Below the pieces are notes generated by a model. That model made no database searches, was not told the DNA's origin, and saw only the letters and a list, made by a program, of their open reading frames with translations. The position numbers were made by a program, and so were the translations under genes. A DNA stretch of 64,000 bases from Rhizobacter sp. AJA081-3 (GTDB lineage Bacteria; Pseudomonadota; Gammaproteobacteria; Burkholderiales; Burkholderiaceae_C), in the NCBI RefSeq assembly GCF_017795745.1, contig NZ_CP059067.1, forward strand, positions 2,418,001 to 2,482,000, read 5' to 3'. This document shows, piece after piece, positions 1 through 64,000 of this stretch. The stretch's first letter is position 1. Every line of letters starts with the position of its first letter.

Positions 1-234
1 CTTGACCGCGGCGAAGGCCAGATCCGAGGCGGCCAGCAGCGCCGACAGGCCGACGGCGGCGAGCAGCGTGTGGAACAGGCAGCCCGCGCCCACACCGAGC
101 GCCGCCAGCAGCCCGGCACGCCGCCCGCGCGAGGCCGCGGTGCCTGCGACGAACAGCATGTCCGGGCCGGGCGTCAGGTTCAGCAGCAGCGCGGCGCCGA
201 CGAACAGCGCGAGGTCGTGGACCGGCAGGCTCAA
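1..234 (-). CDS. LysE/RhtB-family amino-acid exporter (3' part beyond window)
   Basis: N-terminal 78 residues of an inner-membrane exporter of the LysE/RhtB superfamily, which exports amino acids or similar metabolites. The family signature N-L-T-P-G-P-D appears near residue 20, followed by an AAxRGRRAG stretch and a second hydrophobic helix. The likely start is a TTG at 234-232 overlapping the TGA stop of the upstream DUF1993 gene (TTGA), so translation is probably coupled. The C-terminal two thirds lie outside the window, so substrate and completeness cannot be judged. Confidence 0.8.
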   Translation of the reverse strand, partial: MSLPVHDLALFVGAALLLNLTPGPDMLFVAGTAASRGRRAGLLAALGVGAGCLFHTLLAAVGLSALLAASDLAFAAVK

Positions 235-740
235 GTCAGGCTGCCCAGATAGTCGCCCTTGCCCAGCTCGACGCCGTTGTGGCGCAGCAGCGCGTAGGCG
301 GTGGTCAGGTGGAAGAAGAAGTTGGGGAGCACGTAGTTCTTCAGGTACGCCTCGCCCTTCATCGTGAGGTTGCCGTCGCGTCGCGGCACGGTGATGTCCT
401 TCGCCTCGCTGCCGTCGATGGCGTCAGCCGGCACCGAGCGGACGAACTCCAGCGTCTTGCGGATGCGCTCGCGCAGGTCGGCCAGGCTGGCTTCGTTGTC
501 GTCGAACTTGGGGGCCTCGACGCCGCCCAGGCGTGCCACGCCGAACTTGGCGGCGTCGCAGGCGATCTGGATCTGCTTGAGGAAGGGCAGCATGTCGGGC
601 GCCAGCCGCGCCGCCATGTACACGGACGGGTCGAATTTCTTCGCCTGGGCGTGTGCCTCGGCCTTGTCCATCCACTGCACGAGGTGGCCGAGCATGCGGG
701 TGAACACCGGCACGCTGGCCGAATGCATCGAGATCGTCAT
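231..740 (-). CDS. DUF1993 family protein
   Basis: A 169-residue soluble protein matching the DUF1993 family, a predicted helical-bundle fold related to DinB-like proteins; its function is unknown. The chosen start (738-740) follows a good Shine-Dalgarno sequence (AGGAGA); an upstream in-frame start at 806 would add 22 residues that do not resemble the family. Typical features are the N-terminal M-x-x-W helix, the P-D-M-L-P stretch near residue 50 and a C-terminal N-F-F-F-H-x-x-T-A-Y-x-L-L-R motif. It is coupled to the LysE exporter downstream. It is divergent from the dehydrogenase at 843. Confidence 0.8.
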   Translation of the reverse strand: MTISMHSASVPVFTRMLGHLVQWMDKAEAHAQAKKFDPSVYMAARLAPDMLPFLKQIQIACDAAKFGVARLGGVEAPKFDDNEASLADLRERIRKTLEFVRSVPADAIDGSEAKDITVPRRDGNLTMKGEAYLKNYVLPNFFFHLTTAYALLRHNGVELGKGDYLGSLT

Positions 741-842
741 GGATGTCTCCTGGAAGGGTCTGTACGAAGTCGCCGATCCTAGCGAGACGGCGCCGGGCGT
801 GCACAATCGACGGGAGAACCCCGCCGCTGCCTGCCCTCGCCC

Positions 843-1850
843 GTGAACATCATCATCCTCGACGACTACCAGGATGCCGTGCGCAAGCTACAGTGCGCGG
901 CGATGCTGGAACCGCTGAACGCCAAGGTCTTCACCAACACCGTCAAGGGCATCGGGCAGTTGTCGATCCGCCTGCGCGACGCCGAGGTGCTGGTGCTGAT
1001 CCGCGAGCGCACGCAGTTCCCGCGGCAGCTGCTCGAAAAGCTGCCCAAGCTCAAGCTGATCGCGCAGACCGGGCGGGTCGGCTCGCACGTCGACATCGAC
1101 ACCTGCACGCGACTGGGCATCGCCGTGGCCGAGGGCGCCGGCTCGCCGACGGCACCCGCCGAGCTCACCTGGGCGCTGATCATGGCGGCGATGCGTCGGT
1201 TGCCGCAGTACATCGGCAACCTCAAGCACGGTGCCTGGCAGCAGTCGGGGCTGAAGGCCGCGTCGATGCCGGCCAACTTCGGCATCGGCACGGTGCTCAA
1301 GGGCCGCACGCTGGGCATCTGGGGCTACGGCAAGATCGGCCAGCTGGTGGCCGGCTACGGCCGCGCCTTCGGCATGAAGGTGCAGGTGTGGGGCAGCGAA
1401 GGCTCGCGCGAGCGCGCCGTGACGGACGGCCATGCCGCCGCGCAGAGCTGCGAGCAATTCTTCGAGAGCAGCGACGTGCTGACGCTGCACCTGCGCCTGC
1501 ACGAGGCCACCCGCGGCATCGTCAAGCACGAAGCCCTGACGCGGATGAAGCCCACCGCGCTGCTGGTCAACACCTCGCGCGCCGAACTGATCGAGGAAGG
1601 CGCACTGGTGGGCGCGCTGAACCGTGGACGCCCCGGCATGGCGGCCGTCGACGTGTTCGAGAGCGAGCCCATTCTCCAGGGCCACCCGCTGCTGCGGCTC
1701 GAGAATGCGGTGTGCACACCGCACATCGGCTATGTCGAGCTCGACAGCTACGAGCTCTACTTCCGGGCGGCGTTCGAGAACGTCATCAATTTCATCCACC
1801 AGAAGCCGACGAACATCGTCAATCCGGACGCGCTGCGCGTGATCCGATGA
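843..1850 (+). CDS. D-2-hydroxyacid dehydrogenase family protein
   Basis: A 335-residue NAD(P)-dependent dehydrogenase of the D-isomer 2-hydroxyacid family (the SerA/phosphoglycerate dehydrogenase-like fold), which interconverts 2-keto and D-2-hydroxy acids in the cytoplasm. The Rossmann motif G161-Y-G-K-I-G166 is intact, as are the catalytic Arg246 (N-T-S-R-A-E), Glu275 and His294 (C-T-P-H-I-G). The start is GTG at 843. The length is that of the catalytic and nucleotide-binding domains only, so there is no C-terminal ACT domain and it is not a regulated serine-pathway SerA. Its stop overlaps the ATG of the MFS gene (ATGA). The substrate is not deducible. Confidence 0.88.
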   Translation: MNIIILDDYQDAVRKLQCAAMLEPLNAKVFTNTVKGIGQLSIRLRDAEVLVLIRERTQFPRQLLEKLPKLKLIAQTGRVGSHVDIDTCTRLGIAVAEGAGSPTAPAELTWALIMAAMRRLPQYIGNLKHGAWQQSGLKAASMPANFGIGTVLKGRTLGIWGYGKIGQLVAGYGRAFGMKVQVWGSEGSRERAVTDGHAAAQSCEQFFESSDVLTLHLRLHEATRGIVKHEALTRMKPTALLVNTSRAELIEEGALVGALNRGRPGMAAVDVFESEPILQGHPLLRLENAVCTPHIGYVELDSYELYFRAAFENVINFIHQKPTNIVNPDALRVIR

Positions 1851-3082
1851 GCGTGGGGGCCGGCCGCGGCGGGCCCGGCGCCGGGCCGCCCCAAGCGGGC
1901 CCGCGCCCCCTCGGGGGGCCGCTCGGCGTACCCGACGAGCGGGGGGCTCGTTGGGCGCTGCTCAGCGGCAACTTCGTCATCGGCTGCGGCGTGATGGTCG
2001 TGGCCGGCACGCTGAACGACCTGTCGCGCTCGCTGCAGGTCTCGGTGGCGCTGGCCGGGCAGCTGATCGCCATCGGCGCGGTGGTGATGGGCGTGTGCGC
2101 GCCGCTGCTCGCCGGCTGGGTGGCCGGCTTCGACCGGCGCCGGCTGCTCGCCGCCTCGCTGGCCTGGTACGCCGCCGGCCACGCGCTGTCGGCGCTGATG
2201 CCCGACTACGCGGCGCTGTGGCCGGTGCGCGCCCTGTGCATGCTCGGCGCGGCCGTGTTCACGCCGCAAGCGGCGGCGGCGATCGGCCACATGACCGCGC
2301 CGGAGCACCGCGGCCGCGCCATCACCTTCGTCTTCCTCGGTTGGTCGCTCGCCTCGGTGGCCGGCATGCCGATCGCGTCGTGGCTGGGCGAGACCTTCGG
2401 CTGGCGCGTCGCCTTCGGCGCGGTCTCGCTGCTCGCCGCCGCCTCCGCGGTCTGGGTGTACCGGGCCATGCCCGACGGAGTGAAACCGGCTGCGCTGTCG
2501 CTGGCCGCCTGGCGCGAGGCCTTCACGCACCCGGTGCTGATGGCCATCGTCGCCGTCACCGCGCTGCAGAGCGCCGGTCAGTTCACGCTGTTTTCCTACT
2601 TCGCGCCCTACTACCGCCAGACGCTGAACGCCACGCCGGCGCAGATCAGCCTGCTGTTCGCCTGGTTCGGTGCCTTCGGCCTGCTCGGCAATGTGCTGCT
2701 CTCGCGCCACATCGACCGCTTCGGCGCCGCGCGCTGCGTGGCCCTCACGCTGTGCCTGATCACGCTGTCGCTGCTAGCCTGGCCGCTGGCCACCGGCTTC
2801 GCGACCATGGCGCTGGTGCTGGTGCCGTGGGCGCTGGGCTGCTTCGCGACCAACTCGGCTCAGCAGGCCCGCCTGGGCCTGGCCGCCCAGGCCCTGGCGC
2901 CGGCGCTGATGGCATTGAACACCTCGGCGATCTACCTCGGCCAGGCGATCGGCGCGGCCAGCGGCGGCGTGCTGCTGAGCCACTCGGGCTACACCCAGCT
3001 GCACTGGGTGGGCTCGGTCTGGATGTTCGCCGCCATCGCGCTGAGCCTGTGGGCCGGTGCCCACGCACGCAGGCCGCAATGA
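1847..3082 (+). CDS. MFS transporter, probable drug/metabolite exporter
   Basis: A 411-residue major facilitator superfamily protein of the inner membrane with about twelve hydrophobic segments. The region around residue 85 (LLAGWVAGFDRRRLL) matches the conserved loop 2-3 motif of drug:H+ antiporter type MFS proteins. The first ~33 residues are Gly/Pro/Arg-rich and are encoded by a GC-rich repeat, so the functional protein may really begin near residue 30. The gene lies in a tight cluster: ATGA overlaps with the dehydrogenase upstream and the chromate transporter gene downstream suggest one polycistronic mRNA. The substrate is unknown. Confidence 0.85.
   Translation: MSVGAGRGGPGAGPPQAGPRPLGGPLGVPDERGARWALLSGNFVIGCGVMVVAGTLNDLSRSLQVSVALAGQLIAIGAVVMGVCAPLLAGWVAGFDRRRLLAASLAWYAAGHALSALMPDYAALWPVRALCMLGAAVFTPQAAAAIGHMTAPEHRGRAITFVFLGWSLASVAGMPIASWLGETFGWRVAFGAVSLLAAASAVWVYRAMPDGVKPAALSLAAWREAFTHPVLMAIVAVTALQSAGQFTLFSYFAPYYRQTLNATPAQISLLFAWFGAFGLLGNVLLSRHIDRFGAARCVALTLCLITLSLLAWPLATGFATMALVLVPWALGCFATNSAQQARLGLAAQALAPALMALNTSAIYLGQAIGAASGGVLLSHSGYTQLHWVGSVWMFAAIALSLWAGAHARRPQ
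1851..1947. repeat. GC-rich palindromic repeat inside the MFS N-terminal coding region
   Basis: The stretch contains a perfect 16-bp palindrome at 1872-1887 (GGCCCGGCGCCGGGCC) and a GCCCCC/GGGGGC stem at 1905-1919, followed by further G-rich sequence. It resembles the REP-like GC-rich repeats common between genes in Comamonadaceae and relatives. Here it is read in frame and gives a Gly/Pro-rich leader to the MFS protein. Confidence 0.55.
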
Positions 3083-3642
3083 ACGACACCTCGCCCGGCC
3101 CGCGATCGCCGGCCGACCTCTTCTTCAGCTTCAACCGGCTGGCGCTGCAGGGCTTCGGCGGCGTGCTCGCGGTGGCGCAGGTCGAGCTCGTCGAGAACAA
3201 GCGCTGGCTGACGCGCGAGCAGTTCGTCGAGCTGCTTTCGGCCAGCCAGGTGCTGCCCGGGCCGAACGTGGTCAACCTCGCGCTGATGCTGGGCGACCGC
3301 TGGTTCGGCACGCGCGGCGCGGTGGCGGCACTGGCCGGCCTGCTGCTGGTGCCGCTGGCCATCGTGATGGCGCTGACCCTGGTCTACGACCGCTTCGCCG
3401 GCGTACCGGCCGTCGCCGGCGCGCTGCGTGGCATGGGCGCCGTGGCGGCCGGGCTGGTGCTGGTCACCGCCCTCAAGCTCATCGGCACGCTGCGCGGCAA
3501 CCGGATGGGTCCTGCGGCCTGCGCGCTCGTGGCGGCCGCCACCTTTGCGGCAATCGCCCTCGCACGCGTGCCGCTGGTCTGGGTGATCCTGGGGCTCGGG
3601 CCGCTTGCCTGCGCATTCGCGTGGCGGAGGCTGCGCGCATGA
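3079..3642 (+). CDS. Chromate transporter, first subunit (ChrA-family half)
   Basis: A 187-residue integral membrane protein equal to one chromate_transp domain. The family features are visible: F-x-x-L-A-L-Q-G-F-G-G near residue 20, then the S-Q-V-L-P-G-P-N-V-V-N-L-A motif around residue 55, followed by four to five hydrophobic helices. Long ChrA proteins contain two such domains; this gene and the next encode one each, the 'short-chain' pair arrangement that functions as a hetero-oligomer. It starts in an ATGA overlap with the MFS gene and ends in an ATGA overlap with its partner, which argues for equimolar co-translation. Chromate resistance itself is inferred from the family name and is not shown here. 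Confidence 0.87.
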   Translation: MNDTSPGPRSPADLFFSFNRLALQGFGGVLAVAQVELVENKRWLTREQFVELLSASQVLPGPNVVNLALMLGDRWFGTRGAVAALAGLLLVPLAIVMALTLVYDRFAGVPAVAGALRGMGAVAAGLVLVTALKLIGTLRGNRMGPAACALVAAATFAAIALARVPLVWVILGLGPLACAFAWRRLRA

Positions 3643-4187
3643 ACGCTTTGTCGGCAGCTGACCTGCTGTCGTTGCTCGGCCACTTCATGCTGCTGAGCCT
3701 GCTGGCCGTGGGCGGTGCGATGACGACGGCCTCGGACATGCACCGCTACGTCGTCGTCGAGCACGGATGGATCAGCGACGCGCAGTTCACCAGCTCGATC
3801 GCGATCGCGCAGGCGGCGCCGGGGCCGAACGTGCTGTTCGTCGCGGTGATCGGCTGGAACGTCGCCGGTGCCGCCGGCGCGCTGGCCACGCTGGCCGGCA
3901 CGCTGGCCCCGTCGACATTGCTCGTGCTGGCGGTCTCGCGCTGGGCGGCGCAGCGGCGCGAGCACCGCGGCGTGCGCGCCTTCACCACCGGCATGGCGCC
4001 ACTGACGCTCGGGCTGCTGCTGGCCACCGGCTGGGTGCTCGCCGAGCCCTTCGTGCGCGTGACTGATCAGCGTGTCGGCGCGCTGGCGCTGATCGCGGCG
4101 ACGATCGTAGCGATGATGCGGTTCAAGCTCAGCCCGATGTGGCTGGTGGCGCTGGGTGCCGTGGTCGGCGCGGCCGGCGGGATCTGA
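3639..4187 (+). CDS. Chromate transporter, second subunit (ChrA-family half)
   Basis: A 182-residue partner of the preceding gene with the same fold: an N-terminal L-x-A-V-G-G-A element and the Q-A-A-P-G-P-N-V-L-F-V-A motif near residue 60, then hydrophobic helices. The two halves are homologous but clearly diverged, as expected for the N and C halves of ChrA. The start overlaps the previous stop by four bases. It is the last gene of the run 843-4187; the next gene is on the other strand after only nine bases. No terminator hairpin is obvious. Confidence 0.87.
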   Translation: MNALSAADLLSLLGHFMLLSLLAVGGAMTTASDMHRYVVVEHGWISDAQFTSSIAIAQAAPGPNVLFVAVIGWNVAGAAGALATLAGTLAPSTLLVLAVSRWAAQRREHRGVRAFTTGMAPLTLGLLLATGWVLAEPFVRVTDQRVGALALIAATIVAMMRFKLSPMWLVALGAVVGAAGGI

Positions 4188-4196
4188 GCGAGGCGA

Positions 4197-4685
4197 TCAG
4201 CTGAGTGCGTGGTCCAGCAGGTCGGGCAGGTGGGCCAGTTCGTCGGCCACCGATTCGGGCATGCCGTCCCAGCCGGAGTCGAGCGACTGCGTGACGAGCA
4301 CATCGGCTCCGCCGTCGGCGCTTCGACGCACCTGCACGCTCAGCGGCACATCGGGCGGTGAATCGGCCGAGGCCATCAGCACCGGCGTGCCGCCGATCGC
4401 CGAGGCCAGCACGATCACCTGCCCCTGCTGGCCGATTCGCGCGATGACCTCGTGGCCGCGCTCTCGCGCGGCCTCCTCGATGCGCTGCACCGTCTCCTTC
4501 ACGCCAAAGGGGCTGTGGCGCAGCACGCGCATCGAACTGGCCAGGCGCTCGACGTCGAGCACGCCGCGGCCGGTGCACAGCGAGGCCATCACAACCGCGA
4601 GACTGCCGGTCATCCAGAGCCGAAAGGGGATTCGGGCCACCACGCCGCGCGATGCAGCCTGGGGTTGGATGCGTTCGTTTTGCAT
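4197..4685 (-). CDS. Small membrane-anchored protein, weak DUF302 resemblance
   Basis: A 162-residue protein with one N-terminal hydrophobic segment (about residues 22-38), so probably anchored in the inner membrane with the rest in the periplasm. After the anchor, S-P-F-G-V-K-E-T-V-Q-R-I-E-E-A-A followed by G-H-E-V-I-A-R-I recalls the opening of DUF302 domains. The rest is divergent, so the assignment is tentative. The C-terminus is acidic and helical (residues 140-160). A candidate promoter lies at 4745-4717. The neighbours give no functional clue. Confidence 0.55.
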   Translation of the reverse strand: MQNERIQPQAASRGVVARIPFRLWMTGSLAVVMASLCTGRGVLDVERLASSMRVLRHSPFGVKETVQRIEEAARERGHEVIARIGQQGQVIVLASAIGGTPVLMASADSPPDVPLSVQVRRSADGGADVLVTQSLDSGWDGMPESVADELAHLPDLLDHALS

Positions 4686-4716
4686 GCCTCAACCCTAACC
4701 GCCGCTTGTGTCAATC

Positions 4717-4745
4717 GCAATACGCGATCCGGCCCATCATGTAAA
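4717..4745 (-). promoter_or_regulatory. Candidate sigma-70 promoter for the 4685-4197 gene
   Basis: On the minus strand TTTACA (4745-4740) and TATTGC (4722-4717) are separated by 17 bases. Transcription would begin near 4710, leaving a leader of about 25 bases with a TTGAGG ribosome-binding sequence just before the ATG at 4685. Confidence 0.4.
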
Positions 4746-4782
4746 GAATCGCAAGCCGAACCTGTTGCCCAAAGTCAACACG

Positions 4783-5409
4783 TCACTTGGTGCCGAAGAT
4801 CTTGTCACCGGCATCACCGAGGCCCGGAATGATGTAGCCGAGCTCGTTGAGGTGGCTGTCGATCGCCGCCGTCCAGCAGCGAACGTCGGGGTGTGCCTTC
4901 TCCAAAGCGGCCACGCCTTCGGGCGCGGCCACCAGCACCAGCGCGCGCACGTCCTTGCAGCCGCGGCTCTTGAGCAGGTCGACGGTGGCGATCATCGATC
5001 CGGCGGTGGCGAGCATCGGGTCGACGATCAGCGCGGTGCGCTCGTCGAGGTGGCCGACGAAGCGCTCGAAGTAGTGCTCCGGCTGCAGCGTCTCGTGGTT
5101 GCGCGACAGGCCGACCACGCTGACCTTCGCGTTGGGGATCATGTCGAGCACGCCATCGAGCATGCCCAGGCCCGCGCGCAGTATCGGTACCACCGTGACC
5201 TTGCGGCCCGCGATGCGGTCCACCTCGGTGGGGCCGCTCCAGCAGTCGATCATCGCCTTCTCGAGCGGGAAGTCCACCGTGGCCTCGTAGGCCAGCAGCC
5301 GTGCCAGCTCGTTGGTCAACTCGCGGAACTTCTTGGTCGAGATGTCGTTCTCGCGCAGCAGGCCGACCTTGTGCTTGACCAGCGGGTGGCGGACGTCGAT
5401 GACGGGCAT
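4783..5409 (-). CDS. upp: Uracil phosphoribosyltransferase
   Basis: A 208-residue enzyme of pyrimidine salvage that joins uracil and PRPP to give UMP in the cytoplasm. The length matches the family. The PRPP-binding motif D130-P-M-L-A-T-A-G-S is complete, P-I-L-R-A-G lies at 75-80, and the uracil-binding C-terminal [12 protein letters not shown] is present. The start at 5409 gives the canonical N-terminus ([14 protein letters not shown]). A TACACT hexamer at 5444-5439 could be its -10 box, so it may be transcribed independently of the sirtuin gene, which ends 49 bases upstream. Confidence 0.97.
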
Positions 5410-5458
5410 GGCGACTCGGTTCGGATGGGGGTGGCGCCAGTGTAGCCAGCGCGTCGGC

Positions 5459-6202
5459 TCAGAACAGGCGCGGCAGCAGCTGCGCCGCTGTGCCCTGCAG
5501 CAAGACGTGCGCCGCATCGTCGATTTCGCTGGTGTGCGGGTTGACGATGGCGACGAAGGCGCCGCTGCGCCGGGCCTTGGTGGCCAGGCCGGCGGCCGGC
5601 CAGACGGCGCCCGAGGTCCCCACCACCAGCATCACCTCGCTCGTGCGGGCGGCGTGCTCGGCGGCTTCCATCGCACCGGGCGGCAGCATCTCGCCGAACC
5701 ACACCACGCCGGGGCGCACCTGATTGCCGCATTCGGCACAGCGCGGCGGCCGGCCGTCTTCGGCCTGAGCGACGTCGCAGACGCGGCCGCGCCCACAGCC
5801 GTCCAGCCACTGGTCGCGCAGGATGTCGCCGTGCAGGCGGATCGTGTCGCGGTTGCCGGCGCGCTGGTGCAGGTCGTCGACGTTCTGCGTCACCACTGTC
5901 AGCACGCCGGGCCGGCGCCGCGCGAACTCGCCCAGTGCCAGGTGCCCGGCGTTCGGCTGCGCCGCCCGCACCCCCTCGCGCCGTTCGGCATACCAGTCCC
6001 ACACCATCGGCGGGTCGGCACGGAAGCCTTCGACGCTGGCCAGCTGGGCCGGATCGAAGCGCGACCACAGCCCCGTCAGCGCATCGCGGAATGTGGCAAT
6101 GCCGCTCTCGGCCGACATGCCCGCGCCGCTGAGCACGCAGACGCGGCCGGCGCGCTCGATGCGCTCGCGCAGCGCGCGAACCGGCTCCTCCAGCTCAGCC
6201 AC
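5459..6202 (-). CDS. cobB: NAD-dependent protein deacylase (sirtuin, CobB-like)
   Basis: A 247-residue Sir2-family enzyme that removes acyl groups from lysines using NAD+. Visible motifs are G26-A-G-M-S-A-E-S-G, T105-Q-N-V-D, catalytic His124, and four cysteines (136, 142, 155, 158) that would hold the structural zinc; the first pair is spaced unusually widely. Tyr71 and Arg74 (W-Y-A-E-R) form the pair that in class III sirtuins binds succinyl or malonyl lysine, so desuccinylase activity is likely in addition to deacetylation. Its start overlaps the rlmB stop by eight bases, so the two genes are probably coupled. Confidence 0.92.
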
Positions 6203-6935
6203 GGCGCTCCCGCTGGCGCAGCGCTTCGTACAGGCAGATGCCCGAGGCCACCGACACGTTCAGGCTCTCCACCGCGCCCTTCATCGGCAGGTGCACCAGC
6301 ACGTCGCAGGTCTTGCCGGTGAGCTGTCGTATGCCGCTGCCTTCGGCACCGAGCACCAGCGCCACGGGGCCGGACAGGTCGATGTCGTAGAGCGACTTCT
6401 CCGCCGTGTCGGAAGTGCCGACGACGAGGATGTTGCGTTCCTTCAGTTCGTTCAGCGTGCGCGCCAGGTTGGTGACCATGAAGTAAGGCACTGTCTCGGC
6501 CGCGCCGCTGGCCACCTTGGCCACGGTGGCGTTGACGCCCACCGCGTGATCCTTCGGCGCCACCACCGCGTGCGCGCCGGCGCCATCGGCCACGCGCAGG
6601 CAGGCGCCCAGGTTGTGCGGGTCGGTGATGCCGTCGAGCACCAGGATCAGCGGGTCGCCTTCGACCGCATCCAGCGTGTCGTCCAGCGAGTGGCTCATCG
6701 CCACCGCCTCGACGCGCGCCACCACGCCCTGGTGCCGGTGCGTGCCGCAGAGCTTGTGCAGCCGGTCGTCGTCGCTGTCGACGATCTTCGCACCGGCCTC
6801 GCGGGCGCGCTCGACGAAGGCGCGCATGCGCTGGTCGCGCCGCGTGGTGTCCACATGCACTTCGATCACCGATTTCGGCGCCGTCTTCAGCCGCACGGTC
6901 ACGGCATGGAAGCCGAACAGGACTTGTTTGCTCAT
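6195..6935 (-). CDS. rlmB: 23S rRNA (guanosine(2251)-2'-O)-methyltransferase RlmB
   Basis: A 246-residue SpoU/TrmH-type (SPOUT) methyltransferase that 2'-O-methylates G2251 in the peptidyl-transferase P loop of 23S rRNA with S-adenosylmethionine. An N-terminal SpoU substrate-binding domain (about residues 1-75) precedes the catalytic domain. Its three motifs are L-D-G-I-T-D-P-H-N-L-G-A (near 108), L-V-L-G-A-E-G-S-G-I-R (near 193) and the knot segment M-K-G-A-V-E-S-L-N-V-S-V-A (near 218). Gene length and motifs match RlmB rather than TrmH. In many Burkholderiales rlmB follows rnr; here the upstream gene is thrH on the opposite strand. Confidence 0.94.
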   Translation of the reverse strand: MSKQVLFGFHAVTVRLKTAPKSVIEVHVDTTRRDQRMRAFVERAREAGAKIVDSDDDRLHKLCGTHRHQGVVARVEAVAMSHSLDDTLDAVEGDPLILVLDGITDPHNLGACLRVADGAGAHAVVAPKDHAVGVNATVAKVASGAAETVPYFMVTNLARTLNELKERNILVVGTSDTAEKSLYDIDLSGPVALVLGAEGSGIRQLTGKTCDVLVHLPMKGAVESLNVSVASGICLYEALRQRERRG

Positions 6936-7010
6936 GCGCGGATGGTAGCGCCGAGGTCATCGGGTACGATGCCCGCCGCCTTCACTGCCCGCCTGCGCCG
7001 CGCCTTCGCC

Positions 7011-7628
7011 ATGCAAATGATCTGCCTCGACCTCGAAGGCGTGCTCGTCCCCGAGATCTGGATCGAGTTCTCCAAGCGCAGCGGCATTCCCGAGCTGGCG
7101 CGCACCACCCGCGACGAGCCGGACTACGACAAGCTGATGCGCTTTCGAATCGACCTGCTGGCGAAGCACAAGCTCAAGCTCGCCGACATCCAGGACGTGA
7201 TCGCCGGCATGGGCCCGATGGCCGGCGCGAAGGACTTCCTCGACGACCTGCGCAGCCGCTACCAGGTGCTGATCCTGTCGGACACCTTCTACGAGTTCGC
7301 GCAGCCGCTGATGCGCCAGCTCGGCTGGCCCACGCTGCTGTGCCACAAGCTCGAGGTCGATGCGCAGGGCTTCGTGACGCGCCACGTCCTGCGCATGGCG
7401 GACCAGAAGCGCCATGCGGTGAACGCGCTGCGCCTGCTGAACTTCCAGGTCATCGCGGCGGGCGATTCGTACAACGACACCGGCATGCTGATGTCGGCGC
7501 ACGCCGGCTTCTTCATCCACCCGCCGGAATCGATCGTCGCGCAGTTCCCGCAGTTCCCGGTGACGCGCAACTACACCGAGCTCAAGGCGGCGATCGACGG
7601 CGCCGCCGCGCGGCTGCGCGGCGGCTGA
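7011..7628 (+). CDS. thrH: Bifunctional phosphoserine phosphatase/homoserine phosphotransferase ThrH
   Basis: A 205-residue HAD-superfamily enzyme. The N-terminus reads C-L-D-L-E-G-V-L-V-P-E-I-W, with nucleophile Asp7 followed by Glu9, the ThrH signature in place of the usual DxD. The C-terminal motif A-A-G-D-S-Y-N-D-T near residue 155 supplies the magnesium ligands. Known ThrH hydrolyses phosphoserine and can transfer the phosphate to homoserine, linking serine and threonine synthesis. An in-frame ATG at 6969 would add 14 non-conserved residues; 7011 gives the family N-terminus. It converges on the phosphodiesterase gene, eight bases away. Confidence 0.93.
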   Translation: MQMICLDLEGVLVPEIWIEFSKRSGIPELARTTRDEPDYDKLMRFRIDLLAKHKLKLADIQDVIAGMGPMAGAKDFLDDLRSRYQVLILSDTFYEFAQPLMRQLGWPTLLCHKLEVDAQGFVTRHVLRMADQKRHAVNALRLLNFQVIAAGDSYNDTGMLMSAHAGFFIHPPESIVAQFPQFPVTRNYTELKAAIDGAAARLRGG

Positions 7629-7635
7629 AGAACCG

Positions 7636-8871
7636 TCAGCGGCGGCCGCGCGGACCGCACTGGCCCTTGACGAGGCAGCGGCCGTAGTCCGGGTCGGTCT
7701 TGAGCAGGAACTGCACGCGCGCGGCCACCGCATCGTCGGCGAAGTCGCTGAACAGGCCGTCCACGCCCAGCTCGTAGAACATCAGGTACTCGGCCGCCGG
7801 GCTGCCGGCGTAGTCGGCCGTGAGGCGGCGCTGTTCGCTGCGGAAGGTGTACGGGTGAACGAGCAAGCCCTGCGCATGCGCTCGCTGCACCAGGTCGGTG
7901 GGTGGCAGCAGGTGGCGGTCGGCGTCGTTGACCTTGCCGTCGCCGTTGATGTCGCTGCAGGCGCCGGCGACGATGGTGCAGGCCGAGCTGCGGATGTAGG
8001 GCTTCCACGGGCCGATGCCGTCGGCGTAGCTCTTCACCTCGGCCAGGCCGGCGGGGGTGAGCAGGTCGCTGAACAGGCCGGAGCGGCCGCTGACCACCCA
8101 GTCGTAGGGCTTGTCGAAAGGCTTGACGAGCGAGATCGAGCCATCCGGGTTGATGTCGTCGGCATCGACCAGCTGGATCAGCGGCAGTTCGGTGCGCGTG
8201 CGCAGGTAGCGCAGGTTCGCCGTCTCGAACGACTGGATGAACACCGGTGCGCCGCGGTGGTTCCAGCCGGCGCGCGTGAGCACGCGCAGCAGCCGGTCTT
8301 CCAGCGGCAAACCGATCGACTGGTGGTAGGTCGGGTGCTTGGTTTCGGGATAGATGCCGATGCGCCGGTCCTTCTCGGCCGACTTGCGCTTCACGAACTC
8401 GATCACCTCGGCGAGCGTCGGGATCTGGAACTGCCCGTCGAAGGCCGTGCCGCGTTCGGGCAGCGGTTGCACCGCACGCAGCTGCTTGATCTCGGCGAGC
8501 GTGAAGTCGGAGGCGAAGAAGCCGGTTTCGGGCACGCCGTCGAGCATGACCGTGCGCTTGCGCGCGGCGAACTGCGGCAGGTCCTTCACGTTGGTGGTGT
8601 TGATCAGGTTGGGCTCGTGGCGCGCGATCAGGTGGCCGTCCTTGGTGGCCACGAGGTCGGGCTCCACGTAGTCGGCACCGAGCTCGATGCCCAGCGCGTA
8701 GGCCTCGAGTGTGTGCTCGGGCAGGTAGCCGCTGCCGCCGCCGCGGTGGCCGATGACCAGCGGGCCACGCTGCGCGCCGTCGTTGCGGTCGTCGTGGCCG
8801 AACGCCAGACCGGCCGAAGCCGCCAGCGCACAAGCCAGCATGCCGGCACGCAGCCGGTGGGTGATCTTCAT
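7636..8871 (-). CDS. glpQ: Secreted glycerophosphodiester phosphodiesterase with a calcium-binding loop
   Basis: A 411-residue GDPD-family enzyme releasing glycerol-3-phosphate from phospholipid headgroup diesters. The start at 8871 follows an AGGAGA ribosome-binding site. Residues 1-25 form a signal peptide (basic start, hydrophobic core, A-F-G end), so it acts in the periplasm or outside. Catalytic residues are visible: His42-Arg43 (G-H-R-G), Glu70 and Asp72 (V-E-P-D), and His85 (A-R-H-E). An insertion at about 305-320 carries D307-I-N-G-D-G-K-V-N-D-A-D318, an EF-hand/dockerin-type calcium loop not found in Escherichia coli GlpQ. It is about 50 residues longer than that enzyme, including this insertion. 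Confidence 0.9.
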   Translation of the reverse strand: MKITHRLRAGMLACALAASAGLAFGHDDRNDGAQRGPLVIGHRGGGSGYLPEHTLEAYALGIELGADYVEPDLVATKDGHLIARHEPNLINTTNVKDLPQFAARKRTVMLDGVPETGFFASDFTLAEIKQLRAVQPLPERGTAFDGQFQIPTLAEVIEFVKRKSAEKDRRIGIYPETKHPTYHQSIGLPLEDRLLRVLTRAGWNHRGAPVFIQSFETANLRYLRTRTELPLIQLVDADDINPDGSISLVKPFDKPYDWVVSGRSGLFSDLLTPAGLAEVKSYADGIGPWKPYIRSSACTIVAGACSDINGDGKVNDADRHLLPPTDLVQRAHAQGLLVHPYTFRSEQRRLTADYAGSPAAEYLMFYELGVDGLFSDFADDAVAARVQFLLKTDPDYGRCLVKGQCGPRGRR

Positions 8872-8949
8872 GGTTCGTCTCCTGTGGGGTGTGGCCCGGT
8901 GAATCCCGGACTCTAGGCAGCCCCCGTGACAGCGCCTTGACAAGGCCCG

Positions 8950-9705
8950 TCAGCGCTTCAAGGCCACCACTGCCATCATCGCGCCGATCAGCACCGGCTG
9001 GTGAATCATGTAGAAGCTCAGGCTCCAGCGGCCCAGCCCGGCCAGCGGCTGCATCGGCCGCAGCGCTGCACCCGCCAGCCAGCCGCGCCGATGCGCGAGC
9101 AGCCACTGCCCGGCCGCCAGCCCCCACAGCATCACCCCGAGCCACGGCAGAAGGGGCGCATAGTCCTCTGTCACCGGCTTGCGCGTGATCAGCCCGACCC
9201 AGTTGGTGGCGCGCGCATCGAAGAACGGGTGCTGCACGAAATGGGGCAACAGCACAGCTGCAAGACCCAGCGGCCACAGCCAGCGACCCAGGGGCGCCGC
9301 GAGCCGCGCGAGGATCAGCATCAGCGCGATGCCGTGCAGCACGCCGAAGTAGATCCAGCTGCGCGGGAACATGATCCACGAACCGATGCTCACCAGCACA
9401 GCGCAGCCCGCGACTTGCGCCCAGCGCCGCCAGAACCGCTGCCACGACTGGCCCTGCTCGAGCGCCACCGATTGGCCGAGGCCGGCGCAGAAGAGGAACA
9501 GGCTGACGATGCAGATGCGCTGCACCGTCCACACCGGGTCGCTGTAGAAGTTGGTCCGGATGAAGCCGAAATGATTCAGGTCATAGGCGGCATGGAAGCA
9601 CGCCATCCAGACGATGGCCACGCCGCGCAGGGCGTCGAGCCGATCGAAACGTTCGCCTTGGGGCACTGTGACCTGGGGAGTGTTGACTTTCCAACGATAG
9701 CGCAT
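8950..9705 (-). CDS. Membrane protein of the DUF1624/HGSNAT-like acyltransferase family
   Basis: About 251 residues with seven to eight hydrophobic helices. [13 protein letters not shown] near the N-terminus and the F-H-A-x-Y-D-L-N-H-F motif around residue 40 are typical of the DUF1624 (heparan-alpha-glucosaminide N-acetyltransferase catalytic) family. Members move acyl groups across or at the inner membrane; the bacterial substrate is generally unknown. [15 protein letters not shown] motif near the C-terminus is also characteristic. A GTG four codons upstream (9717) is an alternative start. It is divergent from the hybrid kinase gene, with 38 bases between them. Confidence 0.8.
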
Positions 9706-9743
9706 GCTCACCCGCACGTACCGCCGGTTATGCTCGCCGCTCC

Positions 9744-11567
9744 ATGACCCTGACCAGGACCACCGAGGAAGAAGTCCGGCGCGAGTTGCTCGAACTCGCC
9801 TTGCACAACGCCGGCCGCAGCGTGTGGGCGCAGGCGATCGTGGTCGGCTTCATCGTCTGGCTGGGCTGGCGCGCACAGAAGGTCGACGAAGCCATCATCG
9901 CCGGCGCGATCGGCTACCTCGGCACGGCGTGGCGGTGGTGGCTGGCGCGTCGGTATGCCGACACCTCCCGGCTCGACGAACACGGCCTTCGCCACGCGAG
10001 CCAGTCGCTGCAGGGCAATGCCGCGATGGCGGGAGCGTTCTGGATGGCCGCGGTGATCGGCATCTATGCCCACCAGTCCGGCAGCGAGGCCACGGCGTTC
10101 ATGGTGATGGCCTGCGGCTCCACCGCCGTCGCCGCGTACTTCATGTCCCTCGTCGGCCATTCGTTCCTGCTGCTCGCGGTGCCGCAGATCGGCGCGGTGA
10201 TCGCGGTGTGCCTGCTGGTCGAGCAGGTGCGCTCGGTGCCGCTGGCCGTGCTGTCGGTGATCTATGGCCTGACGATGTACCGGGCCGCGCGCGAGTTCAC
10301 GCTGGCCACCACCCGCGCGGTGCGCCATGGACTCGAAGTCGACGCTGCCAACGCTTCGCTGCAGCGGGCCAAGGCGCTGACCGAGGCCGCCAATGCCTCG
10401 CTGCAGCGCGCCAAGGAGGCGGCCGACGCCGCCAACATGGCGAAGTCGCAGTTCCTCGCCACCATGAGCCACGAAATCCGCACGCCGATGAACGGCGTGC
10501 TCGGTGCGCTCGAGTTGCTGCGCGGCTCCAAGCTCGACCCGCAGCAGCGCCGGCTCGTCAAGACGGCGGCGTCTTCGGGCGAGTCGCTGATGACGATCCT
10601 CAACGACGTGCTCGACCATTCCAAGATCGAGGCCGGCAAGCTCAACCTCGGCCGCTCGCCGCTGTCGCTCCATTCCACCGCCGCGTCGGTGATCGCGCTG
10701 TTCCGCGCCAATGCCGAGGCCAAGGGCCTGGCGCTGGTGCTCGATCTCGAGCCGATGGTGTCCAACCACGTGCTGGGCGACGCGCAGCGGCTCAAGCAGG
10801 TGCTGCTCAACCTGGTGGGCAACGCGATCAAGTTCACCGAGCGCGGCGGCGTGTCGCTGCGCCTGAGCTCCGGCCGTGTCTCGACGGACCGCGCGCAAGT
10901 GCGCTTCGAAGTGATCGACAGCGGCATCGGCGTGCCGCGCGACGCACAGAACGAATTGTTCCAGCCCTTCCACCAGGTCGACGGATCGCGCAGCCGCCGC
11001 GCAGGCGGCACCGGCCTGGGCCTGGCGATCAGCCAGAAGATCGTCGAGGCGATGGGCGGGCACATCGAGATCGAGAGCCAGCCCGGGCGCGGTTCGTCGT
11101 TCCACTTCACGCTGGGTTTCGACCTCGATCCCAACCCACCCTCCGGCGACGTCCTCGACTCGTCGATGACACCGCTGGACCCCTTGCCCTCCCGGCTGGC
11201 GGGCACCGTGCTGGTGGTCGAGGACAACCCGGTGAATCGCATCATCGCCGAGGAGATGCTCGAATCGCTGGGGCTCGATTGCATCGAGGCGCAAGACGGC
11301 GTCGAGGCCCTGGACGTGCTCTCGCGCCGCTCCGTCGACCTGGTGCTGATGGACTGCCAGATGCCGGTGATGGACGGCTACACCGCCACCCAGCACATCC
11401 GCGCCCGCGAGCTGACGCAACGCCTGCCGCGCACGCCGATCGTCGCGCTGACGGCCAATGCCTACGAGGAAGACGCGGCCCACGCACTCGAGGTGGGCAT
11501 GGACGCCCACCTGGCCAAGCCTTACACGCGCGATCAACTGCGCGAGATCATCTCCACCTGGCTGTGA
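9744..11567 (+). CDS. Hybrid sensor histidine kinase/response regulator, candidate DSF sensor
   Basis: A 607-residue inner-membrane kinase. Residues ~28-185 hold about five hydrophobic segments with little periplasmic material, then a coiled-coil linker (200-235), a HisKA domain with H243 in S-H-E-I-R-T-P-M, an HATPase domain ([24 protein letters not shown]), and a receiver domain whose phospho-acceptor is Asp537 ([11 protein letters not shown]). A multi-helix input lacking a sensor loop is also seen in RpfC, the DSF sensor of Xanthomonas. Unlike RpfC there is no C-terminal HPt domain, so a separate phosphotransfer protein would be needed. It converges on the rpfF-like gene. No Shine-Dalgarno sequence is present; a TATGCT hexamer at 9729-9734 suggests a leaderless start. 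Confidence 0.9.
10344..10415 (+). repeat. Two-copy 42-base direct repeat coding the kinase signalling helix
   Basis: Copies at 10344-10373 and 10386-10415 are near identical over 30 bases with a 42-base period. They encode the 14-residue units [14 protein letters not shown] and [14 protein letters not shown]. Fourteen residues equal two heptads, so the duplication lengthens the coiled coil without altering its register. Confidence 0.75.
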
Positions 11568-11583
11568 GCCGCAGGCTCACAGC
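11561..11583. terminator. Perfect hairpin containing both convergent stop codons
   Basis: GCTGTGAGCC (11561-11570) and GGCTCACAGC (11574-11583) form a 10-bp stem with a GCA loop. The kinase stop (11565-11567) and the rpfF-like stop (11577-11579) both lie inside it, so the same structure ends both transcripts. No T-run follows on either side, so it may act as an mRNA 3' stabiliser or a weak bidirectional terminator. Confidence 0.6.
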
Positions 11584-12560
11584 GCGCCCCAGGCCGTCAG
11601 GCCCGTGCCGCGCTCCTCGTCCCAGCCGGTGTTGCCGCTGCGCAGCTCGCCCCAGGCCGTGTCGAGCTCGATTCGCTTGAGCTCTTCGACCGCGCCGTCG
11701 TCCGCGCCGCCGGCCTTGCGCACCTGGGCGCGCGCCAGCCGCTCCATCAAGCGCAGGTCGCGCGTGGTCAGCGTCAGGGCCGTCTCGGCCCACAGCTCCA
11801 CCACCTCGAGCAGCGACTCGTAGGTGATCGGTGCAGCCACGCGCTGCGCGTTCAGTGCCGCCAGCGTGCCGCGCAGCCGCGGGTCGACGGTACGCACCAC
11901 CTCGAGGATGGCCGCCTCGCCCATGCCGTCGTCGATCACCGCGTCGACCAGGCTGCGCCGCGCGAGCTGTTCGGCGGTGTAGAGCCGGCCGCTGAGGATC
12001 ATGTCCTTGGCCACCGAGAAGCCGGCCTTGCGGATCGTCAGCGGCCAGGCGCCCATGCCAGGGAACAGGTTGAACAGCACTTCGGGGAAGCCGGCCTGCG
12101 CGCTGCGCTCGAAGATCACCTTGTGGAAGGGCAGCACCGACTCCAGCCCGCCGCCGAGCGTGTCGCCCTGCACCAGCACGGTGGTGTGCACACCGCGCTG
12201 CGCCGCATGCTCGAGCCACCAGACCAGGTCGACGCAGCGGCGGCCGTACATCTTCAGCGAGTCGACGTCTTGCGCGCGCACCAGCAGCACGAACAACGCG
12301 AGGTCGCCACCGAAGTTGAACACGCCGGTCACGTCGGAACTCAGCACGAGGTGGCGTACCACGCCCGGACTTTCGGCGATGTCGTCGAGCACGCGTTGCA
12401 TCTCGGTCAGGCCGGCGAGGCTGTAGCACTGGATCGGCTTGACGCAGGTGCGCACGCGCAGCATGCCGAGTTCAGAAGTCCATTCGAGACGCAGGTACTT
12501 GTAGGGGCGGGAGAGCAGCCGGGGCAGGCCGGCGGGAGCGAGAACCGGAGTCGTCGTCAT
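11577..12560 (-). CDS. rpfF: DSF synthase, RpfF-type crotonase
   Basis: A 327-residue crotonase-fold protein of the RpfF branch, which makes cis-2-unsaturated fatty-acid signals (diffusible signal factors) from 3-hydroxyacyl-ACP by dehydration and thioester cleavage. Diagnostic stretches are V-F-N-F-G-G-D-L-A-L-F (80-90), Q-G-D-T-L-G-G-G-L-E (131-140) and G-F-P-E-V-L-F-N-L-F-P-G-M-G (157-170). Glu140 and Glu160 align with the catalytic Glu141 and Glu161 of Xanthomonas campestris RpfF. Beyond the family length it has a C-terminal extension of about 40 residues. The start overlaps the stop of the diiron-protein gene (ATGA), so the two are co-translated. The best match is the DSF synthase family, not an ordinary beta-oxidation hydratase. 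Confidence 0.85.
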   Translation of the reverse strand: MTTTPVLAPAGLPRLLSRPYKYLRLEWTSELGMLRVRTCVKPIQCYSLAGLTEMQRVLDDIAESPGVVRHLVLSSDVTGVFNFGGDLALFVLLVRAQDVDSLKMYGRRCVDLVWWLEHAAQRGVHTTVLVQGDTLGGGLESVLPFHKVIFERSAQAGFPEVLFNLFPGMGAWPLTIRKAGFSVAKDMILSGRLYTAEQLARRSLVDAVIDDGMGEAAILEVVRTVDPRLRGTLAALNAQRVAAPITYESLLEVVELWAETALTLTTRDLRLMERLARAQVRKAGGADDGAVEELKRIELDTAWGELRSGNTGWDEERGTGLTAWGAL

Positions 12561-13204
12561 ACCTGTTCAATGATGCGCGTGAAGTGGTGGAAGTTCAGCA
12601 GCGCAGCGTCGACGACCGCGTCGCATGCCGGTTCATCCTCGAGGGTGTTGAGGATCTTGCGCAGGTCGGCCATGTGCTCGGCATCCATCGTGGCGTGCGA
12701 GTTGATGAACGACACACCCCGCTCGCCCTCGAGCAGCAGCGACTCCTTGATCGCCGAGGCGAACGGGCCGCCGTACACCGAGGCGATCACCTCCAGCGTA
12801 TAGAGCATGCCCAGCACCGAGCAGGGGTTGAGGCGATCGGCGGCCCAGTAGTTGTAGCCCACCAGCGCACGCGTGAAGGCCGAGGGCGCGTAGGCCTGCG
12901 TGGTGGCCGCCGGCACGCCCACCGCATCGAGGTCGTTGCGTACCCACTCCTCGTGGCCCGATTCCTCGTGCATGTGCTCGTAGAGGAAGTAGCGCACCTG
13001 CTTGTGGCTGTCATCCAGGCGGCTGGCCGCCGCCGCGCTCACCGGGTTGAAGTGCCACACCACGTGGTAGAGCTCGAGCAGCAACGTGCGGTAGCGCTCC
13101 AGCGGCAGGCCCTGGGCCACCGCATCCAGCAACACCGGATGTGTCTCGAAGGCACGGCGTGCCTCATCGGTGCGGACCACCAGGTCCGCAAAAAACATCG
13201 ACAT
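12557..13204 (-). CDS. Haem-oxygenase-like diiron oxidase (HDO) family protein
   Basis: A 215-residue all-helical protein of the TenA/haem-oxygenase-like 'iron-containing redox enzyme' group. Candidate metal ligands are Glu44 and His47 (L-E-L-Y-H), Glu81 and His84 (H-E-E-S-G-H), Glu138, and the H170-x3-D174-x2-H177 motif. As I recall, that last spacing is the one seen in CADD-type HDO enzymes. Family members oxidise fatty acids, amino acids or pABA precursors with O2; UndA, for example, decarboxylates medium-chain fatty acids. The start at 13204 follows a GGAG site; longer reading is not conserved. It is the first gene of the operon with the DSF synthase, so its substrate may be a fatty-acyl compound (inference). 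Confidence 0.8.
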   Translation of the reverse strand: MSMFFADLVVRTDEARRAFETHPVLLDAVAQGLPLERYRTLLLELYHVVWHFNPVSAAAASRLDDSHKQVRYFLYEHMHEESGHEEWVRNDLDAVGVPAATTQAYAPSAFTRALVGYNYWAADRLNPCSVLGMLYTLEVIASVYGGPFASAIKESLLLEGERGVSFINSHATMDAEHMADLRKILNTLEDEPACDAVVDAALLNFHHFTRIIEQV

Positions 13205-13217
13205 CGATTTTCTCCAA

Positions 13218-13236
13218 CGACAGTTTTTGGCTGTCG
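13218..13236. promoter_or_regulatory. Inverted repeat next to the ribosome-binding site of the HDO gene
   Basis: CGACAG (13218-13223) and CTGTCG (13231-13236) flank TTTTTGG. The repeat ends two bases before the GGAG ribosome-binding sequence (13215-13212 on the minus strand). It could be a leader hairpin affecting translation of the HDO-rpfF mRNA or an operator. Confidence 0.4.
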
Positions 13237-13328
13237 CAAGGCGGCCCGTGATCGCGCGAACCGCTGCGCGACCCATCACCCTGCAACGCTTTGGCCGGAT
13301 TGTGGCGGCGCTTTCGTTGCGGCACCAA

Positions 13329-13342
13329 TGTCAAGGTTGACA
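13329..13342. promoter_or_regulatory. Palindrome TGTCAA-GG-TTGACA, candidate operator
   Basis: A perfect 6-bp inverted repeat with a 2-base centre in the 260-base gap between the HDO-rpfF operon and the oxidoreductase gene. Each arm reads TTGACA outward, so it also supplies a consensus -35 hexamer on each strand, but no matching -10 box is clear on either side. The rest of the gap (13205-13464) holds no recognisable gene. Confidence 0.45.
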
Positions 13343-13464
13343 GGTGCGCGAGCCGGGGCGATGGGTTGGAAGGTGTCAGTGTGTGCGGCGCTTGAAGAAT
13401 CGCAAACGGCCAATCGGGGCTTGGCGTGACCATGTGAGCAAGGGCGCTGCCCAGGAGCTACAAC

Positions 13465-14058
13465 ATGGCCGAGAACCGTCGAATCCTCATCATCCAGGGG
13501 CATCCGGACGTCACCGAAGATCATCTGGGTCATGCCTTGGCGCATGCCTACGCCGGAGCGGCCACCGCGGCGGGCCACCAGGTGCGCACCGCCACGCCGG
13601 CCCAGCTGGATTTCCCCCTGCTGCGCAGCCAGAAGGAATGGGAACACGGCGCCCTGCCCCTGGCCCTGCAGAAGGCGCAGGACGACATCGCCTGGGCGCA
13701 GCACCTGCTGCTGTTCTTCCCGCTCTGGATGGGCGACATGCCGGCCTTGCTGAAAGGGTTTCTCGAGCAGGTGGCGAGGCCGGGATTCGCGTTTCGCCGC
13801 GAGGCGGGCAGCCCCTTCGGCCAGAAGGGGCTGGCGGGCCGCTCGGCACGCGTGGTCGTCACGATGGGCATGCCGGCGCTGGTGTACCGCTTCTACTTCC
13901 GGGCCCACAGCGTGAAGAGCCTCGAACGAAACATCCTCGGCTTCGTGGGCATCTCGCCCGTGCACGAGACCCTGATCGGGCAGGTCGACACGCTGGACGA
14001 AGCCGGCCGGGCCAAGTGGCTGGCGACGATGGCACGGCTCGGGCGCACGGCTGCGTAG
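13465..14058 (+). CDS. NAD(P)H-dependent oxidoreductase, flavodoxin-like fold
   Basis: A 197-residue member of the NQO1/MdaB-type quinone reductase family, which uses FMN or FAD to reduce quinones in the cytoplasm. It opens with I-L-I-I-Q-G-H-P-D (residues 7-15). The central L-L-F-F-P-L-W-M-G-D-M-P-A-L-L-K-G motif near 82 is the flavin-binding signature of the group, and V-V-T-M-G-M-P precedes the tyrosine-rich substrate region. It lies 18 bases upstream of an XRE-type regulator that probably controls it. The physiological substrate is unknown. Confidence 0.88.
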   Translation: MAENRRILIIQGHPDVTEDHLGHALAHAYAGAATAAGHQVRTATPAQLDFPLLRSQKEWEHGALPLALQKAQDDIAWAQHLLLFFPLWMGDMPALLKGFLEQVARPGFAFRREAGSPFGQKGLAGRSARVVVTMGMPALVYRFYFRAHSVKSLERNILGFVGISPVHETLIGQVDTLDEAGRAKWLATMARLGRTAA

Positions 14059-14075
14059 CGCGCTATCGTGGCGCC

Positions 14076-14876
14076 ATGAGCGCCAGCCTTTCCCCGACGA
14101 TCGGATCGCTGCTGCGCGAGTGGCGCCAGCGGCGCCGCCTCAGCCAGCTCGAACTGGCCCTCGACGCCGAGGTGTCCACACGCCATCTCAGCTGCGTCGA
14201 AACCGGGCGTGCGCAGCCCAGCCGCGAGATGGTGATGCGCCTGGCCGCACGCCTGGAGGTGCCCCTGCGCGAGCGCAACCGGCTGCTCACCGCCGCGGGC
14301 TTCGCGCCGATGTACGGCGAGCGGCGCCTGGACGACCCGGCCCTGAACGCCGCGCGAGAGGCGGTCGACCTGGTGCTGCGCGGCCACGAGCCCTACCCGG
14401 CGCTGGCGGTCGACCGGCACTGGAACCTCGTGTCGTACAACCGCGCCGTGCCGCCGCTGCTGGCCGGCGTGAGCGCCGAACTGCTGGTGCCGCCGGTCAA
14501 CGTGATGCACCTCAGCCTGCACCCCGAGGGCCTGGCGCCGCGCATCCTGAACCTCGCGCAGTGGCGCGAGCATGCCTTCGCACGGCTGCGCCAGCAGATC
14601 GCCGCCTGCGCCGATCCACAGCTCGAGGCCTTGCTCGAGTCCTTGCAGCGGTATCCGGCGCCGACCCGGGTTTCGGCGCTGGCCGACGCGGCGATGGTCG
14701 TACCCCTGCAGATCGAGAGCCCGGCCGGCGTGCTCTCGCTGATCGGCACCACCACCGTGTTCGGCACGCCGGTCGATGTGACCTTGTCGGAGCTGGCGCT
14801 GGAGACCTTCTTCCCCGCCGACGAAGCCACCGCGACCGCCCTGCGCAGCCTGTACGCGCAGCACGCCACGGCCTGA
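14076..14876 (+). CDS. XRE-family transcriptional regulator with MmyB-like C-terminal domain
   Basis: A 266-residue DNA-binding protein. Residues ~8-65 form a helix-turn-helix of the XRE type (L-L-R-E-W-R-Q-R-R-R-L-S-Q-L-E-L-A followed by S-x-R-H-L-S-x-V-E-x-G). Residues ~95-260 match the MmyB-type PAS-like ligand-binding domain, with P-A-L-A-V-D-R-H-W-N and N-V-M-H-L-S-L-H-P-E-G. Such regulators often control a neighbouring redox or metabolic gene, here the flavin oxidoreductase. No Shine-Dalgarno sequence is visible; TATCGT at 14064-14069 ends six bases before the ATG, so the transcript may be leaderless if this hexamer is a real -10 box. Confidence 0.9.
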   Translation: MSASLSPTIGSLLREWRQRRRLSQLELALDAEVSTRHLSCVETGRAQPSREMVMRLAARLEVPLRERNRLLTAAGFAPMYGERRLDDPALNAAREAVDLVLRGHEPYPALAVDRHWNLVSYNRAVPPLLAGVSAELLVPPVNVMHLSLHPEGLAPRILNLAQWREHAFARLRQQIAACADPQLEALLESLQRYPAPTRVSALADAAMVVPLQIESPAGVLSLIGTTTVFGTPVDVTLSELALETFFPADEATATALRSLYAQHATA

Positions 14877-14954
14877 GCCACGTCAAGCGGCCACCGCGGC
14901 CCGGTGTCACCATCGGCGCACGGCGGGCACGGACCGACCGGACCGAGGGAGTGA

Positions 14955-16793
14955 ATGGACAAGCGGCAGGGTTGGCACGTCGGCTACTGGATCATCGCGC
15001 TGTCGCTGCTGATGCTCGCGCAGAGCTACTGGCAGGGCGCGTCGGTGATCGAGGTGGTGCCCTACAGCGTGTTCGAGCAGGCGCTCGCCGAGGGCCGCAT
15101 CGCCGAAGTGACGGTGACCGACCGCAGCCTCAGCGGCCGGCTCAAGTCGCCCGAGGCCGGCAAGTCGCTGATGGTGGCCACGCGGGTGGAGCCCGACCTC
15201 GCCGCGCGGCTCGAGAAATACGGCGTGCCCTACACGCGGGTCGTCGAGAGCCCGCTGCTGCGCGACCTGCTGTCGTGGATCGTGCCGGCGCTGGTCTTCT
15301 TCGCGCTGTGGTACTTCGTCATCCGCCGCCTGGCCGACAAGCAAGGCATGGGCGGCTTCATGGCCATCGGCAAGAGCCGCGCGAAGGTCTATGTGGAGAC
15401 CGACACCGGCGTGGACTTCGCTGACGTGGCCGGCGTCGACGAGGCCAAGGACGAACTCAAGGAGGTGGTCGACTTCCTGAAGCACCCGAAGGAGTACGGT
15501 CGCCTGGGCGCACACATCCCCAAGGGCGTGCTGCTGGTCGGCCCGCCGGGCACCGGCAAGACGCTGCTGGCCAAGGCCGTGGCCGGCGAGGCCGGCGTGC
15601 CCTTCTTCTCGATTTCCGGCAGCGAGTTCGTCGAGATGTTCGTCGGCGTCGGCGCAGCGCGCGTGCGCGACCTGTTCGAGCAGGCGCGGCTGCAGGCGCC
15701 GGCGATCATCTTCATCGACGAACTCGACGCGCTCGGCCGCGCGCGCGGCGCCTTCCCTGGCCTCGGCGGGCACGACGAGAAAGAGCAGACGCTGAACCAG
15801 CTGCTCGTCGAGATGGACGGCTTCGACACCTCGTCGGGGCTGATCATCCTGGCCGCCACCAACCGGCCGGAGATCCTCGACACCGCGCTGCTGCGCGCCG
15901 GCCGCTTCGACCGCCAGGTGCTGGTCGACCGGCCCGACAAGAAGGGCCGCGCCGACATCCTGCAAGTGCACGTGCGCAAGGTGAAGCTCGCCCTTGGCGT
16001 GAAGCTCGACGAGGTGGCCGGCATCACCGCCGGCTTCAGCGGCGCCGACCTCGCCAACCTGGTCAACGAGGCGGCCCTCGCGGCCACGCGGCGCCATGCC
16101 GACGAGGTGACGCTCGCAGATTTCACCACGGCGGTGGAGCGCATCGTCGCCGGCCTGGAGCGGCGAAGCCGCGTGCTCAATGCGAGCGAGCGGCGCGCCG
16201 TCGCCTTCCACGAGATGGGCCATGCGCTGGTGGCGCTGTCGCAGCCGGGCAGCGACCCGGTGCACAAGGTGTCGATCATCCCGCGCGGCATCGGCGCGCT
16301 CGGCTACACGATCCAGCGGCCCACCGAAGACCGCTACCTGATGACGCGCGCCGAGCTGGAACGCAAGATCGCCGTGCTGCTGGGCGGCCGCGCGGCCGAG
16401 ATGCTGGTGCTCGGAGAGCTCTCCACCGGCGCCGCCGACGACATCGCCAAGGCCACCGACATCGCCCGCGAGATGGTCACGCGCTACGGCATGGACGCCG
16501 GGCTGGGCCACGTGGCCTACGACGCACCACGCAGCCCCGCGCCGGAGTTCCCCCTGGGCTGGAACGGCAATGCGCGCACGCTGTCAGAAGACACGTTGCG
16601 CCGCGTCGATGCCGCGGTGGCCGCGCTCGTGGCGGCGGGGTTCGAGAGCGCGACCCGCCTGCTGACGATGCACCGTGCCGTGCTCGAGCGCGGCGCGCAG
16701 GCGCTGCTGGAGCGCGAGACACTCGACGAATCCGCACTCAAGGCGTTGACCGCCGGCCTGCGCGAGACCGATCAGCGGCCGACGATGGCGTAG
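14955..16793 (+). CDS. ftsH: FtsH-type ATP-dependent zinc metalloprotease (paralogue)
   Basis: A 612-residue membrane AAA+ protease. Two membrane helices (about 10-27 and 104-122) bracket a short periplasmic domain. Then come the AAA module with Walker A G196-P-P-G-T-G-K-T, Walker B I-I-F-I-D-E-L-D and the pore motif F-V-G-V-G-A, and the peptidase domain with zinc motif H419-E-M-G-H423, where Ala of the usual HEAGH is replaced by Met. It degrades membrane and regulatory proteins. It is not in the usual rrmJ-ftsH-folP context, so it is probably a second FtsH. Its last 22 bases overlap the convergent PF10118 gene. Confidence 0.93.
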
Positions 16794-17590
16794 TCCTGCG
16801 TGTGCTCGCTGAGCCAGCGCTGCGACAGCGCGGCGTCCTGCTGGCGCGGGTGGAAGTCGGGCTTGAAGTAGGCCTTCCACGGCCGGTAGATCTCGCGCAG
16901 CAGCCCTTCGGGCGCGAACAGCAGCTGCCAGCCGCTGCGCCAGGTGCGTGCCTTGAACAGCTCGCCGTCGTGCCACAGGTTGCGCAGCGTCTGGCGGAAC
17001 ACGTCGAGCAGGAAATGCGCGGTGACGATGCGCATGAAGCGGCCGCGCCACAGCTCGCTGCCGCCGAGCGTGCAATACAGGTCGAAAGCGGTGCTGCGGT
17101 GCTCGGATTCCTCGGAGGCGTGCCACATCCACAGCGTCTGCAGCCGCGGCTCGGCGCCAGCCAGGCAGTCGGGGTGGCGCAGCGTCCACTCGGCGAAGAT
17201 CGCCGTGATGTGCTCGGTGGCCGCAGTGGCCGCCACCCAGGCGCGAGGGTCCACGCCTTCCAGGCGCTTGAGCCGCCGTGCGGCCCGCTCGGCCCAGCGG
17301 TTCTGGTGGCCCTGCTTCTCGAGATGCGCGTTGAAGAGCGCGTGCAGCCGGCGGTGCGTCGCCTCCTGGCCGATGAAGCCCTGCACCTCGGCGGCCATCG
17401 CTTCGCGCTGCGCCTCGGGCAGCGACTTCATGCCCAGCTTCACCGCGTCGATGAAGAACTGCTCGCCGACCGGGAAACTCATCGACAGCGCGTTGAACCA
17501 GGCCGTGCGGAAGGCGTCGCCGCCGTTCCAGTGGCGCGCGATCGGCGCGTCGAGGTCAATCAGCAGGCGGCGGATGGTCAGGTCGGTCAT
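16772..17590 (-). CDS. Predicted metal-dependent hydrolase (PF10118)
   Basis: A 272-residue helical protein of the 'predicted metal-dependent hydrolase' family PF10118 (COG3687), with a ferritin-like pattern of Glu/His pairs: E-x-x-F at 43, E-x-T-H-R-R-L-H near 75, E-H-I-T near 125, and H-A-S-E-E-S-E-H-R near 156. These would bind a di-metal centre. Biochemical activity is not established. Its 3' end overlaps the ftsH coding end by 22 bases on the opposite strand. It is followed within 13 bases by an unknown small gene upstream on the same strand, so those genes may form one operon. Confidence 0.85.
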   Translation of the reverse strand: MTDLTIRRLLIDLDAPIARHWNGGDAFRTAWFNALSMSFPVGEQFFIDAVKLGMKSLPEAQREAMAAEVQGFIGQEATHRRLHALFNAHLEKQGHQNRWAERAARRLKRLEGVDPRAWVAATAATEHITAIFAEWTLRHPDCLAGAEPRLQTLWMWHASEESEHRSTAFDLYCTLGGSELWRGRFMRIVTAHFLLDVFRQTLRNLWHDGELFKARTWRSGWQLLFAPEGLLREIYRPWKAYFKPDFHPRQQDAALSQRWLSEHTQDYAIVGR

Positions 17591-17603
17591 GGTTCGGGTC
17601 GGG

Positions 17604-18029
17604 TCAACGCGGCAGGCGCTTCTTCAGTTCGTCCTTCAGGCGCGCATGCTCTTCGGGGCGCAGCACCTTGAGCAGGTCGAGATCGGCAAGCAGGCGGTTG
17701 ATGCGCGCGGTGGCGTTGCCGGCCTTGATCTCCGCAATCTCGGCGTTCATGGTGCGGAAGTCGTCGAAACGTTCGTCGGTGCTCTTCGGGTCGCGCGCGT
17801 CGACCAGGATCGCCAGCGCCTCGCTGATGCGGCCGAGCTGGCGGCCGTAGCTGTGCTTGCCGACCACCTCGGCCTCGGTCTGCGGCGCGCTGCTGTTGAA
17901 GGCGTTCACGTTCAGCGTCCAGCCGGGCAGGATGGGTTGCACCAAGGTGTTCGGCGCCAGCTGCATGGCAGCACTCCACTGCTTGAGCCAGCTGGTCGGG
18001 TCCCAGGTGGGGGTGGTGGTCTCGGCCAT
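17604..18029 (-). CDS. Hypothetical protein, 141 residues
   Basis: Not recognised. The protein begins with a short aromatic segment (W9, W14, W18), followed by a proline-containing hydrophobic stretch (27-38). The C-terminal two thirds are predicted helical and charged, ending in K-K-R-L-P-R. No signal peptide or clear membrane helix is visible. Start context is favourable (GAAGGGAATC before the ATG). It sits between two same-strand genes with gaps of 13 bases on each side, which supports it as a real gene in an operon with the PF10118 protein. Confidence 0.65.
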   Translation of the reverse strand: MAETTTPTWDPTSWLKQWSAAMQLAPNTLVQPILPGWTLNVNAFNSSAPQTEAEVVGKHSYGRQLGRISEALAILVDARDPKSTDERFDDFRTMNAEIAEIKAGNATARINRLLADLDLLKVLRPEEHARLKDELKKRLPR

Positions 18030-18043
18030 GGTCGATTCCCTTC

Positions 18044-18286
18044 TCAGATATCGAGGGTGAAGATCTCGGCCTCACGGCGCTCGGTGGCATTGTGGCCGGC
18101 CAAGGCCTGGTCCCACAGTGACGTATCGGCGCCGCCGGCAGCCACGAGGCCCTGGGTCATGACCGCGACCTCCTCCGACGAGGCGTCGAACTCGCCCAGC
18201 GGCCGTCGCTCTGCGTCGAAAAGGCGCGCCGTCATCGCGCCCGAGGCGTCGATGAGAATCAAGTAGCGGGCCGGGGTGCTGTGCAT
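18044..18286 (-). CDS. Hypothetical protein, 80 residues
   Basis: Not recognised. A small acidic protein with a regular beta-like N-terminus (R-Y-L-I-L-I-D-A-S-G) and a C-terminal R-R-E-A-E-I-F-T-L-D-I. The ATG at 18286 is the start that gives a compact family-like N-terminus. The reading frame is open further upstream into the kinase-like gene without other supporting signals. Gaps of 14-16 bases to both neighbours suggest co-transcription. Confidence 0.55.
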   Translation of the reverse strand: MHSTPARYLILIDASGAMTARLFDAERRPLGEFDASSEEVAVMTQGLVAAGGADTSLWDQALAGHNATERREAEIFTLDI

Positions 18287-18302
18287 GGCGGATGCCTCGT
18301 CG

Positions 18303-19312
18303 TCAGGCCGGCAGACTAGCACTGCCCGTGCCGGGACGGATTGACTGAAAGCACTCGGCCTGTGTGCGTTTGCCGCGGTAGCTGGATTCCAGCTCGCTCC
18401 GCGTGCGGCCGCGGTCGGCCCAGAAGAACGCATCGCCCGCGGCCAACGCGTCGAAATGATCCTTCAGCGCGGCCAGGAGCCAGTCGGCGCGGCGCAGCGT
18501 CATCGGCGTGCACGACTGGCCATGCAGATCGTCCTCGAGGTCGAGCACGTGCGAGCGCCAGTTCTCGGCCAGGTACAGCGCCGCGGCGTCGCCGTTCAGG
18601 GCTTCGCGCCAGCGCCACGTGATGTCGTCCAAACGCAGCAGCGTCGCCGGCAGCGCCCTGCGCGCGGCCAGGGCGGCGCGCAGCCGTTCGTAGGCTGGCA
18701 GCGCCACCGACTTCTCGAGACAAAAGCCGCGGCGGCAGGGCCCTCGCTCTGCTCCTTCGCGAGCAGCCACGCGCAGAAGTTGCGCGACTCGAAACGCTCG
18801 ACCGGGTGGAACATCGGCTCGCTCGTGCCATCGCCGGCGCTGTTGAACTGCGCCAGCGGGTCGAAGCGGTACATGTAGCCGAAGTCGAACAGCATCACAC
18901 GACGACCGTCGTCGAGGATGTTGCCGGGGCACAGATCCCACTCGAACAGGCCGGCGAGGTAGAGCTCGACGAGCTGCTCGAACAGCTGCCCGAGCGAACG
19001 TTCGTCCCAGACCGTCGCGATCGTGCCCTCGATCCAGGGTGACAGCAGGATGCCGCGCCGCAGCGAGGCGTACTGCGTGTCGACGATGGCGGCGAAGCGT
19101 TGCGCCCCGCCCTGTTCCGCCTTCAGCCGGGAGAGATCGGCGCGACGCTGGATCTCGTTGAGGAAGGAGGTCTGCCCGTCGACGTTGTGAACGCCGGCCT
19201 GCGCACGGGCCTGCTTCAGCGTCCAGTCGCGACCTGCGGCGTGGATGCGGAAGACGCGCGCCGTGAGCCCGCCCTCGAAGGCTTCGCGCACCCAGGGCTC
19301 GTCGCCGCGCAT
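18303..19312 (-). pseudogene. Lipopolysaccharide-kinase-like gene with a -1 frameshift
   Basis: Two reading frames together make one protein. The first frame (from ATG 19312) carries a kinase-like core: T-L-K-Q-A-R near residue 30 and W-D-L-C-P-G-N-I-L-D-D followed by L-F-D-F-G-Y near 125-147, like the catalytic loop and metal motif of small Kdo/WaaP-type or RIO-like kinases. At a run of four A (18722-18725; TTTT in the gene) coding character moves to the -1 frame, which continues L-E-K-S-V-A-L-P-A-Y to the stop at 18303. One extra T would give a continuous 336-residue protein. Upstream of the ATG the frame stays open with coding-like composition into the purL end, so the true start may be a rarer codon such as CTG near 19420. 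Confidence 0.7.
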
Positions 19313-19421
19313 GGCTCCGAGCTGCTCGACCGGCAGCGGGCAGTCGCTGGGCGAACCGACTTCCAGTTCTGCGCCGGCGGCCAGGAAGGCGAGCTGCTCC
19401 TGCTGGCGCCGCGCTTCCAGA

Positions 19422-22400
19422 TCAGCCCACCCAGCGCCGCGCGTTGCGGAACATGCGCATCCAGGGGCTGTCCGCGCTCTTGTCGCCCGCGGTCCAGCTC
19501 ATCTGCACGTTGCGGAAGACGCGCTCCGGGTGCGGCATCAGCACGGTGAAGCGGCCGTCGGGCGTGGTCACCGAGGTCAGGCCGCCCGGGCTGCCGTTCG
19601 GGTTGGCCGGATAGTCCTCCGTGGCCGCGCCGGTGTGGTCGACGAAGCGCATCGCGCGCTGTACCGCCTTCGGATCGCCGCGCTGGGAGAAATCGGCGAA
19701 GCCTTCGCCGTGCGCCACCGCGATCGGGATGCGGCTGCCTTCCATACCGGGGAAGAAGATCGACGGGCTCGGCAGCACCTCGACCAGCGACAGCCGCGCC
19801 TCGAACTGCTCGCTGCGATTGCGCGTGAACTTCGGCCAGGCCTGCGCGCCGGGGATGATGGGTGCGAGCGCGGCCATCATCTGGCAGCCGTTGCACACGC
19901 CCAGCGCGAAGGTGTCGCTGCGGTTGAAGAAGGCGGCGAACTGCTCGGCCAGCACCGGGTTGAACATCACCGAGCGGGCCCAGCCCTCGCCGGCGCCCAG
20001 CGTGTCGCCGTAGCTGAAGCCACCGCAGGCGACGAAGCCCTGGAACATGTCCAGCCGCGCCCGGCCGGACTGCAGGTCGCTCATGTGCACGTCGAAAGTC
20101 TCGAAGCCGGCCTTCGCCATCGCGTAGCTCATCTCGACATGCGAGTTGACGCCCTGCTCGCGCAGGATGGCGAGCTTCGGCTTCGTCTTGGTGATGAACG
20201 GGGCGGCGACGTCTTCGGCCGGGTCGAACGTCAGGTGCAGGTGCAGGCCGGGGTCGTCGGTACGGCCGGCCTCGGTGTGTTCGGCTTCGGCGCAGGCCGG
20301 GTTGTCGCGCAACGCGGCGATGCGCCCGCTGACTTCGTCCCAGGCCTGGTGCAGCTCGCGCAGCGACGCGCCGAACACCAGCTTGGTGTCTCGCCAGACC
20401 TCGACCACGCCGCGATCGTGGGTCTTGCCGACGAAGTGGCTGTGCTTGCTCAGACCGTGCGCACGCAGCGTCTGCATCACCTCGTTGCGCACGGCGGTGG
20501 GTACTTGCAGCACGACGCCGAGCTCCTCGTTGAACAGCGCCTTGAGCGTCAGCTCGTGGCGGCGCACGCTGACCTGCGTGGCCCAGTTCTTCGAGTCTCC
20601 GTATTCGGCGCGGCTGTCGGCGATGCCGTCGCCTTCGGTGACGAGCAGGTCGACGTTCAGGCTCACGCCGACGTGGCCCGCGAAGGCCATTTCGCACACC
20701 GTGGCCCACAGGCCGCCGTCGCTGCGGTCGTGGTACGCGAGCAGGCGGCCCTCACCGCGCAGCTGGTTCACCGCGGCGACGAGCGCCTTGAGCTGCGCCG
20801 GGTCGTCGAGGTCGGGCACCTCGTTGCCGAACTGGTTCAGCACCTGGGCGAGCATCGAGCCGCCCAGGCGATTGCGTCCCTGACCAAGGTCGACCAGCAC
20901 CAGCGTGGTATCGCCCGGCTGCAATTGCGGCGTGAGCGTCGGCCGCACGTCGGCGATGGACGCGAAGGCGGTGACGATCAGGCTCACCGGCGCGGTGACC
21001 TGCTTCGCCGCGCCCGCGTCGCTCCAGCGGGTGCGCATCGACAGCGAATCCTTGCCCACCGGCACGCTGATGCCCAAGGCCGGGCACAGTTCCATGCCCA
21101 CCGCCTTGACGGTCTCGTACAGCGCCGCGTCTTCGCCGGACTCGCCGCAGGCGGCCATCCAGTTGCAGCTGAGCTTGACGCGCTCCAGTTCGAAAGGAGC
21201 CGCGAGCAGGTTGGTGATGGCCTCGCTCACCGCCATGCGGCCGGAAGCCGGCGCGTCCAGCGCGGCCAGTGGCGTGCGCTCGCCCATGCTCATTGCCTCG
21301 CCCGCGAAACCGGCGTAGTCGGCCAGCGTGACCGCGCAGTCGGCGACCGGTACCTGCCAGGGGCCGATCATCTGGTCGCGGTGGTTCAGGCCGCCGACAG
21401 TGCGGTCGCCGATGGTGATGAGGAAGCGCTTGCTGGCCACCGTCGGGTGGCGCAGCACATCGAAGGCCACCTGGTCGAGCGCCACGTCGTCGAGCTGCAG
21501 CGCAGGCAGCGTGCGCGGGACGCGCTTCACATCGCGGTGCATGCGAGGCGGCTTGCCGAGCAGCACTTCCATGGGCATGTCGATCGGCTTGTCGTCATTG
21601 CCCGGCTCCTCGAGCACCAGCTGCTTGGCGTCGGTGGCCGTGCCGACGATCGCGAACGGGCAGCGCTCGCGATCGCACATCGCCTGGAACAGCGGCAGCG
21701 CGTCGGCGCGCACCGCCATCACGTAGCGCTCCTGGCTCTCGTTGCACCAGATCTCCTTGGGTGCCAGGCCGGTCTCTTCCAGTGGCACCTTGGACAGGTC
21801 GAAGCGCGCGCCCTTGCCCGCGCCATCGACCAGCTCGGGGAAGGCATTGCTGATGCCGCCCGCGCCGACGTCGTGGATGGCCAGGATCGGGTTGCTCTCA
21901 CCCAGCGCCCAGCAGTGATTGATGACCTCCTGCGCGCGGCGCTGGATCTCCGGGTTGCCACGCTGCACCGAGTCGAAGTCGAGTGCGGCGGCATTGGCAC
22001 CGGCGGCCATCGAACTCGCCGCGCCGCCGCCCATGCCGATGCGCATGCCCGGGCCGCCGAGCTGCACGAGCAGCGTGCCGGCAGGGAAGGCGATCTTGCT
22101 CGTCTGCGTGGACGAGATCGTGCCCAGGCCGCCGGCGATCATGATCGGCTTGTGGTAGCCGCGGCGCATCGCCTCGACACCCGCGCCCACCGTCTGCTCG
22201 TAGACGCGGAAGTAGCCCAGCAGGTTGGGCCGGCCGAACTCGTTGTTGAAGGCTGCGCCGCCCAGCGGCCCGTCGATCATGATCTGCAGCGCGCTGGCGA
22301 TGTGCGCGGGCTTGCCGTAGGGCTGCCGCTCCCAGGGCTCGCTGGTGCCGGGCAGATGCAGGTTGGACACCGTGAAGCCGGTCAGGCCGGCCTTGGGTTT

Positions 22401-23420
22401 CGAACCCCGGCCGGTCGCACCTTCGTCGCGGATCTCGCCACCGGCACCGGTGGAGGCACCGGGGAAGGGCGAGATGGCGGTCGGATGGTTGTGCGTCTCC
22501 ACCTTCATCAGCACATGCGCCGTCTCGCGCCGCGCTGCGTACACCGGCGCGTTGGTGTAGCCCTGCGGCATCCAGCGCTCGATCTCGTGGCCCTGCATCA
22601 CGCTGGCGTTGTCGCTGTAGGCGATCACCGTGTACTGCGGCGCCAGCTGGTGCGTGTGGCGGATCATGCCGAACATCGACTTGTCCTGCGCCACGCCGTC
22701 GATGGTGAACTGCGCGTTGAAGATCTTGTGCCGGCAGTGCTCGCTGTTGGCCTGCGCGAACATCATCAGCTCGACGTCGGTCGGGTTGCGCTTCAGGCCG
22801 GTGAAGGCCGCGACCAGGTAGTCGATCTCGTCGCCGGACAGCGCCAGGCCGAAGTCCTTGTTGGCCGCCTCCAGCGCGCTCTTGCCGCGACCGAGCACGT
22901 CGACATGTTCCATCGGCTTGCCGGGCTGTTCGTCGAACAGGTGGGCGGTGTCGGCGCGGGCGAGCAGCACGCTCTCGGTCATGCGGTCGTGCAGCAGCGC
23001 GGCGCAGGCCTGCAGTTCGTCGGCCGTCAGCGCCTTGGCGCCACCGAGCAGGCCGCCCTTGAGGGTGAGTCGGAACTCGGTGACACGCTCGACGCGGCGC
23101 ACGGCCATGCCGCAGTTGTGCGCGATGTCGGTGGCCTTGGAGGCCCAGGGGGACACCGTGCCCAGGCGCGGCGCCACGACGAGCAGCGCGCCGTCGGCCG
23201 CTCCGGCGTACGGGTCGCCGTAGCGCAGCAGCGCCTCGAGCTTGTCGCGCTCGCCGCCGGCCAGCGCGTGGTCGCTCCACACCCAGTGCACGTGGCGGGC
23301 ATGCACGGCGCTGATGCGCGGTTGCACGGCCTGCAGGCGCGGCAGCAGCGCCTGTGCGCGGAAGGCGGACAGCGCATTGCCGCCCTCGAAGTGGGTCAGG
23401 TGCTTGGGGCTGGTGCTCAC
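19422..23420 (-). CDS. purL: Phosphoribosylformylglycinamidine synthase
   Basis: A 1332-residue enzyme of purine synthesis that converts FGAR plus glutamine and ATP to FGAM in the cytoplasm. It is the long single-chain form of Gram-negative bacteria: an N-terminal PurS-like domain, a linker, two AIRS-type synthetase domains ([11 protein letters not shown] and the A-N-S-E-H-C-R-H-K glutamine-channel region near residue 210) and a C-terminal class I glutaminase with the C-N-G-C-Q-M-M nucleophile motif and H-P-E-R-V-F. The start is GTG at 23420, which gives the expected N-terminus; longer upstream reading is not conserved. It is divergent from map with a 93-base gap. Confidence 0.97.
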
Positions 23421-23499
23421 GCGTCGGTCTCGGGAGGGGAAGGCCGGCCTCGGGGCAGGGGCGCCCCGGTGGAAACCCGAGATTTTACGTGGCCGATGA

Positions 23500-23505
23500 G
23501 ATAAT
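23500..23505 (+). promoter_or_regulatory. Candidate -10 box for map, leaderless start
   Basis: GATAAT ends eight bases before the map ATG (23514), and the bases between (CCCGCCCC) hold no Shine-Dalgarno sequence. Transcription would start at or one to three bases before the ATG. No good -35 box is seen. Confidence 0.45.
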
Positions 23506-23513
23506 CCCGCCCC

Positions 23514-24317
23514 ATGACGATCACGATCAAGACCGCAGCCGATGTCGAGGGCATGCGGGTCGCGGGGCGCCTCGCCTCCGAAGTGCTGGACATGCTCACG
23601 CCGCACGTGAAGCCCGGCGTCTCCACCGAAGCGCTGGACAAGCTCGCCCACGACCACATCGTTGCAGGTGCAGGTGCCGTGCCGGCGCCGCTGAACTACG
23701 CTCCGCCGGGCTACACGCCCTACCCCAAGTCGATCTGCACCTCGATCAACCACCAGGTCTGCCACGGCATCCCGAACGATCGGCCGCTGAAGAACGGCGA
23801 CATCGTCAACATCGACGTCACCGTCATCAAGGACGGCTGGCACGGCGACACCAGCCGCATGTTCGTGGTCGGCGAAGGCTCGATCGCCGCCAGGCGCCTG
23901 TGCCAGATGACCTATGACGCCATGTGGAAGGGCATCGCCAAGGTGCGCCCCGGTGCGCGCCTGGGCGACATCGGCCACACCATCCAGACCTTCGCCGAGG
24001 CCAACGGCTTCTCCATCGTGCGCGAGTTCTGCGGCCACGGCATCGGCCGCAAGTTCCACGAGGAGCCGCAGGTGCTGCACTACGGCCGCCCCGGCACGCT
24101 GGAAGAGCTGGTGCCCGGCATGATCTTCACGATCGAGCCGATGATCAACGCCGGCAAGCGCGACATCCGCGAGATGGGCGACGGCTGGACCATCGTCACG
24201 AAAGACCGCTCGCTGTCGGCACAGTGGGAGCACACCGTGCTCGTCACCGACACCGGCTTCGAGGTGCTGACGCTGTCGGCCGGCAGCCCGCCGACGCCGG
24301 ATTTCGTCACCGCCTGA
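23514..24317 (+). CDS. map: Methionine aminopeptidase, type I
   Basis: A 267-residue metalloenzyme removing the N-terminal methionine from new proteins at the ribosome. The five di-metal ligands are in place: Asp101 (N-I-D-V), Asp112, His175 (C-G-H-G-I-G), Glu208 (T-I-E-P) and Glu239 (W-E-H-T), as is His84 of the active site (C-H-G-I-P). The short form, without extra N-terminal zinc fingers, is the bacterial type. It is followed by glnD, the order seen in Burkholderiales. Translation probably begins on a leaderless mRNA. Confidence 0.97.
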
Positions 24318-24333
24318 GCGGCGAGCTGCGTTC

Positions 24334-26979
24334 GTGGCTGCGGCCGTTCCCGATCGCCTCGAGCCGCCGGCTGCGGCTGCCGCCGCCAGCGTGGCGGAAC
24401 TGCGCGGCCGATTCCGCCAGGGCAAGGCCGAGCTGCTGCGGCACTTCGGCGAGTCGCGCCCCACGGCGCCGGCGGCCACGCGGCTGCTGAAGGCGCTGGC
24501 GCGCCATGTCGACGCCACGCTGGTGGCACTGTGGGATCGCGCCGGCATGCCCGCCGGCGCCGCGCTGCTCGCGGTGGGCGGCTACGGCCGCGGCGAGCTG
24601 TTCCCGCATTCCGACGTCGACGTGCTGGTGCTGCTGCCGCCGGCCGCGGTGCGCCAGCCCGATCACGAAGCTGGCCAAACGCAGGCCGCGATCGAAGGCT
24701 TCATCACCGCCTGCTGGGACGTCGGCCTGGAGATCGGCTCGAGCGTGCGCACGGTCGACGAGTGCATCGCCGAGGCCGAGCGTGACGTGACCGTGCAGAC
24801 GGCGCTGCTCGAGTCGCGCTACCTGTGCGGATCGCGGCGCGTCTTCACCACCTTCCGCCATGCCAACACGCGGGCCATGGACCCCAAGGCCTTCCTGCGC
24901 GCCAAGACGCTGGAGATGCGCCAGCGCCACCAGAAGTACGAGGACACGCCCTACGCGCTGGAGCCCAACTGCAAGGAAAGCCCGGGCGGCCTGCGCGACC
25001 TGCAGGTGGTGATCTGGGTGGCGCGCGCCGCGGGCCTGGGCAAGAGCTGGAACGAGCTGGCCGCCAAGGGGCTGATCACGCCCTTCGAGGTCAAGCAGTT
25101 GCAGCGCAGCGAGGGCCTGCTCAAGCTGATCCGCGCGCGGCTGCACATGATCGCCGGCCGCCGCGAGGACCGGCTCGTGTTCGACCTGCAGACCGCGGTG
25201 GCCGAGAGCTTCGGCTACCAGTCGGCGCCGGGGCAGCGGGCCTCGGAAGTGCTGATGCGCCGCTACTACTGGGCGGCCAAGGCGGTGGCGCAGCTCAACC
25301 AGATCCTCATGCTCAACATCGAGGAGCATGTCGAGGGTTCGCAGCACGCGCCGATGCGGCCGATCAGCGAAGACTTCCTCGAACGCGCGGGCGTGCTCGA
25401 AGTGGTCAGCGACGACCTGTACCTGCGCAAGCCGCATGCGATCCTGGAGACCTTCCTCACGCACCAGCGTGCGGCCGGCATCAACGGCCTGTCGGCGCGC
25501 ACGCTGCGTGCCCTGTACAACTCGCGCGACCAGATGGGGGCGGCGTTCCGCAGCGACCCGGTCAACCGTGCGACCTTCATGCAGATCCTGCAGGAGCCCG
25601 AAGGCCAGACGCACGCCTTCCGGCTGCTGAACCAGACTTCGGTGCTGGGCCGCTACCTGTGGGTGTTCCGCCGCATCGTCGGGCAGATGCAGCACGACCT
25701 GTTCCACGTCTACACCGTGGACCAGCACATCCTGATGGTGCTTCGCAACGTGCGGCGCTTCTTCATCCCCGAGCACGCCCACGAGTACCCGTTCTGCACC
25801 CAGCTCGCGCTCACCTGGGACAAGCCCTGGGTGCTGTACGTGGCCGCCCTCTTCCACGACGTGGCCAAGGGCCGCGGCGGCGACCATTCGGAGCTCGGCG
25901 CCACCGAGGTGCGGCGCTTCTGCCGCGACCACGGCATCGACCGCGAAGACGCCGCGCTGATCGAGTTCCTGGTGCGTGAGCACCTGCGCATGTCGCGCAT
26001 CGCGCAGAAGGAAGACCTGTCGGACCCCGACGTCATCGAGGACTTCGCCCGCCGCGTGGACACGCCGCGCTACCTGACTGGCCTGTACCTGCTGACCGTG
26101 GCCGACATCCGCGGCACCAGCCCGAAGGTCTGGAACGCCTGGAAGGGCAAGCTGCTCGAAGACCTGTACCGCCAGACGTTGCGCGCGCTGGGTGGCGCCA
26201 AGCCCAACCTCGACGCCGAGATCGAGGCGCGCAAGGAAGAGGCGCGCCACCTGCTGAACCTGCACTCGATGTTGCCCGACACCGAAGGGCCGCTGTGGAA
26301 GACGCTGGAGGTGAGCTACTTCGCGCGCCACGACGCCGGCGACATCGCATGGCATGCGCGCTCGCTGTTCCGCCACGTCCAGGCACCCGAGCCGATCGTC
26401 AAGGCACGGCCCTCGTCGCTGGGCGAAGGCCTGCAGGTGCTCGTCTACTCGCCCGACCGCCCGGACCTCTTTGCGCGCATCTGCGGCTACTTCGACGGCG
26501 CCGGCTTCAACATCCTGGACGCCAAGGTCCACACCACGCGCACCGGATATGCGCTCGACACCTTCCAGGTCACCAGCCCGCAGCTCGAGGGCCAGGACAC
26601 AGCGCACTACCGCGACCTGATCTCGCTGGTCGAGACGCAGCTCGCGCATGCGCTTGACGCCACCGGGCCGCTGCCCGAGCCGAGCCGCGGGCGCATCTCG
26701 CGGCGAGTCAAGTCCTTCCCGATCACGCCGCGCATCACGCTGCGGCCCGACGAGCGTGCGCAACGCTGGCTGCTCGGCGTGTCGACCAGCGACCGCTCGG
26801 GCCTGCTCTACGCCATCGCCCGCGTGCTGGCTCGCCACCATGTCAACCTGCAGCTGGCCAAGATCACCACGCTGGGCGAGCGGGTGGAAGACACCTTCCT
26901 CATCGACGGCTCGGCGCTGCAGCAGAACCGCAAGCAGATCGAGATCGAGAGCGAGCTGCTCGACGCGATCAGTCCCTGA
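24334..26979 (+). CDS. glnD: Bifunctional uridylyltransferase/uridylyl-removing enzyme GlnD
   Basis: An 881-residue sensor of nitrogen status that uridylylates PII proteins when glutamine is low and removes UMP when it is high. Domain order is visible: nucleotidyltransferase with [15 protein letters not shown] (about 83-97), a helical GlnD linker, an HD hydrolase domain with H508-D509 (F-H-D-V-A-K), and two ACT domains that bind glutamine (about 705-780 and 810-880). The start is GTG at 24334, 16 bases after map. Its TGA stop overlaps the mnmH ATG by one base. Confidence 0.96.
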
Positions 26980-28040
26980 TGCCCATCGTCTCCATTCCGG
27001 CGCCCGACGCGCTGCTGCGGCTGGCCGAGTTCGACGCGGTGATCGACGCGCGATCCGAGAGCGAATACGCCGAGGACCGTCTGCCCGGCGCGATCAACTG
27101 GCCGACGCTCAACGACGCCGAGCGCGCGCTGGTCGGCACCGAGTACAAGCAGGTCTCGCCCTTCACGGCGCGCAAGCGCGGCGCGGTGCTGGCCGCGCGC
27201 AACATCGCCGCGCACATCGAGCGCGAGTGCCTGGACAAGCCCAAGGACTGGACGCCGCTGGTCTACTGCTGGCGCGGCGGCCAGCGCAGCGGCTCGCTGG
27301 CCACGGTGCTGTCGGCGATCGGCTTTCGGGTGCACCTGCTCGAGGGCGGCTACCGGGAGTTCCGGCGTGCCGTGATCGCCGCGCTCGAGGAACTGCCGCA
27401 GCGTTTCGACTTCCGCGTCGTCTGCGGCACCACCGGTTCGGGCAAGAGCCGGCTGCTGCAGCGCCTGGCCGAGACCGGAAGCGTGCAGGTGCTCGACCTG
27501 GAATTGCTGGCCAACCACCGCGGCTCGGTGCTCGGCCTGGTGCCCGGCAGCCCGCAGCCGGGGCAGAAGCAGTTCGAGTCGCACGTGTGGGACGCGCTGC
27601 GCCGCTTCGACCCGGCGCGGCCGGTGATCGTCGAGAGCGAGAGCAAGAAGGTCGGCGACCTGCGCGTGCCCGAGAAGCTGATCGAGCGCATGAGGGCCTC
27701 GCCGTGCATCCGGCTCGACCTGTCGCTGGAAGGCCGCGTGCAGTTGCTGATCGAGGACTACGACTTCTTCGTGCGCGACACCGACACCTTCTGCGCCCGC
27801 CTGGACGCGCTGCGCGTGCTGCGCGGCAACGAAGTGGTCAACGGCTGGCAGGAGGCCGCGCGTGCCGGCCGGACGCGCGCGGTGGTGCGCGACCTGCTGG
27901 TCAGCCACTATGACCCGGTCTACCTGCAGTCGATGAAGCGCAACTTCGCCGGCTTCGCGCAGCCGCTGCTGGCCCTCGATTGGGACGGCAGCGCGGCCTC
28001 GCTGGACGCCGCCGCGCGACAGGTGTCCGCGCTGGCCTAG
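26979..28040 (+). CDS. mnmH: tRNA 2-selenouridine/geranyl-2-thiouridine synthase
   Basis: A 353-residue enzyme (SelU/YbbB) acting at the wobble uridine of tRNAs for Lys, Glu and Gln; it converts 2-thiouridine to 2-selenouridine using selenophosphate, via a geranylated intermediate. An N-terminal rhodanese domain carries the catalytic Cys97 (Y-C-W-R-G-G-Q-R-S). The C-terminal domain has a P-loop G-T-T-G-S-G-K-S near residue 150 and R-V-P-E-K-L near 230. It is coupled to glnD by a TGATG overlap, although no functional link is evident. selD, needed for selenophosphate, is not in this window. Confidence 0.95.
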   Translation: MPIVSIPAPDALLRLAEFDAVIDARSESEYAEDRLPGAINWPTLNDAERALVGTEYKQVSPFTARKRGAVLAARNIAAHIERECLDKPKDWTPLVYCWRGGQRSGSLATVLSAIGFRVHLLEGGYREFRRAVIAALEELPQRFDFRVVCGTTGSGKSRLLQRLAETGSVQVLDLELLANHRGSVLGLVPGSPQPGQKQFESHVWDALRRFDPARPVIVESESKKVGDLRVPEKLIERMRASPCIRLDLSLEGRVQLLIEDYDFFVRDTDTFCARLDALRVLRGNEVVNGWQEAARAGRTRAVVRDLLVSHYDPVYLQSMKRNFAGFAQPLLALDWDGSAASLDAAARQVSALA

Positions 28041-28167
28041 AATCCTGGCTCCGGTCGGCAGTTCACCCAGGCGTTGCCGCGCACTCCGTGCGAGCTCAAC
28101 CTGCCATCACCCCCGATGCTTGGTCACGTTCTTCGTGCGCCGGGCCGGAAGTCGGCAACCCCCGGCG

Positions 28168-28182
28168 GCTCGCTTCGCGAGC
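28168..28182. other. Hairpin upstream of the DUF2087 gene
   Basis: GCTCGC (28168-28173) and GCGAGC (28177-28182) form a perfect 6-bp stem with a TTC loop, 27 bases before the ATG at 28210. With a TAGAAT hexamer at 28038-28043 as a possible -10 box, it would lie in a ~160-base leader. The rest of 28041-28209 holds no recognisable gene. Confidence 0.4.
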
Positions 28183-28209
28183 TTGGCGCATGAGCAACGA
28201 GAGACCATC

Positions 28210-28767
28210 ATGCCCCGTATCGACGTGCCGCTGCATGCGGCAGACATCTCCAGTTTCGCGAAGTCCCTCGGCCGCGAATTGAAGCAGACCCACGAGCAGG
28301 CGCAGCGCCCGCCCGGCCACGTGGAGCTGTTGAACATGCTCGCGCGTGCCGCGGGCTACCGCAACTTCCAGAGCCTGAAGGCGCGGCCGGTGCCGGCAGC
28401 CGCCGTGCCGGTCCCACCCCCACCGCCAGCTGCGCTGAGCGATACAGCGGCCAAGGCGCTGCGCCAGTTCGACGCGCACGGCCGCGTCATCCGCTGGCCG
28501 ATCAAGTACAGCGTGCAGCGGCTGATGCTGTGGGGGCTGTGGATGCGCTTCGACGCACGGCGCCGCTACAGCGAACGCGAGGTCAACGAGGTGCTGAACG
28601 CCTGGCACCTGTTCGGCGACCACTGCACGCTGCGCCGCGAGCTCGTCGAGATGAAGATGCTCGCGCGCACTGACGGCGGCGCCGAGTACCGCAAGCTGCC
28701 GCGCCGGCCCGATGCCGAAGCGATGGCGCTGATGCGGGCGCTGCGCGCTCGGGGCTCGCCGGGCTGA
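28210..28767 (+). CDS. DUF2087 domain-containing protein
   Basis: A 185-residue protein of unknown function in two parts. Residues 1-65 form a helical segment with V-E-L-L-N-M-L-A-R-A-A-G-Y-R-N-F-Q-S-L, a pattern found in glyoxalase-related and toxin-antitoxin-like helical domains. After a proline-rich linker (about 67-80), residues ~88-160 match DUF2087: R-W-P-I-K, Q-R-L-M-L-W-x-L-W, Y-S-E-R-E-V-N-E-V-L and D-H-C-T-L-R-R-E-L. DUF2087 proteins are often annotated as transcriptional regulators, without proof. A long leader with a hairpin precedes the gene. Confidence 0.8.
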   Translation: MPRIDVPLHAADISSFAKSLGRELKQTHEQAQRPPGHVELLNMLARAAGYRNFQSLKARPVPAAAVPVPPPPPAALSDTAAKALRQFDAHGRVIRWPIKYSVQRLMLWGLWMRFDARRRYSEREVNEVLNAWHLFGDHCTLRRELVEMKMLARTDGGAEYRKLPRRPDAEAMALMRALRARGSPG

Positions 28768-28773
28768 GCCGGG

Positions 28774-29334
28774 TCACTTGGCGAGGAAATGCTCGCGGTA
28801 GTACGCGAGCTCTTCGATCGACTCGTGGATGTCGGCCAGCGCGGTGTGCGCCTGGGCCTTCTTGAAGCCGGCCAGGATGTCCGGCTTCCAGCGCCGCGCC
28901 AGCTCCTTGAGCGTGCTGACGTCGAGGTTGCGGTAATGGAAGAACGCCTCCAGCGCCGGCATGTGGATGGCCAGGAAGCGCCGGTCCTGGCAGATGCTGT
29001 TGCCGCACATCGGCGACTTGCCCGCCGGCACGTAGCGCTTGAGGAACTCGATCAGCTGTGCCGATGCCGACGCCTCGTCGACGGTGGAGGCCTTCACGCG
29101 CTCGGTCAGGCCGCTGCGGCCGTGCGTTCCCTTGTTCCAGGCGTCCATCGCGTCGAGCGTGGCATCGCTCTGGTGGATGGCGAACACCGGGCCTTCGGTG
29201 CGGTGGTTCAGGTTCGCGTCGGTCACGACCACGGCGACTTCGATGACCCGGTCGCGCTCGGGCACCAGGCCGGTCATCTCGAGGTCGATCCAGATCAGGT
29301 TCTCGTTGCTCGGTGTCAGCAGGCTTTCGCTCAT
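28774..29334 (-). CDS. orn: Oligoribonuclease
   Basis: A 186-residue DEDDh-family 3'-5' exonuclease that degrades dinucleotides left by other RNases, including pGpG from cyclic-di-GMP breakdown. The first catalytic pair D17-L-E19 (W-I-D-L-E-M-T-G-L) is present, followed by the D-R-V-I-E stretch, the central D-x-R-F-L and the C-terminal H-x-A-L-x-D-I, which together complete the D-E-D-D-h set. The length matches the family. The gene is divergent from the M48 peptidase, and the two are neighbours in many Burkholderiales. Confidence 0.97.
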
Positions 29335-29393
29335 CGAAACCGTCTCTCTCAGTGGCGGGGCGGGGGCATTCTCTCAGTTCTACACTTGCGGCC

Positions 29394-30665
29394 ATGCAAG
29401 CTTCCATCCTGACCCTGGTCTTCATCGCCGCGCTGCTCGGTGCCATGGCGCTGAAGTACTGGCTCGCCACCCGGCAGATGCGCCACGTGGCCCTGCACCG
29501 CAACGCCGTGCCAGCCACCTTCGCGGCGACCATCCCGCTCGCCGCACACCAGAAAGCCGCCGACTACACGCTCGCCAAGGGCCGCTTCGGTCTGCTGAGC
29601 ACGGCCTTCGGCGCCGCGGTGCTGCTCGGCTGGACGCTGCTGGGCGGGCTCGACGCGGTCAACGGCGCCGTGCGCGAGGTCGTGCATCCGCGCCTGGGCG
29701 ACATGGGCTACCAGCTCGCGCTTCTGGCCGCCTTCGCGGCGATCGGCGGCCTGCTCGACTTGCCCTTCGACCTGTACAGCACCTTCCGCATCGAGCAGCG
29801 TTTCGGCTTCAACCGAATGACATGGAAGCTCTATCTGGCAGACGCGATGAAGAACCTGCTGGTCGGCGTGATCATCGGCTTGCCGATCGCCGCGCTGATC
29901 CTGTGGATCATGGGCGCCACCGGGCCGCTGTGGTGGCTGTGGGCCTGGGGCGCCTGGATGGGCTTCAACCTGCTGATCCTGGTGCTCTACCCGACCGTGA
30001 TCGCGCCGCTGTTCAACAAGTTCGAGCCGCTGGCCGACGAGTCGCTCAGGGCGCGCGTGCAGGCGCTGATGGCGCGCTGCGGATTCACCGCCAAGGGGCT
30101 GTTCGTGATGGACGGCAGCAAGCGCTCGGCCCACGCCAATGCCTACTTCACCGGCTTCGGCGCGGCCAAGCGCGTGGTCTTCTTCGATACGCTGCTGAAC
30201 AAGCTCTCTCCCGGCGAGGTGGAGGCCGTGCTGGCCCACGAGCTCGGCCACTTCAAGCACCGGCACGTGATCAAGCGCATCGCGGCGATGTTCGGGCTCA
30301 GCCTGGCGGGCTTCGCGCTGCTGGGCTGGCTGTCGGGGCAGGCCTGGTTCTACCAGGGGTTGGGCGTGCAGCCCGGCATCGGCGCGCCGAACGATGCGCT
30401 GGCGCTGTTGCTGTTCCTGCTCGTCACGCCGGTGTTCGGCTTCTTCGTCTCGCCGCTGCTCGCGCAGCTGTCACGCCGTCACGAGTTCCAGGCTGACGCC
30501 TATGCGTGCGCGCAGGCCAGCGGTGTCGATCTCTCCTCCGCGCTGCTGAAGCTGCACGAGGACAACGCTGCCACGCTGACGCCCGACCCGGTCTACGTGA
30601 AGTTCTACTACTCGCACCCGCCGGCCTCCGAGCGGCTCGCGGCAATGCGACATCAACCGGCCTGA
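29394..30665 (+). CDS. M48-family membrane metallopeptidase (Ste24/CAAX-protease-like)
   Basis: A 423-residue inner-membrane zinc peptidase of the Ste24 type. Six to seven membrane helices are predicted; the zinc site is H282-E-L-G-H286 with the third ligand in E-F-Q-A-D near residue 365. F-N-K-F-x-P-L at 208 and N-A-Y-F-T-G-F at 249 are family motifs. It probably takes part in membrane protein quality control. The chosen ATG has no Shine-Dalgarno sequence, but TACACT at 29381-29386 ends seven bases upstream, suggesting a leaderless mRNA. It lies upstream of a carbinolamine dehydratase and rsgA. Confidence 0.92.
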   Translation: MQASILTLVFIAALLGAMALKYWLATRQMRHVALHRNAVPATFAATIPLAAHQKAADYTLAKGRFGLLSTAFGAAVLLGWTLLGGLDAVNGAVREVVHPRLGDMGYQLALLAAFAAIGGLLDLPFDLYSTFRIEQRFGFNRMTWKLYLADAMKNLLVGVIIGLPIAALILWIMGATGPLWWLWAWGAWMGFNLLILVLYPTVIAPLFNKFEPLADESLRARVQALMARCGFTAKGLFVMDGSKRSAHANAYFTGFGAAKRVVFFDTLLNKLSPGEVEAVLAHELGHFKHRHVIKRIAAMFGLSLAGFALLGWLSGQAWFYQGLGVQPGIGAPNDALALLLFLLVTPVFGFFVSPLLAQLSRRHEFQADAYACAQASGVDLSSALLKLHEDNAATLTPDPVYVKFYYSHPPASERLAAMRHQPA

Positions 30666-30673
30666 GGCCCCCC

Positions 30674-31006
30674 ATGAGCAATCTGCTGAACCAACGCTGC
30701 AAGGCGCTCGAGGGCGGCACGGCGATGAATCCTGAGGCGATCCGCGACCATCTGGCGCAGGTCAGCGGCTGGCACCTTTCCAGCGGCGCGATCGAGAAGA
30801 CCTTCAACTTCAGGAACTACCACGAGACCCTGGGTTTCGTGAACGCACTGGGCTGGATCGCCAACACCGAAGACCACCACCCCGAGCTGCGCGTCTTCTA
30901 CGACCGCTGCGTGGTGCGCTTCGACACCCACTCGGTGGGCGGCATCTCGATCAACGATTTCATCTGCGCGGCCAAGGCCGATGCGCTGGTGGCCTTCGTC
31001 GCCTGA
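30674..31006 (+). CDS. Pterin-4a-carbinolamine dehydratase
   Basis: A 110-residue enzyme that dehydrates 4a-hydroxytetrahydrobiopterin and recycles pterin cofactors. The signature N-T-E-D-H-H-P-E-L near residue 72 and the D-T-H-S-V-G-G-I-S-I-N-D segment near 93 match the family. There is no phenylalanine hydroxylase next to it, so its substrate pathway here is not shown; in Burkholderiales it often sits in this rsgA neighbourhood. The start at 30674 lies eight bases after the M48 gene, so the genes are probably co-transcribed. Confidence 0.9.
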   Translation: MSNLLNQRCKALEGGTAMNPEAIRDHLAQVSGWHLSSGAIEKTFNFRNYHETLGFVNALGWIANTEDHHPELRVFYDRCVVRFDTHSVGGISINDFICAAKADALVAFVA

Positions 31007-31018
31007 GCCCGGCACCCA

Positions 31019-31927
31019 TTGAACCGCGCCGTCGAACTCGACATCGGGCTGGTGGTCGCCGGCCATGGCCGCCACTACACCGTCGAAACGCCTGAAGGCA
31101 CCCGGCTGACCTGCTCGCCGCGGGGCAAGAAGAGCGACTGCGTGGTCGGCGACCGCGTGCGCTGGATGCCCGCCGGCGGCGGCGAAGGCGTGATCGAGGC
31201 GGTGGAGCCGCGGCGCAACCTGCTGTTCCGCCAGGACGACTGGAAGACCAAGTCCTTCGCCGCCAATCTCGATCAACTTCTTGTACTGGTCGCCGCCGAA
31301 CCGGTGTTCAGCGAGTCGCAGCTGGCGCGTGCGCTGATTGCCGCCGAGGCCGCCGGCATCCCGGCCGCCATCGTGCTGAACAAGGCCGACCTGCCCGCCA
31401 TCGACACCGCCCGCAAGCGGCTCGCGCCGTACGCGGCCATGGGCATCGCGGTGCACGAGATGGCGCTCAAGGCCCAGCCCGGGCCGAGTCGCGACATGCT
31501 GTCGCCGCTGCTGCAAGGCAAGGCGACCCTGGTGCTGGGCCCCAGCGGCACGGGCAAGAGCACGCTGATAAACCTGCTCGTTCCGCACGCGAGCGCGCAG
31601 GTCGGCGAGATCTCGCGCGTGCTGAACTCGGGGCGGCACACGACCACGACCACGGCCTGGTACTGGATCGACGAAGCCCGCACCAGTGCGCTGATCGACT
31701 CGCCGGGCTTCCAGGAGTTCGGTCTCAGGCAGGTCGACGCGCAGCAACTGCCGGCGCTGATGGCCGACTTCCGCGAGCCGTCGACGTTATGCCGCTTCTA
31801 CAACTGCACCCATGTGAAGGAGCCGGGCTGCGGCGTGCTGGCGGCGGTGGCGCGCGGCGAGATCACCGAGCAGCGGCACCGCATCTACACGGAAATCCTC
31901 GCGGAGCTTCAGCGCTCACGCTACTGA
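31019..31927 (+). CDS. rsgA: Ribosome small subunit-dependent GTPase RsgA
   Basis: A 302-residue circularly permuted GTPase that helps 30S subunit maturation. Domain order is an N-terminal OB fold (1-~75), a GTPase domain with N121-K-A-D-L-P (G4) ahead of the P-loop G-P-S-G-T-G-K-S-T near residue 174 (the permuted order), and a C-terminal zinc finger (C-R-F-Y-N-C-T-H with downstream cysteines). The start is TTG at 31019; no ATG gives a better N-terminus. It ends seven bases before the convergent cobalamin-type gene. Confidence 0.95.
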   Translation: MNRAVELDIGLVVAGHGRHYTVETPEGTRLTCSPRGKKSDCVVGDRVRWMPAGGGEGVIEAVEPRRNLLFRQDDWKTKSFAANLDQLLVLVAAEPVFSESQLARALIAAEAAGIPAAIVLNKADLPAIDTARKRLAPYAAMGIAVHEMALKAQPGPSRDMLSPLLQGKATLVLGPSGTGKSTLINLLVPHASAQVGEISRVLNSGRHTTTTTAWYWIDEARTSALIDSPGFQEFGLRQVDAQQLPALMADFREPSTLCRFYNCTHVKEPGCGVLAAVARGEITEQRHRIYTEILAELQRSRY

Positions 31928-31934
31928 GCTGGCT

Positions 31935-32924
31935 TCAACCGATGAGGTTGGCCAGTGACAGCAAGGCCAGCAGCAGCATCCACAGCACCACCGAGCGCCA
32001 CACCAGGCCGACGACGCTGCGCAGGTGGCCGGCCACCGGCGGCAGGCCCGGCGTCGAGCCTTCGGCACCGGCACTCTCGGGCAAGGCGCCTGCTTCGAAG
32101 GTCTTGGAGCGATCGGGCGTGATGCCCGGTGCCGCGCTGCCGCCGAGCTGCACGCCCACGGCACCTGCAGCGGCGGCGAGGATGATGCCTTCATTCTCGT
32201 GCTTCCACAGCCAGGCGTCGCGGCGCCAGCAGGTGATGGCCTCCTCGAAATTGCCGACCACCGCGAAGCCGAAGGCCGTCAGGCGCGCCGGCACATGGTC
32301 GATCAGTCCGAACAGCCACTGCGAGAGCTTCATCAGCCGCTCGTTCACCGGTACGCCGACGGTGCGGCTCTTGAAGGCCCAGTAGCGGCTGGCCAGCTCG
32401 GCCATGCGGTACAGCACCGCCCCAGCCGGCCCGAGGCCCAGCGCCGACAGCAGCACGAACCAGAAGAACACGCCGAACACATGGCGGTGCGCGGCCAGCA
32501 GCGAATGTTCGATGACGTGGCGCAGCAGCTCGGTGCGCGGCAGCTCGCTGGCATCGAGGTGGCGCCACTGCGCGAGCAGGCGGCGCGCCTCGTTCTCGTC
32601 GCCGCGATCCAGTGCGTCGCGGATGTCGGTGTAGTAGTGGCTGAACTGGCGGAAGCCCAGCGTGAGGTAGAGCACCGCCACGTTCCAGCCCAGCGCGAGC
32701 AGCAGGCTGAAATGGCCGAACAGCTTGTAGATCGCCACGGTGGCCAGCGCCGGCACCAGCACCGTGATGCCCCACACCACCCAGGCGTGGTGCTCGCGGC
32801 CGGCGTCGAAGTTGCGGCCCGCCCAGCGCATCCAGCCGGTCAGCGTGTCATGGATGACATTGCCGCGCGGCAGGGGCTTGAGTTGTTCGATCAGCAGCGC
32901 GAACAGGACGGCGAAGAAACTCAT
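31935..32924 (-). CDS. CobD/CbiB-family membrane protein
   Basis: A 329-residue membrane protein with four to five hydrophobic segments that matches the CobD/CbiB fold (adenosylcobinamide-phosphate synthase family), with the T-A-F-G-F-A-V-V-G-N-F and W-L-W-K-H-E-N-E-G motifs. True CbiB attaches aminopropanol to cobyric acid. No other cobalamin gene is near, and the annotation 'CobD/CbiB family protein' is common for such solitary copies in Burkholderiales, so the function is doubtful. It is followed by a Nudix hydrolase on the same strand 32 bases upstream. Confidence 0.8.
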   Translation of the reverse strand: MSFFAVLFALLIEQLKPLPRGNVIHDTLTGWMRWAGRNFDAGREHHAWVVWGITVLVPALATVAIYKLFGHFSLLLALGWNVAVLYLTLGFRQFSHYYTDIRDALDRGDENEARRLLAQWRHLDASELPRTELLRHVIEHSLLAAHRHVFGVFFWFVLLSALGLGPAGAVLYRMAELASRYWAFKSRTVGVPVNERLMKLSQWLFGLIDHVPARLTAFGFAVVGNFEEAITCWRRDAWLWKHENEGIILAAAAGAVGVQLGGSAAPGITPDRSKTFEAGALPESAGAEGSTPGLPPVAGHLRSVVGLVWRSVVLWMLLLALLSLANLIG

Positions 32925-32956
32925 CCCGATCGATGATACCGGCCCCTGCGCGCGCC

Positions 32957-33652
32957 TCAGGCGGCCAGGAAGGCGTAGAGGTTGCGCAGCATGGCGGCCG
33001 TGGCGCCCCAGATGAAGTAGCGGCGCACCTGCCCATCGGCCCCCGGACCCTCCCAGGGCATGGACAGGAAGCGCCGCTGAACGCCGGCGAACTCGAATTC
33101 GTGGCGCTGGTGGTGCGCCGGATCCATCAGGAAGGCCAGCGGCACCTCGAAGGCCTCGGCCACCTCGAACTCATCGAGTGCCAGCGTGAAGCCGGGCTGC
33201 ACCAGGGCCACCACCGGCGTGACGATGAAGCCGGTCACGGTGGTGTAGACAGGCAGCGCGCCGATCACGTCGACATGCTCGGCGGCCAGGCCGACCTCCT
33301 CCTGCGCCTCGCGCAGCGCGGTGTGCACCACGTCGTCGTCGCTGTCTTCGGCGCGCCCCCCAGGGAAGCTGATCTGGCCGGCGTGGTCGCGCAGGTGGTC
33401 GGTGCGGCGCGTGAGCAGCACCGTCGGCCCGGCCGCGCGGGCCACCAACGGCACCAGCACCGAGGCATGGGCCGGCGTGCGGTCGGCGAACAGGCGCCCG
33501 TCGCCGGGAATCTCCGGCTCCCAGCCGGCCGCACCGCCGAAACGCCGACGCAGCGAATCGGCGCGCAGCCGATCGGCCGGCACCGCGCTCAGGTGCGCGT
33601 CCGTGCCGAGCACGGGCACCGACTGCGGATCGAGGATGGGCGGGCGTGTCAT
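32957..33652 (-). CDS. CoA pyrophosphatase (Nudix hydrolase, NudL-like)
   Basis: A 231-residue Nudix enzyme of the CoA diphosphatase type, which cleaves coenzyme A to 4'-phosphopantetheine and 3',5'-ADP. The Nudix box is complete: G-G-R-A-E-D-S-D-D-D-V-V-H-T-A-L followed by R-E-A-Q-E-E-V-G-L (about 97-121). The flanking F-P-G-G and a P-x-x-x-x-T-G-F-x-V-T-P motif near 139 fit the CoA subfamily. A GC-rich hairpin lies 16 bases upstream of its start (33668-33687). Confidence 0.9.
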   Translation of the reverse strand: MTRPPILDPQSVPVLGTDAHLSAVPADRLRADSLRRRFGGAAGWEPEIPGDGRLFADRTPAHASVLVPLVARAAGPTVLLTRRTDHLRDHAGQISFPGGRAEDSDDDVVHTALREAQEEVGLAAEHVDVIGALPVYTTVTGFIVTPVVALVQPGFTLALDEFEVAEAFEVPLAFLMDPAHHQRHEFEFAGVQRRFLSMPWEGPGADGQVRRYFIWGATAAMLRNLYAFLAA

Positions 33653-33667
33653 GGGCTTGAATGACGA

Positions 33668-33687
33668 AGCCGCCCCAGGGGGCGGCT
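33668..33687. repeat. GC-rich inverted repeat
   Basis: AGCCGCCCC (33668-33676) and GGGGCGGCT (33679-33687) form a perfect 9-bp stem with a 2-base loop. The CCCC/GGGG core resembles the inverted repeats at 1905-1919 and 46993-47005. It is part of the 33653-33796 gap, which contains no gene. Confidence 0.6.
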
Positions 33688-33764
33688 CGGTGACCTAGGG
33701 GCCAGCTTGTGACGCGTCCGGCTGCGCCGGGTCACGTCGGAAGCTGGCTTCGCGCTGCGCGCGA

Positions 33765-33799
33765 CCCGCCGCTGAGCGGCGGGCTGACCCGAAGGGTCA
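33765..33799 (-). terminator. Two hairpins at the end of the ribosomal protein operon
   Basis: CCCGCCGCT-G-AGCGGCGGG (33765-33783) and TGACCC-GAA-GGGTCA (33785-33799) are consecutive perfect inverted repeats. The second contains the rplS stop codon at 33797-33799. They mark the end of the rpsP-rimM-trmD-rplS transcript. No T-run follows, so termination may need Rho. Confidence 0.6.
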
Positions 33800-34150
33800 G
33801 GCCAGCTTCTCCTTGATTCGCGCCGACTTGCCCGAGCGCTGGCGCAGGTAGTACAGCTTGGCGCGGCGCACGTCGCCGCGGCGCTTCACCTCGATCGTGG
33901 CGATCAGCGGGCTGTACAGCTGGAACGTACGCTCCACGCCTTCGCCGCTGGAGATCTTGCGCACGATGAAGCTGCTGTTCAGGCCGCGGTTGCGCTTGGC
34001 GATCACGACACCTTCGTAGGCCTGCACGCGCTTGCGGGTGCCTTCGACGACGTTCACGCTGACGATCACGGTGTCGCCGGGGGCGAATTCGGGGATGGTC
34101 TTGTTGAGACGGGTGATTTCTTCCCGCTCGAGGGTCTGGATCAGGTCCAT
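33797..34150 (-). CDS. rplS: 50S ribosomal protein L19
   Basis: A 117-residue ribosomal protein of the 30S/50S interface. The sequence G-D-T-V-I-V (48-53) and the C-terminal [14 protein letters not shown] motif are characteristic, and the length is normal. The start at 34150 gives the MDLIQTLE N-terminus and follows a TTGGAGAA ribosome-binding site. It is the last gene of the rpsP operon; a TATAAT hexamer near 34250 may give it extra transcription. Confidence 0.97.
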
Positions 34151-34246
34151 GGGTTCTCCAATGATCGTGCCCGGGGGTGTTGGAATGTGGCGGCAGCTGG
34201 GCATGAAGCCCGCTGCCATGCCCGGCAGAGGATCGAAAAGCCTGTG

Positions 34247-34252
34247 ATTATA
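34247..34252 (-). promoter_or_regulatory. Candidate internal -10 box for rplS
   Basis: TATAAT on the minus strand overlaps the TAA stop of trmD and lies 97 bases before the rplS ATG. No matching -35 hexamer is clear. It could add rplS transcription beyond the operon promoter, which would fit the higher demand for L19 than for TrmD. Confidence 0.35.
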
Positions 34253-35000
34253 GCCCGAGGCTGGCGAGATACTTCTCGTCGGCGGGAGTCAGCCGCCCGG
34301 CAGCCCGCGCCGCGGCGATCAGGTCGGGCCGGCGCCGTGCCGTCAGCTCAAGCGAACGCTCGCGCCGCCAGCGGGCGATTTCAGCGTGGTGACCCGAGAG
34401 CAGCACCGGCGGCACCGGCCGGGCCTCGGCGCCCTGCCCCAGCATTTCCGGGCGGCTGTAGTGCGGGCAGTCGAGCAGGCCGTCCGAGAAGCTGTCCTGC
34501 TCGTGCGAGCGCGCATCGCCCAGCACGCCCTCCTGCAGCCGCGCCACGCCGTCGAGCAGCGCCAGGGCCGGCAGTTCGCCACCGGAGAGCACGAAGTCGC
34601 CCAGGCTCAGTTCGACGTCGACATGGCGGTCCAGCACACGCTGGTCGATGCCTTCGTAGCGGCCGCACAGCAGGATCGCCCCGGCGCCGGCGGCGAATTC
34701 CTGGATCAGCGCCTGGTCGATGCGGCGGCCAGTGGGCGTGAAATGCACCACCGGCGCCGGGGCAGCCCGATCGGCGCGCAAGGCCGTCAAGGCACGCTCC
34801 AGCGGTTCGGCCAGCATCACCATGCCCGGCCCGCCGCCGTAAGGGCGGTCGTCGACGCGGCGGTAGTTGTCGTCGGCAAAGTCGCGCAACGGCCAGAGCT
34901 TGACCTCGACCTGGCAGGTCTCGAACGCGCGCCGCGTCACGCCGACCGTGAAGTGCGGCGCAAAGAGCTCGGGGAACAACGTGACGACGTCGAAGCGCAT
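34248..35000 (-). CDS. trmD: tRNA (guanine-N1-)-methyltransferase TrmD
   Basis: A 250-residue SPOUT methyltransferase that makes m1G37 next to the anticodon of tRNAs reading CNN codons, which prevents frameshifting. The knot motifs [11 protein letters not shown] (about 113) and S[10 protein letters not shown] (about 134) and the catalytic aspartate of the C-terminal domain are visible. It begins 13 bases after rimM. The gene order rpsP-rimM-trmD-rplS is the conserved bacterial one. Confidence 0.97.
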
Positions 35001-35013
35001 GGCCGCGCCCGGC

Positions 35014-35619
35014 TCAGAAGTCCAGGCCCCAATCGACGCGGACGCGCCGCTGCTCGAGGCTGACCTCGTCGATGTACTGCGCGACGAACGGGATCAGCCG
35101 TTCGGCAGCTTCGCCCTGGGCACCTTCGGGCAACACGCGCAGCACGCTGTGCGCGCCGGTGTCGATCAGTCCGACGACCTGGCCCAAGGGCTCGTCCTGC
35201 CGGTTGATCACGGCCAGCCCCATCAGGTCGACCCAGTAGAACTCGTCGGCACCGGCGGTCGGGAAACTGGCGCGCGACACGAAGACCCGGGCGCCGCGCA
35301 AGGCCTCGGCGCCGCTGCGATCGATCACGTCGAGCGTGCGCGCCACCACCCATTCGCCGTGCTCGCGCGATTCGGCGATCTTCAGGTACGGGGGAAACGC
35401 TTCGGCACCGTTCGGCCGGGAGATGCGCGGCTCTTCGGGCGGCCGCAGGAACCAGCGGCGAGAGGAAAACAGCGCCTGCGGGTCGGTGGCGAAGGCCTGG
35501 ACCTTGAACCAGCCCTTCACACCCCAGGCGCCGATGATGCGCCCGACCTCGACGGCATCGTCGGGCCAGGCGGGCTCGGCAGCGGACGTCGGTTGCGTCA
35601 CGGCCGCTGCCGCGCCCAC
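35014..35619 (-). CDS. rimM: Ribosome maturation factor RimM
   Basis: A 201-residue 16S rRNA-processing protein. The N-terminal RimM beta-barrel ([16 protein letters not shown] near 25-40) and the PRC-barrel domain ([10 protein letters not shown] near 125, ending R-V-D-W-G-L-D-F) are present. The start used is GTG at 35619, 14 bases after rpsP. The first ~20 residues are not conserved, so the functional start could be somewhat downstream. Confidence 0.93.
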
Positions 35620-35633
35620 GTCAGGGCTCAGCC

Positions 35634-35882
35634 TCAGGCAGCCGCCTTGGCCTGCGCGACGAGGCGAGCCACCGTCGGCGACAGCTGGGCGCCGTTGCCG
35701 GACCAGAACTCGACGCGGTCGAAAGCCACGCGCAGCGGCTGCTCGGCACCGGAGGCGACGGGGTTGTAGAAGCCCACGCGCTCGATGAAGCGGCCATCAC
35801 GGCGCTCGCGCGAGTCGGCGACGACGATGTTGTAGAACGGACGCTTCTTGGCGCCACCGCGGGAGAGTCGGATCACGACCAT
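35634..35882 (-). CDS. rpsP: 30S ribosomal protein S16
   Basis: An 82-residue ribosomal protein beginning [20 protein letters not shown], the family signature. It is the first gene of the rpsP-rimM-trmD-rplS operon. The start at 35882 follows a purine-rich AAGGAAAC site; a longer reading frame extends upstream but is not conserved. The leader of about 120 bases upstream contains TCGGGTG (35943-35949) and its complement CACCCGA (35981-35987). Confidence 0.97.
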
Positions 35883-36009
35883 GACTGTTTCCTTGAATCT
35901 GGGGTGATCCGCCACGCCAGGAGACACGCTGACTCGGACAGATCGGGTGTTCGTCGACTTGCTGCCGTAGATACGCCGATCACCCGACCGGCCAGCAGCA
36001 AAACCCGGC

Positions 36010-36015
36010 ATTATA
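36010..36015 (-). promoter_or_regulatory. Candidate -10 box of the rpsP operon
   Basis: TATAAT on the minus strand about 128 bases upstream of the rpsP ATG. No clear -35 box is seen. The intervening leader (35883-36009) carries a long-range 7-bp inverted repeat. Confidence 0.45.
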
Positions 36016-36044
36016 GACGCCCTCGCGAACGACCTGCCGCTTCG

Positions 36045-36587
36045 ATGACCCCCTCCCCTCTCGTGATCCGCCCCAGCGAGGCCGCCGACCTGCCCGCCAT
36101 CACCGCCATCTACGGCTGGAACGTGCTCAACGGCACCGGCACCTTCGAGCTCGATGTGCCCGACGAGGCCGAAATGTCCCGCCGGCGCGACGACGTGCTT
36201 GTCAAGGCGCTGCCCTGGCTGGTGGCTGAACGCGACGGCGTGGTGCTGGGCTACGCCTACGCCAACCACTTCCGGCCGCGCCGCGCCTACCGCTTCTGCC
36301 TGGAGGACTCGATCTACCTCGCCGACGCCGCCCGCGGCCAGGGCGTGGGCACGCTGCTGCTGGCCGAACTGGTGGCGCGCTGCGAAGCCGCCGGGGCACG
36401 CCAGATGCTCGCGGTGATCGGCGACTCGGCCAATGCCGGTTCGATCGGCGTGCACCGCGCGCTCGGCTTCGAGCACACCGGCCTCCTGCGCTCGGCAGGC
36501 TGGAAGTTCGGCCGCTGGCTCGACGTGGTGCTGATGCAGAAGTCGCTCGGCCTGGGCGACAGCAACGCGCCGGCAGATGCGGCATGA
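36045..36587 (+). CDS. GNAT-family N-acetyltransferase (phosphinothricin/methionine sulfone type)
   Basis: A 180-residue acetyltransferase using acetyl-CoA. Its features match the Pat/MddA group: [12 protein letters not shown] near residue 8, the central [11 protein letters not shown]-x-A-Y motif (about 68-82), the acetyl-CoA pyrophosphate loop [11 protein letters not shown] (about 100-110), and the final W-L-D-V-V-L-M-Q-K. Such enzymes acetylate toxic glutamine analogues or methionine sulfoximine. It overlaps the next gene by four bases (ATGA). Confidence 0.88.
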
Positions 36588-37033
36588 GCGCCAGCCACTA
36601 CAAATCCAAGACCCTGGCCACCTGGATTGCCGTCATCGGCGGCGGCGTCGGGCTGCACCGCTTCTATCTCAACGGCTTTCGCGATGTGTGGGGCTGGCTG
36701 CACGGCGTGCCCACGCTGATCGGCCTGTACGGCGTGCAACGCATGGACGACTTCGGGCAGGATGACATGCTCGCCTGGGCCCTGATCCCGCTGCTCGGTT
36801 TCGCGCTGGCCGCAGCGATGCTGGCGGCGATCGTCTACGGCCTGACGCCCGACGAGAAGTGGGACCAGCGGCACAACCCGGGCACGGCGGTGCAGGCCAC
36901 CGGCTGGGGCGCGGTGCTTGGCGTGATCCTCGCGCTCTTGCTGGGCGCCACGGCGCTGATGGCGACGGTGGCCTTCAGCGGGCAGCGCTACTTCGAGTAC
37001 CAGGTCGAGCAGGCTCGCAAGATCAGCCAGTGA
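36584..37033 (+). CDS. TM2 domain-containing membrane protein
   Basis: A 149-residue inner-membrane protein. The N-terminal TM2 motif reads [13 protein letters not shown] (residues 19-31). Two or three further hydrophobic helices follow (about 65-85 and 105-130). TM2 proteins have no fixed biochemical role. The gene is translated in an overlap with the acetyltransferase and ends nine bases before the convergent phosphate transporter. Confidence 0.85.
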
Positions 37034-37042
37034 CGCGGCGCT

Positions 37043-38056
37043 CTACTTGAAGAGCACCACGCCGATCCAGTAGAAGATGCCGGCAACGAAGGCCGAGGCC
37101 GGAATCGTGAAGATCCAGGCCCAGACGATGTTGCCCGCGATGCCCCAGCGCACCGCCGAAGCACGTCGCACGGAGCCGACGCCCACGATGGCGCCGGTGA
37201 TGGTGTGCGTGGTCGACACCGGGATGCCCAGCGCCGTGGCCAGGAACAGGGTCATCGCCCCGCCGGTTTCGGCACAGAAACCACCCACCGGGCGCAGCTT
37301 GGTGATCTTCTGGCCCATGGTCTTGACGATGCGCCAACCGCCGAACATGGTGCCCAGGCCGATGGCGATGTAGCAGGTCCAGATCACCCAGGTTGGCGGC
37401 ATCTTGTCGCTGGCTGCGGTGTAGCCGGTGGCGATCAACAGCATCCAGATGATGCCGATGGTCTTCTGGGCGTCGTTGCCGCCGTGGCCGAGGCTGTACA
37501 AGCCTGCGGAGACGAGCTGCAGCCGCCTGAACAGGTTGTCCACCCGCAATGGCGAGGCGCGCCGGAACAGATGTGCCACCACCACCATCAGCAGCGAGCC
37601 GAGCAGGAAGCCCAGCAGCGGCGAGACGAAGATGAACAGGACCGTCTTGAGCACGCCACTGGCGATCAGCGCGCCGGCACCGGCCTTGGCGATCACGGCG
37701 CCGACGATGCCGCCGATCAGCGCATGCGACGAACTCGACGGGATGCCGTACCACCAGGTCACGATGTTCCAGAAGATCGCACCGATCAGCGCACCGAACA
37801 CCACGTGGTGATCGACCACGCCGGGCAGCACGATGCCCTTGCCCACCGTGGCAGCGACCTTGAGCTGGAAAAGGAAGATCGCCACGACATTGAAGAAGGC
37901 GGCGAACAGAACCGCCTGCTGCGGCTTGAGCACGCCGGTGGAGACGACGGTGGCGATCGAGTTCGCCGCGTCGTGGAACCCGTTCATGAAGTCGAAGGCG
38001 ACCGCCAGCACGACCAGCATCGCGACGACCCAGAAGGCGGCCTGGAGGTTCTCCAT
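37043..38056 (-). CDS. pit: Inorganic phosphate transporter, PiT family
   Basis: A 337-residue low-affinity phosphate:proton symporter of the inner membrane, with about ten hydrophobic helices. The duplicated PiT signature is clear: the first copy D-F-M-N-G-F-H-D-A-A-N-S-I-A-T (about 22-36) and the second S-L-G-H-G-G-N-D-A-Q-K-T (about 193-204). It lies 22 bases downstream of the DUF47 gene, the standard pair in which the DUF47 protein regulates the transporter. Confidence 0.95.
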   Translation of the reverse strand: MENLQAAFWVVAMLVVLAVAFDFMNGFHDAANSIATVVSTGVLKPQQAVLFAAFFNVVAIFLFQLKVAATVGKGIVLPGVVDHHVVFGALIGAIFWNIVTWWYGIPSSSSHALIGGIVGAVIAKAGAGALIASGVLKTVLFIFVSPLLGFLLGSLLMVVVAHLFRRASPLRVDNLFRRLQLVSAGLYSLGHGGNDAQKTIGIIWMLLIATGYTAASDKMPPTWVIWTCYIAIGLGTMFGGWRIVKTMGQKITKLRPVGGFCAETGGAMTLFLATALGIPVSTTHTITGAIVGVGSVRRASAVRWGIAGNIVWAWIFTIPASAFVAGIFYWIGVVLFK

Positions 38057-38078
38057 GAAGGCTCCGAGCGGCCCGGAC

Positions 38079-38726
38079 TCAGGAATTCTCGAGGACCACG
38101 CCCTCGATGAGATTGGCCACGTCCTCGCAGCGGTCGGAGATGGATTCGAGCTGCTCGTAGATCGTCTTCAGCTTGATCAGCTCGCGCACGTCGGTCTCTT
38201 CGCGGAACAGCTTGGACATCGCGCTGCGCATCACGCGGTCGGCATCCGACTCGAGCCTGTCGATTTCTTCGCAGGTCTTGATCGCCGCTTCGGCGGTGGC
38301 CGGCTGGCTGATCTTGGGCAGCAGCGACACCGCATGCTGCACACGCTCGCAGCACTTGGCAGACAGGTCGCCCAGACGCAGCACCTCGTCGGTCATCGCG
38401 CGCACATCGTAGAGCGACATGGTCTCGGTGGCGTCTTGCAGCAGGTCGAGGATGTCGTCCATCGCGTTGATCAGGCCATGGATCTGCTCGCGGTCGATCG
38501 GCGTGATGAAGGTCTTGTGCAGCAGGCGGTTCACCTCGGCGGTGACGCGGTCGGCGCTGCGCTCCGCGTTGCCGACCTCGTTGCCGTACTTCTCGCGCAG
38601 GGCCGGGTCGGCATAGTTCTGGATCAGAAGGATGAACGCCCGGGCCCCTTCGACGATGTGATTGCCGTGCTGGTTGAACAGCTCGAAGAAATTGCCCTCA
38701 CGCGGCAGCAGCTTGCCGAAAAGCAT
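38079..38726 (-). CDS. DUF47 phosphate-transport regulator, PhoU-like
   Basis: A 215-residue PhoU-like helical protein of the DUF47 family. It opens M-L-F-G-K-L-L-P-R-E-G-N-F-F-E-L-F-N. Acid-rich E/D-x-x-x-D motifs that bind metal clusters in PhoU are present in both halves (D-R-E-Q-I-H near 93, D-E-V near 125, D-R-V near 173). It is proposed to regulate the PiT transporter encoded next to it. Confidence 0.93.
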   Translation of the reverse strand: MLFGKLLPREGNFFELFNQHGNHIVEGARAFILLIQNYADPALREKYGNEVGNAERSADRVTAEVNRLLHKTFITPIDREQIHGLINAMDDILDLLQDATETMSLYDVRAMTDEVLRLGDLSAKCCERVQHAVSLLPKISQPATAEAAIKTCEEIDRLESDADRVMRSAMSKLFREETDVRELIKLKTIYEQLESISDRCEDVANLIEGVVLENS

Positions 38727-38808
38727 CCTCGTCCCCTCGTGTTGTTGTCACGCGCATGTCATCACACTGTCACGGGCGGGAGTGTAGCGCCCGCTCGCGC
38801 GCGCGACC

Positions 38809-39162
38809 TCAAGCTCGGAAGATGAAGTAGACGGCGCCGACCAGGCACAGCCCCGCCCAGACGTAGTCGAGCTTGAAAGGCTGGTGCATGAAGACCATCG
38901 CGAAGGGCACGAATACCGCCAGCGTGATCACCTCCTGCATGATCTTCAGCTGCGCCAGCGTGATGCCGCCGGCGTACCCGATGCGGTTGGCCGGCACCTG
39001 AAGCAGGTACTCGAACAGCGCGATGCCCCAGCTGACCAAGGCGGCCGTGTACCAGGGTTTGTCAGCCAGGTTCTTCAGGTGGCCGTACCAGGCGAAAGTC
39101 ATGAAGACATTCGAGGCCACCAGCAACGCAACGGTCTGCAGAGGGATCGGAATGCTGCTCAT
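38809..39162 (-). CDS. DMT superfamily membrane protein (DUF486)
   Basis: A 117-residue integral membrane protein with four hydrophobic helices, the short form of the drug/metabolite transporter superfamily known as DUF486. It carries F-A-W-Y-G-H-L-K (about 23-30), F-E-Y-L-L-Q-V-P-A-N-R-I-G (about 50-62) and the Q-L-K-I-M-Q-E motif near 71. Four-helix members work as dimers; the substrate is unknown. It overlaps folK by four bases, so the two are co-translated. Confidence 0.88.
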   Translation of the reverse strand: MSSIPIPLQTVALLVASNVFMTFAWYGHLKNLADKPWYTAALVSWGIALFEYLLQVPANRIGYAGGITLAQLKIMQEVITLAVFVPFAMVFMHQPFKLDYVWAGLCLVGAVYFIFRA

Positions 39163-39638
39163 GTGGCGACCTTCTCGATGGGCTGGTCACGCACCTGCGC
39201 CAGCAGCTCGGCCACCCGGCCGCGGCCCGGAAGCTGCAGCTGCGGCGCCAGTTCGGCCAGTGGCAGCAGCACGAACGCCCGCTGGTGCGCACGCGGATGC
39301 GGCAACGTCAGCTCGGGCGTCTCCATCGTGAGGCCGTCGTGCAGTAGCAGATCGAGGTCCAGCGTGCGCGGCGCGTTGCGGTAGGGCCGCTCTCGGCCAT
39401 GGTCCCGCTCGATGGCCTGCAAGGCGTGCAACAACGCGTGCGGCCCGAGCCCGGTACCCAGCTCGGCCACGGCGTTCAGGTAGTCGGGTCCGCTCGATTC
39501 GATGGGTGCGCTGCGGTAGAGCGCCGAATGCCGCAACACTCGCGTGTCCGGCAACGCTGCGAGTGCCAGCAGTGCCGCCTCCAGGGCCGCCCGCGCATCG
39601 CCGAGGTTGGCGCCCAGGCCGATGTAGGCGACGTGCAT
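39159..39638 (-). CDS. folK: 2-amino-4-hydroxy-6-hydroxymethyldihydropteridine pyrophosphokinase
   Basis: A 159-residue folate-pathway enzyme that transfers pyrophosphate from ATP to 6-hydroxymethyl-dihydropterin. The start at 39638 gives the conserved A-Y-I-G-L-G-A-N-L-G-D (residues 3-13). Y-R-S-A-P-I-E, R-P-Y-R-N-A-P-R-T-L-D-L-D-L-L, and L-P-H-P-R-A-H-Q-R-A-F-V-L-L-P-L are present. It ends in an overlap with the DMT protein gene and begins 16 bases after pcnB; the chain AI-2E transporter-hda-HAD-pcnB-folK is typical of Burkholderiales. Confidence 0.96.
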   Translation of the reverse strand: MHVAYIGLGANLGDARAALEAALLALAALPDTRVLRHSALYRSAPIESSGPDYLNAVAELGTGLGPHALLHALQAIERDHGRERPYRNAPRTLDLDLLLHDGLTMETPELTLPHPRAHQRAFVLLPLAELAPQLQLPGRGRVAELLAQVRDQPIEKVAT

Positions 39639-39654
39639 GGCAGCGCCGGTGGGC

Positions 39655-41199
39655 TCACTCGGCAGCGGGTGCCGCCGGCCCGGCTTCGCCCGCACCGCCG
39701 CTGCCCGCGGGCTTGCGGCGCCGCCGGCGCTTCTTGCGTGCCGGGTCGGCACCTTCGGATGCGCGCTCGCCGCCACTTTCGCTCGAGACTGGCCCGCCAC
39801 GGGCCGAGGTGCCGGATCCGCGTCGCGCATGGTCGCGCTCGCGAGCGACCTCCATCAAGGCGACGCGCTCTTCGTCGCTGCCCAGCGAATAGTCTTCCCA
39901 CCACTCGGCCAGTTCGGCATCGATCTCACCCGCATCGGCACGCAGACGCAGGAAGTCGAAGCCCGCGCGGAAGCGCGCCTGCTCGACCAGTGCGGCCACG
40001 GTATTGCCGAAGCGCCGGTCGAAGCGCGGCTGCATCATCCAGATCTCGCGCATGTCGGCGGCCAGCTTGCCGCGGCCGGAGATGTCGCCGATGCGCGCAT
40101 CGAAGGCCGCATCGATGGCCTGCTGCAGCGCCGGGAAGGCCGGTTCGCCTGTGGCCTTGAGCTTGTTCCAGCGGTCGAGCACGTCGTGCCACAGCATGCA
40201 CGCGAGCATGAAGCTCGGCGCCACCGGCTTGCCCTCGCCGACGCGCCGGTCGGTGTCGGCCAGCGCGAGCTGCACGAACTTCTCGCGGCCGTCGTGGCGA
40301 TGCGCCTCGTCGAGCGCCACGTCGAGTACCGGGAACACGCCGCGATGCAGTCCCTGCTTGCGCAGCTCCTCGATGCTGGCCAGCGCGTGGCCGGTCTGCA
40401 GCAGCTTGATCATCTCGTCGAAGGTGCGCGAGGCCGGCACGTTGTCGAGCAGCGCCGCCATCTCCTTGATCGGCGCACGCGTCTTGGGCTCGATCTCGAA
40501 GCCCAGCTTGGCGGCGAAGCGCACCACGCGGATGATGCGCACCGGGTCCTCGCGGTAGCGCGTGACCGGGTCGCCGATCATGCGCAGCAGCTTCTTCTTC
40601 GAATCCTTGATGCCGCCGTGGTAGTCGATCACCACCTGACGCTGCGGGTCGTAGTACATCGCGTTGACGGTGAAGTCGCGCCGCGCGGCGTCCTCGATCT
40701 GCGGGCCCCAGACGTTGTCGCGCAGCACGCGGCCGCTGGCGTCGACCACGCTGGTCTTGCCGGCGAGCTCGCCTTTGGATGTCTTCTCGTTGCCGGCCAC
40801 CTGGTCGGCGCTGGCGTCGATCAGCGCACGGAAGGTCGAGACCTCGATCACCTCGTGGTCGCGCCCACGCCCATAGACCACATGCACGATGCGAAAGCGC
40901 CGGCCGATGATGAAGGCGCGGCGGAACAGCGCCTTGACCTGCTCGGGCGTGGCGTTGGTGGCCACGTCGAAGTCCTTCGGTCGCAGGCCCAGCAGCAGGT
41001 CGCGCACCGCGCCGCCGACGATGTAGGCCTCGTGCCCCGCGTCGGTGAGCGTCTTCACCACCTTGATGGCGCGCTCGTCGACCAGGCCGAGATCGATGCC
41101 GTGCTCGGCCTGGGGCACTTCCATCCGCTTGCCCAGCGGCGTGCCGGCGGCTGTCTTGGGGGTCTTGCCCAGCAGCTTGTCGATGAATTTCTTGATCAT
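39655..41199 (-). CDS. pcnB: Poly(A) polymerase PcnB
   Basis: A 514-residue enzyme that adds poly(A) tails to RNA and so promotes its decay. The class II nucleotidyltransferase core has G-G-A-V-R-D (62-67) and catalytic Asp76/Asp78 (D-F-D-V). Then come the tRNA-nucleotidyltransferase-like RNA-binding segments, N-A-M-Y-Y-D and R-I-I-R-V-V-R-F-A. Residues ~465-514 form an alanine/glycine-rich, highly basic tail (K-K-R-R-R-R-R-R-K), presumably for RNA binding. Its start overlaps the HAD gene by four bases. Confidence 0.95.
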   Translation of the reverse strand: MIKKFIDKLLGKTPKTAAGTPLGKRMEVPQAEHGIDLGLVDERAIKVVKTLTDAGHEAYIVGGAVRDLLLGLRPKDFDVATNATPEQVKALFRRAFIIGRRFRIVHVVYGRGRDHEVIEVSTFRALIDASADQVAGNEKTSKGELAGKTSVVDASGRVLRDNVWGPQIEDAARRDFTVNAMYYDPQRQVVIDYHGGIKDSKKKLLRMIGDPVTRYREDPVRIIRVVRFAAKLGFEIEPKTRAPIKEMAALLDNVPASRTFDEMIKLLQTGHALASIEELRKQGLHRGVFPVLDVALDEAHRHDGREKFVQLALADTDRRVGEGKPVAPSFMLACMLWHDVLDRWNKLKATGEPAFPALQQAIDAAFDARIGDISGRGKLAADMREIWMMQPRFDRRFGNTVAALVEQARFRAGFDFLRLRADAGEIDAELAEWWEDYSLGSDEERVALMEVARERDHARRGSGTSARGGPVSSESGGERASEGADPARKKRRRRRKPAGSGGAGEAGPAAPAAE

Positions 41200-41864
41200 T
41201 CGAAGAGTCTCAGGATGCGCCAGCCGCGCTCGCGCGCCACGGTTTCGAGCGCAGGTGTCGGATTGGTCGCGACGGGGTCGGTGGCTCGCTCCAGCAGCGG
41301 CAGGTCGTTGGGCGAATCGCTGTACACGCTGATGCGCTCGAAGTCGCCCCAGTCGTGCCCGCCCTCCGCCAGCCACTCGCCCACGCGCACGACCTTGCCT
41401 TCGCGGTAGCTCGGCGTGCCGGCGATGCAGCCCGTGATGGTACCGCCTGGTCCTTGTTCGAGCCGCACGGCGATCAGCGCGTCGATGCCGAAGGCGCGCG
41501 CGATCGGCGCGGTGACGAAGTCGTTGGTGGCGGTGACCAGGGCGACGAGGTCGCCGCGTGACTGGTGCTCGCGCACCAGCGCCAGCGCCTGCGGCCGCAG
41601 CTGAGGTTCGATCACCTCTCGCATGAACTGGGCGTGCGCAGCGGCCGCGGCGGCCGGGCCACGCTCGCGCAGCGGCTCGGTGGCGAAGGCGATGTAGGCA
41701 TGGATGTCGAGCCGGCCCGCCTTGTACTGGGCGTAGAACGCGTCGTTGCGACGGCGGAACGAGCCCTCCTCCACCCAACCGAGGCTGATGACGAACTCGC
41801 CCCACGCGTGGTCGGAGTCGAGCGGGATCAGCGTGTCGTCGAGGTCGAACAGGCACAGGTTCAT
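41196..41864 (-). CDS. HAD-superfamily hydrolase, subfamily IB (SerB-like)
   Basis: A 222-residue phosphatase with motif I D7-L-D9-D-T, the S-D-S-P-N-D-L-P motif IV near residue 180, and C-terminal T-N-P-T-P-A-L near 198. Subfamily IB members dephosphorylate phosphoserine, histidinol phosphate or similar small molecules, so the precise substrate is open. It lies in an operon with hda upstream and pcnB downstream, joined by four-base overlaps at both ends. Confidence 0.9.
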   Translation of the reverse strand: MNLCLFDLDDTLIPLDSDHAWGEFVISLGWVEEGSFRRRNDAFYAQYKAGRLDIHAYIAFATEPLRERGPAAAAAAHAQFMREVIEPQLRPQALALVREHQSRGDLVALVTATNDFVTAPIARAFGIDALIAVRLEQGPGGTITGCIAGTPSYREGKVVRVGEWLAEGGHDWGDFERISVYSDSPNDLPLLERATDPVATNPTPALETVARERGWRILRLFE

Positions 41865-42544
41865 TCAGCACCCTCCTCGGCGAGCATCAGCTTGAGCATC
41901 GGCACGGTGATGGCGCGCTTGTTGGCCAGCGAGAACCGGTCGAGCCGCTCGAGCTGCGCCATCAAGGGCTGCAGATTGCGCTCGAAGCGCGTCAGCAGGT
42001 AGTCCATCACCTCGTCGGAGAGAAACACGCCGCGGCGGTCGGCCTCGCGGCGCAGCGCCGCGCGCATCTCGGCTTCGGCCAGCGGCTGCAGCGCAAACAC
42101 GTGGCCCCAGCCGAGCCGGGTGCGCAGGTCCTCGCGCAGCGGCAGGTCCACCGGCGGCACGCGGCCGGCTGCCGCCAGTGGAATGCCCAGCGTCGCCGCG
42201 TCCACGAAGAGCGCGAAGGCGGCGTGCTGACGGGCCTCGTCGAGTTCGTCGCAGTCGTCGATGACGACCAGCGACCAGGCTTCGTCCAGCTCCCAGGGCA
42301 GGCGGTCGGAGGCCGCGAACCAGCCGCTGCGCTGGCCCTGCTCGTGCGTGCGGCGCACCAGTGCGCGAAGCAGGTGCGTCTTGCCGGTGCCGCTGGCACC
42401 CCACAGGTACGACACCGGGGCACCGGCGACGCCACCCTGGCGCAGGTGGGCCAGCGCGGCGCCGTTCGCGCCCGGCACATAGCTCTCGAAGCTCTGCTCG
42501 GGGCCCGCCCCGATCGCACCGATGGCCAGTGGGAGCTGCTTCAT
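41861..42544 (-). CDS. hda: DnaA regulatory inactivator Hda
   Basis: A 227-residue AAA+ protein related to DnaA domain III. With the sliding clamp it stimulates ATP hydrolysis by DnaA and so prevents re-initiation of replication. The N-terminal Q3-L-P-L-A-I motif matches the clamp-binding sequence of Hda. The P-loop G-A-S-G-T-G-K-T (49-56) and Walker B V-V-I-D-D-C-D (about 93) are intact. It overlaps the AI-2E gene upstream and the HAD gene downstream by four bases each. Confidence 0.95.
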   Translation of the reverse strand: MKQLPLAIGAIGAGPEQSFESYVPGANGAALAHLRQGGVAGAPVSYLWGASGTGKTHLLRALVRRTHEQGQRSGWFAASDRLPWELDEAWSLVVIDDCDELDEARQHAAFALFVDAATLGIPLAAAGRVPPVDLPLREDLRTRLGWGHVFALQPLAEAEMRAALRREADRRGVFLSDEVMDYLLTRFERNLQPLMAQLERLDRFSLANKRAITVPMLKLMLAEEGAE

Positions 42545-43602
42545 CCGCGGTAAAGGGGGCTCGCGAGGTAGGCGGCGCGCAGCCGGCGCACCGCCACCAC
42601 GATCAGCGCGCTGACCGGCAGCGCGATCAGCACGCCGACGAAACCGAACAGGTGGCCAAAGGCGAGCAGCGCGAAGATCACCATCAGCGGGTCCATGCCG
42701 ATGCGCTCGCCCACCAGGCGCGGCGTGAGGAACAGGCTCTCCACCACCTGGCCGATGCCGAACACCACCGCGACGGCGATCACGCCGTACCAGCTGGCGA
42801 ACTGCAGCAGCCCGGCCAGCAGCGCGAGCACCAGACCCAGGCCGAAACCGAGGTAGGGAATGAAGATCGCCAGCCCGGTGAACACACCCACCGGCAAGGC
42901 GAGGTCGAAGCGGAACAGCGCCAGCCCGATGCTGTAGAAGGCCGCGAGGATCAGCATGACCAGCAACTGCCCGCGCAGGTACTGGCCGAGCACGGCGTCG
43001 CACTCGTCCAGGAACCCCGTGGCCTGCGCGCGCATGCGCGGCGGAATGAGCCCCTGCGTGCGCGCCACCAGCTGCGGCCAGTCGCTGAGCAGGTAGAACA
43101 GCACCACCGGCACCAGCACGAGATTGCCAATCACCGCCAGCACGATGCTGCCGCCGATGCGCGCCGAGCTCAGCGCCGTGGCCAGGCCGTCCTCGAAGTT
43201 GGCATCGAGGTACTTCAGCACGAAAGCCTTGATGCCGGGGATGTCCAGCGCCACGTTGATGCCGAACTGCGCCAGCCAGGGCGAGACGCTGCGATTGAGC
43301 TTGTCGGCCAGGATCGGGATCTGTTCGCGCAGCAGCGGCAGTTCCTTCGAGATGATCGGCACGATCAGCAGCAGCACCGCGAGCACGGCGACGATGAACA
43401 GCACCTCGACTCCCAGCACCGCCAGCAGGCGCGGGACGCGGCGAGCCGCCAATCGCTCCACCGCGGGGTGCAGCGCATAGGCCAGCACCGCACCGACGAT
43501 GAAGGGCGTGAGCACCGGCGCCAGCAGCCACAGCAGCACGGAGGCGGCCAGCGCGAGGCCGGCCCAGGTGAGGCTGCGGCGTTGAGGGGGAGTGAGGTTC
43601 AT
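42541..43602 (-). CDS. AI-2E family transporter (PerM-like)
   Basis: A 353-residue membrane protein with about eight hydrophobic helices of the AI-2E/PerM family. The family stretch G-L-A-I-F-I-P-Y-L-G-F-G-L-G near 240 and G-Q-V-V-E-S-L-F-L-T-P near 285 are visible. Members export small molecules such as autoinducer-2 or act as Na+/H+ exchangers; the function is open here. It is the first gene of the AI-2E-hda-HAD-pcnB run and begins 38 bases downstream of the end of the SirB1 gene. Confidence 0.92.
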   Translation of the reverse strand: MNLTPPQRRSLTWAGLALAASVLLWLLAPVLTPFIVGAVLAYALHPAVERLAARRVPRLLAVLGVEVLFIVAVLAVLLLIVPIISKELPLLREQIPILADKLNRSVSPWLAQFGINVALDIPGIKAFVLKYLDANFEDGLATALSSARIGGSIVLAVIGNLVLVPVVLFYLLSDWPQLVARTQGLIPPRMRAQATGFLDECDAVLGQYLRGQLLVMLILAAFYSIGLALFRFDLALPVGVFTGLAIFIPYLGFGLGLVLALLAGLLQFASWYGVIAVAVVFGIGQVVESLFLTPRLVGERIGMDPLMVIFALLAFGHLFGFVGVLIALPVSALIVVAVRRLRAAYLASPLYRG

Positions 43603-43640
43603 GCGGCCGCGGATTCTACGTGGCGGCCCTGCGGCGGGCG

Positions 43641-44510
43641 TCAGTGCAGCCGCGGCGCGCCGCGACGGCGAAGCTCGGACAGGCGCGCGGTGATGGCCTG
43701 GCGGTCCTGTGCGTCGCCGGCGTGTTCGAGGTAGTCGGCCAGGTCGCCGACGGCGGCCGCCTCCTGGCCCAGCTCGGCATAGGTCAGGCCGCGGTCGCGC
43801 CGCTCTTCCCAGGCCTGCGGCAGCAGCACCACCAGCCGCTGCAGCACCGCCATCAGGCGTGGCCAGTCCTCGGCGCTGCGGTGGATCTCCTTGAGGTTGC
43901 GCAGCATGCGCGCCAGCACGTCGCGCGGCTGCGCCGCTTGCAGGAACAGGCCCAGCGGCGCGTCGAACTCGCCCAGCAGGCCGCGGTTGCGTTTGTAGGG
44001 CAGCAGCAGGTCGTCGAGTTCCTCGCGCGACAGCGACTGCCCGGTGAACGGATCGATCACCACCTCGCCCTGCGGCATCTTCAGCTTGACGAGGAAGTGG
44101 CCCGGGAACGACACGCCGCGCGCCGTCAGCCCGACCTGCGTGGCCAGCTCGATGTAGAGCACCGCCAGCGTGATGGGAATGCCGCGCCGCGTGCTCAGAA
44201 CGAGGTGCAGGTAGCTGTTGCCCGGGTCGTAGTAGTTGTTGACGTTGCCGCCAAAGCCGAGTTCCTGGAAGAAGAAGCGGTTCAACCAGCGCAGGCGCTG
44301 CACGGGAACGGCGTCGGCAGGGATGCGGCGCTTGAGCCGGTCGGCCAGCGAATCGATGTCGGCGAGCACGGCCTGCGTGTCCAGGCCCGGGTACTCGTCC
44401 TGGGCGATCGCAGCGGCCGCCTCCACGAGGGGCAGGCTGGCATCGTCCGCGACCAGCGACGTGAAATAGTCGAGTGCGCTCGGAGCCTCGAAGCGGAGGG
44501 GGCCGGACAT
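43641..44510 (-). CDS. SirB1-family transglutaminase-like/TPR protein
   Basis: A 289-residue protein. The N-terminal SirB1 transglutaminase-like domain includes R-L-R-W-L-N-R-F-F-F-Q-E-L-G-F and N-N-Y-Y-D-P-G-N-S-Y-L (about 72-102), R-G-I-P-I-T-L-A-V-L-Y (about 108) and F-P-G-H-F-L-V-K near 134. The C-terminal part is made of helical tetratricopeptide-like repeats. Its function is not established, although it is linked to cell-envelope and sigma-factor regulation in other bacteria. The gene lies nine bases downstream of murJ. Confidence 0.9.
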   Translation of the reverse strand: MSGPLRFEAPSALDYFTSLVADDASLPLVEAAAAIAQDEYPGLDTQAVLADIDSLADRLKRRIPADAVPVQRLRWLNRFFFQELGFGGNVNNYYDPGNSYLHLVLSTRRGIPITLAVLYIELATQVGLTARGVSFPGHFLVKLKMPQGEVVIDPFTGQSLSREELDDLLLPYKRNRGLLGEFDAPLGLFLQAAQPRDVLARMLRNLKEIHRSAEDWPRLMAVLQRLVVLLPQAWEERRDRGLTYAELGQEAAAVGDLADYLEHAGDAQDRQAITARLSELRRRGAPRLH

Positions 44511-44519
44511 GGTTTCAGT

Positions 44520-46076
44520 TTAGCCGCGGCGGATGAATTGTCGAAGCTTCATCCCGGTGGCCAGCAGGCAGGCGAAGTACAGCGCGATGGCCGCGATCAG
44601 GCAGGCGGCGAGCAAGCCCACACGCTGCCATGGCCGATCGCGCAGGCCGATCCAGTCGACCGCCTGCGCGGCCCAGGCCAGGAAGGCACCGAGCAGGATG
44701 CAGGCCAGCAGCACACGCAGCGCGAAAGCCAGCCAGCCGGGCTCGGGCGTGTACAGGCCGGCGCGTCGCAGGCCGATGAACAGCCAGGCCGAATTGATGA
44801 GTGCCGCCACGCCGATCGACAGTGCCAGCCCGGCATGGCCCAGCCACGGCACGAAGGCGAGGTTCATCAGCTGCGTGAGCACCAGCACAACGATGGCGAT
44901 GCGCACCGGCGTGCGGATGTCCTGCCGCGCGTAGAAGCCCGGCGCCAGGATCTTCACGCCGATCAGCCCCATCAGTCCGACGCCGTAGCCCATCAGCGCC
45001 GTGGCCGTGCGCTCGACATCGCGCGCGGTGATCGCACCGTAGTGGTACAGCACCGCCACCAGCGCCTGCGGGAACACCAGCAGCGCCACCGCGCAGGGCA
45101 GCGCGAGCAACAGAACCAGGCGCAGGCCCCAGTCGAGCAGCCCGGAGTAACGCGCCGACTCGCCCTGGGCTTGCGCTGCCGAGAGCTGAGGAAGCAGCAC
45201 GACGCCGAGCGCCACCCCGAGCAGCGCCGTCGGGAATTCCATCAGCCGGTCCGCATAGGTCAGCCAGGACACGGCACCCACGCCCTGGTGCGAGGCGATC
45301 TGCGTGTTGATGAGCAGCGACAGTTGCGCCACCGACACGCCCAGCAACGCCGGCGCCATCTGCCTGAGCACGCGCAGCACGCCGGGGTGGTGGAAGGCCG
45401 AGCGCAACGCGCCCGGCGTCATGCCCAGGTGCGGCAGGCAGCCGATGCGCAGCAGCGCAGGGATCTGTACTGCGAGCTGAAGCACGCCGCCGAGCATCAC
45501 GCCGATCGCCAGCGCGTAGATCGGCTCGATGCCGTGCCGCCGCAGCACCGGACTGAGCGCCCAGGCGGCGACGATCACGCTGAGGTTCAGCAGCACCGGC
45601 GTGGCCGCCGGCAGGGCGAAGCGCTTCCAGGTGTTCAGGATGCCGGAGGAAAATGCCACCATCGACATGAAGCCGATGTAGGGGAACATCCAGCGCGTCA
45701 TGACCACCGCGCCGTCGAAGCGTTCCAGGCCTGAGGCCATCAGCCAGACAACCACCGGCGCGGCCACGATGCCGATGCCGCAAGTCACCAGCAACGCCCA
45801 GAACAGCACTGTCGCCACGGCATCGACGAGTCGGTGGGTGGTCTCGTCGCCTTCGCGGGCGCGGGTCTCGGCGAGGATGGGCACGAAGGCCTGCGAGAAA
45901 GCGCCCTCGGCGAACAGCCGGCGCAGCAGGTTCGGGATACGGAAGGCGACCTGGAAGGCATCCATCCAGCCGCTGGCGCCGAAGGTGGCGGCGACCACCG
46001 CCTCGCGGGCCAGGCCGGTGATGCGGGAGGCGAGCGTGAACAGGGAAACGGTGGAGGCAGCCCGCAGCAGATTCAT
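44520..46076 (-). CDS. murJ: Lipid II flippase MurJ
   Basis: A 518-residue inner-membrane protein that moves the peptidoglycan precursor lipid II to the periplasmic side. About fourteen hydrophobic helices are predicted. [15 protein letters not shown]-x-S-R-I-T-G-L-A-R opens the protein, and [28 protein letters not shown] follows near 40-68, both strongly conserved in MurJ. A perfect TATAAT lies only 11 bases before the ATG and no Shine-Dalgarno sequence is present. It is divergent from rpsT, a conserved arrangement. Confidence 0.96.
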
Positions 46077-46087
46077 GGGTCGGGCCG

Positions 46088-46093
46088 ATTATA
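46088..46093 (-). promoter_or_regulatory. Candidate -10 box for murJ, near-leaderless
   Basis: TATAAT reads on the minus strand 11 bases before the murJ ATG (46076-46074). Transcription would begin about five bases before the start, with no ribosome-binding site. Confidence 0.45.
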
Positions 46094-46111
46094 GGGAGCC
46101 GCAGAAACTGC

Positions 46112-46117
46112 TATACT
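46112..46117 (+). promoter_or_regulatory. Candidate -10 box for rpsT
   Basis: TATACT is five of six to the consensus and lies 36 bases before the rpsT ATG. The -35 region overlaps the murJ box and is weak (TTATAG at 17 bases). Confidence 0.45.
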
Positions 46118-46153
46118 CGCGGTCTTTGCCCCACCCAGGACAGAAGCTACAGC

Positions 46154-46453
46154 ATGGCAACGTCATCCAAAGCCAAGAAGAAGACCGTTCGCATCGCGTC
46201 GGGCCGCAAGCGCGCCCGCCAGGACGTCAAGCTCAACGCCGCCAACACCGCGCTGCGCTCGAAGTTCCGCACCGTGGTCAAGAACGTGCAGAAGGCCGTC
46301 ACCGCCGGTGACAAGGCCAAGGCGACCGAGATCTTCCAGGCCGCCCAGAGCGTGATCGATTCCGTGGCCGACAAGGGCTTGTTCCACAAGAACAAGGCTG
46401 CTCGCCACAAGAGCCGCCTGTCAGCCAAGGTCAAGGCGCTCGCCGCGGCCTGA
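46154..46453 (+). CDS. rpsT: 30S ribosomal protein S20
   Basis: A 99-residue, lysine-rich protein that binds 16S rRNA early in 30S assembly. It starts [13 protein letters not shown] and carries R-K-R-A-R-Q near 20 and [12 protein letters not shown] near 78, the S20 pattern. Length is slightly above the 87-residue Escherichia coli form. It is divergent from murJ and followed by a strong hairpin terminator. Confidence 0.97.
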
Positions 46454-46476
46454 TCAGATTCCTGGGATGGACAGCC

Positions 46477-46523
46477 AAGGGCCCGCACTGCGGGCCCTTC
46501 GTCATTGGCACCCGCACTGCGGG
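46477..46523 (+). terminator. Hairpin terminator of rpsT with a second, shorter copy
   Basis: AAGGGCCCGC (46477-46486) and GCGGGCCCTT (46490-46499) form a perfect 10-bp stem with an ACT loop. About 28 bases on, CCCGC-ACT-GCGGG (46511-46523) repeats the loop and inner stem, and the flanking TTCGTCATTGGCA and TTGTCATTTCGG sequences are similar, so a unit of about 30 bases looks duplicated. The structure can also serve the convergent DUF3579 gene. Confidence 0.65.
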
Positions 46524-46530
46524 CTCCTTG

Positions 46531-46848
46531 TCATTTCGGGTCGCGCTTCGGGCCCGCCTCGACGACCTGCAGGTGGTTGTCACGGGCGAAGTGCATCACG
46601 AAGTCCCAGGCCATCGGCTCCACGCCGCGCAGGGCCTCGTTGACGAGCACGCACTTCACCCCGTCGACAACCCGCGGCACGCAGTACGGCGAGTAGCCGA
46701 TGTAGGCACCGATGCCGCCCTGCACGCCGTCGGGCCGGAAGCACGCCATCGCACCCGCGAGCCGCTCGGCCCAGTCACTCGGGCGGAAGGTCTTGCCTTC
46801 CAGCGTCAGGCCCTGGATATAGAACTCGCGGGGTTTGTTCTCGGTCAT
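46531..46848 (-). CDS. DUF3579 family protein
   Basis: A 105-residue protein of the DUF3579 family, conserved in beta-proteobacteria and of unknown function. Typical are F-Y-I-Q-G-L-T-L-E-G-K-x-F-R-P-S-D-W-A-E-R-L near the start, F-R-P-D-G, Y-S-P-Y-C-V-P, and L-x-x-V-E-P-M-A-W-D-F-V-M near 88. The start at 46848 gives the conserved MTENKPREFYIQG opening. The reading frame continues upstream without conserved sequence. It converges on rpsT. Confidence 0.88.
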   Translation of the reverse strand: MTENKPREFYIQGLTLEGKTFRPSDWAERLAGAMACFRPDGVQGGIGAYIGYSPYCVPRVVDGVKCVLVNEALRGVEPMAWDFVMHFARDNHLQVVEAGPKRDPK

Positions 46849-46992
46849 GGGGGGAGCGTCGTGCCGGGCCTGCAGCCACCAAGGCAGTTCCGCCCACAGC
46901 AGCCGTGTGTCGGCCGCCGGTATTGTGCCTTCACTGTGCTGCAGTGCAGCAAGCCTGATGCCCGGTTCGATCGCGCCCATGGAGCGTTATCG

Positions 46993-47017
46993 GCCCCTTC
47001 GGGGCGACCCTTAGAAT
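46993..47017 (+). promoter_or_regulatory. Small hairpin and candidate -10 box upstream of argD
   Basis: GCCCC-TTC-GGGGC (46993-47005) is a 5-bp hairpin, and TAGAAT (47012-47017) is a -10-like hexamer 30 bases before the argD ATG. No arginine-repressor (ArgR) box is recognisable in this gap (46849-47047). Confidence 0.35.
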
Positions 47018-47047
47018 CCCGGCTCGCCCTCGGCGCTGGAGATTGCG

Positions 47048-48262
47048 ATGAATGCCCCGGAAAAGCTGCCCACGAGCCGTGAACCGCACGTGATGAAGAC
47101 CTACGGCCGTCTGCCGATCGCGCTGTCGCACGGCCGAGGCTGCTGGGTCTGGGACACCGAAGGCAAGAAGTACCTCGACGGCCTGGGCGGCATCGCGGTG
47201 AACACCCTGGGGCATGCGCACCCCAAGCTGGTGCCTGCGCTGCAGGAGCAGATCGCCAAGCTGATCCACAGCTCCAACTACTACCTGGTGCCGCTGCAGG
47301 AGCAGCTTGCCGCCAAGCTGTGCGAGTTGTCGGGCCTGACCAATGTGTTCTTCTGCAGCACGGGACTCGAAGCCAACGAAGCGGCGCTGAAGATCGCGCG
47401 CAAGTTCGGACACGACAAGGGCATCGACCGCCCTGAGATCGTCGTCTACGAGAAGGCGTTTCACGGCCGCTCGATCGCCACGCTGTCGGCCACCGGCAAC
47501 CCCAAGGTGCAGGCCGGCTTCGGCCCGCTGGTCGAGGGCTTCCCGCGCGTGCCGCTGAACGACGTTGGCGCGATCGAGGCACTCGCGAAGACGAACCCGA
47601 ACATCGTTGCCGTGTTCCTGGAGGTGATCCAGGGCGAAGGCGGCATCAATCCGGCCACCACCGACTACCTGCGCGCCGTGCGCAAGCTGTGCGACGACAA
47701 GGGCTGGCTGCTGATGCTCGACGAGGTGCAGTGCGGCATCGGCCGCACCGGCAAGTGGTTCGCGCACCAATGGGCCGGCATCCAGCCCGACGTGATGCCG
47801 CTGGCCAAGGGCCTGGGCTCGGGCGTGCCGGTGGGTGCCGTGGTGTGCGGCCCGCGTGCGGCCGACGTGTTCGGCCCCGGCAACCACGGCACCACCTTCG
47901 GCGGCAACCCGCTGTCGATGAGGGCCGGCGTCGAGACGCTGCGCATCATGGAGGAAGAAGGCCTGCTGGCCAACGCGGCCACCGTCGGCGCCGCGCTGAA
48001 GGCCGGGCTGCAGCGCGAGCTCGCCGGCGTGGCCGGTGTGGTCGAGATCCGCGGCCAGGGCCTGATGCTGGGCATCGAACTGGCCCGCCCCTGCGGCGAA
48101 CTGCTCGGCCGCGCGGCCGAGGCCGGCCTGCTTCTGTCGGTCACCGCCGACAAGGTGATCCGCCTCGTGCCCTCGCTCATCCTCACGGCCGACGAGGCCG
48201 CGCAGATGGTGGCCATCCTCGCGCCGCTGATCAAGCGCTTCCTGGCCGAGCCGGCGAAGTAG
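47048..48262 (+). CDS. argD: Acetylornithine aminotransferase
   Basis: A 404-residue class III PLP aminotransferase of arginine synthesis, interconverting N-acetylglutamate semialdehyde and N-acetylornithine. The PLP lysine is Lys254 in L-A-K-G-L-G; N-T-L-G-H-A-H-P is near 56, F-F-C-S-T-G-L-E-A-N-E-A-A near 101 and M-L-D-E-V-Q-C-G-I-G-R-T-G near 225. The usual family form S-G-A-E-A is S-T-G-L-E-A here, which is unusual but seen in Burkholderiales. A GGAG ribosome-binding site precedes the ATG. It is followed by argF after 15 bases. Confidence 0.94.
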   Translation: MNAPEKLPTSREPHVMKTYGRLPIALSHGRGCWVWDTEGKKYLDGLGGIAVNTLGHAHPKLVPALQEQIAKLIHSSNYYLVPLQEQLAAKLCELSGLTNVFFCSTGLEANEAALKIARKFGHDKGIDRPEIVVYEKAFHGRSIATLSATGNPKVQAGFGPLVEGFPRVPLNDVGAIEALAKTNPNIVAVFLEVIQGEGGINPATTDYLRAVRKLCDDKGWLLMLDEVQCGIGRTGKWFAHQWAGIQPDVMPLAKGLGSGVPVGAVVCGPRAADVFGPGNHGTTFGGNPLSMRAGVETLRIMEEEGLLANAATVGAALKAGLQRELAGVAGVVEIRGQGLMLGIELARPCGELLGRAAEAGLLLSVTADKVIRLVPSLILTADEAAQMVAILAPLIKRFLAEPAK

Positions 48263-48277
48263 TCCCGCACCCGCGCC

Positions 48278-49210
48278 ATGAAACCCGGCATGAGCCTGAT
48301 GAAGCACTACCTGCAGTTCAAGGACCTGCGTGCCGAGGAGTACGCCTACCTGTTCGAGCGCACCGCGATCATCAAGCGCCGCTTCAAGAACTACGAGAAG
48401 TACCAGCCGCTGGTCGACCGCACGCTGGCGATGATCTTCGAGAAGGCCAGCACGCGCACGCGCGTCAGCTTCGAGGCCGGCATGTACCAGATGGGCGGCT
48501 CGGTGGTGCACCTGACCACCGGCGACAGCCAGCTCGGCCGCGCCGAGCCGGTGGAAGACAGCGCGCGCGTGATCAGCCGCATGGTCGACATCGTGATGAT
48601 CCGCACCTACGAGCAGAGCAAGCTCGAGGCCTTCGCGGCGCATTCGCGCGTGCCGGTGATCAACGGCCTGACCAACGAGTACCACCCCTGCCAGATCCTG
48701 GCCGACATCTTCACTTTCATCGAGCAGCGCGGCTCGATCCAGGGCAAGACGGTGGCCTGGGTCGGCGACGGCAACAACATGGCCAACACCTGGCTGCAGG
48801 CGGCCGACATCCTCGGCTTCACGCTGCACGTCAGCACGCCCGGCGGCTACGAGATCGACCCGAAGATGGCCGGGGTGAACAATCCGGACTGCGTGAAGAC
48901 CTTTCGCAACCCGTTCAGCGCCTGCGAAGGTGCCCACCTCGTGACGACCGATGTCTGGACCAGCATGGGCTACGAGGCCGAGAACGAAGCGCGCCAGAAG
49001 GCCTTCGCCGACTGGTGCGTGGACCGCCAGATGATGGCCACGGCGCAGCCCGACGCCCTGTTCATGCATTGCCTGCCGGCGCACCGCGGCGAGGAAGTCG
49101 AGGCCGAGGTCATCGACGGGCCGCAGTCGGTGGTCTGGGACGAGGCCGAGAACCGCATGCACGCGCAGAAAGCGCTGATGGAATACCTGCTGCTCGGTCG
49201 CATCGGCTGA
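48278..49210 (+). CDS. argF: Ornithine carbamoyltransferase
   Basis: A 310-residue enzyme that transfers a carbamoyl group to ornithine to make citrulline in arginine synthesis. The carbamoyl-phosphate motif S58-T-R-T-R, H-P-C-Q near 132 and the ornithine motif H-C-L-P-A-H-R near 264 are intact. An internal ATG five codons in (M-S-L-M-K-H-Y-L) could be the true start, since the first residues (M-K-P-G) are not conserved. It forms an operon with argD. Confidence 0.95.
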   Translation: MKPGMSLMKHYLQFKDLRAEEYAYLFERTAIIKRRFKNYEKYQPLVDRTLAMIFEKASTRTRVSFEAGMYQMGGSVVHLTTGDSQLGRAEPVEDSARVISRMVDIVMIRTYEQSKLEAFAAHSRVPVINGLTNEYHPCQILADIFTFIEQRGSIQGKTVAWVGDGNNMANTWLQAADILGFTLHVSTPGGYEIDPKMAGVNNPDCVKTFRNPFSACEGAHLVTTDVWTSMGYEAENEARQKAFADWCVDRQMMATAQPDALFMHCLPAHRGEEVEAEVIDGPQSVVWDEAENRMHAQKALMEYLLLGRIG

Positions 49211-49213
49211 GCC

Positions 49214-49957
49214 ATGAGACTCGCCCTCGTCACCGACCTGCACGCCAACCGCGAGTCGGTGGAGGCGGTGATGGCGCATGCGAAGGAGCAAGGGGCCGAG
49301 CGCTTCGCCTTCCTCGGCGACTTCGTCGGCTACGGCGCCGACCCGGGCTTCGTGGTCGACCTGATCCGCGAGCACGTGGCGCGCGGCGCGATCGCGGTGA
49401 TGGGCAACCACGACGCCGCCGTCGTGCAGGGCCCGCTGCCCACGATGATCCCCGAGGCGCGCCAGGTGGTCGCCTGGACGCGCGAGCGGCTCGACGCCGA
49501 ACAGCTCGGCTTTCTCGCCACGCTGCCGATGTCGGCCAGCGACGGCGACCGCCTCTACGTGCACGCCAACGCCTTCGCGCCGGCTGAATGGTGCTACGTG
49601 CTCGGCCGCATGGAAGCGGTACGCAGCCTGCAGGCCACCTCGGCACGCTTCACCTTCTGCGGCCACGTGCACGACCCGAAGCTGTTCCACCTGACAGCCA
49701 CCGGCAAGATCGGCGACTTCGTGCCCAGCGCCGGCATGCCGATCCCGCTGTCGGAACAGCGCCGCTGGCTGATCATCCCCGGCTCGGCCGGTCAGCCGCG
49801 CGACGGCAATCCGGCCGCCTGCTACGCCACTTTCGACACGAGCAGTTCCACGCTCACCTACTTCCGCGTGCCCTACGACACCGAGTCGGCCGGCGCGAAG
49901 ATCCGCGCCGCCGGCCTGCCGCAGCGCCTGGCCAGCCGTCTCGAACATGGCGAATGA
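49214..49957 (+). CDS. Metallophosphoesterase family protein
   Basis: A 247-residue calcineurin-like phosphoesterase. The metal-binding motifs are complete: D-L-H-A-N near residue 9 (D-x-H), G-D-F-V-G-Y-G near 37, G-N-H-D near 58, and F-C-G-H-V-H-D near 152. It may hydrolyse phosphoproteins, nucleotides or small phosphoesters. It begins three bases after argF and overlaps the next kinase gene by 11 bases, so phosphatase and kinase are expected to be made together. Confidence 0.9.
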   Translation: MRLALVTDLHANRESVEAVMAHAKEQGAERFAFLGDFVGYGADPGFVVDLIREHVARGAIAVMGNHDAAVVQGPLPTMIPEARQVVAWTRERLDAEQLGFLATLPMSASDGDRLYVHANAFAPAEWCYVLGRMEAVRSLQATSARFTFCGHVHDPKLFHLTATGKIGDFVPSAGMPIPLSEQRRWLIIPGSAGQPRDGNPAACYATFDTSSSTLTYFRVPYDTESAGAKIRAAGLPQRLASRLEHGE

Positions 49958-51398
49958 CGAAGAGAACACCACCGCGCGCCGGCTCGAAGCCGGCCAGGTG
50001 ATCGACGGCTTCCGGCTCGAGGAGCGCACCCACCAGGGCGGCATGGCCAACCTGTGGCGCGTCACGCGCGTCGAGGGCGACGACGGCACGCCGCTGATGA
50101 TGAAGGTGCCGCGCATCAAGGGCGGCGACGACCCGGCCACCATCGTCGGCTTCGAGGTCGAGCAGATGATCATGCCGACGCTCGCGGGCCAGCACGTGCC
50201 GAAGTTCGTCGCCAAGGGCGACTTCACGCGCCAGCCCTACATCGTGATGGAGCACGTGCCCGGCCAGTCGCTGCGCGCGCGCTTCGACGCCGCGCCGCTG
50301 CCGCTGGACGAGGTGGTGCAGGTGGGCATCAAGGTCGCCACCGCGCTGCACGACCTGCATCGCCAGCATGTCGTGCACCTCGACGTGAAGCCGAGCAACA
50401 TCATGTTCCGCCCGTCCGGCGAAGCCGTGCTCGTCGACTTCGGCCTGTCGCGCCACGACCTGCTGCCCGACCTGCTCGACGAGGAGTTCGAGCTGCCCAT
50501 GGGCACCGGCCCGTACATGTCGCCCGAGCAGGTGCAGTTCGTGCGCAACGACCCGCGCAGCGACCTGTTCGCGCTCGGCGTGCTGCTCTACCACCTGGCC
50601 ACCGGCGAGCGACCCTTCGGTTCGCCCAGCACGGTGCGCGGGCTGCGCCAACGGCTTTACCGCGAGCCGGTGCCGCCGCGCGTGCTGCGCGCCGACATGC
50701 CGGCGTGGCAGCAGGAACTGATCCTGCGCTGCCTCGAGGTCAAGCCGGAGAAGCGCCACCAGAGTGCAGCGCAGCTGGCCTTCGAACTGCAGCACCCGGA
50801 CCAGGTCACGCTCACCGAGCGCGCCAACCGCCTGCAGCGCAGCGGCGGGCTGACCACGCTCAAGCGCTGGTTCTCGGCGGTCGGCGGCGAGCCGGTGGCC
50901 CATGCCAGCGCCGCCGAGCAGGCCGAACGCAGCCCGATCCTGCTGGCGGCCGTCGACGTGGCCCACGCCACGCCGGCCCTGCTGGAGGCCGTGCGCCACA
51001 CCGCGCAGCGCCTGCTGCAGACCGAGCCCGGCGCGCGCCTGGCCTGCCTGGCGGTGATGAAGACCAACCGCATCGCCACCGACGAACTGATGGAAGCCGA
51101 CGGCAGCAGCAAGCACGTCAACCTGCTCGTGCAGCTCAAGCACTGGGCGCACCCGCTGCAGCGCGCGCTCGACCCGAATCGCGAACTGCAGGCCGGGCGC
51201 ATCACCTACCACGTGCTCGAAGCGCCGGATGCGGCCGACGCGATCGTCGAGTACGCGCGCAAGAACCAGGTCGACCACGTCGTGATGGGCGCGCGCAGCA
51301 GCGGCGGCCTGCGGCGCTACCTGGGCAGCGTGTCGGCGCAAGTGGCGGCGCAGTGCGATTGCACCGTCACCGTGGTGCGCGCCGCCGCCGAAGACTGA
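49947..51398 (+). CDS. Ser/Thr protein kinase fused to a UspA-type domain
   Basis: A 483-residue soluble protein. Residues ~18-275 form a eukaryotic-like Ser/Thr kinase: Lys53, Glu70, the catalytic loop H144-L-D146-V-K-P-S-N151, D164-F-G and G-T-G-P-Y-M-S-P-E-Q. The loop has H-L-D instead of H-R-D, so it is a non-RD kinase, and the glycine-rich loop is reduced to Q-G-G-M. Residues ~325-483 are a universal stress protein domain ending with the ATP-binding G-A-R-S-S-G-G-x9-G-S pattern. It carries no membrane helix. Its 5' end overlaps the phosphoesterase gene. Confidence 0.9.
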   Translation: MANDEENTTARRLEAGQVIDGFRLEERTHQGGMANLWRVTRVEGDDGTPLMMKVPRIKGGDDPATIVGFEVEQMIMPTLAGQHVPKFVAKGDFTRQPYIVMEHVPGQSLRARFDAAPLPLDEVVQVGIKVATALHDLHRQHVVHLDVKPSNIMFRPSGEAVLVDFGLSRHDLLPDLLDEEFELPMGTGPYMSPEQVQFVRNDPRSDLFALGVLLYHLATGERPFGSPSTVRGLRQRLYREPVPPRVLRADMPAWQQELILRCLEVKPEKRHQSAAQLAFELQHPDQVTLTERANRLQRSGGLTTLKRWFSAVGGEPVAHASAAEQAERSPILLAAVDVAHATPALLEAVRHTAQRLLQTEPGARLACLAVMKTNRIATDELMEADGSSKHVNLLVQLKHWAHPLQRALDPNRELQAGRITYHVLEAPDAADAIVEYARKNQVDHVVMGARSSGGLRRYLGSVSAQVAAQCDCTVTVVRAAAED

Positions 51399-51407
51399 GG
51401 CGTCCGC

Positions 51408-51740
51408 GTGGAAGACAACGCCTGCACGCGCTGCGGCGCCTGCTGCGCGAGCTTCCGCGTCGACTTCGCGCGCGAGGAGCTCGATGCCAACGGCGGCACG
51501 GTGCCCGAGGGCCTGACGGTCGATCTGAACGATTTCACCTGCCGCATGCGCGGCACCGACCACGCCTCGCCGCGCTGCGCGGCCCTGATCGGCACGGTGG
51601 GCGTGCGGGCGGCTTGCGGCATCCACGAGTGGCGGCCGTCGCCCTGCCGCGAGTTCGGGTTGCGCGCGCCGATGGGCCTGGGCGACGAGGCCTGCGCCCG
51701 TGCGCGGGCTCGCCACGGCCTGCCGCCACTGCCGCATTGA
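51408..51740 (+). CDS. YkgJ-family cysteine cluster protein
   Basis: A 110-residue protein with a predicted zinc- or iron-binding cysteine cluster: C6-T-R-C9-G-A-C-C13 at the N-terminus, then single cysteines at 45, 57 and 70, and W-R-P-S-P-C-R-E-F near 75. The start is GTG at 51408, which places the first cysteine six residues in as usual for the family. Function is unknown. It probably ends the argD-argF-phosphoesterase-kinase run. Confidence 0.85.
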   Translation: MEDNACTRCGACCASFRVDFAREELDANGGTVPEGLTVDLNDFTCRMRGTDHASPRCAALIGTVGVRAACGIHEWRPSPCREFGLRAPMGLGDEACARARARHGLPPLPH

Positions 51741-51743
51741 GCC

Positions 51744-51998
51744 TCATTCGGCATGCACCGGCGGACGCGCCGGCAGCGGCCGCCGCCAGGCTTCGGTCCA
51801 TTCGGCCAGCAGCGCATCGCCGGGCTGCCCCTCCTGCACCTGCAGGCCGAGCTCGAGCTCGCGGCTCGATTCGTACCAGCCGGGGCCGCAGTCCTCGCGG
51901 TCCTCGCCCGGCTGCATCATGCGGAAGCGGCGCAGGAACAGTTCCTCGGCCGCGCGGTGGCGGCACAGGTCGGCAATGCGGGTGATGAATCGGGCCAT
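51744..51998 (-). CDS. Hypothetical protein, 84 residues
   Basis: Not recognised. The start is supported by GGAGGACACG before the ATG. The N-terminal half is amphipathic and helical (A-R-F-I-T-R-I-A-D-L-C-R-H-R), the middle carries C-G-P-G-W-Y-E-S-S, and the C-terminus is proline-rich. It is convergent with the YkgJ gene and lies just beyond the downstream end of the transglutaminase block, so it may or may not belong to that locus. Confidence 0.6.
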   Translation of the reverse strand: MARFITRIADLCRHRAAEELFLRRFRMMQPGEDREDCGPGWYESSRELELGLQVQEGQPGDALLAEWTEAWRRPLPARPPVHAE

Positions 51999-52103
51999 CG
52001 TGTCCTCCGGCGTGATGGGTTTCGCTGGAAGCCAGTGTTCCGAGTCATGCCCGCACCGGAAATCGCCCGTGAGTCGTCCCCCGACCGAAGCCCCCCGCCT
52101 TCG

Positions 52104-52117
52104 CCCCCTCCCGGGGG
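52104..52117 (-). terminator. Hairpin at the end of the transglutaminase operon
   Basis: CCCCC (52104-52108) and GGGGG (52113-52117) form a 5-bp stem with a TCCC loop, within a C/G-rich stretch ending at the 52119 stop codon. No T-run is present, so it could be a weak terminator or a GC-rich repeat. Confidence 0.4.
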
Positions 52118-52118
52118 A

Positions 52119-53006
52119 TCAGCCTTCGACCGGCATCACGCTCACGGCCACGTCCATCACCTGCGTGCCGCCGCCGAGGATCACGCCGCGCAGCGGCACC
52201 ACGTCGGCGAAGTCGGCGCCCCAGGCCAGCGTGATGTAGCGCTGGTCGGCGAGCTGGTCGTTGGTGGGGTCGAACTCCACCCAGCCGTGCTGCGGCGACC
52301 AGGCCGCCACCCAGGCGTGGGAGGCATCCACCCCCATCAGGCGGGGCTGGCCGGGCGGCGGCTCGGTGAGCAGGTAGCCCGACACATAGCGCGCCGCCAG
52401 GCCGAAGCCGCGCAGGCAGGCCAGCATCAGGTGGGCGAAGTCCTGGCAGACGCCGCTCTTCTGGTGCAGCACCTCGTCGACCGAGGTGCTGACGGTGGTG
52501 GCGCCCGGCTCGAACTCGAAGTCAGCGTGGATGCGGTGCATCAGCTCGCTCACGGCCGCCAGCCAGTCGCGCCCGCGCGCGAACGAAGGCGCGGCGTAGT
52601 GGCGGGCTGCGTCCGACAGCGGCAGCAGCGCGGTGGGCTCGCACATGCGCGCCGCGTCCAGGTCGAACGCCGCGCTGGCCTGGCGCAGCGCCGGCCGCGC
52701 CGCTTCCCAGGAGTGCGGCGCCTCGACGATCAAGGGCCGCGCGCCCACCTCCACCTCGCCATGCATGCGCACGCGCAGCCGGCGGTGCGCGCCGTGCAGG
52801 CCGAAGTGGGTGACGGTGTTGCCGAAGGCATCGGGTCCGTCGTGCCGCTCGTCCGGGCGCGGATCGATGTCGATGGCATGCACCAGCAGCTTCTGCCACG
52901 GCAGGCTGCGCGGCGTGAGGCGGGCGCGCTGCCACGACTGCGACACCGGTGCGTCGTAAGCGTAGCGCGTCTCGTGCTCGACGCGGTAGCGCACGGGGCC
53001 TGGCAT
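52119..53006 (-). CDS. Transglutaminase family protein
   Basis: A 295-residue protein with an N-terminal bacterial transglutaminase-associated beta domain (Y-R-V-E-H-E-T-R-Y-A-Y-D near 7-18) and a transglutaminase-like core. Its catalytic triad is Cys187 (G-V-C-Q-D-F), His230 (D-A-S-H-A-W-V) and Asp246 (F-D-P-T-N-D). Members cleave or crosslink amide bonds. It is the last gene of a six-gene block; it starts five bases after the ATP-grasp/alpha-E fusion gene. Confidence 0.92.
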   Translation of the reverse strand: MPGPVRYRVEHETRYAYDAPVSQSWQRARLTPRSLPWQKLLVHAIDIDPRPDERHDGPDAFGNTVTHFGLHGAHRRLRVRMHGEVEVGARPLIVEAPHSWEAARPALRQASAAFDLDAARMCEPTALLPLSDAARHYAAPSFARGRDWLAAVSELMHRIHADFEFEPGATTVSTSVDEVLHQKSGVCQDFAHLMLACLRGFGLAARYVSGYLLTEPPPGQPRLMGVDASHAWVAAWSPQHGWVEFDPTNDQLADQRYITLAWGADFADVVPLRGVILGGGTQVMDVAVSVMPVEG

Positions 53007-53011
53007 CGGCG

Positions 53012-55495
53012 TCAGGCCACCAGAGACAGCACGCTGCGCGAGGCCGCGTGCGAGAAGAACTTCAGCGTCAGCTCGTCGGAGACACCGCTGGCCACGCGCT
53101 GCAGCTGGTCGAGCAGCGCGGCGAGCGCCTCGCTCTCCGGCCGCAGGTCGGCCGGCGTCAGGGCCGCCAGCGCGGCCTGGCCGGGCGCCACCACGTCGCT
53201 GGCGAAGCGGCCATGTGTGACTTCAAGCTTGGCGACGTACTCGGCCAGTCCCTTGACCTGGAAGGCCAGCGAGCGCGGCACGAGCTCGTCGCGCACCAGC
53301 AGGTCCAGCACCGGCAGCCACTCGGGCGCGACCAGGTAGCGCGAGCGGTAGGTCACCGACGAGTCGGCCCATTGCAGCAGCCAGTCCAGACCCTGGTCGC
53401 GCCCTTCCCTCGTGGCGGTCTGCAGCGCGGCGGCGAGGTTCCACAGCCGCTCGATGCGCCGCCCCATCGACAGGAAGCGCCAGCCGGTGCCGCGCGTCAT
53501 GCCGTCGAGCACGAAGCCCGACAGCGTCACCATCGAAGTCACCGCGCGGTCGAGCCAGGACAGCGCCAGCGGCAGGCGCATCGCCGCCGACGAGGCATTG
53601 CGCTGGAACACCGGGTCGCCGATCAGCTGGTTGATGGTGCGCCAGTGGTCGGCCGACATGCGGTCGCGCAGGTTGAAGGCCACGCGCGAGAGCTGGCGCA
53701 GCCGCTCGGCCAGTGCGCCTTCGGGATGGGTGGCGGCGCGCAGCAGGGCCAGCGCCGGGTCGTCGTCCTCGTCGATCAGGCCGAGCTTGGCGCACAGGGC
53801 CAGCGCGGCCGCGCCGCCCTCGCCTTCGCCCTCGTCGAGCTGGGCCTCGATGGCCACGCGCAGCAGGCGCATCGCTGCGTCGGCACGCTCGCCGTAGCGG
53901 CCGAACCAGAACAGGTTCTCTGCCGTGCGCGAAGGCAGGTTGGCGCGCGAGCTGACCAGGTCGACCGAGGTCACCGTGCTCGACAGCAGCGAGAAGGCGG
54001 CATTGACCGGCGCGTCCGACAGCACCCAGGTGTCCTTCGAGCGGCCGCCGCGCTGCATCGCGACGACGCGCGGCTCTTCGTCGCCGGCCACGCGCGTGAG
54101 GCCGCCGGGCATCAGGCGGTAGCCGTCGGGCGTGGCCACCGCGAACACGCGCAGGCCCACCGTCCGCGCGCCGAGCGCCTCGCGGCCGCCCACCCCGCCG
54201 CGCTCGAGCACCGGCGCCTGCGACACATGCACCCACTCCTGCGCGACGTAGCGCTGCGGCCGTGCCGCCACGCGCGCCTTGAGCAGCGCGCGCGCATCGG
54301 CATCGAGATCGGCGCCGAACACCGCTGGTTCGCGCGACGAGCGCTCCAGCGGCTTGATCAGCACCTTGTCGAGCCGCTTCCAGGCATCGTCGAAGGCGGC
54401 GGGCTCGCCCAGCCACCAGGTGGCCACCGAAGGCAGCTTGAGCGGCTCGCCGAGCAGTTGCTCGGACAGGCTCGGCAGGTAGCCCAGCAAGGCGCCGGAT
54501 TCGAGCACGCCCGAGCCCAGCGAGTTGGCGATCAGGATGGTGCCGCGGCGCGCGCACTCGGTCAGGCCCGCCACGCCGAGGGCGGAATCGGAGCGGAGCT
54601 CCAGCGGGTCGCAGTAGTCGTCGTCCTGGCGGCGCAGCAGCGCATGCACGCGCTTGAGGCCCTCGACCGTCTTCATCCACACGCAGCCGTCGCGCACCGT
54701 CAGGTCGGAGCCTTCGACCAGCGCCACGCCGAGGTAGCGCGCCAGCAGCGCATGCTCGAAGTAGGTCTCGTTGAACGGGCCTGGCGTGAGCAGCGCGATC
54801 AGCGGCGGGCCGCCGTCCGCTCCACCCGGGCCGCCGCGCGGTGCCCAGCGCAGCAGCGACTCGCGCAGCGCGGCGAAGAAGGAGGCCAGGTGCTGCACGC
54901 GCAGCTCGCGGAACATCTGCGGGAACACGCGCGAGACGACCAGCCGGTTCTCCAGCGCATACCCCGCACCCGAGGGCGCCTGCGTGCGGTCGCTGACCAC
55001 CCACCAGCGGCCGTCGGGCGAGCGCGCCAGGTCGGCCGCGTAGTGGAACAGGTGCCTGCCGCCGGGCGGCCGGATGCCCTGCGCCGGCGACAGGTAGCCG
55101 CTGTGGCCGAACACCACCGCCGGAGGAACCGCTCCGCTCCTGAGCAGTTCCTGCGGGCCGTAGATGTCGGCCAGCACGCGGTTGAGCAGTTCGGCGCGCT
55201 GCGTCACGCCTTCCTCGATGGCCTGCCACTCCTGCGCCGACAGCAGCAGCGGCAATGGGTCGACTTCCCAGGGCCGGTCCATGCCCTGCGGGTCGGCATA
55301 GACGTTGTAGGTGATGCCGTTCTCGCGAACCTCGCGTTCCATCAGCGACAGCGTGTCACCCACGCCGCTGGCGCCGCGCGCAGCGAGCGCGCGCAGGAAG
55401 GCGTCCCAATGCGGCCGCGGGGCGTGCGGCGACGCCAGCAGCTCGTCGTAGCGGCCGGGCTGGGCGGCGTAGCCGGCGAGCAGGGACTTCAGCAT
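53012..55495 (-). CDS. Circularly permuted ATP-grasp/alpha-E fusion protein
   Basis: An 827-residue fusion. Residues ~1-495 are a circularly permuted type 2 ATP-grasp domain (DUF404/DUF407): G-I-T-Y-N-V-Y near 60, A-P-S-G-x-G-Y-A-L-E-N-R near 173, L-T-P-G-P-F-N-E-T-Y-F-E-H-A near 236, and R-S-K-D-T-W-V-L near 485. Residues ~521-827 are an alpha-E domain (DUF403), beginning S-R-T-A-E-N-L-F-W-F-G-R-Y-G-E-R. Predicted ATP-grasp activity is amide-ligase-like. It lies 88 bases downstream of the DUF2126 gene. The same two domains also occur as separate genes at 60835-62271 and 59837-60823. Confidence 0.9.
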   Translation of the reverse strand: MLKSLLAGYAAQPGRYDELLASPHAPRPHWDAFLRALAARGASGVGDTLSLMEREVRENGITYNVYADPQGMDRPWEVDPLPLLLSAQEWQAIEEGVTQRAELLNRVLADIYGPQELLRSGAVPPAVVFGHSGYLSPAQGIRPPGGRHLFHYAADLARSPDGRWWVVSDRTQAPSGAGYALENRLVVSRVFPQMFRELRVQHLASFFAALRESLLRWAPRGGPGGADGGPPLIALLTPGPFNETYFEHALLARYLGVALVEGSDLTVRDGCVWMKTVEGLKRVHALLRRQDDDYCDPLELRSDSALGVAGLTECARRGTILIANSLGSGVLESGALLGYLPSLSEQLLGEPLKLPSVATWWLGEPAAFDDAWKRLDKVLIKPLERSSREPAVFGADLDADARALLKARVAARPQRYVAQEWVHVSQAPVLERGGVGGREALGARTVGLRVFAVATPDGYRLMPGGLTRVAGDEEPRVVAMQRGGRSKDTWVLSDAPVNAAFSLLSSTVTSVDLVSSRANLPSRTAENLFWFGRYGERADAAMRLLRVAIEAQLDEGEGEGGAAALALCAKLGLIDEDDDPALALLRAATHPEGALAERLRQLSRVAFNLRDRMSADHWRTINQLIGDPVFQRNASSAAMRLPLALSWLDRAVTSMVTLSGFVLDGMTRGTGWRFLSMGRRIERLWNLAAALQTATREGRDQGLDWLLQWADSSVTYRSRYLVAPEWLPVLDLLVRDELVPRSLAFQVKGLAEYVAKLEVTHGRFASDVVAPGQAALAALTPADLRPESEALAALLDQLQRVASGVSDELTLKFFSHAASRSVLSLVA

Positions 55496-55583
55496 CGGGG
55501 TCGGTGGGTGGACATCGGCCCCGCGATTGTCATCGCTGGGCGCTGCTGGGGATCGCGGCGACGCCGGGAACGCGGGGCATCGT

Positions 55584-58988
<3,405 letters not shown>

Positions 58989-59822
58989 TCAGGGCTCCAG
59001 GGTGATCTTGTCGCTGGTCTCGTTGACCAGCACGCGCACGCTCATCAGTTCGTCGCCGCCGCCTTCGCGCACACCGCGCACCGGCGCGCAGGCCGCGTAG
59101 TCCGGGCCGACGGCCAGGCGCACGTGGCGCTCGTCCATCGTGCTGAGGTGGGTGATGTCGATGCTCAGCCAGCGGCGCGCAGCGACATCGAGGCAGACGT
59201 CGGCCCAGGCATGGCTGGCCAGGTCGGGCGCCGAAGGCGAATGGAAATAGCCGCTCACGTAGCGCGCCGGCAAGCCGCTGGCGCGGCATGCGGCGATGAA
59301 CACATGCGCCTGGTCCTGGCACACGCCGGCACCGAGCGCAAGCGCCTGCTGCGCGGTGGTCGAGACGTCGGTCGCGCCGGCACGGTAGGCGATGCGCTCG
59401 AACACCGCGGCGGCCAGGTCGAGCAGCGAGGCTTCATCGGCGCCCCCGGACAGGCTGGCGCGGCCCAGCGCGGCGATGGCGGCATCGGCGGTGGTCAGCG
59501 GCGTGGGCCGCAGGTACAGCGCCGGATGCGGCGCGGCCAGGTCGTCGACCAGCCAGGCCGAGGGCTGCGTCATCACCGTGCCATGCGCTTGCACGCTGCC
59601 GCGGTAGACATGCCGGCCGCCCGTGGCGCGCGCCATGCTCCAGCTGTGCGAGAGGTTGCCGTAGCCGTCGCGCTGCGCATACAGCTGCGCCGGCGCGCTG
59701 ACCTCCCAGTCGATCACCGCCTGGTGGTCGTTGGCCTGCGGCGTGAGGCACAGGTGCTGCAGCGCGTACTTCAACGGCGCGCTGTACTCGTAGTGCGTCT
59801 CGTGGCGGATGCTGAGTTTCAT
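58989..59822 (-). CDS. Transglutaminase family protein
   Basis: A 277-residue protein related to the 52119-53006 gene but clearly different. The N-terminal domain starts M-K-L-S-I-R-H-E-T-H-Y-E-Y-S. The core has Cys168 (G-V-C-Q-D-Q-A-H), His204 (A-S-H-A-W-A-D) and Asp222 (I-D-I-T-H). It ends directly before the ATG of the DUF2126 gene and starts 14 bases after the alpha-E gene, so the module is translated as a tight unit. Confidence 0.92.
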   Translation of the reverse strand: MKLSIRHETHYEYSAPLKYALQHLCLTPQANDHQAVIDWEVSAPAQLYAQRDGYGNLSHSWSMARATGGRHVYRGSVQAHGTVMTQPSAWLVDDLAAPHPALYLRPTPLTTADAAIAALGRASLSGGADEASLLDLAAAVFERIAYRAGATDVSTTAQQALALGAGVCQDQAHVFIAACRASGLPARYVSGYFHSPSAPDLASHAWADVCLDVAARRWLSIDITHLSTMDERHVRLAVGPDYAACAPVRGVREGGGDELMSVRVLVNETSDKITLEP

Positions 59823-59836
59823 GGCTCAGCGAATCG

Positions 59837-60823
59837 TCACTGAACGGGCACCAGGAAGTCGCGGCTGATGCCCGCGCCGATGGTGTTCACGCGGTCGAGG
59901 AACTGCGTGAGGAAGGCATGCAGCCCGGTGGCCAGGATCTCGTCGATGCGGCCGTACTGCAGGTCGGAGCGCAGCCGGCCGGCCTGGCGCAGTGTCTCGC
60001 CGGACTGCTCGTTGGCCACCATGCGCAGGTTGCTCACCACCTCGTGCATGCAGGCCGCCAGGGAACGCGGCATGTCCGGGCGCAGGATCAGCAGTTCGGC
60101 GACCTTCTCGGGCAGGATCACGTTGCGGTAGGCCTTGCGATAGACCTCGAAGCCCGAGACCGAGCGCAGGATCGCCGACCAGTGATAGAAGTCGAACTCG
60201 ACGTCCTTGGCGATGCCCTGGCTTTGGCTTTGGCTCTGGCTCTGCGCTGAACCGAAGAATTCGCTCTCCACCGCGTGGAACTTCACGTCGAGCAGCCGCG
60301 CCGTGTTGTCGGCTCGCTCCAGGAAGCTGCCGATGCGCAGGAAGTGGAAGGCCTCGTCCTGCAGCATCGTGCCCACCGTCACGCCGCGCGACAGGTGCGA
60401 GCGGAACTTGACCCACTCGAACAGCGCGCTCGGATCGCGGTGCAGGTTGTTGTCGCCCACCATGCGCTGGAACTCGAGCCAGGTCTGGTTCTGCGTCTCC
60501 CACACCTCGGTGGTCAGCGTGCCGCGCACGGCGCGCGCGTTCTCGCGCGCGGCCATCAGGCAGGAGCGGATGCTCGACGGGTTCTGCGCGTCGACGACCA
60601 TGTACTCCATCACCTGGCGCGGCGTGACCTCGCTGTGGCGCTTGGCGTAGTCGCTGGTGAGCTCGGAGATGCCCAGCAGGCCCTTCCAGCCCTTCTCGGC
60701 ATCGTCGGCGGATTGCGGCAGCAGCGAGGTCTGGTAGTTGACGTCGAGCATGCGCGCGGTGTTCTCGGCCCGCTCCATGTAGCGGGACATCCAGAAAAGA
60801 TGGTCTGCAGTGCGTGACAGCAT
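59837..60823 (-). CDS. Alpha-E domain protein
   Basis: A 328-residue helical protein of the alpha-E family (DUF403), rich in conserved glutamates. It opens M-L-S-R-T-A-D-H-L-F-W-M-S-R-Y-M-E-R-A-E-N and contains E-R-A-D-N-T-A-R-L-L-D-V-K near 180. An in-frame hexanucleotide repeat codes a Q-S-Q-S-Q-S-Q-S-Q segment near residue 195. The domain always accompanies ATP-grasp and transglutaminase proteins. The start at 60823 follows an AGGGAGAAC ribosome-binding site, 11 bases after the ATP-grasp gene. Confidence 0.92.
   Translation of the reverse strand: MLSRTADHLFWMSRYMERAENTARMLDVNYQTSLLPQSADDAEKGWKGLLGISELTSDYAKRHSEVTPRQVMEYMVVDAQNPSSIRSCLMAARENARAVRGTLTTEVWETQNQTWLEFQRMVGDNNLHRDPSALFEWVKFRSHLSRGVTVGTMLQDEAFHFLRIGSFLERADNTARLLDVKFHAVESEFFGSAQSQSQSQSQGIAKDVEFDFYHWSAILRSVSGFEVYRKAYRNVILPEKVAELLILRPDMPRSLAACMHEVVSNLRMVANEQSGETLRQAGRLRSDLQYGRIDEILATGLHAFLTQFLDRVNTIGAGISRDFLVPVQ
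60218..60244 (-). repeat. Hexanucleotide tandem repeat coding Gln-Ser dipeptides
   Basis: Four and a half copies of CAGAGC/CAAAGC (minus strand) code for QSQSQSQSQ in the alpha-E protein. Because the unit is six bases, changes in copy number keep the frame and would alter only linker length. Confidence 0.8.
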
Positions 60824-60834
60824 GTGGTTCTCCC

Positions 60835-62271
60835 TCAGGCCTCCAGCACCCAGGTGTCCTTGGTCCCGCCGCCTTGCGACGAGTTGACCACCAGCGAGCC
60901 TTCCTTCAGCGCGACGCGCGTCAGGCCGCCGGGCACCATCTGCACGGTCTTGCCCGAGAGCACGAAGGGCCGCAGGTCGATGTGGCGCGGCGCGATGCCG
61001 CTCTCGACGAAGGTCGGGCAGGTCGACAGGCTCAGCGTGGGCTGCGCGATGTAGCCCTCGGGATGCGCCTCCACGGCCTTGCGGAACTCGGCGATCTCGG
61101 CCTTGGTGGCCGCCGGGCCGACCAGCATGCCGTAGCCGCCGGCGCCATGGACTTCCTTGACCACCAGCTCGCCCAGATGATCGAGCACGTACTTGAGGTC
61201 GTCGGCCTCGCGGCACAGGTAGGTCGGCACGTTGTTCAGGATGGGTTTCTCGCCGAGGTAGAACTCGATCATCTTCGGCACGTAGGGGTAGATCGACTTG
61301 TCGTCGGCCACGCCGGTGCCGATGGCGTTGCACAACGCCACGTTGCCGGCGCGGTACACACCGAGCAGCCCGGCACAGCCCAGCGTGGAGTCGGCGCGGA
61401 AGACCAGCGGGTCGAGGAAGTCGTCGTCGACGCGGCGGTAGATCACGTCCACGCGCTTCGGGCCCTGCGTGGTGCGCATGTAGACGAAGTTGTCCTTGAC
61501 GAACAGGTCCTGGCCCTCGACCAGCTCGACGCCCATCTGCTGCGCGAGGAAGGCATGCTCGAAGTAGGCGCTGTTGTACATGCCCGGCGTGAGCACCACC
61601 ACCGTAGGCTCGTTGACGGCCGCGGGCGCCACGGCGCGCAGCGTCTCGAGCAGCATGTCGGGGTAGTGCGCCACCGGCTCGACGCGATGCTGGCTGAACA
61701 GCTCAGGGAACAGCCGCATCATCATCTTGCGGTTCTCGAGCATGTAGCTCACGCCGCTGGGCACGCGCAGGTTGTCTTCGAGCACGTAGTAGCTGCCGCT
61801 GCCGTCGGGGTTGGCGGCGCGCACGATGTCGATGCCGGAGATGTGCGAGTACACGCCGCCAGGGACGTCGACGCCCATCATCTCGGGGCGGAACTGCGCG
61901 TTCTTGAAGATCTGGTCGGCCGGCACCAGCCCGGCGCGGATGATCTCCTGGTCGTGGTAGACGTCGTGGATGAAGCGGTTCAATGCCGTCACGCGCTGGG
62001 CCAGGCCCCTCTCCATCTCGGCCCATTCGTGGGCCGGGATCACGCGCGGGATCAGGTCGAACGGAATCAGGCGCTCGGTGCCGGAGCCGTCTTCATCCTT
62101 CGCGCCGTAAACGGCGAAAGTGATGCCGACCCGGCGGAAGATCATCTCCGCCTCTTCGCGGCGCGACTTCATCACGTCGCGCGGCTGCTGGGCGAGCCAG
62201 CGGTCATAGCCGCGGTAGTGCTCGCGCACCGTGGTGCTGGTGGCCTGCATCTCGTCGAAACTCGGTCTCAT
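60835..62271 (-). CDS. Circularly permuted type 2 ATP-grasp protein
   Basis: A 478-residue ATP-grasp enzyme of the DUF404/DUF407 group. It has V-P-S-G-V-S-Y-M-L-E-N-R near 178, L-T-P-G-M-Y-N-S-A-Y-F-E-H-A-F near 236, K-E-V-H-G-A-G-G-Y-G-M near 372, and ends at G-T-K-D-T-W-V-L-E-A. That end corresponds to the point where the fused copy (53012-55495) passes into its alpha-E domain. The start at 62271 follows AGGAGACGTTGCCG. It is probably the first gene of the block; an alternative upstream start at 62319 is not conserved. Confidence 0.9.
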   Translation of the reverse strand: MRPSFDEMQATSTTVREHYRGYDRWLAQQPRDVMKSRREEAEMIFRRVGITFAVYGAKDEDGSGTERLIPFDLIPRVIPAHEWAEMERGLAQRVTALNRFIHDVYHDQEIIRAGLVPADQIFKNAQFRPEMMGVDVPGGVYSHISGIDIVRAANPDGSGSYYVLEDNLRVPSGVSYMLENRKMMMRLFPELFSQHRVEPVAHYPDMLLETLRAVAPAAVNEPTVVVLTPGMYNSAYFEHAFLAQQMGVELVEGQDLFVKDNFVYMRTTQGPKRVDVIYRRVDDDFLDPLVFRADSTLGCAGLLGVYRAGNVALCNAIGTGVADDKSIYPYVPKMIEFYLGEKPILNNVPTYLCREADDLKYVLDHLGELVVKEVHGAGGYGMLVGPAATKAEIAEFRKAVEAHPEGYIAQPTLSLSTCPTFVESGIAPRHIDLRPFVLSGKTVQMVPGGLTRVALKEGSLVVNSSQGGGTKDTWVLEA

Positions 62272-62315
62272 CGGCAACGTCTCCTCGCAGGCAGGGGTAG
62301 CAAAAAGCAGGCCAC

Positions 62316-64000
62316 TCACCCGCCGGCGGGCGGTTCGGCGGGCCCATGGTGCCAGTAGCGTCGGGCCAGATGCCGCTGGCAGCGGCCCGCTCCGGCCTCG
62401 TCGGAACGCCAGCGCCAGGCGCCGCAGCCCGGGCTATTGACCAAAGTCAGGCCTCGTTCGCGGTAACGCTCCACCACGTCCTCGGCCGGATGGCCGAATC
62501 GATTGCGGTAGCCTGATTGGACCACGGCCACCCGCGGCCGCACAGCCTCGAGGAAGACCGGCGTCGACGACGTGCGGCTGCCGTGGTGCGGCACCAGCAG
62601 CACCTCGCTGCGCAGCGCTTCGCCCAGGCGGCCGACCAGGGCCCACTCCTGCTCGCGCTCGATGTCTCCCGTCAGCAGCGCGCTCGCCTGCCCCGCCGCG
62701 CTGACGCGCAGCACGCACGACAGCGTGTTCGGACGCACCGCCGTGCCTGCAGCACCCGCAGCTGGGTGCAGCATCTCGAAACGCACGCCGTCCCACTCCC
62801 AGGACTGGCCGGCTGCGCAGGGCGTGTGCCGCACCGCCCTCGCCAGCAGCGGGTGGTCGGGCTCGAGCGAAGTCGACAGTTCGGCCACCGGGAGCGCCGA
62901 GAGCAGCGCGTTGGCGCCGCCGACATGGTCGATGTCGCGGTGGCTGAGCACCAGCCGGTCGATGCGCGACTCGCCGGTGGCACGCAGCAGCGGCAGCAGC
63001 ACGCGCTGCCCGGCATCGCTGTCGCGCGAGTACTGCGGCCCGGCGTCGTAGACCAGCAGGTGGGCCTGCGTGCGCACCATCACCGCCGTGCCCTGCCCCA
63101 CGTCCACCGCCATCAGCTCGTAGCGACCAGGCGGCGGGCGTTCGACCGGTGTGGCCAGGAATGGCAGCACCAGCGGCAGCGAAAGGGCGCGCAGCCGCCA
63201 CGGCAGCGGCATGACGAGCAGTGCGCCGGCGAGCAATGCGGCGGCCTGCGCCCAGGCCGGCGCCACCGGCACGTGCCACACCACGGCCAAGGGCAGCGCG
63301 GCCAGCCAGGCCAGCCAGGCTGCAAACGGCTGCAGCAGCCACGCCGCCAGCGTCCACAGCGGCGGCAGCAGCGTGCCCAGGAGCGCCAGCGGTGTGACGA
63401 CCAGCGTGATCAGCGGGATCGCGACGAGGTTGGCCACGAAGCCGACCAGCGAGATCTGCTGGAAGAAGAGCAAGGTCAGCGGCGCCAGGCCGAAGGTGGC
63501 GACGAGTTGCGTGCGCACGCCGCCGCGCACGGCCCGGATCAGGCGCTGCCACACCGACGCGCGGACCGCTGGATCGTCGCGCCGGTCGTCGTGCACCGGT
63601 TCGGAAGCCATGAGCAGGCCCACCGCCGCGAACGACAGCCAGAAGCCCGGCTGCAGCAGCGCCCAGGGGTCGATGGCCGCCACTACCACGGCGGCGAGCA
63701 GCAGCACCAGCGGCCAGGGCCAGCGCGCTCCGGCGCTGCGCAGCAGCACCACGGTGGCCAGCATCCACACCGTGCGCTGAGCCGGCACCGCCCAGCCGGA
63801 GAACACCGCGTAGAGCAAGGCCACCGCCAGGCCGCCCCAGCGCGCGGCCTGCGGCGCGGGCAGGCGCAGCATCGCGCGCGGCGAGCCTCGCCACAGCCGA
63901 TCGATCAGCAGCGAGGCCAGCCAGGCGAACATGGTGATGTGCAGGCCGCTGATGGCCATCAGGTGCGACAGCCCGGTGCTGCGGAACAGCTCCCAGTCCT
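62316..64000 (-). CDS. comEC: ComEC/Rec2-family DNA internalisation protein (5' end beyond window)
   Basis: The C-terminal 560 residues of an inner-membrane DNA channel of natural transformation. The competence-domain motif S-T-G-L-S-H-L-M-A-I-S-G-L-H-I-T lies at the window edge (about 63954-63999), followed by about eight hydrophobic helices. A metallo-beta-lactamase-like domain occupies the C-terminus: D-V-G-Q-G-T-A-V near 62.9-63.1 kb, S-H-R-D-I-D-H-V-G-G, and V-P-H-H-G-S near the end. The N-terminal membrane and OB-like part is outside the window. It is 44 bases upstream of the ATP-grasp block on the same strand, and could be transcribed with it. Confidence 0.92.
   Translation of the reverse strand, partial: DWELFRSTGLSHLMAISGLHITMFAWLASLLIDRLWRGSPRAMLRLPAPQAARWGGLAVALLYAVFSGWAVPAQRTVWMLATVVLLRSAGARWPWPLVLLLAAVVVAAIDPWALLQPGFWLSFAAVGLLMASEPVHDDRRDDPAVRASVWQRLIRAVRGGVRTQLVATFGLAPLTLLFFQQISLVGFVANLVAIPLITLVVTPLALLGTLLPPLWTLAAWLLQPFAAWLAWLAALPLAVVWHVPVAPAWAQAAALLAGALLVMPLPWRLRALSLPLVLPFLATPVERPPPGRYELMAVDVGQGTAVMVRTQAHLLVYDAGPQYSRDSDAGQRVLLPLLRATGESRIDRLVLSHRDIDHVGGANALLSALPVAELSTSLEPDHPLLARAVRHTPCAAGQSWEWDGVRFEMLHPAAGAAGTAVRPNTLSCVLRVSAAGQASALLTGDIEREQEWALVGRLGEALRSEVLLVPHHGSRTSSTPVFLEAVRPRVAVVQSGYRNRFGHPAEDVVERYRERGLTLVNSPGCGAWRWRSDEAGAGRCQRHLARRYWHHGPAEPPAGG

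Follow-up and report, generated by a model that had tools for sequence, protein, structure and literature searches.

The window, by which we mean the whole stretch of 64,000 nucleotides that was analyzed, contains two overlapping genes on the minus strand that encode an RpfF-like crotonase and a haem-oxygenase-like protein of the HDO superfamily, and these genes face a hybrid histidine kinase gene (Table 1). The ATGA shared by the two genes, which the preliminary description of this DNA had reported, was seen at the stop of the HDO gene and the start of the crotonase gene.

Table 1. Features of the gene pair and its surroundings (positions within the window)
Feature	Position	Strand	Details and basis
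HDO gene	12557-13204	-	215 aa (P0002); Haem_oxygenas_2; ATG at 13204
RpfF-like crotonase gene	11577-12560	-	327 aa (P0001); PDB and family searches, tree
ATGA stop/start overlap, HDO/crotonase	12557-12560	-	Sequence
GGAGA, ribosome-binding-site-like, 6 bases 5' of HDO start	13211-13215	-	Sequence
Hybrid histidine kinase gene, convergent to the pair; putative receptor	9744-11567	+	607 aa; Pfam HisKA, HATPase, receiver
Kinase sensor domain, aa 1-215	9744-10388	+	Alignment A4, hydropathy, AlphaFold2
Protein of the predicted metal-dependent hydrolase family, located a few kb away from the pair	16772-17590	-	PF10118, 255 bits

The crotonase carries both of the motifs that had been ascribed to it, VFNFGGDLALF and EVLFNLFPGMG. 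Its Glu140 and Glu160 lie, as had also been claimed, at the glutamate positions of RpfF, each opposite a glutamate of the Xanthomonas protein (PDB 3m6m), in GGGFEAAL and LPEVLF respectively; we take these two glutamates to be the catalytic E141 and E161. Both residues are invariant across the 13 rows of the crotonase alignment (A2). Among its PDB matches the best four, at E 7.7e-46 to 6.3e-39, were 3m6m and 6dgn, which are named RpfF, and 7zq7 and 5fus, which are not so named; the next PDB crotonase followed at E 1.4e-11, and the other crotonases of the window's own genome matched at E 4.6e-9 or weaker only. The protein passes PRK08788 (NF006452; 295.5 against a cut-off of 177) and lies below the cut-off of the NCBIfam RpfF equivalog NF053515 (182.7 bits vs 550). 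As a calibration, NF053515 gave 184.1, a failing score, for a row grouping with the Cronobacter protein (6dgn) and 580.2, a passing one, for a Xanthomonas-type row, and both rows scored 412.1 on PRK08788. These scores show that the equivalog is narrow and that the window crotonase is in addition a somewhat divergent member of PRK08788.

A tree of 62 rows placed the crotonase inside the RpfF clade, in line with the preliminary assignment: 59 RpfF-like rows, including both PDB RpfF sequences, split from three other crotonases at 100/100. Within this clade the window crotonase belongs to a group of 14 HDO-linked rows (100/100), whose union with the Xanthomonas RpfF group has a support of only 82/91. 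The closer members have a C-terminal tail beyond the region aligned with RpfF, and less of this tail is present in distant ones. The window crotonase thus belongs to the RpfF family, and we infer that it shares RpfF chemistry, i.e. DSF synthesis.

The HDO matched Pfam Haem_oxygenas_2 (PF14518) at 75.8 bits, above the cut-off of 28.9, and the nearest named relative, a Piscinibacter MAG (L066), has an HDO that is 99% identical. The H170-x3-D174-x2-H177 motif described earlier is present and forms part of a wider conserved set of putative metal ligands, E81, H84, E138, H170, D174 and H177 (3-His/3-carboxylate), which aligns with the ligand set of UndA and CADD; in a 25-row HDO alignment D174 is conserved in at least 90% of rows and the other five are invariant. 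The protein has both the haem-oxygenase-like fold, in an AlphaFold2 model with a pLDDT of 95 and a pTM of 0.90, and the ligand set of the HDO superfamily. In the structure comparison that the preliminary description had suggested, CADD and UndA were indeed among the best PDB matches, the UndA matches including a complex with beta-hydroxydodecanoic acid. Matches of about equal quality were obtained with true haem oxygenases and with TenA proteins, so that the fold alone leaves the chemistry undecided. Similarity to UndA, a fatty-acid decarboxylase that is also an HDO, is distant (E 1.5e-4 with the HDO profile and approximately 16% identity). The HDO superfamily has more than 10,000 members, of which about a dozen have been characterized, according to section 4 of a review (PMC13108848). 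The review describes the substrate as coordinated at iron in substrate-bound HDOs, and its section 7 describes UndA as binding lauric acid via the carboxylate at Fe1 (PMC13108848).

Recurrence of the gene pair was examined in 149 relative genomes and in a scan of GTDB species genomes. Among the relatives, 28 had an HDO match at E 1e-5, and in 13 of these 28 the HDO was at least 69% identical, giving 14 loci, all of which had an adjoining crotonase. A full-length crotonase of the window clade was absent from the rest of the 149 genomes, where other crotonases reached at most 45% identity; one genome (G085) held a 113-residue crotonase stretch of 46% identity and no HDO. Sixteen of the 19 more distant HDO matches were fetched, and none had a crotonase within its 1.5-kb flanks. 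At three loci (L010, L048 and L071, the last from Piscinibacter aquaticus KACC 15278) the crotonase reading frame is split into two overlapping pieces; for these broken frames a sequencing error is possible, since the genome is 77% complete.

The GTDB scan used the HDO alignment only, seeded with two conserved peptides, and HDOs that have neither of these were missed. It produced 72 HDO loci, 69 of which had enough flank to test; in the remaining three (L118, L121 and L133) a contig edge lies inside the HDO. An RpfF-like gene stands beside the HDO in all 69 testable loci, which bears out the association proposed in the preliminary description, and this adjacency is unselected because the search used the HDO alone. 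The 69 arrangements comprise 57 tandem loci with the HDO followed by the crotonase, one reversed (L134), eight convergent (L123-L129 and L132) and three fused (L135, L136 and L137); an automatic tally of 59 tandem loci included the reversed L134 as well as L118, whose weak crotonase 3 kb away is not counted here. A contig end cuts the crotonase in L095, L097 and L126 and the HDO in L130 and L131. Two of the fused ORFs (L135 and L136) carry ECH_1 together with Haem_oxygenas_2 in Pfam and the third carries both motifs, and the fused RpfF-HDO protein occurs in some alphaproteobacteria. Since the pair recurs at 14 of 14 loci in close relatives and at 69 of 69 testable loci in the scan, the pairing of HDO and crotonase is not due to chance. 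Neither of the two outcomes that the preliminary description had named as weakening the link, a crotonase outside the RpfF clade and HDO and rpfF genes that are never neighbors, was thus obtained. The genome titles include Piscinibacter, Rhizobacter, Rubrivivax, Azohydromonas, Schlegelella, Methylibium, Lacisediminimonas and alphaproteobacterial MAGs, among others. Four MAG titles, Glaciihabitans, Silanimonas, Gemmatimonadaceae and Bordetella parapertussis (L111, L114, L131 and L133), are odd given the burkholderialean-type HDO-crotonase or HDO-kinase genes at these loci, and binning or naming errors are likely.

At one of the convergent loci, L128, the HDO lies within an rpf cluster in which a Pfam scan gave the order RpfG-like gene (receiver and HD), RpfC-like gene, HDO and convergent rpfF. 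The RpfC-like protein of 848 aa has HisKA, HATPase, receiver and Hpt domains, and its receiver matches RpfC in the PDB (3m6m_D) at 111 bits, against 66.6 for the next chain that consists of a receiver only. Judged from ORFs, the same gene order, with similar sizes and starts, is present in L124, L127 and L132. A further rpf cluster (L198), whose RpfF is 62% identical to that of L128, contains no HDO. Hybrid kinases are encoded near L134, where the protein has an Hpt domain, and near L136, where a receiver-PAS-kinase protein is encoded as well. A sample of 398 genomes across the phylum had a crotonase above the cut-off in 62 genomes and an HDO at E 1e-10 in 83, and a comparison by eye of the places listed found the two adjacent in the window's genome only; none of 17 other RpfF-like regions from relatives (of the order or family) had an HDO match. 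With adjacency in one of 62 crotonase genomes and an HDO in none of these 17 regions, the HDO is an optional part in a minority of RpfF systems.

In a tree of the HDOs, 25 rpf-linked sequences form one clade (84/85) apart from 45 unlinked ones (98/79). The HDO-linked rows of the crotonase tree are scattered over several groups, with four changes of label, at least two of which are forced. This pattern of a single clade of linked HDOs and scattered linked crotonases indicates either that one HDO lineage joined several RpfF lineages or that it was lost repeatedly. The unlinked sister HDOs share approximately 30% identity and the same ligand motif with the rpf-linked HDO; they differ in forming a separate clade and in having a crotonase in the fetched flanks of none of the 45 loci. 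The eight sister loci that were read (L215-L222) contain a recurring group of T_hemolysin, AMP-binding ligase, HDO, SDR and TPR genes, and Pfam, where scanned, supported T_hemolysin in two of two, the ligase in four of four, the SDR in one of one and TPR in two of two. A literature search found no described function for this gene group. The acyl-activating neighbors would suit an acyl substrate for the sister branch, a fit that falls short of proof.

The sensor of the neighboring kinase was present in 13 of the 149 relatives, exactly the 13 that hold the gene pair. The probability that sensor and pair would coincide fully by chance in the five pair genomes from outside the genus is 2.3e-9 with ancestry ignored, and because ancestry is ignored the real weight of this number is smaller. 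In 11 of the 13 genomes the sensor is no more than about 2.5 kb away from the crotonase; one of the other two (G067) has only a divergent sensor type (31%) approximately 230 kb from the pair, and in the other (G007) the sensor is on a different contig and the pair is at a contig end. By a crude clustering of ORFs, the kinase was in the flank of 39 of 59 loci and missing from 20. Pfam gave no match for the sensor, which is predicted from hydropathy and an AlphaFold2 model (pLDDT 93.4) to have about six transmembrane helices.

The comparisons made spoke against RpfC as an identity for this kinase. It had no Hpt match at E 0.01, unlike the RpfC-like protein of L128, and its sensor (A4) had no detectable relation to RpfC-type sensors (A5), with an hhalign probability of 0.3. 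RpfC-type sensors were found in eight of the 149 relatives, among the pair genomes weakly in G003 only (E 1.6e-9), and a search of the window's genome (G000) for such a sensor found none. Two genomes (G117 and G147) have RpfC-type sensors and no RpfF-like crotonase at E 1e-20, and these may be orphan receptors. CqsS and LqsS are quorum-sensing hybrid kinases whose signals and synthases differ from those considered here. They resemble the window kinase in architecture, with about six transmembrane helices, a kinase and receiver and no Hpt.

An RpfF-family crotonase is common to the window, to the Xanthomonas rpfF-rpfC-rpfG DSF system, whose RpfC-like and RpfG-like genes L128 also shares, and to the RpfF-RpfR (BDSF) system of Burkholderia and Cronobacter; the row that groups with 6dgn has, as given above, an NF053515 score close to that of the window crotonase. 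The Xanthomonas system differs in its receptor, the window kinase having neither the Hpt nor the sensor of RpfC. It has, to our knowledge, no HDO, and the ORF list of a Xanthomonas-type locus (L138) contained none in its 3.9 kb. We likewise know of no HDO partner for RpfF-RpfR and of no link between UndA and rpfF. In the Burkholderia and Cronobacter system the receptor is described as RpfR (PMC4698668). A search of the open-licence literature found no report of an HDO paired with RpfF. The synthase family has been described before, as has the family of the receptor at some of the loci; the HDO partner would, as far as this search reached, be new to DSF/Rpf systems.

On balance, we lean toward the view that the two genes form the core biosynthetic unit of a DSF-type signaling system with an added oxidation step, and that the HDO finishes the signal. 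RpfF enzymes release a free acid from a precursor that is an ACP thioester. In the scheme that we favor, the RpfF-like crotonase would dehydrate a 3-hydroxyacyl-ACP and free a cis-2-enoic fatty acid or a related one; the HDO, being co-translated, would hold this free acid by its carboxylate at the dimetal site and, with O2, oxidize its chain by desaturation, hydroxylation or C-C cleavage; and the oxidized product would be the mature signal. In the window lineage this signal would probably be read by the neighboring hybrid kinase, and an RpfC would take this role in other lineages. As the substrate of the HDO we prefer the released acid over the acyl precursor because that precursor is a thioester and because HDOs coordinate the substrate at iron, as noted above.

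Both enzymes might instead make an oxidized fatty acid, a hydrocarbon or a lipid precursor for some other purpose, the kinase being only co-inherited. The sister HDOs, which adjoin acyl ligases and SDRs without rpfF, would agree with this, as would the absence of the kinase from the flank of many loci and the inflation of co-occurrence by shared ancestry. We regard it as unlikely, given that the HDO is found also inside an RpfC/RpfG-type cluster and that no kinase sensor occurs without the pair among the 149 genomes, five of the pair genomes lying outside the genus.

Slightly less probable again is signal turnover, in which the HDO would destroy the DSF-type acid by UndA-like decarboxylation or another oxidation and so end or limit the signal, as RpfB does in Xanthomonas. 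With the two reading frames overlapping in the window, and with synthase and HDO fused in L135-L137, turnover would create a futile cycle, which argues against it even though the structural relative UndA cleaves medium-chain fatty acids and rpf systems do have turnover enzymes, RpfB being described as deactivating DSF (PMC10226988). It is from the fusion or translational coupling of synthase and oxygenase that we infer sequential synthesis rather than turnover.

We find it improbable that the HDO serves in precursor supply or oxygen gating, acting on the acyl chain before RpfF or binding metal and O2 to regulate RpfF. Fusion and coupling would suit a regulatory partner too, but the full 3-His/3-carboxylate set is retained, as expected of an enzyme, and the coordination of substrate at iron described for HDOs suits a free acid, not an ACP thioester. 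We can hardly credit the reading of the HDO as a p-aminobenzoate synthase of the CADD type, or as a haem oxygenase, that lies next to rpfF by chance: both are among its best fold matches, but the CADD model TIGR04305 scored 21.0 bits, far below its cut-off of 200, Pfam Heme_oxygenase gave no match to P0002 at E 0.01, and the adjacency held throughout the testable loci.

Among quorum-sensing signals, those of the DSF type form one of the main families. The variety known among them has been attributed to the length, branching and unsaturation of the chain, which fatty-acid synthesis sets. If HDO-dependent oxidation of the signal is real, the coupling of an oxygenase to the synthase would add a new way of diversifying the signal and would tie signaling to oxygen, and the HDO superfamily would gain a signaling role. 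We propose more tentatively, and with somewhat less than even confidence, that oxidized DSF-type acids may form a separate, O2-dependent class of quorum signals that is made by the RpfF-HDO unit, is read in the window lineage by a hybrid kinase that is dedicated to it and whose sensor differs from the RpfC type, and reports both cell density and oxygen. The favored scheme would predict that environmental bacteria available in culture (Piscinibacter, Rhizobacter, Azohydromonas and Schlegelella) have an undescribed molecule and receptor.

Copy number of the pair and of the sensor varied among the relatives. One genome (G005) has two HDO-crotonase pairs (L012 and L035) and three kinase sensors, and in another (G003) a single pair is accompanied by two sensors. 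In G005 the second pair is similar to the pair of G067, and both of these genomes have a sensor of the same divergent type (31%).
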